Of a stretch of 23,966 bases of DNA, positions 1 through 23,966 are shown piece after piece. The position numbers were made by a program, and so were the translations under genes. The stretch comes from a virus. Below the pieces are notes generated by a model. It was not told where the DNA came from. It did not search any database and saw only the letters and a program-made list of their open reading frames with translations. The stretch covers positions 1 to 23,966 of the IMG/VR virus record IMGVR_UViG_3300046535_000487; one strand, written 5' to 3'. Numbering within the stretch: the stretch's first letter is position 1; the number at the start of each line of letters is the position of its first letter.

Positions 1-16
1 CGAGAGTTAACAATCA

Positions 17-38
17 CGCTAAAGTACACGCGCTAAAG
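17..38 (+). repeat. Direct repeat CGCTAAAG x2 before the terminase gene
   Basis: CGCTAAAG occurs at 17-24 and again at 31-38, 14 bases apart, just before the terminase start at 49. The second copy, followed by GG, overlaps the only purine-rich ribosome-binding-like stretch (AAAGGG at 35-40). The position suits a packaging or regulatory site, but two 8-mers are weak evidence and no function can be assigned. Confidence 0.3.
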
Positions 39-48
39 GGTTTATTCA

Positions 49-1893
49 ATGGCTGAGGCGTTAGAGCCCGTCCCGACACGCAAAACGGGACGCCCGCGTG
101 TGCCGAAGGCCGAAAAGGACGCCCGCGGGTATACGCAGGCACCGGGCCGAGAACCGGGCGAGAAGGCACCAGGACGCCGTAGGAACCGCGTACCGAAGGC
201 GCCCGCACCTCGGGCCTTCACCACGATCGCGCGCGCCTATATGGCCGATATCGCGGCCGGGACGGTTCCGGCGTGTAAGTGGGTCAAATTGGCGGTCGAA
301 CGGCAACGGGCCGACCTCGAGCGGGCGAGCGATCCGGCCTGGCCGTATGCCTGGAGCGAGGCCGAGGCGGCGGCCGTCTGCGCGTTTGTCGAGCGCCTCC
401 CGCACGTCGAGGGCCGTTGGACGTCGCCGCTGATCCGGCTCGAGCCGGCCCAGGTGTTTTTGCTGTCGACGTTGTTTGGCTGGCGCCTGAAGGCGGATCC
501 GCGGCGCCGGCGGTTTACCGCGCTCTATTGGGAGCTCGGGCGCAAGGGCGCGAAAAGTACGCTGATGGCCGGGATCGCGCTGTATCACCTCCTGGCCGAG
601 GACGAGCCCGGGCCGACGGTGATCTGCGGGGCGACGACGGGATCGCAGGCGCGGATCGTGTTTGGGATCGCGCAACAGATGATCACGCGCTCGGCCTTTC
701 TGCGGGGCAAGGGCCTGCGGTCGTTTGTGAACGCGATCTGCCTGATGCCCGACGGGCACCAGACGATCGGCGGGATGCGCCCGATCAACGCGAAGGCCTC
801 GACGCAGGACGGGCTGAACCCGTCGCTGATCGTGCTCGACGAGAGTCACGCCCAGACGTTCGAGCTCCATGACGTGCTGAAAAGCGCCCAGGGCGCGCGC
901 GCGAACCCGCTCCTCCTGTGCCCGACGACGGCGGGGTACAACCAACTCTCGATCGGGTTCGCCCTGCGGACGACCGTCACCAAGATCCTCGAGCGCGTCG
1001 TCGACGCCGAGCACCTCCTCGGTATGATCTACACGCTCGACGAGGGCGACGACTGGCGCGACGAGCGCCTCTGGATCAAGGCGAACCCGCTGATCGGCGT
1101 GACGCCGACGCTCGACTATATGCGGCGGTATTGTCTCGACGCGCAACAGACGCCCGGCCTCGAGGGCGAATTCAAAGTGAAATGCTGCTCGATGTGGGCG
1201 ACGGCGGGCGCGGCCTGGCTGAGTATGTCGCATTGGGAGGCCTGCACGGATCGCGCGCTGCGCCTCGAGCAGTTTGTCGGGCGCCCGTGCTGGATCGGGG
1301 CCGACCTGGCGCAACTCGACGACCTCGCGGCCGTCGCGTACGTGTTCGAGGACGAGGATCGGCTCGTCGCCTTCGTCACCTGTTACCTCCCGGCCGACGT
1401 CGTGCTCGAGCGGGCGCGGGCCGTGCCCGAGTATCGCCTCTGGAACGAGCGCGGCGAGCTCGTCCTCACGTCGGGCACGATGATCGATTTTGCGCGGATC
1501 GAGGCCGACATTCGCCTCGCCTGTACGCGGTTCGCCGTGAAGGATATTTGCTTCGACCAATTCGGATCGGTGCAGATGATGGGATCGTTGTTTAACTCGG
1601 GCTATCCGGCGCGCTCGGAGCAAAAGAACCCGAAGTCGACGACGCCGCCGGCGCGCGAGCTCGAGGCCCGCGTGAAGCATGGCCGCTTTCGGCACGACGG
1701 GAACACCTGCCTGAAGTGGCAAGCCTCGAACGCCGTCGTGCGGCGGGGCACCGACGATACGATCCTGCCGCAAAAGGAGCGCGTCGACTCGCCGAACAAG
1801 ATCGACGCGATCGACGCGCTGCTCCTCGCGATCGGCGGCTACCTGCGCGCGCAAGAGGCGACACCGGCGTATAACATGCTGGTCATGGGATGA
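49..1893 (+). CDS. terL: Phage terminase large subunit (TerL)
   Basis: ATPase and nuclease of the DNA-packaging motor, acting at the portal of the empty prohead. The protein has 614 residues. A Walker A variant GRKGAKST lies at 164-171 (the usual form is GRKNGKST), Walker B LIVLDES at 260-266 with D264/E265, and a CPTTAG coupling motif at 291-296. The C-terminal nuclease acids are visible as IGADLAQ (D419), ICFDQFG (D503) and KIDAID (D586, D589). Order and spacing match the Terminase_1 family. The first 60 or so residues are an additional very basic Pro/Arg-rich segment with TGRPR, like an AT hook. The start at 49 has AAAGGG 8 bases upstream. No separate small terminase is recognisable next to it, although the sequence before position 1 is not visible. 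The stop overlaps the next gene as ATGA. Confidence 0.96.
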   Translation: MAEALEPVPTRKTGRPRVPKAEKDARGYTQAPGREPGEKAPGRRRNRVPKAPAPRAFTTIARAYMADIAAGTVPACKWVKLAVERQRADLERASDPAWPYAWSEAEAAAVCAFVERLPHVEGRWTSPLIRLEPAQVFLLSTLFGWRLKADPRRRRFTALYWELGRKGAKSTLMAGIALYHLLAEDEPGPTVICGATTGSQARIVFGIAQQMITRSAFLRGKGLRSFVNAICLMPDGHQTIGGMRPINAKASTQDGLNPSLIVLDESHAQTFELHDVLKSAQGARANPLLLCPTTAGYNQLSIGFALRTTVTKILERVVDAEHLLGMIYTLDEGDDWRDERLWIKANPLIGVTPTLDYMRRYCLDAQQTPGLEGEFKVKCCSMWATAGAAWLSMSHWEACTDRALRLEQFVGRPCWIGADLAQLDDLAAVAYVFEDEDRLVAFVTCYLPADVVLERARAVPEYRLWNERGELVLTSGTMIDFARIEADIRLACTRFAVKDICFDQFGSVQMMGSLFNSGYPARSEQKNPKSTTPPARELEARVKHGRFRHDGNTCLKWQASNAVVRRGTDDTILPQKERVDSPNKIDAIDALLLAIGGYLRAQEATPAYNMLVMG

Positions 1894-2069
1894 AACCGCG
1901 AGGACGCCCGCGCCTCGACGCCGGCGACTCGTCCCAAGTGATCTCGGTACGCCTCACGACGAAACAATACGATCGCTTGTGTCGCGAGGCCCGCCGCGGC
2001 GATCTCAGCGTCCCGACGGTGATCCGCCGGGCTCTCGAGCGCGACCTCGATCGCCGACGGCGCGATTAA
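1890..2069 (+). CDS. Small ribbon-helix-helix (Arc/CopG-like) protein
   Basis: A 59-residue protein whose ATG overlaps the terminase stop (ATGA), so it is probably translationally coupled. The N-terminus MKPRGRPRLD is basic. A strand QVISVRLTTKQYDRL (16-30) is followed by two predicted helices ending in VPTVIRRALERDL (41-53), the pattern of ribbon-helix-helix DNA-binding proteins. Such proteins dimerise and read DNA with the paired N-terminal strand. A regulator between terminase and capsid genes could control late expression or take part in packaging-site recognition; nothing in the sequence decides between these. The family assignment rests on pattern only. Confidence 0.75.
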   Translation: MKPRGRPRLDAGDSSQVISVRLTTKQYDRLCREARRGDLSVPTVIRRALERDLDRRRRD

Positions 2070-2122
2070 AGTACTTAAAAATCGACACGGCGCCGCGCCT
2101 CGCGCAAGCTCGACGGCCAACA

Positions 2123-3964
2123 ATGGATCGGGCGTACGCGCTGCTCGAGATCAAGGCCGTCGACCCGGCGCGCCGGCATTTCACCGGGATCGCCTCGACG
2201 CCCGAGCTCGATCGCCAGGGCGATAGCATCGACCCGGCCGGCGTCACCTTCAGCAACCCGATCCCGCTCCTCTTTCACCACGATCAGAAACAACCCGTCG
2301 GGACCGTCACCCTCGCGAAAACCGCGGACGGGATCACCTTCGAGGCCCTGATCCCGTCGATCGACGAGCCGGGCGCGCTGAAAACGCGCACCGATGAGGC
2401 CTGGCATTCGATCAAGGCCGGGATCCTCTCCGGCGTCTCGATCGGGTACCGCGTCGTCGGCGACGGCGTCAAGCACCTCGCCGGCGGCGTCCGGCGCCTC
2501 ACGAATACTGAAATTTTCGAGTTGTCCCTCGTCACGATCCCGGCGAACCGGAACGCCACGATCCTTACCGTTAAATCGCTGGCGGCGACGCCGGCACCGA
2601 AAGCGAGATCCGCTATGGCGAAAACGACAACCGGCGAACACGTCACGAACCTCGAGCACAAGCGCGCCGCGCACGTCGGACGCATGACCGAGATCATGGA
2701 AACCGCCGCGGCCGACGCCGCGACGCTCACCGACGAGGCCGCGACCGAACACGACGAGCTCGGCCTCCAGGTGAAACAGATCGACGCGGATCTCGTGCGC
2801 TGGCGGGAGCTCGACCGGATGCAAGTCGCCGCGGCCGTGCCCGTGCCCGAGACGCCGAAGGGCGGCGGCCTGTTTATCGCCAACCCGCGCCCGGTGATTT
2901 CGGTCAAGGCGAACGTCGAGCCCGGGACCGGGTTCATTCGGTACTGCCAGGCGCTCGCGGCCTCGAGGGGCAACGCGATGCAGGCCGTCGAGTATGCCAA
3001 ACGCTGGCACGATTCGACGCCCGAGGTCGAGCTCGTGCTCAAGGCGGCCGTCGCCGCCGGCACGACGACGGACGCGACCTGGGCCGGGCCGCTCGCGCCG
3101 ATCAAGCCGCTCACCGATGAATTTATCGCCTACCTCAGGCCGGCGACGATCCTCGGCCGGATCCCGACGTTTCTGAAGGTACCGTTCAACGTCTCGATCG
3201 CGGCGCAGACTGGCGGCGGGACGTATGGGTGGGTGGGCCAGGGCGCGCCGAAACCCGTCGGCAAACTCGCGTTTGCGACCGTCACCCTCGGGATCACCAA
3301 GTGCGCCGGGATCATCGTGATCACCGAGGAGCTCGCGCGCAATTCGTCACCGGACGCGGAATCGGTGATCCGGCGCGATATGGTCGCAGGGATCGCGCAA
3401 TTCCTGGATCAGCAATTCATTGACCCGGCCGCCGCCGCCGTCGCCGGCGTCTCGCCGGGCTCGGTGACCAACGGCGTCACGCCGATCACGACCGCCGGCT
3501 CGACGCCCGCGAACGCGCGCACCGACATTCAGGCCATGGCGAACGCCATGACGGCGCTCAACATCTCGACGGCCGGCGCCTATTTGATTCTGTCGGAGAG
3601 TAACGCGCTCGCCCTGACGAACGCGCTCAACCCGCTCGGACAACAGTTGTTCCCTGGCATGGCGCAACAGGGCGGGACGATCATGGGCTACCAGGCCGTC
3701 GCCTCGCAGGCCGCCGGCACAACCGTCGCCCTGATCAAGCCCGATCAAATCCTCTACGCCGACGACGGCGGCGTCACGATCGACGTCTCGCGCGAGGCCT
3801 CGCTGCAAATGGATTCGGCGCCCATGGCGGTACCCGATGCGACCGTCGTGCTGACAAGCCTCTGGCAGATGAACTACGTCGGCCTGCGCGCCGAGCGGTT
3901 TATCAACTGGAAGAAAGCGCGGACGGGCGTCGTGCAGTACACCGTGGCGACGTATGCCGCCTAA
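2123..3964 (+). CDS. Prohead protease-major capsid protein fusion (HK97 fold)
   Basis: A 613-residue polyprotein combining three functions that are usually two genes. Residues 1-155 are an S78-type prohead protease: the His region is LLFHHDQ (H52/H53), the Ser region is ILSGVSIGYR (S103/S106), followed by FELSLVTIPANR. Residues 170-232 are charged and predicted helical, as expected for the HK97 delta/scaffold domain. From about 245 to the end is an HK97-fold capsid protein with the conserved hinge around FKVPFNVSIAAQTGG and a late ALTNALNPLGQ segment. I chose ATG 2123 because protease homology begins at once and the 48 codons upstream lack it. An in-frame ATG at 2615 (residue 165, MAKTTTGEH) lies at the protease-scaffold junction and could start a separate 449-residue capsid precursor. 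A 53-base gap precedes the gene. Confidence 0.93.
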   Translation: MDRAYALLEIKAVDPARRHFTGIASTPELDRQGDSIDPAGVTFSNPIPLLFHHDQKQPVGTVTLAKTADGITFEALIPSIDEPGALKTRTDEAWHSIKAGILSGVSIGYRVVGDGVKHLAGGVRRLTNTEIFELSLVTIPANRNATILTVKSLAATPAPKARSAMAKTTTGEHVTNLEHKRAAHVGRMTEIMETAAADAATLTDEAATEHDELGLQVKQIDADLVRWRELDRMQVAAAVPVPETPKGGGLFIANPRPVISVKANVEPGTGFIRYCQALAASRGNAMQAVEYAKRWHDSTPEVELVLKAAVAAGTTTDATWAGPLAPIKPLTDEFIAYLRPATILGRIPTFLKVPFNVSIAAQTGGGTYGWVGQGAPKPVGKLAFATVTLGITKCAGIIVITEELARNSSPDAESVIRRDMVAGIAQFLDQQFIDPAAAAVAGVSPGSVTNGVTPITTAGSTPANARTDIQAMANAMTALNISTAGAYLILSESNALALTNALNPLGQQLFPGMAQQGGTIMGYQAVASQAAGTTVALIKPDQILYADDGGVTIDVSREASLQMDSAPMAVPDATVVLTSLWQMNYVGLRAERFINWKKARTGVVQYTVATYAA

Positions 3965-4175
3965 ACGTATGACCGTCCTGCGGGACGGGTATTTCGACGG
4001 CGCGTACCGGCGGCCGGGCGACGTGATCGAGGTCGAGGAGGCCTGGGTCGAGTCGCTCGAGCAGGCGCGGTTTGCAGAGGGGGAGTCATGGCCGGCGAAT
4101 CGATCAACGTCACCGCGCGCACCTATCACACCGAAAACGGCGTCGCCCATGCCGAGGGAGAAACCTACGCCGTAA
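3954..4175 (+). CDS. Small hypothetical head-region protein
   Basis: A 73-residue protein starting inside the capsid gene (11-base overlap); a second in-frame ATG at 3969 is an alternative start. The recognisable part is the first 45 residues, with a short beta-like segment DGYFDGAYRRPGDVIEVEE, similar in style to small phage proteins encoded just after the capsid gene. The last 29 codons overlap the next gene, which has a strong ribosome-binding site inside this one, so the C-terminal tail may be unimportant. Function unknown; a head decoration or completion role is a guess from position. Confidence 0.6.
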   Translation: MPPKRMTVLRDGYFDGAYRRPGDVIEVEEAWVESLEQARFAEGESWPANRSTSPRAPITPKTASPMPREKPTP

Positions 4176-4459
4176 CCGATCGCGTCCTCGCCGAAACGCT
4201 GCGCGGGATCGGGTTCGTCTCGATCGAGGGCTGGACGGACGCGCCGCCGCCTGAGTCGCTACCGGCGACCGGCGCGACGGCGGGCACACCCGGCACGTTT
4301 ACGCCGGCGGGGTGCGTGATCCCGGCGACGCTCGCCGCCATGACGGGCCTGGCGGCGACGCCCGCGACGGCCTGGACGACCGGCGAATCCGTCGTCCTCG
4401 GCGACGCGAGCGAGGCCTCCTGGGACGGGACCGCCTGGATCGCGGGGCCGGCCGCCTAG
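4088..4459 (+). CDS. Small head-associated protein with C-terminal shared module
   Basis: A 123-residue protein preceded by a strong ribosome-binding sequence (AGAGGGGGAG, ending 2-3 bases before the ATG). Residues 8-46 form a small domain (RTYHTENGVAHAEGETYAV) resembling the preceding gene product in size and pattern. A Pro/Thr/Gly linker follows at 52-70. Residues 71-122 are a beta-type module that recurs, about 32 of 52 positions identical by eye, at the C-terminus of the tail tube protein at 7379-7975. Modules hung on the ends of head and tube proteins are often surface-exposed decorations. The domain was recognised by internal comparison; the exact function is unknown. Confidence 0.72.
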   Translation: MAGESINVTARTYHTENGVAHAEGETYAVTDRVLAETLRGIGFVSIEGWTDAPPPESLPATGATAGTPGTFTPAGCVIPATLAAMTGLAATPATAWTTGESVVLGDASEASWDGTAWIAGPAA

Positions 4460-4462
4460 GCT

Positions 4463-5812
4463 ATGGGGATCCTCGACGCGATGCGCGCGCGCCTCTCGCG
4501 GTCGAGTGCGGCCGCGACGCCGGCGGCGAGCGCCGGGTCGGGCGCCTGGTACCCGATCGTGCACGAGCCGTATCCGGGCGCCTGGCAGAACAACGACGCG
4601 CTCGTCCTCGACACGCCGCTCAGCAATCCAACGGTGTTTCGGTGTATCTCGCTGATCAGTGGCGATATCGCGAAAACGCCGCTCAACCTCGTCGCGCTCG
4701 ACGACGACGGGATCTGGACCGAGACGACGTCGCCGGCCTTTTCGCCCGTCCTCACCAAACCGAACCGCTACCAGACGATCGGGCAGTTTCTCGAGCAGTG
4801 GACGATCTCGAAATTGCTCTATGGGAACACGTACGTCCTGAAGGATCGCGATCTGCGCGGCGTCGTCGTCGCGCTCTATGTGCTCGATCCGCGCATGGTC
4901 AAGCCGCTCGTCGCGCCCGATGGCGCCGTGTTCTATCAACTCTCGCCGAACCTCCTGGCCGGCCTGCCGAACGGCGAGCTCGGCGTCCCGGCGCGGGAGA
5001 TGATCCACGATCGCTGGAATTGCGCCTATCACCCGCTGGTCGGGATCTCGCCGCTCTATGCCTGCGGCGCGCAGGCGAACCTCGCGAACCTGATCGGCAA
5101 CTCACAGATTAATTTTTTCACCGCCGGCGGCCGGCCCTCGGGCCTCCTCGTCGCGCCCACCGAGATCGACGAGAAAACCGCCGCGCGCCTCTCGGCGACC
5201 TGGCACGGCCTCGGGCCCGGGAAGACCGCCGTCGTCGGCTACGGCATGAAGTACCAGGATATCGGGACGAGCGCCGTCGACTCGCAACTGACGACGCAAT
5301 CCGATCAGGCGACCGCGATGATCGCCGGCTGTTTCGGCGTCCCGATCTCCTACGTCGACTCGAGCAAGCAACCGCCCTACGCGAACAGCGAAGCGACGCA
5401 GTTGCAGTATCAGAGTCAATGCTTGCAGGTGCATATGACGGCGCTCGAGTGCGCCCTCGACGAGGGGCTCGAGCTCCCGGCGCCGTACGGGACCGAATTT
5501 GATATCGACGCCTTGATCTGGATGGATACGGCGACGCGCACCAAGGCCGCGCACGATACGATCATGGCCGGCGTCCTGTCGCCGAACGAGGCGCGCCTCA
5601 AGTACTTCGGCCTCGGGCCCGTCGACGGCGGCGAGACGCCGTACCTCCAACAGCAAATGTACAGCCTGGCGGCGCTCGCGGGCCGGGATCCCGCGGCACC
5701 GAACGCCATGTCGGCGCCTGCGGCCCCTGCGCCGTCGCCCGAGCCCGCGGCGTCGCCAGATCCCACCGAGCAACAAGTCGCCGCCGCGATCGGCGAGCTC
5801 GCGAAGGCCTGA
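4463..5812 (+). CDS. Phage portal protein
   Basis: A 449-residue HK97-type portal (Phage_portal family), the dodecameric ring at one vertex through which DNA enters and leaves. Family features include the early NPTVFRCISLISGDIAKTPL segment (about 53-72), a central LLYGNTYVLKDRD (about 115-127), IHDRWNCAYHPLVGISPL (about 181-198), FFTAGGRPSG (about 218-227), and the C-terminal AMIAGCFGVPISYVD helix region (about 284-298). The tail is Ala/Pro-rich. The gene follows the capsid gene rather than lying between terminase and protease as in HK97, an altered module order. It is separated by only 3 bases from the preceding gene and 2 bases from the next. Confidence 0.94.
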   Translation: MGILDAMRARLSRSSAAATPAASAGSGAWYPIVHEPYPGAWQNNDALVLDTPLSNPTVFRCISLISGDIAKTPLNLVALDDDGIWTETTSPAFSPVLTKPNRYQTIGQFLEQWTISKLLYGNTYVLKDRDLRGVVVALYVLDPRMVKPLVAPDGAVFYQLSPNLLAGLPNGELGVPAREMIHDRWNCAYHPLVGISPLYACGAQANLANLIGNSQINFFTAGGRPSGLLVAPTEIDEKTAARLSATWHGLGPGKTAVVGYGMKYQDIGTSAVDSQLTTQSDQATAMIAGCFGVPISYVDSSKQPPYANSEATQLQYQSQCLQVHMTALECALDEGLELPAPYGTEFDIDALIWMDTATRTKAAHDTIMAGVLSPNEARLKYFGLGPVDGGETPYLQQQMYSLAALAGRDPAAPNAMSAPAAPAPSPEPAASPDPTEQQVAAAIGELAKA

Positions 5813-5814
5813 GC

Positions 5815-6168
5815 ATGACGCCACTGGATTTCTCCCGCGTCACCCTCGCCGGCCCGCTCTGGACGGTCGACGAGGTCAAACCGCATTTACGGATCCGCGA
5901 TGCCGATCACGATGCCGATATCGGGCAAAAACTCGACGCCGCCGAGGAGGCGATCGTCGCGTATCTCAAAACCGCGGCCGATCCGACGTGGGATGCGGAC
6001 ACGGCGCCGCTCGCCGTCAAACATGCGGTCCTCCTCCTGACGACGCACCTGTACGAACACCGCGGCGACGATATGAACCCGAGCGCGTCCGGCTCGACGC
6101 CCGACGCCGACGTCTGGGCCGCGATCGGGCGCCTGCTCGCGATGTATCGGGATCCGACACTGGCATGA
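5815..6168 (+). CDS. Head-tail connector protein (gp6-like)
   Basis: A 117-residue protein with the pattern of the HK97 gp6 / phage_connect family, the adaptor ring stacked under the portal. It shows WTVDEVKPHLRIRDADHDADI followed by a helix with a VAYLKTAAD core, then a second helix AVKHAVLLLTTHLYEHRGD (about 62-80), the usual family layout in which short DNA-tail gateway helices bind the portal. It begins 2 bases after the portal stop and overlaps the next gene as ATGA. Family assignment by pattern and position. Confidence 0.85.
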   Translation: MTPLDFSRVTLAGPLWTVDEVKPHLRIRDADHDADIGQKLDAAEEAIVAYLKTAADPTWDADTAPLAVKHAVLLLTTHLYEHRGDDMNPSASGSTPDADVWAAIGRLLAMYRDPTLA

Positions 6169-6509
6169 GCGCGATCGGCCAGGCCCGGCACGTCGTCACC
6201 CTCGAGAACCCGGGCGATCCCGCGCCCGACGGCGACGGCGGGTATACGGAAACCTTCGCGCCGCTCGATCCGGCGTCCTGGGATTGCGCGATCACGCCGG
6301 CCTCGCAACGTCTGCGGACGCTCGAGACGCTCGCCTCGGCGACCGTGCTGGCGCAGGCGACGCACGTCCTGACAGGCCGCTATCACCCCGGGATCACGAT
6401 CGAGACGCGCCTCACGTTCAATGGCCGCCGGTTCAATGTGATCAACGTCGCCAACGTCGAGGAGCGCGGGATCGAGACGCAACTGCTCGCCGTCGAGGTG
6501 CTCACCTAG
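6165..6509 (+). CDS. Head closure protein (SPP1 gp16 / Phage_H_T_join type)
   Basis: A 114-residue beta-rich protein. ATG at 6165 overlaps the previous stop and begins MSAIGQARHVVTLENPGD. The pattern of an early strand RHVVTLENP, then YTETFAPLDPASWDCAI and a late ITIETRLTFNGRRFNVINVANVEER fits the head-tail joining family that plugs the connector after packaging. The longer upstream reading frame in this phase lies inside the connector gene and is not used. The stop shares one base with the GTG of the next gene. Confidence 0.83.
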   Translation: MSAIGQARHVVTLENPGDPAPDGDGGYTETFAPLDPASWDCAITPASQRLRTLETLASATVLAQATHVLTGRYHPGITIETRLTFNGRRFNVINVANVEERGIETQLLAVEVLT

Positions 6510-6946
6510 TGGCCTCCGTCACCTGGGATGGCATGGACGAGCTCCAGGCCGTGCTCGAGGCCCTCCCGCAGGATCTCGGCGACGCCGGCGCGATGATCGC
6601 GCGCGAATCGGCCGAGCAAGCGGCGAAGGCGATCAAGGCCGCCTACCCCTATCGCGACGACGTGACGCACAAGGCCTACGCGGCGAAGGGCTGGCCGGCG
6701 CACCTGCGCGACGGCGTGATCGTGCGCGAGAAGGCCCTCCCGCTCGGCCTGCGCGTCTGGGTGCTCAATACGTCGCCGTATGCGTACGCCTACGAGAGCG
6801 GCCGGCGCCGCGGCCGGCATGGGACGACGCCGGCGCGGCCCACGTTTATCCCGATCCGCGAGCGATACCTGCGCGATATGAACGAGCTCCTCAAGCGGCT
6901 GCTCGAGGAGCGCGGGCTGAAGGTGAGCGGCGATGCCCAAGCCTGA
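6509..6946 (+). CDS. HK97 gp10-like head-tail joining protein
   Basis: A 145-residue protein starting with GTG at 6509 that shares its first base with the previous stop (TAGTG); the first ATG would be at 6533. An opening MDELQAVLEALPQDLGDAG helix, a central YRDDVTHKAYAAKGWPAHLRDG and a late YAYESGRR...RPTFIPIRERY section are typical of the gp10 family, where the last motif normally reads HPFMRPA or similar. These proteins act at the head-tail interface or early in tail assembly. The C-terminus overlaps the next gene by 14 bases. Confidence 0.82.
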   Translation: MASVTWDGMDELQAVLEALPQDLGDAGAMIARESAEQAAKAIKAAYPYRDDVTHKAYAAKGWPAHLRDGVIVREKALPLGLRVWVLNTSPYAYAYESGRRRGRHGTTPARPTFIPIRERYLRDMNELLKRLLEERGLKVSGDAQA

Positions 6947-7361
6947 GAGCTCGGCGATCGAGGCCGCGATCGTGACGCTGCTGAACAACGACGCGACGCT
7001 CCAGGCGCTCGCGCCCGACGGCGTGTACTTCGCCGAGGCGCCGCCGAACGCGCAACGGTTTGTGATCGTCGCCCTGGCCGACGCGATCGACTCGGCGACG
7101 TACGACGCCGGCCGCGCCTTCGAGGACAAGCTCTATACCGTCGTCGCGAAAATGCTCTCGACGGCCGGCGGCGATAGCAAAGGCGCGGCGGCGCGGATCG
7201 ACGCCGTGCTCGAGGACGCCGCGCTCACCGTCGCGGGGTACGCCGACGTCCGGGCGCGCCGCGAACGGCCGATCCATGAGACCGACGTCGATCCCGTCGA
7301 TCCCTCGCTCCGCTGGTTGCACCGCGGCGGCGAATATCGCGTACACGCAGCTATCACCTAA
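6933..7361 (+). CDS. Tail terminator / tail completion protein (DUF3168-like)
   Basis: A 142-residue protein in the position where HK97-like phages encode the tail terminator that caps the growing tube and joins it to the head. The helix SSAIEAAIVTLLNNDATLQAL is followed by DGVYFAEAPPNAQRFVIVAL, then YTVVAKML and a helix AAARIDAVLEDAALTV, then a closing beta section with GGEYRVHAAI. This alpha-beta order matches the DUF3168/gpU-like group. It overlaps the gp10-like gene. The 17-base gap to the tube gene contains GAGGCGAGGA, a plausible ribosome-binding site. Confidence 0.82.
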   Translation: MPKPESSAIEAAIVTLLNNDATLQALAPDGVYFAEAPPNAQRFVIVALADAIDSATYDAGRAFEDKLYTVVAKMLSTAGGDSKGAAARIDAVLEDAALTVAGYADVRARRERPIHETDVDPVDPSLRWLHRGGEYRVHAAIT

Positions 7362-7378
7362 CACGAGGCGAGGAACTT

Positions 7379-7975
7379 ATGAGCATCAAAACCGGCCGCT
7401 ATGGAAAGGTGTCGTGGGATCCGCTCGGCGGGTCCGCGCTCGTCCAGATCATCTCGATCAACTCGTGGAAGGGCTCGTTTAAGACCGATTTCGAGGACGT
7501 CTCCTGTTTCGGGGATACGAACAAGGTCTATATCCCGGGCCTCATGGATATCTCGGGCACGTTCGCCGGGTTCTGGAACTCGAGCGAGCTCGCGCTGTTC
7601 AAAGCGGCGATGAGTCCGACGCCGGGCACCTTGCAACTGATGCCGAACGCGAACGAGTCCGCGTTCTTTTGGCAGGGGCCCGCGTACATGGGCGCCGATA
7701 TCGATTGCAGCATGAACGCGCCGAAAGTGTCGGGCGATTTCAAGGCGGCCGGATCGTGGTCGGTTCCGGGCCAGGTGGTCGCGACGGGCGCCGGGCCGGG
7801 CACCGGGAACGGCTCGTATACCCCGGCGGGCGCGACGCCGCCGGCGAACCTCGCCGCGCTCGCGACCGTCGTCGCGAATCCGGCGACGGCCTGGACGGTC
7901 GGCCAATTCGTCGTGCTCGCCGACGGCAGCAAGGCGCACTGGACGGGCACGGCCTGGGCCGCCGGGCCGGCGTAG
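7379..7975 (+). CDS. Major tail tube protein with C-terminal decoration module
   Basis: A 198-residue tube subunit. Residues 1-135 carry tube-type beta structure (ISINSWKGSFKTDFEDVSCFGD; KVYIPGLMDISGTFAGFW), similar in pattern to TP901-1-like major tail proteins. After a Gly-rich linker (137-146), residues 147-198 form a separate module that also ends the head protein at 4088-4459. Such C-terminal additions on tube subunits project from the tail surface; Ig-like examples are well known, but this module is not clearly Ig-like. The gene has its own ribosome-binding site, and the next gene starts directly after its stop, consistent with high expression followed by coupling. Confidence 0.87.
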   Translation: MSIKTGRYGKVSWDPLGGSALVQIISINSWKGSFKTDFEDVSCFGDTNKVYIPGLMDISGTFAGFWNSSELALFKAAMSPTPGTLQLMPNANESAFFWQGPAYMGADIDCSMNAPKVSGDFKAAGSWSVPGQVVATGAGPGTGNGSYTPAGATPPANLAALATVVANPATAWTVGQFVVLADGSKAHWTGTAWAAGPA

Positions 7976-8251
7976 ATGTTCCAAGGCGACGTCACGCTGC
8001 GCGGCGGCGAGGCGACGATCGTCTGGGGCTATCGGACGGCGGCCGTCCTGCGCGAGTGGACGGCCTACCGGACGCCAGGCGGCGCCTGGACGCTGCGCGG
8101 GACGGTGACGCGGGCGGATCCGTTTTCGCTGCGCCAGGCCGATCTCAAATTCACGGCGCCGCGGATCGGCGGGCATTTTTGCTGGCCGATCCTCGGCGTC
8201 ACCCTCACCGGTACCTCGCTCGCGGGCCAACTCGGGCCGCCGGAGTCCTAA
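7976..8251 (+). CDS. Small hypothetical tail protein
   Basis: A 91-residue protein starting immediately after the tail tube stop. It is beta-rich with several Trp (IVWGYR, REWTAYRTPGGAWTLRGT) and has no transmembrane or catalytic signature. Its place between the tube protein and the tail chaperone, plus the lack of spacing, makes a virion or assembly role likely. I do not recognise a family. Confidence 0.7.
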   Translation: MFQGDVTLRGGEATIVWGYRTAAVLREWTAYRTPGGAWTLRGTVTRADPFSLRQADLKFTAPRIGGHFCWPILGVTLTGTSLAGQLGPPES

Positions 8252-8252
8252 A

Positions 8253-8702
8253 ATGTCGCGTTTCGTCCGACCGGAAACCACGACGATCGCCCTGAGCGGC
8301 GGCGATACCCTCACGATCCGCCGGCGCCTGAGCGCGGGCGAGGCCCGGGCCCGCACCGAACGCTGGACCGAGCAAGTCGAGGATCCGACGACCGGCGGCG
8401 TCAAGCTGATCCCGCGCCTCACCCGCGCCGGCCTGGCGACGATTACGGCGTACCTCCTCGACTGGACGCTCACCGACGACGCCGGGCACCGCGTCGAGAT
8501 CCAGGGGATCGGCCAGGCCGAGCTCGAGGCGATCGTCGACAACCTCGACGGCGACGCCTTCGCCGAGATCCGCCTGGCGATCGAGGCGCACGAGGACGCG
8601 ATGCGCGCCGAGCGCGAGGCGCAAAAAAAAACGGATGGGCCGAGCGCGTCGTCGCCGATCTCGCCATTGCTCGCCGCTGTGGCTGGCGGTACGAATGGGT
8701 AA
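8253..8702 (+). CDS. Tail assembly chaperone, short form (gpG-like)
   Basis: A 149-residue protein in the lambda gpG position, directly before the tape measure gene. Such chaperones coat the tape measure protein during tail assembly and are not in the mature virion. The body has an alpha-beta start (TIALSGGDTLTIRRRLSAGEARAR) and helical later half (ELEAIVDNLDGDAFAEIRLAIEAHED). At codons 125-126 it passes through a run of nine A at 8623-8631 where ribosomes can slip to give the longer form. The short-form tail after the slip site is low-complexity Ser/Pro/Ala, as expected of a read-through tail with little function. Confidence 0.88.
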   Translation: MSRFVRPETTTIALSGGDTLTIRRRLSAGEARARTERWTEQVEDPTTGGVKLIPRLTRAGLATITAYLLDWTLTDDAGHRVEIQGIGQAELEAIVDNLDGDAFAEIRLAIEAHEDAMRAEREAQKKTDGPSASSPISPLLAAVAGGTNG

Positions 8703-8776
8703 CGGATCTCGACGCTGACGTGTACGCGATCCTCGTCGACGAATTGCTGAAGGAACAAGCGCAGGCCGAGGCCTAA
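8253..8776 (+). CDS. Tail assembly chaperone, -1 frameshift product (gpGT-like)
   Basis: A -1 shift on the heptamer A_AAA_AAA (8624-8630) rereads base 8630 and continues in the -1 frame. The predicted fusion is 174 residues: 126 from the short form plus 48 (NGWAERVVADLAIARRCGWR...). The extension contains GWRYEWVTDLDADVYAILV, a compact acidic/aromatic domain with plausible coding character, whereas the short-form frame here is low complexity. It ends at 8776, 3 bases before the tape measure ATG. No start codon suits the T segment alone. Frameshifted G/GT pairs are conserved in long-tailed phages. Confidence 0.86.
8624..8630 (+). promoter_or_regulatory. Programmed -1 ribosomal frameshift slippery site
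   Basis: The zero-frame codons CAA AAA AAA ACG contain the canonical X_XXY_YYZ heptamer A_AAA_AAA within a nine-A run (8623-8631), in a region otherwise very GC-rich. GC-rich sequence downstream (from 8632) could form a stimulatory structure. A Shine-Dalgarno-like stimulator upstream is not obvious. Confidence 0.85.
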
Positions 8777-8779
8777 CCG

Positions 8780-10438
8780 ATGCCGATTACGGGAAAGTTT
8801 GAGGCCGATTTTTCGCAATTCTCGAGCGCGACGAAGGGCGCCAATGAGGATCTGAAGTCGCTCGGCACGACGGCGACGACGACGACGGCGCAGATCACGA
8901 GTCTCGAGAAGGCGACGACGACGGCCGGGCCGCGGGCCTCGTCGCTCGCCGAGTCCTATCATAAATTCGACGGCGCCCTGAACGCCGTCGGGATCCATAT
9001 CGGCCCGCAGATCAAGGCGATCGAGGATATCGGGAACGCCGCCGGCAAGAGCGCGAGCGAGATCGGCCTGCTCGGATCGGCCGGGCTCGTCGCCGGCGCC
9101 GCGCTGGCGGGCTGGAATTTCGGTCGCTGGATCGCCGGGATCACGGGCGCGGACCAAGCGATCGTCACCTTTGCGGACCATTTATTTAATACCGGACTCC
9201 GCGCGCAAGAAGCCGGCGCCGTGCAAGATTCAATCGCGCTCGCCTTTCAGCGCACCAAGATCCATGCGACGAGCGCGGCGCAGGCGCTCCAACTGAATAC
9301 GCAATGGGCCAAAGAGCACCAGGCCGCGGCGAAGGCCGACGCGAAGGCACACAACGATTGGGCCGCCGCGATGGTCGAAGTCAACTCGGCCGGCAAAGGC
9401 TGGCAGGGGACGCTCGAGACGATCGACGGGGAAACCGTCGAGGCCGTCAAGTACTACCTGGCCGCCGGCGTCTCGCAGGGCGCGCTCGCGAAAGCGTACG
9501 AGCTCACCGATACGCAAGTGAAAGCCGTCGCGGCGTCATTGGCCGCGGCAACCGCGGCGTCACGCGCGGCGGCCGAGGCGGCGGAAAAAGACGCGAAGGC
9601 GATCGCGGCGCATTGGGCCGACGTCGGGAAAGTCGTCGATCAAGTCCTCGGCAAGGATGCCCTCGAGACGGCGACGAATTGGACCGACGCGATCGGCGCG
9701 CTCGGCGGATCGCTCGACAAACTCTCAAACGAGCAACTCGTCGAGCTCCAGGCGGCGATGCGGGGCGGGATCGAGGCGCTCGGGAAAATGGGGCAACTGA
9801 CGAGCGCGCAATCGTCACAATTCGCGGCGCTCATGGCCGCGGCGGCGGCGGCGATTCCGCCGATCAAAGAATTGACGGCGGCGAGCGAGGACTATACCGC
9901 CGAAGCGAACGCGATCGCGAAGGCGAATGATGAACTGATCGCGTCGATGCTCAAGGTACAAAGCACCGCCACGACGGGGAAAACGGCCCAACAAACCGCG
10001 ACGGATCGCGCGAATCAATCATTCGGCGGCGGGACGCTCGGCGCCGTCACGAGCGCGAACACGAGCCCGGAGATCCTCTCCTGGATGAGTAAGGGGTACA
10101 CCCTCGGCGAGGCGATCGCGATTGCCATGGGCCAGGGCGCGCAGATTATCGGGCGCTCACCGACGCAACTCAATGCGATCTCCGGCGGCAATTTCCGAGC
10201 GGCCGGCGGGCCCGTCACGGCCGGCGGCGCGTACGTCGTGGGCGAGCGCGGGCCCGAGCTCTTTACGCCCGGCGTCTCGGGCACGATCAGTCCGACCGCG
10301 CCCGGCGCCGGCGGCGTCGCTGTCGCGATGACGGTCAACTATCCGATCATGAACGATCCCGCGGCGCTCGATCAGCTCGCCCGCCTCGTCGGCCAGGCCG
10401 TGATGGCGCGCGTCACCCGGCCGGGCACCCTCGTATGA
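8780..10438 (+). CDS. Tail tape measure protein
   Basis: A 552-residue protein, mostly helical with Ala/Thr-rich repeats, following the chaperone as usual. A glycine-rich hydrophobic segment LLGSAGLVAGAALAGWNFGRW lies near residues 97-117. Long coiled segments (ATAASRAAAEAAEKDAKAIAA) follow, and the C-terminal block FRAAGGPVTAGGAYVVGERGPELF is a recurrent tape-measure ending. It sets tail length and probably assists DNA delivery; at about 1.5 angstrom per residue it implies a short tail near 80 nm (rule from other siphophages). The last codons overlap the hub gene by ATGA. Confidence 0.93.
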   Translation: MPITGKFEADFSQFSSATKGANEDLKSLGTTATTTTAQITSLEKATTTAGPRASSLAESYHKFDGALNAVGIHIGPQIKAIEDIGNAAGKSASEIGLLGSAGLVAGAALAGWNFGRWIAGITGADQAIVTFADHLFNTGLRAQEAGAVQDSIALAFQRTKIHATSAAQALQLNTQWAKEHQAAAKADAKAHNDWAAAMVEVNSAGKGWQGTLETIDGETVEAVKYYLAAGVSQGALAKAYELTDTQVKAVAASLAAATAASRAAAEAAEKDAKAIAAHWADVGKVVDQVLGKDALETATNWTDAIGALGGSLDKLSNEQLVELQAAMRGGIEALGKMGQLTSAQSSQFAALMAAAAAAIPPIKELTAASEDYTAEANAIAKANDELIASMLKVQSTATTGKTAQQTATDRANQSFGGGTLGAVTSANTSPEILSWMSKGYTLGEAIAIAMGQGAQIIGRSPTQLNAISGGNFRAAGGPVTAGGAYVVGERGPELFTPGVSGTISPTAPGAGGVAVAMTVNYPIMNDPAALDQLARLVGQAVMARVTRPGTLV

Positions 10439-12717
10439 GCGCCTACCCGGCGCCGTGTCTGCTCGGCAACCGGCTGAACGCCTTCCGCCTGAACTATCTC
10501 GCGAGCTATCGGATCTGGATTCAGATCGGCGGCGCCTGGACGGCAAGCGGCCAGGATTGTCTCGTCGACTCGCTCACGATCGCCGACCGGCTGAACGACG
10601 TCCCGAACACCTTGATCGCGACCGTGCGCGGCCTAAAGCCGATCGAGGGCCAGATCGTGCGCGTCGCGCTCGGGACGAAAAACGCGCCGCCGATCTTCGT
10701 CGGCACGATCCTCCGCGTGACGCGTATCTGGGGCGCCGATAATCCGCGCCATGTGCTCTACAACATCGAAGCGACCGATCCGACCTGGTTGCTCAATGCC
10801 GTGATCGTGTCTGCGAAATATACGAACCAATCGGCGTCCGCGATCGCGGCCGATCTCCTCACGCGGGCGCCGGCCGGGTTTACCGGGCAAATTCAACCGG
10901 ACCTGCCGGTGCTGCAAGAGATCAGTTTTACGAACACGACGATCATGGACGCCTTCGTGCAACTCGCGACGCGGATCGGCGGGTACACGTTGTGCGACTA
11001 CGCGAGCCGCGTGTACCTCGCCCTCGCGCCGCCGGTGATCACGCCGGCGCCGCTGAACGCGGCGCACCAGTCGCTCTCGAATGTCTCGTACGTGCGCGAT
11101 TTAACGCAGATCGTGACGCGCGCGATCGTCGAGGGCGGCGGTGGGAACGCGCTCACGGCCGTCCTGGCCGGGAGCACGATCTTACCCGTCGACGTGATCG
11201 CGTGGTACGCCGCGGGCGGCGGGTTTGTCCGCTCGGGCCCGCAACGGATCGCCTACACCGGGATCACGGCGGGCGGCACGGGCGCGTATGTCGGATCGGG
11301 CACGGCGCCGAGTACGGCACCGACGGCCGCGCTCGGCGCCGGCACGAGCGCCCTTGGCCTCGGCTACTACCAATACGCTTACACCTGGCTCACGGCGAGC
11401 GGCGAAACGCTCCCGAGCCCGATCGGGGCGGTCGTCTTAGCACCCCAAAACGATCCGACCTCTGGCCCGACGATGACGCCGGATTTGTCCACGACGCCGT
11501 CCTCTGCCCCATTGGCGGTGGGTGACGTGGTAGATATCGCGGTGCAATTCGCGTACGACACGGCGTTCACGCAGGGCGTCAGCAATCTCGTCATCGGGCA
11601 AACGGGGCTCGTGGTCCCACGCTGGAACTTCAATTCGAATAACACGGCCGCCGCGATCAACTACATCGCGTCAGGCACCATCGGTCCGCCGGCAAAATTT
11701 GCGCGGGTCTACTGGCGGAAAAACGGCGGGCCGTGGCTGAACAACGGCCTCCACACCTGGGGCCAAGGCGATTACGTGCTGAGGGGAATGATCTACAACT
11801 CCGATAACGTGGGTGTTCCCGGCGCGGGCAACAATCTGTATCGGACGGCTGTCGCGGGGATCGCCGTGGGGCCGACCGGCGTCACGGCGCGCAAGGTCTA
11901 CCGGACGGCCGCCAGTGCGGGACAACTCAAACTGCACACGACGATCGCGGACAACACCACCACCGCGCTCGCCTCCTACGACAACACCGCCGACGGGGCC
12001 CTCGGCGCGAACGCGCCCACCGTCGATACCGCGGGGATCGTGCAACAAACAAAGCAAGTGCTGGCGGGCTCGACGTCGATCCTTGTGACGAGTGTCGGCC
12101 CGTTTCCCGCGGCCGGCGGGTTCGCCGTGATCGGGCAACAAGTGATCCGGTTCACCGGGGTCTCGAGCAATTCACTGATCGGGATTCCCGCGAGCGGCGC
12201 CGGCGCGCTCGTGCAGTCCGTCTCCTGGGGGATGGCGATCACGATGGCGCCCTCCCTCACGGGCGTCACGGGGATCGTGTATGACATTCGGCAGGGCGAT
12301 CAGGTGAACCTCGTCGCGATCATGGATGATCAGACGGCGCAACAGACGCTCGCGGCGCTCGTCGGCGGCACGGGGATCCGCGAGTCACTCTTACAGGACG
12401 GGCGGATCTCGCTGACCGAGGCGAGCGCCCGCGGCCAGGCCTTGCTCGTCGCCCACCGATCGGTCCTGGAAACCTTTACGCACCGATCGCGCGATCCGAA
12501 TACGCGATCGGGCGCGCTCGTCGACGTCAACCTCCCGGCGCCGACCGATATCGTCGGGACGTTTCGCCTCCAGGACGTCACGATCCGCACGTTCAATCCG
12601 CGCGGCCTCGCGCCGCCCGTGTACGACGCCTCGAGCTCGTCGCAACTGTTTACATTCGAGGATCTGCTCAGACAGATCAGTAACACGGCGCCGCCACCGG
12701 CGACGGGAGAATACTAG
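10435..12717 (+). CDS. Tail hub / central tail protein with inserted beta domains
   Basis: A 760-residue protein coupled to the tape measure gene. Residues 1-235 and 600-760 look like the two parts of a tail hub (gp27-like) fold: LVDSLTIADRLNDVPNTLIATV with IVRVALG and FVGTILRVTR early, and DQVNLVAIMDDQTAQQTL late. The middle is inserted modules. A 35-residue beta module (VLAGSTILPVD...GGGFVRSGPQRIAYTG) at 242-276 recurs at 541-575 (VLAGSTSILVT...GGFAVIGQQVIRFTG). Between them is a fibronectin-III-like region, YAYTWLTASGETLPSP (314-329) and ARKVYRTAASAGQLKLHTTI (485-504). Residues about 337-475 interrupt that region and use a less GC-biased codon set. The hub role is inferred from position and fold pattern; the inserts are likely surface or carbohydrate-binding modules. 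Confidence 0.8.
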   Translation: MSAYPAPCLLGNRLNAFRLNYLASYRIWIQIGGAWTASGQDCLVDSLTIADRLNDVPNTLIATVRGLKPIEGQIVRVALGTKNAPPIFVGTILRVTRIWGADNPRHVLYNIEATDPTWLLNAVIVSAKYTNQSASAIAADLLTRAPAGFTGQIQPDLPVLQEISFTNTTIMDAFVQLATRIGGYTLCDYASRVYLALAPPVITPAPLNAAHQSLSNVSYVRDLTQIVTRAIVEGGGGNALTAVLAGSTILPVDVIAWYAAGGGFVRSGPQRIAYTGITAGGTGAYVGSGTAPSTAPTAALGAGTSALGLGYYQYAYTWLTASGETLPSPIGAVVLAPQNDPTSGPTMTPDLSTTPSSAPLAVGDVVDIAVQFAYDTAFTQGVSNLVIGQTGLVVPRWNFNSNNTAAAINYIASGTIGPPAKFARVYWRKNGGPWLNNGLHTWGQGDYVLRGMIYNSDNVGVPGAGNNLYRTAVAGIAVGPTGVTARKVYRTAASAGQLKLHTTIADNTTTALASYDNTADGALGANAPTVDTAGIVQQTKQVLAGSTSILVTSVGPFPAAGGFAVIGQQVIRFTGVSSNSLIGIPASGAGALVQSVSWGMAITMAPSLTGVTGIVYDIRQGDQVNLVAIMDDQTAQQTLAALVGGTGIRESLLQDGRISLTEASARGQALLVAHRSVLETFTHRSRDPNTRSGALVDVNLPAPTDIVGTFRLQDVTIRTFNPRGLAPPVYDASSSSQLFTFEDLLRQISNTAPPPATGEY

Positions 12718-12720
12718 CCT

Positions 12721-13302
12721 ATGGCGATCAACCGCGCGCCCTTTAACGCCCTCGTCGACGACGACGGATCGAACACCCTCGGCTCGCCCTGGAACAAACA
12801 AGCGATCAAGGACGTGATCCTCGATCCCGTCGACACGGCGATCGGCCCGGCGCCCGTGGCGACCGTCCTCACCCATGCGAGCGGCGTCGATGCGCACGTC
12901 GGCGCGTTTACGTTTGTGTCGGCCGCCTTTCCGGCCGGGACCGTGGGACAGTACGACACCCTCGAGATCGAGGTCGAGGCGACCTTTCCGATCAGTAGTA
13001 CGAATGTCTTTTTGCTATGGCAACAGGCGTCGACCGATTACAACCTCGCGACACTCTCCTCGATGGGCAACGCGCCGGCGGCGGGGTATACCGCCTGCCG
13101 GATCACCTTGCGGCGCTATATGACGAGCGACGGGGCGATCTTTGTGCTGACCGTCGGGGGCGCGAATCCGGGCGCCGTGTTTGTGTCGATTCAAACGATT
13201 ACCTCGTGGCCGGGCGCCTTCTCGCTGGCGCTCCAACATAGCGGCGTCGCCGCCGGCGGCCAGGTGGTCTACAAATGGACGGTGCGCAAGATCACCGGGT
13301 AA
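12721..13302 (+). CDS. Tail tip / fibre-like protein
   Basis: A 193-residue protein. The N-terminus MAINRAPFNALVDDDGSN, followed by a WNKQAIKDVILDPVD helix, resembles the attachment segment seen at the start of phage tail-tip or fibre proteins. From about residue 45 it is beta-rich (HVGAFTFVSAAFPAGTV; YDTLEIEVEATFP; QVVYKWTVRKITG), consistent with a jelly-roll-like receptor-binding domain. It lies just after the hub, 3 bases from its stop, where receptor-binding proteins are commonly encoded. There is no catalytic motif, so adhesion rather than depolymerase activity is the better guess. Confidence 0.68.
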   Translation: MAINRAPFNALVDDDGSNTLGSPWNKQAIKDVILDPVDTAIGPAPVATVLTHASGVDAHVGAFTFVSAAFPAGTVGQYDTLEIEVEATFPISSTNVFLLWQQASTDYNLATLSSMGNAPAAGYTACRITLRRYMTSDGAIFVLTVGGANPGAVFVSIQTITSWPGAFSLALQHSGVAAGGQVVYKWTVRKITG

Positions 13303-13314
13303 AGGGGGAGGGGC

Positions 13315-13590
13315 ATGGCGGCACCCGACAAAAAACAGTACACCGAACGCCCGCGCAAAGTGCTCGCGGCCGCCTACGATCCCGCGGCGGATCCGCCGCA
13401 GGCCGTGTTCTGTCCCTGCGGCGCCTGGCCCGCGCCACACGTGCACGTCGATCCCGGCCCGGGGCGCGTCATTGTCGAGACCGACGTACTCGTCTGGGAC
13501 GCCGCCGTGCCCGATCGCCTGGTCGCCGTGCTGACCGCCGAAGAATTCGCGGCGCAGTATGGGAACGTGCCCACCGTCGGCGGGGTGTGA
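13315..13590 (+). CDS. Hypothetical protein after the tail genes
   Basis: A 91-residue protein with a strong ribosome-binding site (AAAGGGGGAGGGG, 13302-13314) just upstream. It has one CPCG and a His-rich APHVHVD in the middle, together a possible but incomplete metal site, then strands VIVETDVLVWD and a C-terminal LTAEEFAAQYG helix. No membrane segment or signal peptide. Family not recognised. Confidence 0.72.
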   Translation: MAAPDKKQYTERPRKVLAAAYDPAADPPQAVFCPCGAWPAPHVHVDPGPGRVIVETDVLVWDAAVPDRLVAVLTAEEFAAQYGNVPTVGGV

Positions 13591-13608
13591 CCAACAAAGG
13601 GGGAGAGT

Positions 13609-13749
13609 ATGACGACGCTCAAGATCGTGCTGATGATCGCGGCGTTTTTGCTCGAGGTGTTCGCGGCGCTCGGCGTGCCGTCGCCGCGGCTGAACCTGAT
13701 CGCGGCCGGCCTGGCGTGTTGGCTCGCCGCGCTCATCCTCCCGTTGTAA
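13609..13749 (+). CDS. Tiny two-helix membrane protein (holin candidate)
   Basis: A 46-residue protein with a good ribosome-binding site (AAAGGGGGAGAG, 13597-13608). Two hydrophobic segments, residues 4-22 (KIVLMIAAFLLEVFAALGV is the core) and 29-46 (NLIAAGLACWLAALILPL), are joined by a short PSPRL turn, so it should form a membrane hairpin. It follows the tail genes, where holins are frequent, but it is shorter than most holins and lacks a charged C-terminal tail. Small two-helix proteins of unknown role are common in phages, so lysis is a hypothesis only. Confidence 0.7.
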   Translation: MTTLKIVLMIAAFLLEVFAALGVPSPRLNLIAAGLACWLAALILPL

Positions 13750-13769
13750 GGGCGCCCGGGCGCGCGACG

Positions 13770-13886
13770 ATGCCCCAGGCGCGACGACCGCGCGGGCGTA
13801 AGCGCCTCACGTCGGCGCTCGTCCTGCTCGCCGTCCTCGAGCTCGCCGCCGCGCTGTTCGTGCTGTGGGAATGGTATGGACGCTGA
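13770..13886 (+). CDS. Tiny single-helix membrane protein
   Basis: A 38-residue protein with a very basic N-terminus (MPQARRPRGRKRLT) and one hydrophobic helix (15-33) ending WEWYGR. This fits an N-in single-span peptide. It starts 20 bases after the preceding membrane protein, without an obvious ribosome-binding site, and its last codons overlap the 3' end of the tRNA-Val gene on the opposite strand. A membrane partner of the preceding protein is conceivable. Its small size leaves a real chance that it is not expressed. Confidence 0.5.
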   Translation: MPQARRPRGRKRLTSALVLLAVLELAAALFVLWEWYGR

Positions 13887-13950
13887 CGGACTCGAACCGC
13901 CGACCTCCTCGGTGTGAACGAGGCGCTCTAACCAACTGAGCTAAGCGTCC
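13877..13950 (-). tRNA. tRNA-Val (anticodon CAC)
   Basis: Read on the minus strand, the gene folds completely. The acceptor stem is GGACGCT/AGCGTCC (7 of 7 pairs), the D arm GCTC/GAGC, the anticodon stem CCTCG/CGAGG around loop TTCACAC with anticodon CAC, and the T arm GGCGG/CCGTC around TTCGAGT. The discriminator is A, and CCA is not encoded directly. It lies between the late genes and the integrase cluster. It could be a phage-borne tRNA or mark the attachment site: integrases often use tRNA 3' ends. Neither flank looks like host DNA. Confidence 0.95.
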
Positions 13951-14126
13951 CAACGCTCGATCCGGTTCGTGCACGGTTCGAGCAATCTGTAACCACCTGC
14001 GAAATAACGCCTTCTGTCTTACGACTCAAGCGTGTGAAACCCGCGTCTAGTGACGCCGTGATCCGCCGAAACCCTCAATAAATCCGCGAATTCTGCCGGT
14101 TTTCGGCGGTTTCCTCGAACCTTGGG

Positions 14127-14148
14127 CCGTGAAAACTTCGCGGTTTTT
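14127..14148 (+). terminator. Possible rho-independent terminator of the late operon
   Basis: CCGTG (14127-14131) pairs with CGCGG (14139-14143), including one G-U pair, around a 7-base loop and is followed by five T (14144-14148). It lies downstream of all rightward late genes and before the leftward integrase operon. The stem is short, so termination efficiency is uncertain, and the same bases belong to a larger inverted repeat. Confidence 0.4.
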
Positions 14149-14173
14149 ATTGAATGTTTTCGAGTGTTTTTTG

Positions 14174-14199
14174 CTCGAACCTTCGAGGGTAGGTTCGAG
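14174..14199. promoter_or_regulatory. Operator-like dyad CTCGAACC-N10-GGTTCGAG
   Basis: A perfect 8-base inverted repeat with a 10-base spacer and a further TTCGAG inside the spacer. The two half-sites are one helical repeat apart in the usual sense for a dimeric DNA-binding protein. The same octamer recurs singly at five further places between 13891 and 14329. Confidence 0.5.
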
Positions 14200-14250
14200 A
14201 CGCACGAGGCCACAGGCGCGCCGGCCTGGGGGATTTCATCGAACCTAAGA

Positions 14251-14273
14251 CCTCGTGCGATTGACGCACGAGG
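14251..14273. repeat. Perfect 9-base hairpin CCTCGTGCG/CGCACGAGG
   Basis: Nine bases (14251-14259) pair perfectly with 14265-14273 around the loop ATTGA. There is no T run on either side, so it does not look like an intrinsic terminator. Its right arm is one of three GCACGAGGCC copies in the region. Confidence 0.7.
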
Positions 14274-14332
14274 CCATACCCGACGCGAAACGAGGCCTCG
14301 GGCTCGGTGCACGAGGCCATAGGTTCGAGGGG

Positions 14333-14602
14333 TTAGGCGTCGATCGGGAGGGGCTCGATCCGCGCGCACTGCATACAGACGCGCGGCGTCGAGGCGGGCA
14401 CCTGGGGCGCCCTGGCGGGATTGTAGGCGAGCGCGGCGCCGCAGCGATCGCAGGCGGCGACGGCCGCGCCCGCGGGCGCCTGGCCGTCTGGATAGTCCTC
14501 GAGGCGCCGGCAGATCCAGGCGTCGGGCCGGCCGGGCGCCGAGGGCTCGAGCCCGCCCGGGGTGTAACGGTAGAACCGGCCCGGATCGACGCGCCGGCCC
14601 AT
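14333..14602 (-). CDS. Small zinc-ribbon protein
   Basis: An 89-residue protein on the minus strand. ATG at 14602 overlaps the stop of the upstream gene (TAATG). Two Cys pairs, CDRC (51-54) and CMQC (76-79), are spaced as in a zinc ribbon, and the N-terminal half is loop-like with Pro/Gly (GRFYRYTPGGLEPSAPGRPD). It is third in the integrase operon. It probably binds nucleic acid or a protein partner; nothing more specific can be said. Confidence 0.72.
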   Translation of the reverse strand: MGRRVDPGRFYRYTPGGLEPSAPGRPDAWICRRLEDYPDGQAPAGAAVAACDRCGAALAYNPARAPQVPASTPRVCMQCARIEPLPIDA

Positions 14603-14961
14603 TACCGGCGCGCCTTCCGGCCGACGAGCTCGGCCGCGATCAGAATCAAGCGGCCCGTGATGAAGGATCGGCCGTCCTCGTCGAGATCCTCGCTCGTTTG
14701 ATCGAGCATGAAGGCGGCCCGCAATCTGACTAGCTCGTCGGTTGAGAGCGATCGGTACAAGGCGCCGGCGCCGCCGGCCTCGGCCTCGCTCGCCAGCATG
14801 GCGATCTCGTTCACGCTCACGATGTTTGCGTCGGCGACGATCCGATCGGCCTCGGCCTTCGAGTAGCGGCCGGCCTCGGCGAGCTCCAACGTATAGCCCC
14901 AGCCGCCCGGCCGCCACCAAGCGCGATGCTCGTACGACCAAATGACGTAGTCGGCTGTCAC
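14602..14961 (-). CDS. Conserved-looking phage hypothetical (WSYEHRAWWRPGG motif)
   Basis: A 119-residue protein starting with GTG at 14961, which overlaps the integrase stop (GTGA). The opening YVIWSYEHRAWWRPGG and then GYTLELAEAGRYSKAEADRIVADAN form a pattern I associate with a small phage protein domain of unknown function. The second half (LYRSLSTDELVRLRAAF... LILIAAELVGR) is helical. It lies between the integrase and a zinc-ribbon protein. An excisionase-like or regulatory role is possible but unsupported. Confidence 0.75.
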   Translation of the reverse strand: MTADYVIWSYEHRAWWRPGGWGYTLELAEAGRYSKAEADRIVADANIVSVNEIAMLASEAEAGGAGALYRSLSTDELVRLRAAFMLDQTSEDLDEDGRSFITGRLILIAAELVGRKARR

Positions 14962-16304
14962 TTGCGCCGCACGATCTTGAGCGGGGCCGCCGGCGGCGTC
15001 AAGGGTTCGGCCAGGCGGCGATCGAGCCAGGCCGTAAACGCCTCGTTCGCCTCGCGCAGGATCGGCGCGACGGCCGCCGCCGTGTAAATTTTCGTGGTTC
15101 GCGCCGACCGATGATCGTTCGCCTTCACGACGGCCGGCGCGATCACGATCTGGCCCTGCCGATCGAATAGGCCCGCCGTCGCCTGCGTCATGGCCGAGGC
15201 GAGCGAGTGCTTCAGGTGGTACACCGTCGCCGAGGATAGATCAACCGCGACGCCGGCGGCGGCGAGCGCGGCCTGCGCCTGCGCGGCGGCCCGTTTGAAT
15301 TGTTTATTGAGCGCCGACACGGAAAACTTCCGTAGCTCGGGAGGGTTCGCGGCGTACGCGCGCAGGGCCTCGACGCCGTACGGCGTGAGCGGGATCGTCT
15401 CGGGCGCCGGGATCACCTTGGCCCGGCCCTTATGGCGCGGCGGTTTGGTGAGCGTCACGACGCCGGCGGCGAGCTCCTCGCGCGTCGCGTCGGGCACGTC
15501 GCGGAACGCCGTCGCCGGATCCAGTTGCGAGAGTTGTTTCGGCGTGATGTTCACCCAGGCGAGCACGGCCAGGCGCCGCTCGCCGAGGCCGTCGTGATGG
15601 CCGAACCGAGACGGGACGTGCTTCAGAATTTCGCGCACGATCCGCATATCGAGGCCCGAGGGTTTCGCGTCGGCCCGCGCCCGCGTCTCGATGAGGGCGA
15701 TCGGGTTACGCGGCGCAAACGGATCATTCCGGTTCAGGATCCGAAACACCTGATAGAGCGCCTGGCGGTAATGGTTCGACGTGTTCCCGTACTCGGTGGG
15801 ATCGGCGTCGCGATCCGTCGGCGCAAAGGCGACGTCGAGCACCTTGCGGATCCGATCGAGGACGGCCGGCGGGAGGGACACCGACTTACCGACGCGCACG
15901 AGCGCGACGTCGCCGAGCGTCCGACCGGGATCGCGCCGGCCGGCCTGATACTGCTCGGGCGTCACGACGGGCGCGCCGAGCGCGGCCGGTTGCGCGCACC
16001 AGTACGCAAGCTGAGACGTGCGGACCTTCAGCGTCGCCGGCGTGAGGTTCGCGAGCTCGAGGTACTTCTGAAAACCCGCGGCGAGTGTGCCCGCGCTCGG
16101 CGTCGGATTCTTGGCGCGCTCTTTCTGCAACCGCGCGCGCGCCTCGTTCACCCATCGCACCATCGCGGCGTCGTCGCGCACCGTCCAGTACTTGTTCTCG
16201 TGCAACGCGCTCGCGCCCGTGCCGATCTTCACCTTGCCCTCATACCCGGATCCGGCGCGGTAGATGTTCACCGGGAGGGGTAACTCAACTGTAGGCGATT
16301 TCAT
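14958..16304 (-). CDS. int: Tyrosine recombinase / phage integrase, catalytic residues atypical
   Basis: A 448-residue site-specific recombinase that should insert and excise the phage genome. Residues about 70-215 contain the core-binding helices; the catalytic domain runs from about 220. Box II reads YHLKHSLASA (362-371), in place of the usual HxLRH, and the tail has NDHRSARTTKIYT with H398 and nucleophile Y407. The position of the first catalytic Arg appears as K256 (NITPKQLSQLD). Both Arg positions therefore seem to be Lys. A candidate beta-turn Lys lies at RHKGRAKVIP (290-299). ATG 16304 is preceded by a weak GAGCAA. Function is near certain at family level; activity is not. Confidence 0.9.
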   Translation of the reverse strand: MKSPTVELPLPVNIYRAGSGYEGKVKIGTGASALHENKYWTVRDDAAMVRWVNEARARLQKERAKNPTPSAGTLAAGFQKYLELANLTPATLKVRTSQLAYWCAQPAALGAPVVTPEQYQAGRRDPGRTLGDVALVRVGKSVSLPPAVLDRIRKVLDVAFAPTDRDADPTEYGNTSNHYRQALYQVFRILNRNDPFAPRNPIALIETRARADAKPSGLDMRIVREILKHVPSRFGHHDGLGERRLAVLAWVNITPKQLSQLDPATAFRDVPDATREELAAGVVTLTKPPRHKGRAKVIPAPETIPLTPYGVEALRAYAANPPELRKFSVSALNKQFKRAAAQAQAALAAAGVAVDLSSATVYHLKHSLASAMTQATAGLFDRQGQIVIAPAVVKANDHRSARTTKIYTAAAVAPILREANEAFTAWLDRRLAEPLTPPAAPLKIVRRK

Positions 16305-16376
16305 ATATTTGCTCTATGCGTTTTGGGTTAGTATGCTTTTTTCGTATTGTCGCCCGTCGTCGTCGCGAGGTTACAT

Positions 16377-16562
16377 ATGCTGACGTCGATCGATTGCCCG
16401 GAGCTCACCCACCAAGAGCGGCGCCTGCTCGCGCTGTTTCGTTCACTGGATCCCGACCTGCGCGATCGCCTCGAGGAGTTTATGATCGAGGCGGCCGGCG
16501 CTTGCGCTGCTGCGTCTGACGAAGGCTTGTCAACATCTCCAGAAGCGTCTGGCGAGTCTTAG
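16377..16562 (+). CDS. Small helical protein, convergent with the repressor gene
   Basis: A 61-residue protein. ATG at 16377 follows CGAGG at a good distance (16366-16370), favoured over 16347. The core LTHQERRLLALFRSLDPDLRDRLEEFMIEAA is amphipathic and resembles the helical tail that follows Xre-type DNA-binding domains; the repressor on the other strand has a similar tail (LIEEVRALPPKTRQTLLEML). The last 83 bases overlap the repressor gene end-to-end. It starts 72 bases from the integrase start on the opposite strand. It could be an independent modulator of the repressor. Confidence 0.55.
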   Translation: MLTSIDCPELTHQERRLLALFRSLDPDLRDRLEEFMIEAAGACAAASDEGLSTSPEASGES

Positions 16563-16857
16563 GCGGGAGGGCGCGCACCTCCTCGATGAGGCGCGCCTCG
16601 AACGGATCGCTCGGGAGGTTCAGCAACCCGACGAGGGTAAAGCCGAACATCTGGGCCATGCGGTCGAGCGTCGTCAAGTCGGCGTCGAATTCGCCCTTCA
16701 GGTAGCGACTCATCCAGGCCTGGTTGCGGCCGATGCGGGCGCCGAGCTCGGCCTGGGTGACGCCCGTCGTCGCGATCCACTGGCGGATCCGCTCGCGGGC
16801 CTGCTGATCAAGGGTCTGGGGCACGGGTATCAGAATGGGCGCGTCGGGCATGAACAT
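16480..16857 (-). CDS. Xre-family repressor (CI-like, no peptidase domain)
   Basis: A 125-residue protein from ATG 16857 (MFMPDAPIL); ATG 16851 is an alternative and a GTG at 16872 lies inside the presumed -10 box. The helix-turn-helix is VTQAELGARIGRNQAWMSRYL (33-53), followed by DLTTLDRMAQMFGF, the Cro/CI-type five-helix pattern. The C-terminal helices (FEARLIEEVRALPPKTRQTL) probably dimerise. No S24 peptidase is present, so induction by RecA-stimulated self-cleavage is unlikely. It is divergent from the Cro-like gene across an operator region with a -10-like TATACT about six bases before ATG, suggesting a leaderless message as for lambda cI from PRM. Confidence 0.85.
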   Translation of the reverse strand: MFMPDAPILIPVPQTLDQQARERIRQWIATTGVTQAELGARIGRNQAWMSRYLKGEFDADLTTLDRMAQMFGFTLVGLLNLPSDPFEARLIEEVRALPPKTRQTLLEMLTSLRQTQQRKRRPPRS

Positions 16858-16864
16858 ACAAGCA

Positions 16865-16926
16865 GTATACACCTAACGTATATTTACGCCTAGCAGTTGA
16901 CACGGCGCTTTCTGAAAGTGTATATC
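16865..16926. promoter_or_regulatory. Operator region of the lysogeny switch
   Basis: GTATACAC (16865-16872) and GTGTATAT (16919-16926) form an inverted pair matching at 7 of 8 positions. A third related sequence, CGTATATTTACG (16877-16888), is itself a near-palindrome. They cover the start regions of both divergent genes, as operators for repressor and Cro should. Confidence 0.6.
16897..16926 (+). promoter_or_regulatory. Rightward early promoter (PR-like)
   Basis: A perfect -35 box TTGACA (16897-16902), an 18-base spacer and -10 TATATC (16921-16926). Transcription would start near 16933, only a few bases before the Cro-like ATG at 16937, so the message would be nearly leaderless. The -10 box overlaps an operator half-site. 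Confidence 0.7.
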
Positions 16927-16936
16927 CATATGCGCT

Positions 16937-17173
16937 ATGAAGCGTCGACGCCTGCCGAAATATCCCGACCTGCAAACCTACATCCGGCGCACGGGCGACA
17001 CCCAGGACGCGATCGCCGAGGCCCTGGGGATCAGTCAGGCCCATATCTCGCGGATCCTCGCCGGTAAGACCGTCCCGCGGCCGGAGCTCGCGATCCGCCT
17101 GGCCGACTACGCCGACATTCCGCTCGACTCGTTCACCCTGGCCGCGGCCCGGCAAAAAGGGGCCGTCGCGTGA
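16937..17173 (+). CDS. Cro-like Xre-family DNA-binding protein
   Basis: A 78-residue protein with a helix-turn-helix TQDAIAEALGISQAHISRIL (22-41) and the following GKTVPRPELAIRLADYADI helices, all of the Xre fold and little else. It is the first gene transcribed rightward from the immunity region, directly after a strong promoter, which fits a Cro role of shutting off the repressor gene. The N-terminus is basic (MKRRRLPKYP). The start lacks a ribosome-binding site because the transcript probably begins just upstream. The stop overlaps the next gene (GTGA). Confidence 0.83.
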   Translation: MKRRRLPKYPDLQTYIRRTGDTQDAIAEALGISQAHISRILAGKTVPRPELAIRLADYADIPLDSFTLAAARQKGAVA

Positions 17174-17451
17174 TCCCTGAGCCGGCCGTCGACGAGGCGC
17201 TCGAGGCCTCCCGCCAGGCGGCGCTCGCGCGCGTCGAGCGGGGCGAGCTCCTCACGGCCGACGAAATGGCCGCGATCTTTCGGATGAGCCGGCCGACGTT
17301 CAATACCCACCTCGGCGCCGGCGAATTCGACGCCTTTCGGGCGACGCCCCAAATCGGGCGCCCGTTGTTCTCGGGCGTGATCGTCCGCAAGTACCTCGCG
17401 GGCGAGCCGCTGTATGAACCGACCTTCGGACGCAAGCGAGGGACGCGATGA
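17170..17451 (+). CDS. Predicted DNA-binding protein (excisionase/HTH_17-like)
   Basis: A 93-residue protein from GTG 17170, overlapping the Cro-like stop. A helix at the N-terminus precedes LLTADEMAAIFRMSRPTFNTHL (about 27-48), a winged-helix-type reading head, then a wing-like IGRPLFSGVIVRKYLAG. This pattern resembles small excisionases and helix-turn-helix adaptors. It sits in the early operon and is coupled on both sides, so it could be the excisionase partner of the integrase or a regulator of early genes. Confidence 0.65.
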   Translation: MIPEPAVDEALEASRQAALARVERGELLTADEMAAIFRMSRPTFNTHLGAGEFDAFRATPQIGRPLFSGVIVRKYLAGEPLYEPTFGRKRGTR

Positions 17452-17612
17452 GGGCGCGGGCCTTCTGGCGCCTCGTGCGGATCCGCTGGCGCCTCTGGGC
17501 CGTCGCGCGCGAGGTGCGCCGGCGCCGCGAGCTCGCCGCGGCCGTCGGGCCCGTCTCCGAACGCTGGATCAAAACCGCGATCTATACCCGCGGTACACGT
17601 CGAGAGGAGTAA
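17448..17612 (+). CDS. Short basic hypothetical protein
   Basis: A 54-residue protein overlapping the previous stop as ATGA. It is rich in Arg and Trp (RAFWRLVRIRWRLWAVAREVRRRREL), predicted to be one long amphipathic helix. The end of its coding sequence holds the strong ribosome-binding site of the next gene (GAGAGGAG at 17602-17609). I do not recognise a family. Confidence 0.6.
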   Translation: MRARAFWRLVRIRWRLWAVAREVRRRRELAAAVGPVSERWIKTAIYTRGTRREE

Positions 17613-17615
17613 CCC

Positions 17616-18446
17616 ATGCCCGAGACCGCCCTCGCGCCCAAGGCGCCCGACGCCCCAACCATTGACGCCGCGACCGTCGCCCGCGTGATCCTGCACGGCG
17701 ACCTGAAGCAGCTATCAGAGGCGCAGAAGGTGAGCTATTACCGCGCCGTCTGTGAGTCCGTCGGCCTGAACCCGCTCACCCAACCCTTTCAATACCTCGT
17801 GCTCAGCGGCAAAGAGATCCTCTACGCCCGGCGCGAGGCGACCGAGCAACTCCGACAACTGCACTCGGTGAGTATCACGATCGTCGGCCGCGAAGTCGTC
17901 GAGGACTGTTACGTCGTCACCGCGCGCGCGACGCTCCCGACCGGGCGCACCGATGAAAACCTCGGCGCCGTGCCGATCGCCGGCCTGCGCGGCGAGGCCC
18001 GGGCGAACGCGATGATGAAGGCCGAGACGAAGGCCAAGCGGCGCGCGACGCTCGCGATCTGCGGCCTGGGGATGCTCGACGAGAGCGAAATGTCGGGCCT
18101 GCCGGCCGAGGCCCTCGGGCCCAGGACGACCGAGCCGATCGTCGAGGCCGTGACGCTCGCCGAACCCGAGCCCGACCTGAAACCGGGCTATGTGCGGATC
18201 ACCGACGTCACCGAGGCGCCGACGAAAAACCCGAAGGTGACGCGCTACAGCATCACCCTCAGTACGGGCGAGGTCGTCACCACGATCAACGAATGGCTCG
18301 CCTCGTCGGCGAAGGTGCACCAACGGGATCGGACGCCCGTCCGGCCCGAGACGAAGCCGACGCAGTGGGGCACCGACCTCACCGCGCTCGAGGTCGACGA
18401 GCCCGCGCCGACGCCGCCGCCGACGGCGGACGAGATCCCTTTCTGA
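17616..18446 (+). CDS. Putative ssDNA-binding/annealing recombination protein with SSB-like tail
   Basis: A 276-residue protein after a strong ribosome-binding site. Residues about 38-160 have an alpha-beta pattern I associate with a widespread phage family that may belong to the single-strand annealing group: SYYRAVCESVGLNPLTQPFQ, YARREATEQLR, then a late MKAETKAKRRATLAICGLG (about 137-156). From about 193 there is a small beta domain (YVRITDVTEAPTKN... RYSITLSTGEVVTTI) that could be an OB fold. The acidic Pro-rich C-terminus ends TADEIPF, like the tip of bacterial SSB that docks partner proteins. The assignment is by pattern only. It sits in the early block beside replication and nuclease genes. 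Confidence 0.65.
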   Translation: MPETALAPKAPDAPTIDAATVARVILHGDLKQLSEAQKVSYYRAVCESVGLNPLTQPFQYLVLSGKEILYARREATEQLRQLHSVSITIVGREVVEDCYVVTARATLPTGRTDENLGAVPIAGLRGEARANAMMKAETKAKRRATLAICGLGMLDESEMSGLPAEALGPRTTEPIVEAVTLAEPEPDLKPGYVRITDVTEAPTKNPKVTRYSITLSTGEVVTTINEWLASSAKVHQRDRTPVRPETKPTQWGTDLTALEVDEPAPTPPPTADEIPF

Positions 18447-18457
18447 AGGCGGCGCCT

Positions 18458-18637
18458 GTGACGAGTAGAACGAGGACGCCGGCGCCGATCACCCATGCGA
18501 CCGATTGGGACGAGAAAGGCTATCGCCTGCGCCGGGCGATCTGCGGCGTCCTGATCCATGTGAGCGACGAGTCGCCGCGGCCGACGTGCGTCGAGTGTCT
18601 GCGGATCCTGCGCGAGCGCCTCGAGGATCAACCGTGA
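18458..18637 (+). CDS. Small putative zinc-binding protein
   Basis: A 59-residue protein with GTG 18458 preceded by AAGGCGG. H13, C29, C44 and C47 (ITHATDW, AICGVL, PTCVEC) suggest one metal site of the CxxC type with a His and a lone Cys. Such small Zn proteins are frequent in phage early regions. It begins 11 bases after the putative annealing protein. No specific function can be stated. Confidence 0.6.
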   Translation: MTSRTRTPAPITHATDWDEKGYRLRRAICGVLIHVSDESPRPTCVECLRILRERLEDQP

Positions 18638-18656
18638 AACAAACAGAGGAGGGCTA

Positions 18657-19013
18657 GTGCCAGCAAATGTCCGACTACATGCGAACGCCGACGGGTTACT
18701 CGTCGCTGTCTCGACAAACGCCGACGCCGAGGATGAATTTCTAGCAGTAATGACCGACGAAATCCGGCTCGAGCTCAAGCGGCAATTACTCGCCGCTGTT
18801 CCAGATATCGAGGCACGAACCGTCGCAGGGATCGTTGATATTTACGCGATCAACTTAGGCCGCGCGCTACCACACATCATTGAGATCGCCTGTCGATTGC
18901 GCGGCTATCGGTCGTCCGTGATCGAACATCGCGTGATGATCGCCGGCGCCGTCGTACCTGACGATCTCGTCGGGTTATTTCCGAACGAACTCATGGCGAT
19001 AGATCGAACGTAA
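18657..19013 (+). CDS. Hypothetical protein with AT-richer codon usage
   Basis: A 118-residue protein started by GTG 18657 behind a strong AGAGGAGGG (18645-18653). It shows an N-terminal strand region (VRLHANADGLLVAVSTNADAED), a helix DEIRLELKRQLLAAV, then VAGIVDIYAINLGRALPHIIEIA and a closing VMIAGAVVPDDLV. No known motif is visible. Codon choice is noticeably less GC-biased than in both neighbours (TTA, TCA, CTA, GTA codons), pointing to more recent arrival. Confidence 0.65.
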   Translation: MPANVRLHANADGLLVAVSTNADAEDEFLAVMTDEIRLELKRQLLAAVPDIEARTVAGIVDIYAINLGRALPHIIEIACRLRGYRSSVIEHRVMIAGAVVPDDLVGLFPNELMAIDRT

Positions 19014-19382
19014 GTGATCCTGATGCCCGAGCGGCTGTTAGCGGAATGGTTTTGGGCGGATCGCTGGATTGGATCGCGCGGGTTTTTGCTCCCAATGGAG
19101 GCGCGCGGGATGTATCGCGAAATGCTGACGCAAGCCTGGCGCCGCGGCGCGCAATTACCGAACGATCACGAGGCGATCCGCCGGGCGATCGGCGCGACCG
19201 TGCCCGAGTGGCGCCGCTCCTGGCCGCTCGTCAAAAAATTCTGGCGGCGCGAGGGCGGCGTCCTCGTAAACGACACGCAACGCGAGGTGTATGCCGAGGC
19301 CCAGGCGCGATCGGCGCGGGCCTCCGAGCGGGGCAGTAAAGCGGCGCGGGCCCGCTGGAACGGTGCTCATGCAGATGCTTAA
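19014..19382 (+). CDS. DUF1376-like (YdaU) replication-associated protein, short
   Basis: A 122-residue protein starting with GTG directly after the previous stop; an alternative ATG lies at 19023. It matches the DUF1376 pattern found at the N-terminus of phage replication initiators: ERLLAEWFWADRWIGSRGFL, then LPMEARGMYREMLTQAWRRG, LPNDHEAIRRAIG and EWRRSWPLVKKFW, then ARSARASERGSKAARARW. The family usually continues into a C-terminal region, but here the frame stops soon after the ARARWN motif, just before a CTCTGT repeat array. Truncation or a frameshift is possible. Family members are thought to organise the replisome at the origin. Confidence 0.78.
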   Translation: MILMPERLLAEWFWADRWIGSRGFLLPMEARGMYREMLTQAWRRGAQLPNDHEAIRRAIGATVPEWRRSWPLVKKFWRREGGVLVNDTQREVYAEAQARSARASERGSKAARARWNGAHADA

Positions 19383-19401
19383 GCATTACTCAAGCAATAG
19401 C

Positions 19402-19425
19402 CTCTGTCTCTGTCTCTGTCTCTGT
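19402..19425 (+). repeat. Hexamer tandem array (CTCTGT)4
   Basis: Four exact CTCTGT copies plus a partial fifth (CTGT), 19-20 bases after the DUF1376-like stop. In the three forward frames it would read Leu-Ser, Leu-Cys or Ser-Val repeats. The composition is unlike the rest of the window. Confidence 0.9.
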
Positions 19426-19471
19426 CTGTACAGCAACAAGCTGGATCCATCGTCTGTTCTTATGCCCTGGT

Positions 19472-20173
19472 ATGGATTTTTATCCACGAATTAGTACCGG
19501 CGCAGACGCCGCGCCCGTTAATTATTTCGAATATCTCGCCTCAAAAGCCTGGCGAGATCGCCGAAATGCGCGCCTGCGCGCGGCCGGCTGGAAGTGTACC
19601 GAGTGCGGATCCCGGCGCAACCTGCAAGTGCATCACAAAACGTACGAGCGCCTCGGCCGAGAATGGGATCAGGATCTCGCCGTCCTCTGCGTCGCCTGTC
19701 ACGAGGCCAAGCACCAGACCGAGGCGCCGCACGAATACGTGCGTCATTATCTGCGCCTGGCGCGCGAGGTGCTCGAGACCGGCGAGCAGTACCAGACGCT
19801 CTCGGATTTTACGGAGGCGCTCAAAACCCGCTGCGCGCGCGAAAAGCTCTACTACAACAGCGAAAAACTCGCGCGGGCTATCTCACTCGTCTGGAAGGAC
19901 TATAAAACTGCGCCGCCGGCCGTTGTGACGTTCGTCGTCGATACATGGGAACGGCCGCCGAGCCGCGGCGAGGCCCGGCAAATTCTCCGCAACGTCGGCG
20001 CCCTCGAGGCGGCCGAGCGTATGCCGACGATGCCGCCGGCGGATTACCTGATCACGACGCAACGGGACGCCGACCGCCAGAAGGCGCTCGAAATGGTCGC
20101 GCGCGAGATCCAGGCGTCGATCGACCGCTGCGCCGAGCTCGAGACCGCCGAGCCCGAGAAGGCCGAATCGTGA
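19472..20173 (+). CDS. HNH endonuclease-domain protein
   Basis: A 233-residue protein. The N-terminal HNH module covers about residues 20-82: WRDRRNARLRAAGWKCTECG (C42, C45), LQVHHKTYERLGRE (H54/H55) and DLAVLCVACHEAKHQ (C73, C76, H77). This is the Cys4-type HNH fold that nicks or cuts DNA. The rest (90-233) is helical with no recognised domain, ending in a charged coil. The frame is open upstream back to about 19340, across the hexamer array, so a fusion to the DUF1376-like gene by a -1 shift is conceivable. The ATG at 19472 lacks a clear ribosome-binding site. The stop overlaps the next gene as GTGA. Confidence 0.8.
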   Translation: MDFYPRISTGADAAPVNYFEYLASKAWRDRRNARLRAAGWKCTECGSRRNLQVHHKTYERLGREWDQDLAVLCVACHEAKHQTEAPHEYVRHYLRLAREVLETGEQYQTLSDFTEALKTRCAREKLYYNSEKLARAISLVWKDYKTAPPAVVTFVVDTWERPPSRGEARQILRNVGALEAAERMPTMPPADYLITTQRDADRQKALEMVAREIQASIDRCAELETAEPEKAES

Positions 20174-20430
20174 GACGCGACGCGCGCAAGGACGCGAACC
20201 AGGCCGCGCTCGTCGAGGCCGTGCGCAAACTCGGCGCCAGCGTGACGATCCTGAGCGCGCCCGGCCTGCCGGATTTGCTCGTCGGGTTTCGGCACCACAA
20301 TTTTCTGTTCGAGGTAAAAACGCCCGAGGGCGCGACGACGCCGGCGCAGGATCTCTTTCTCGCGACCTGGCGCGGGCAGGCGCGCGTCGTGCAAACCCTC
20401 GACGAGATCCGCGAGGTGCTCGGATGCTAG
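20170..20430 (+). CDS. Minimal VRR-NUC / PD-(D/E)xK nuclease-like protein
   Basis: An 86-residue protein from GTG 20170 (overlapping the HNH stop). The core is NQAALVEAVRKLGASVTIL, then APGLPDLLVGF (D35), then FLFEVKT (E48, K50), which is the PD-ExK nuclease signature, and a closing TTPAQDLFLATWRGQARVVQTL. Members of this small group are proposed to resolve branched DNA. It is shorter than typical VRR-NUC domains but keeps all core residues. It works next to HNH and annealing-type genes in the early block. Confidence 0.82.
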   Translation: MRRDARKDANQAALVEAVRKLGASVTILSAPGLPDLLVGFRHHNFLFEVKTPEGATTPAQDLFLATWRGQARVVQTLDEIREVLGC

Positions 20431-20720
20431 ACACGTACCGCGACGGCGTGGGGCTCGAACGCTGCACGGCCTGCCATGCGGCGCTCCGCTCGGCGACGGG
20501 CGAGCTCCTGATCCCAATGCCGAACGCCGACCTCGAGAACATCGTCCGCGCGCTCGTCGACGTCTCGACGCAACTCGAGGCGATCACCGGGATCCTCGAG
20601 CGCGCCGTCGGGCGCAACCAGGAGCAACTGCGGCGCGTCGCGGCGGCCGAGGCCGAGGCGATCCCGGGCGACGTGAAAACGGATCGCGCCGGCCTGCTCG
20701 ACGAGGAGGGCGATTACTGA
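20424..20720 (+). CDS. Hypothetical protein with CxxC and coiled region
   Basis: A 98-residue protein overlapping the nuclease gene by 7 bases. One CTAC (14-17) near the N-terminus is half a zinc site. Residues 34-75 (ADLENIVRALVDVSTQLEAIT...AVGRNQEQLRRV) are a predicted coiled coil. The C-terminus is acidic. The stop shares a base with the next ATG (TGATG). Not recognised. Confidence 0.6.
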   Translation: MLDTYRDGVGLERCTACHAALRSATGELLIPMPNADLENIVRALVDVSTQLEAITGILERAVGRNQEQLRRVAAAEAEAIPGDVKTDRAGLLDEEGDY

Positions 20721-20905
20721 TGATCGTCGGCTCGCTGCTCGTCACCGACGGCGAACTCCGCGCCCTGGCGCGCGGGCTCGTGCCCTTGCGCGTCCGCGCC
20801 CAGGCGCTCGCGCTCTCGCAATCGCTCCTCATCAAACTACGGCAGAACGCCGCGAAACCCGAACGCAAGCGCGCGGCGAAGGCCGCGATCCGCAGGTTCA
20901 CGTAA
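20720..20905 (+). CDS. Short basic helical hypothetical protein
   Basis: A 61-residue protein coupled to the preceding gene. One helix-rich segment (DGELRALARGLVPLRVRAQAL) is followed by a Lys/Arg-rich tail (KPERKRAAKAAIRRFT), suggesting nucleic-acid contact. No recognisable family; coding status is supported mainly by the coupling. Confidence 0.5.
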   Translation: MIVGSLLVTDGELRALARGLVPLRVRAQALALSQSLLIKLRQNAAKPERKRAAKAAIRRFT

Positions 20906-20922
20906 CCCCGAAGGAGATCAGC

Positions 20923-21177
20923 ATGGACATTCAACAGAAGCTGGACGAGATCCTCGCCGACAACCCCGACCTGCAAAAGTACATCGCGGCCTGGTATTAC
21001 GTGCCCGACGGCGCGACGCCGCCGCGCGACGTCACGCACCTGATCCGCGTCACGTCGACGACGACGGCCGAGCGACACGCCTCGATCGGCATTGTGGCGA
21101 CGCCGGCCGCGGGCGCGATCCTCGAGGCGATCCTCGCCCTGATCGCCACACAACCGATCCCGCCCGAACCGAAGTGA
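20923..21177 (+). CDS. Hypothetical protein
   Basis: An 84-residue protein with a strong ribosome-binding site (GAAGGAGAT, 20910-20918) before ATG 20923. It is acidic and helical early (IQQKLDEILADNPDLQKYIAAWYYVP), with strands THLIRVTSTTTAERHASIGIV and a final helix. No known motif. Its strong ribosome-binding site marks the start of a new translation unit leading into the lipoprotein. Confidence 0.62.
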   Translation: MDIQQKLDEILADNPDLQKYIAAWYYVPDGATPPRDVTHLIRVTSTTTAERHASIGIVATPAAGAILEAILALIATQPIPPEPK

Positions 21178-21188
21178 GGGGTAACGTA

Positions 21189-21647
<459 letters not shown>

Positions 21648-21654
21648 CGCCGCT

Positions 21655-21720
21655 CGCGAGGCGGGCCTCTGGGACGCGGGATCGCCGCGGATACGGCGAG
21701 CCGTCGGGCCCGGCCTCGCG
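21655..21720. repeat. Inverted repeat just before the methyltransferase gene
   Basis: CGCGAGGCGGGCC (21655-21667) pairs with GGCCCGGCCTCGCG (21707-21720) with a single bulged base. Its right arm ends 8 bases before GTG 21729. It could be a regulatory hairpin, or the operator of an autoregulated methyltransferase. In so GC-rich a sequence such stems arise easily. Confidence 0.45.
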
Positions 21721-21728
21721 ACGGCGCC

Positions 21729-22700
21729 GTGAGCGCCTACTACAACGAGCATGATCCGTTTGCGGCGGCCTGGTTGCGCGAGTTGATCGCAGAAGGATTG
21801 ATCGCCGAGGGCGAGGTTGATGACCGAGACATACAAACCGTCACGCCTGCCGATGTTCGAGGATTCGATCAATGTCACTGGTTCGCCGGGATCGGCGGCT
21901 GGTCCTACGCGCTTCGACTCGCCGGCTGGCCCGACGATCGCGCCGTCTGGACCGGGAGTTGTCCCTGTCAGCCCTTCTCGGCGGCCGGCGCCCGTGCTGG
22001 CGGGCATGATCCGCGCGACCTTTGGCCTGCCTGGTTCGAGCTCATTCGCGAGTGCCGACCTGCAACAATCGTTGGCGAACAAGTTGCGGCGGCGGTTGCC
22101 CATTCCTGGATCGATCGCGTGGCGAATGACCTGGAAGGACGTGGATACGCCGTCGGGGCGGCGTGTTTGCCGGCTGCAAGCGTCGGCGCCTTCCACCTCC
22201 GCAACCGGCTCTGGTTCGTGGCAGAGTCCAACGAGCGGGGACGCGAAGGGGCGCGGCTACACCTATCCGAACGGGGACCACAGCAAGCCGTTTCTGGCCC
22301 TGCCGGGACAAGCGCAGATGACGAGTTGGGCGACACCGACCGTTCGGGATCACAAGGACGGGACGGCCGAGAGTTGTCAGAATGTGCCGATCAATGCGCT
22401 CCTTGGACGGCAGGCGACACTCAGCGAATGGCCGACACCGAACGCGATGGCTGGAGGACAGACGAGCCGCAGCGGGAAGCGGAAGGGCGAACCGCTGATG
22501 GGCGGATTAGTCCGTGGTCTGACGTTCTCTGGCTCCCCTGCCGAGACGGCAAAACCCGGCCAACTGAACCCGGCCTTCTCCCTTTGGCTCATGGGGTACC
22601 CGGCCGCGTGGGCACGTTGCGCGGCGCGGGTAATGCGATCGTCCCGCAAGTCGCGGCCGAATTTATCCGCGCGTACGCCGAGGCCCGAGGCCTGACGTGA
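21729..22700 (+). CDS. DNA (cytosine-5) methyltransferase, Dcm family
   Basis: A 323-residue C5-methyltransferase with the family motifs in order. S-adenosylmethionine-binding motif I is WFAGIGGWSYAL (51-62). Catalytic motif IV is GSCPCQPFSAAG (76-87, nucleophile C80). Motif VI is GEQV (116-119, Gln in place of the common Asn). HLRNRLWFVA (156-165) is motif VIII, and GNAIVPQVAAEF (301-312) is motif X. Residues about 170-270 are the variable target-recognition region and are overlapped by another reading frame. The GTG start lacks an obvious ribosome-binding site. It may protect phage DNA from restriction; no cognate restriction enzyme was recognised. The stop overlaps the HNH gene (TGATG). 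Confidence 0.92.
   Translation: MSAYYNEHDPFAAAWLRELIAEGLIAEGEVDDRDIQTVTPADVRGFDQCHWFAGIGGWSYALRLAGWPDDRAVWTGSCPCQPFSAAGARAGGHDPRDLWPAWFELIRECRPATIVGEQVAAAVAHSWIDRVANDLEGRGYAVGAACLPAASVGAFHLRNRLWFVAESNERGREGARLHLSERGPQQAVSGPAGTSADDELGDTDRSGSQGRDGRELSECADQCAPWTAGDTQRMADTERDGWRTDEPQREAEGRTADGRISPWSDVLWLPCRDGKTRPTEPGLLPLAHGVPGRVGTLRGAGNAIVPQVAAEFIRAYAEARGLT
21820..22695 (+). CDS. Second protein encoded in another frame across the methyltransferase gene
   Basis: A 291-residue open frame from ATG 21820, in the +1 frame relative to the methyltransferase and contained almost completely within it. It has recognisable family-like segments: ADLQQSLANKLRRRLPIPGS, AWRMTWKDVDTPSGRRVCRL, SWATPTVRDHKDGTA, LSEWPTPNAMAGG, then FSGSPAETAKPGQLNPAFSL and WLMGYPAAWARC with a basic SSRKSRPN tail. 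I recall this order from phage proteins encoded beside Dcm-type methyltransferases, not overlapping them. Function is unknown. The methyltransferase frame shows family motifs too, so both appear constrained. An alternative is a by-product of GC-rich codon bias, but the motif order argues against it. Confidence 0.7.
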   Translation: MTETYKPSRLPMFEDSINVTGSPGSAAGPTRFDSPAGPTIAPSGPGVVPVSPSRRPAPVLAGMIRATFGLPGSSSFASADLQQSLANKLRRRLPIPGSIAWRMTWKDVDTPSGRRVCRLQASAPSTSATGSGSWQSPTSGDAKGRGYTYPNGDHSKPFLALPGQAQMTSWATPTVRDHKDGTAESCQNVPINALLGRQATLSEWPTPNAMAGGQTSRSGKRKGEPLMGGLVRGLTFSGSPAETAKPGQLNPAFSLWLMGYPAAWARCAARVMRSSRKSRPNLSARTPRPEA

Positions 22701-22993
22701 TGCCGATGCGCCCGCCGACCGGCCGCCGCCTCGAGGCGCGTCACGAGCGCGACGCCAACCGCCGCAACGCCGCGATCCGCCGGCTCTACTCGACGCGCCG
22801 GTGGGAGCTCCTCCGCGCGCGCGTCCTCGTCGAGGCGGCGTATACCTGCGCGTCGTGCCGGCGCGTCGTGCTCGACCTCGACGTCGATCACGTCGTCAAG
22901 CACGACGGCCACCTCGCGCGGTTCTGGGATCGCGGCAACCTCCAGGCCTTGTGTCGCACCTGTCACCACTTCAAAACCATGAAGGGAGAATAA
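22700..22993 (+). CDS. HNH endonuclease (packaging-associated type)
   Basis: A 97-residue protein; ATG 22700 overlaps the methyltransferase stop (TGATG), and a GTG at 22697 is an alternative. An N-terminal Arg-rich helix (RRNAAIRRLYSTRRWELLRA) precedes C50-x2-C53, DVDHVVKHDG (D63, H64), N80 and a closing CRTCHHFK (C85, C88, H89). This is the complete HNH motif of small phage nucleases that lie next to the terminase genes and help cut concatemers at cos sites. If the genome is circular, terminase follows this gene within about 1 kb. Confidence 0.9.
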   Translation: MPMRPPTGRRLEARHERDANRRNAAIRRLYSTRRWELLRARVLVEAAYTCASCRRVVLDLDVDHVVKHDGHLARFWDRGNLQALCRTCHHFKTMKGE

Positions 22994-22997
22994 ACAC

Positions 22998-23318
22998 ATG
23001 AGCAAACACACCCGCGAACAACTACACGAGGCCCTCGAGGAGGCGGCCCTCGCCGGCGCAAAAGAGATCAAGGAATTTCTCGGCACGTATCGCGGCAAGG
23101 ATCCCGATCGTCTGCGTCGTGTGCAGATCGCGATCGGCGCCGTCGGCGGCTATACCCGTTGGCGCGCGAGTCAGAACAACATGATCTCGATGATGCTGAT
23201 CGCGGCCAGGCAAGCCGGGATCGGCCCACAGCAAACGCTCGATATCGCCAAAACCGCCGGCCTCCTACCTGAGAGCACCGAGCCCGCCGACGTGCTACCA
23301 CTCAAGGCGGCGAAGTGA
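22998..23318 (+). CDS. Hypothetical protein between HNH and zinc-knuckle genes
   Basis: A 106-residue, largely helical protein with ribosome-binding GAAGGGAGAA upstream. The N-terminus is KHTREQLHEALEEAALAGAK, the middle LRRVQIAIGAVGGYTRWRAS, and later GIGPQQTLDIAKTAGLLP. It is the right size and place for a terminase small subunit, but I see no clear helix-turn-helix, so that is only a possibility. The stop overlaps the next gene as GTGA. Confidence 0.65.
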   Translation: MSKHTREQLHEALEEAALAGAKEIKEFLGTYRGKDPDRLRRVQIAIGAVGGYTRWRASQNNMISMMLIAARQAGIGPQQTLDIAKTAGLLPESTEPADVLPLKAAK

Positions 23319-23938
23319 GGCCGACGTTCTACTGCGAATCGTGCGCGGCGCCCTTCTGGCGGCGAAAGAATCACAAGGACGCGCGCCGCTTCTGCTCAAA
23401 ACGCTGCGCTGGTACGTGGCACCGAGCGCGCACCGCAGCACGGGTACAGGCCGAGCGTACGCAGCGGGAGATCGATCGCGCCTTGCTACAAGCCGCGCGC
23501 GAGACCGCGCGACTACTGCGGCGATGCCCGTGCGGCGCGTCGCTCGACCGCCGATCCGCTGGCGGCCGGTTCTGTCGGGCATGTGTCGCCGCACGTTTGC
23601 GCGCCTCGAATATCCGCCAACAAAAAGCGGCGCGCGACTATGGGCCGCTCCATTGTTGCCCCAATTGTGGACGGCAATTTCAGGGATACGAGGGCGCCGT
23701 GTTCTGCTCGTCGCTCTGCTCAAAACGCCTGCACCGTAAAAGGTACCCGACGCTCGCACACATACCGCTCGAGGAACGGAACCACTTGGCCGAGATGATC
23801 GCGCTTGTCCGCGCTGCTCGTCGCAAGATCGGCCGAGATCCAAACCGCGCCGATCGTGAGATCCCCCGAGACCCTAAACCCGCCGACGTCGTCGACGTAA
23901 GTGACTCAAACGAAAGCGGTTACAGTGGGGGACCATAA
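23315..23938 (+). CDS. Triple zinc-knuckle protein
   Basis: A 207-residue protein from GTG 23315. Three four-Cys sites are evident: C7/C10/C27/C31; C71/C73/C87/C90; and C115/C118/C131/C135. The first and third share an FCSxxC ending (RFCSKRC, VFCSSLC), while the second has CPCG. Between sites 1 and 2 is a charged helix (about 36-70), and the C-terminus is basic then acidic. Repeated FCS-type knuckles suggest binding to DNA or protein. In order it precedes the terminase if the window is circular, but no direct packaging role is known to me. Confidence 0.78.
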   Translation: MRPTFYCESCAAPFWRRKNHKDARRFCSKRCAGTWHRARTAARVQAERTQREIDRALLQAARETARLLRRCPCGASLDRRSAGGRFCRACVAARLRASNIRQQKAARDYGPLHCCPNCGRQFQGYEGAVFCSSLCSKRLHRKRYPTLAHIPLEERNHLAEMIALVRAARRKIGRDPNRADREIPRDPKPADVVDVSDSNESGYSGGP

Positions 23939-23966
23939 AAGGTTCAGGGCCGACCGGCCAGGATAC

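Follow-up and report, generated by a model that had tools for sequence, protein, structure and literature searches.

Probable two-subunit cytosine methyltransferases with the beta subunit encoded in a frame nested inside the alpha subunit gene

Our analysis indicates that a virus record very probably encodes a two-subunit C5 cytosine methyltransferase resembling M.EcoHK31I, in which a putative beta subunit, carrying target recognition and motif IX, is nested in the gene for the alpha subunit. The window, by which we mean the whole 23,966-base stretch of the record that was analyzed, also has genes for a terminase, a portal and a major head protein. Its GC content is 67%, and long open reading frames (ORFs) that are not read are common in it. 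The features of the overlapping pair, with SD standing for Shine-Dalgarno, are as follows.

21729..22700, plus strand: alpha gene, outer C5 methyltransferase frame with motifs I-VIII and X; GTG start, 323 aa.
21806..21822, plus strand: likely beta start, an SD-like GAGGGCGAGG followed by TTG and ATG 21820; based on the sequence and on family-wide enrichment of a nested ATG and SD.
21820..22695, plus strand: beta gene, nested +1 frame with the putative target-recognition region and motif IX; ATG start, 291 aa.
22054..22185, plus strand: predicted helix and beta-hairpin of beta (LQQSLANKL...GSIAWRMTWKDVDTPSGRRVCRLQAS), overlapping alpha motifs VI-VII; confident in the beta model (residues 79-122), both frames constrained.
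22233..22523, plus strand: putative target-recognition region in the nested frame (WQSP, WATPTVRDHKDG and WPTPNAM units), where the alpha linker is predicted to be unordered; codon-position flip in 40/40 pairs.
22564..22611, plus strand: putative motif IX, read in the nested frame as LNPAFSLWLMGYPAAW; in relatives the nested protein is 0.97 identical here and the alpha third position changes at 0.017; the beta model has two helices at this place.
22629..22649, plus strand: GNAIVPQ, motif X as read in the alpha frame; in relatives it is under constraint in that frame alone.

The two same-strand frames, sharing about 876 bases, are present as had been claimed in an earlier reading of the window from its sequence alone (the sequence-only reading). 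The beta ORF extends from the ATG at 21820, or an alternative TTG at 21817, to the stop codon at 22693-22695 (876 nt including the stop), and lies wholly inside alpha in the +1 frame. The 291-residue product with the segments WATPTVRDHKDG, WPTPNAM and LNPAFSLWLMGYP was borne out, these segments being read in +1 and FAGIGG, PCQP, EQV, LRNR and GNAIVPQ in frame 0. The methyltransferase frame had been credited with all C5 methyltransferase motifs, and this held for the five just named and failed for motif IX, of which we found no convincing copy in frame 0; what frame 0 has at the place of the nested motif IX resembles that motif of M.HhaI weakly and without significance. The caution of the sequence-only reading about shadow frames in GC-rich DNA was well placed. 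When the window was shuffled with the methyltransferase protein and its codon set held fixed, the 297-codon open run of beta was just mildly unusual (null 169 ± 52 codons, P = 0.027, window alone), and the case for beta therefore rests on its relatives.

Several other features were observed near the pair. A 399-aa antisense ORF (20997-22196, minus strand) crosses the start of the methyltransferase gene and looks like an ordinary GC-rich shadow ORF. A small protein at 21174-21647, possibly a lipoprotein, combines an N-terminus resembling a signal sequence with a cysteine (AASCGD) and a repeat of proline and threonine, and had no PHROG match. Directly after alpha is an HNH endonuclease gene (22697-22993), and as its GTG at 22697 overlaps the alpha stop codon (22698-22700), translation of these genes may be coupled. 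More HNH-like genes occur at 19472-20173 and 23315-23938.

The alpha protein matched PF00145 at residues 74-173 (7.8e-15) and phrog_363 over nearly its full length (4.8e-76). Its catalytic motifs I, IV, VI and VIII are in order and are near-invariant in relatives, as expected of a C5 cytosine methyltransferase. The chain is without motif IX and the target-recognition region, both of which are in the nested frame, and alpha alone is an incomplete member of the PF00145 C5 methyltransferases. Its AlphaFold model contains a catalytic domain and the motif X helices, with residues 178-260 mostly of low confidence. Foldseek matched this model to M.HaeIII and M.HhaI over ~190 columns, and by both analyses the model is without an ordered small domain.

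The beta protein matched phrog_1008 (4.7e-22), a PHROG that is labelled “DNA methyltransferase”. Searches of beta against Pfam and NCBIfam returned no matches, with the betas of both subfamilies described below giving nothing of note; its profile matched none of the PDB sequences, and a Foldseek search of its model against the PDB produced nothing useful. The AlphaFold model of beta was poor overall (pLDDT 61), a result that would be compatible with a subunit dependent on its partner; only the helix with its hairpin (79-122) and the motif IX helices were confident.

One-piece phage C5 methyltransferases (L013 among them) have, in a single frame, a catalytic domain, a PTP-rich region, LNPxFxEWMMGxP and GNxVVPQ. 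The beta profile aligned to their recognition and motif IX region (columns 238-406, Prob 96, E 2.3e-9), the PTP-rich recognition region aligning to beta, and the alpha profile aligned to their catalytic region (columns 27-211, E 2.4e-21); the alpha and beta profiles did not match each other. Homologues of the nested frame outside overlapping methyltransferase genes, on which the sequence-only reading had placed weight, do exist, as these in-frame regions of one-piece enzymes. That reading had also linked segments of the nested protein to separate phage genes beside methyltransferases; the protein is most likely no separate accessory gene product but the half that alpha lacks of one enzyme. The segment LNPxxSRWLMGYP is the probable counterpart of motif IX of M.HhaI, an assignment that rests on profile placement and side-by-side reading, the direct matches of the segment to solved structures being non-significant.

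At 23 other loci, found with a pattern fixing part of it, the nested frame also contains the beta segment WATPTVRDHKDG...VPINALLGRQ. The number of W-x-T-P units in the nested protein of relatives varies from 0 to 5 (e.g., L014, L039 and L088), so this region appears to lengthen and shorten through repeats, and every such change has to leave both frames open.

On the evidence of sequence comparison the nested frame is a real gene, and its relatives are decisive in this. A homologous +1 frame was present at all 80 viral loci picked by alpha peptides alone; nearly all of them keep it open for most of the gene's length, and in L059 the alpha frame itself is interrupted. Stops in the +1 frame of these loci numbered 276, against 439 expected, and were mostly outside the nested ORF, compared with 1001 against 930 in the other frame. 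Loci were also picked by nested peptides, in viral contigs and in the genomes of bacteria from many phyla. In 160 of 160 of these the nested frame was at +1 inside an alpha gene, and stand-alone copies of beta were absent from that set; such locus counts overstate the independent lineages, because several loci are nearly identical and some of the viral contigs derive from the same genomes. The nested frame is open also in relatives of 43-56% GC. Stop-containing nested frames in close relatives, which would have spoken against the sequence-only reading, were looked for, and the overlap was stop-free in close pairs. The proposal of a genuine second family-like protein in the +1 frame is supported, and across the family the open frame is far beyond chance.

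The same arrangement was observed in a second Dcm subfamily (L292-L336), in which LNPxWVEWLMGFPxGWT is in +1 inside the methyltransferase ORF. Across 20 of its loci, one of them at 43% GC, nested-frame stops numbered 0 against 76 expected. The beta profile of this subfamily matched that of the window family (E 8.3e-28) and the one-piece methyltransferases (2.7e-13). Two loci of the same fetched set (L297 and L337) have the parts in one frame, and since they occur among nested relatives, fused and nested forms seem to interconvert. In seven related phage methyltransferases (L274, L278-L281, L283 and L287) the first ORF stops shortly past the catalytic motifs, and the rest of the match is in a different frame, with no long overlap between the two; motif IX in L278-L280 is at +1 past the end of the first ORF; these may represent an M.AquI-like split, a frameshift or sequencing error. 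On a Klebsiella aerogenes plasmid (L338, LR134256.1, 2492-3503) an alpha relative is probably a broken copy, as its match is in three pieces and its gene is annotated as short uncharacterised ORFs. This broken copy was all that a plasmid search for an M.EaeI-like restriction system recovered.

To follow which frame is selected along the gene, substitutions were counted by codon position in 52 pairs of relatives, using closer pairs only and a frame-neutral nucleotide alignment; this evidence is from relatives, the window's own relatives being too distant and its recognition region not alignable. Outside the overlap, substitutions per site at codon positions 1, 2 and 3 followed an ordinary coding pattern (0.126, 0.080 and 0.326). 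From motif VIII to the C-terminal C.DGK block, the order was reversed (0.273, 0.149 and 0.119), and position 1 exceeded position 3 in 40/40 scorable pairs. Identity over that stretch was 0.81 for beta, compared with 0.66 for alpha and 0.66 for the third, unread frame. Where the target-recognition region is expected, alpha is thus the shadow and beta the selected protein. The double constraint that the sequence-only reading had expected in the variable region was not found in relatives: the nested frame is constrained there, and the methyltransferase frame evolves like an unread frame.

The remainder of the gene differs between segments in these relatives. Over motifs I-IV only alpha is constrained, with the nested frame stop-free, and over motifs VI-VIII both frames are constrained, constraint passing from alpha to the nested frame about where motif VIII ends. 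The most constrained nested segment is LNPxxSRWLMGxP, with a nested identity of 0.97 and an alpha third-position change of 0.017. The first ~70 residues of beta look unconstrained, and the exact start of the active beta is uncertain for that reason. An earlier version of the codon-position test, with frame-0 protein alignments, had produced no clear flip (36 pairs vs 50), which we attribute to gap placement dictated by the wrong frame and to the greater distance between the pairs used; the nucleotide-alignment version was chosen after that result was known.

The nested start is itself under selection. An ATG in the nested frame, 5-30 codons before FAGIGG, was found in 147 of 153 loci, compared with 109 ± 5 when synonymous codons were shuffled, and further downstream these loci had no excess of nested ATGs. 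In a separate count the figures were 90 of 93 loci and 59 ± 4. An SD-like site precedes the nested ATG in 71% of cases, compared with 29% in shuffles, and is often made by the rare arginine codon AGG at the position in brackets of alpha VDE[R]S (24% there vs 7% elsewhere). From this selection on start codon and SD site, we infer that beta is made as a separate chain.

Several other explanations of these observations were considered. The nested frame as an untranslated shadow of high GC and of conservation of the methyltransferase protein is the least probable of them, to the point that we regard it as almost excluded. The GC content of 67%, the long unread ORFs of the window and the modest P of 0.027 for its own open run would all suit such a shadow, but a shadow does not account for the codon-position flip in 40/40 pairs, for a frame that is open at 43-56% GC with its ATG and SD selected, or for homology to in-frame regions of one-piece methyltransferases. 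A programmed +1 frameshift after motif VIII, producing one fused chain and no separate beta, is highly improbable. Such a frameshift would fit the handover of constraint to the nested frame close to where motif VIII ends, and also the existence of one-piece homologues, but motifs VI-VIII are constrained in both frames at once, which a single shifted product could not use, motif X is in alpha and further along than the nested motif IX, and the nested start codons and SD sites are selected.

The two remaining alternatives accept a translated beta and differ in what it does. It is unlikely that both proteins form the enzyme with the target-recognition domain in alpha and only motif IX supplied by beta, an arrangement in keeping with a review that assigns the predicted recognition domain of M.EcoHK31I to its larger polypeptide (PMC3404938). 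In the stretch from motif VIII to motif IX, alpha behaves like the unread frame (0.66 vs 0.66), compared with 0.81 for nested; alpha is also predicted to be unordered there, and the PTP-rich recognition region of one-piece enzymes aligns to beta. That beta is an independent protein (e.g., a regulator or anti-restriction factor) merely overlapping the methyltransferase gene is very improbable indeed: its want of a Pfam, NCBIfam or PDB match would agree with this, but it was never found apart from the methyltransferase (160/160), holds exactly the motif that alpha is missing, and aligns to whole methyltransferases at the part that has target recognition and motif IX.

We hypothesize that the two-subunit enzyme is formed as follows. 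Translation of the outer frame would produce alpha, with a catalytic domain of motifs I-VIII and a motif X helix joined by a little-constrained linker. Ribosomes starting a second time inside the alpha gene, at ATG 21820 behind its SD-like site, would produce beta, consisting of the helix and hairpin, the target-recognition region and motif IX. Association of the subunits would complete the C5 methyltransferase, with beta providing the small DNA-recognising domain; the association, the methylation activity and the existence of a target sequence are all predicted from sequence. The role of the enzyme in the phage is probably to protect its DNA from host restriction.

It seems reasonably likely, in addition, that nested two-subunit C5 methyltransferases form a large and mostly unannotated class, extending over two or more Dcm subfamilies and carried by the phages and prophages of bacteria from many phyla, in which all target recognition is in the nested subunit and the outer variable region is a free linker. 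If so, these genes would be among the most widespread conserved same-strand overlaps in bacteria, and specificity could be exchanged via beta. Gene callers often keep one frame, so one half of each such enzyme goes unannotated, and alpha cloned by itself may seem inactive for want of beta. The position of beta indicates where target specificity should be sought, a point relevant to predicting how phages methylate DNA and escape restriction. The pair is also a natural case in which the frame encoding the selected protein changes along one gene, and is useful for testing methods that detect overlapping genes.

Such pairs have been annotated before, in whole or in part. Escherichia phage K1G (L011) has overlapping ORFs in the same place, ORF31 (C-specific methylase) and ORF30 (Mte8-like protein), both annotated and the nested one a homologue of the window's beta (PHROG 1008), although the annotation does not state that the pair may form one enzyme. 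Annotation of the pair is inconsistent, with the nested gene only in Salmonella phage W5_chr3, both in K1G and the outer only in epsilon15; inconsistently annotated loci include L010 (PP996006.1, 36061-36990) and L011. Our literature search on nested or overlapping cytosine methyltransferase genes found no paper describing the arrangement in the window.

Among characterized and annotated enzymes, the one-piece phage C5 methyltransferases (L297, L337, L258-L276 and Mycobacterium phage Chevrolet gp76) share the catalytic part, recognition and motif IX segments with the pair, but have all parts in one frame and one chain. The small subunit of M.EcoHK31I is a protein of 176 aa encoded in another frame inside the large one; the enzyme has the target YGGCCR, and M.EaeI is its relative. 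The beta of the window is longer, at 291 aa, and has a long unconserved N-terminal part. M.AquI is likewise a C5 methyltransferase in two polypeptides, but its small subunit has motifs IX and X (PMC3404938), whereas motif X of the window is in alpha and is constrained there only. In M.EcoHK31I the larger of two polypeptides has motifs I-VIII and X and the smaller has motif IX (PMC3404938), as in the window, where the large subunit has motifs I-VIII and X without IX and motif IX (LNPAFSLWLMGYP) is in the nested ORF. The predicted recognition domain of M.EcoHK31I is in the larger subunit (PMC3404938), whereas here the constraint, as seen in relatives, is on the nested subunit. Overall, the window most likely belongs to the M.EcoHK31I kind, a likeness drawn from motif division and architecture rather than from sequence comparison, and what is new is the breadth of the arrangement across phages and the evidence for target recognition in beta.
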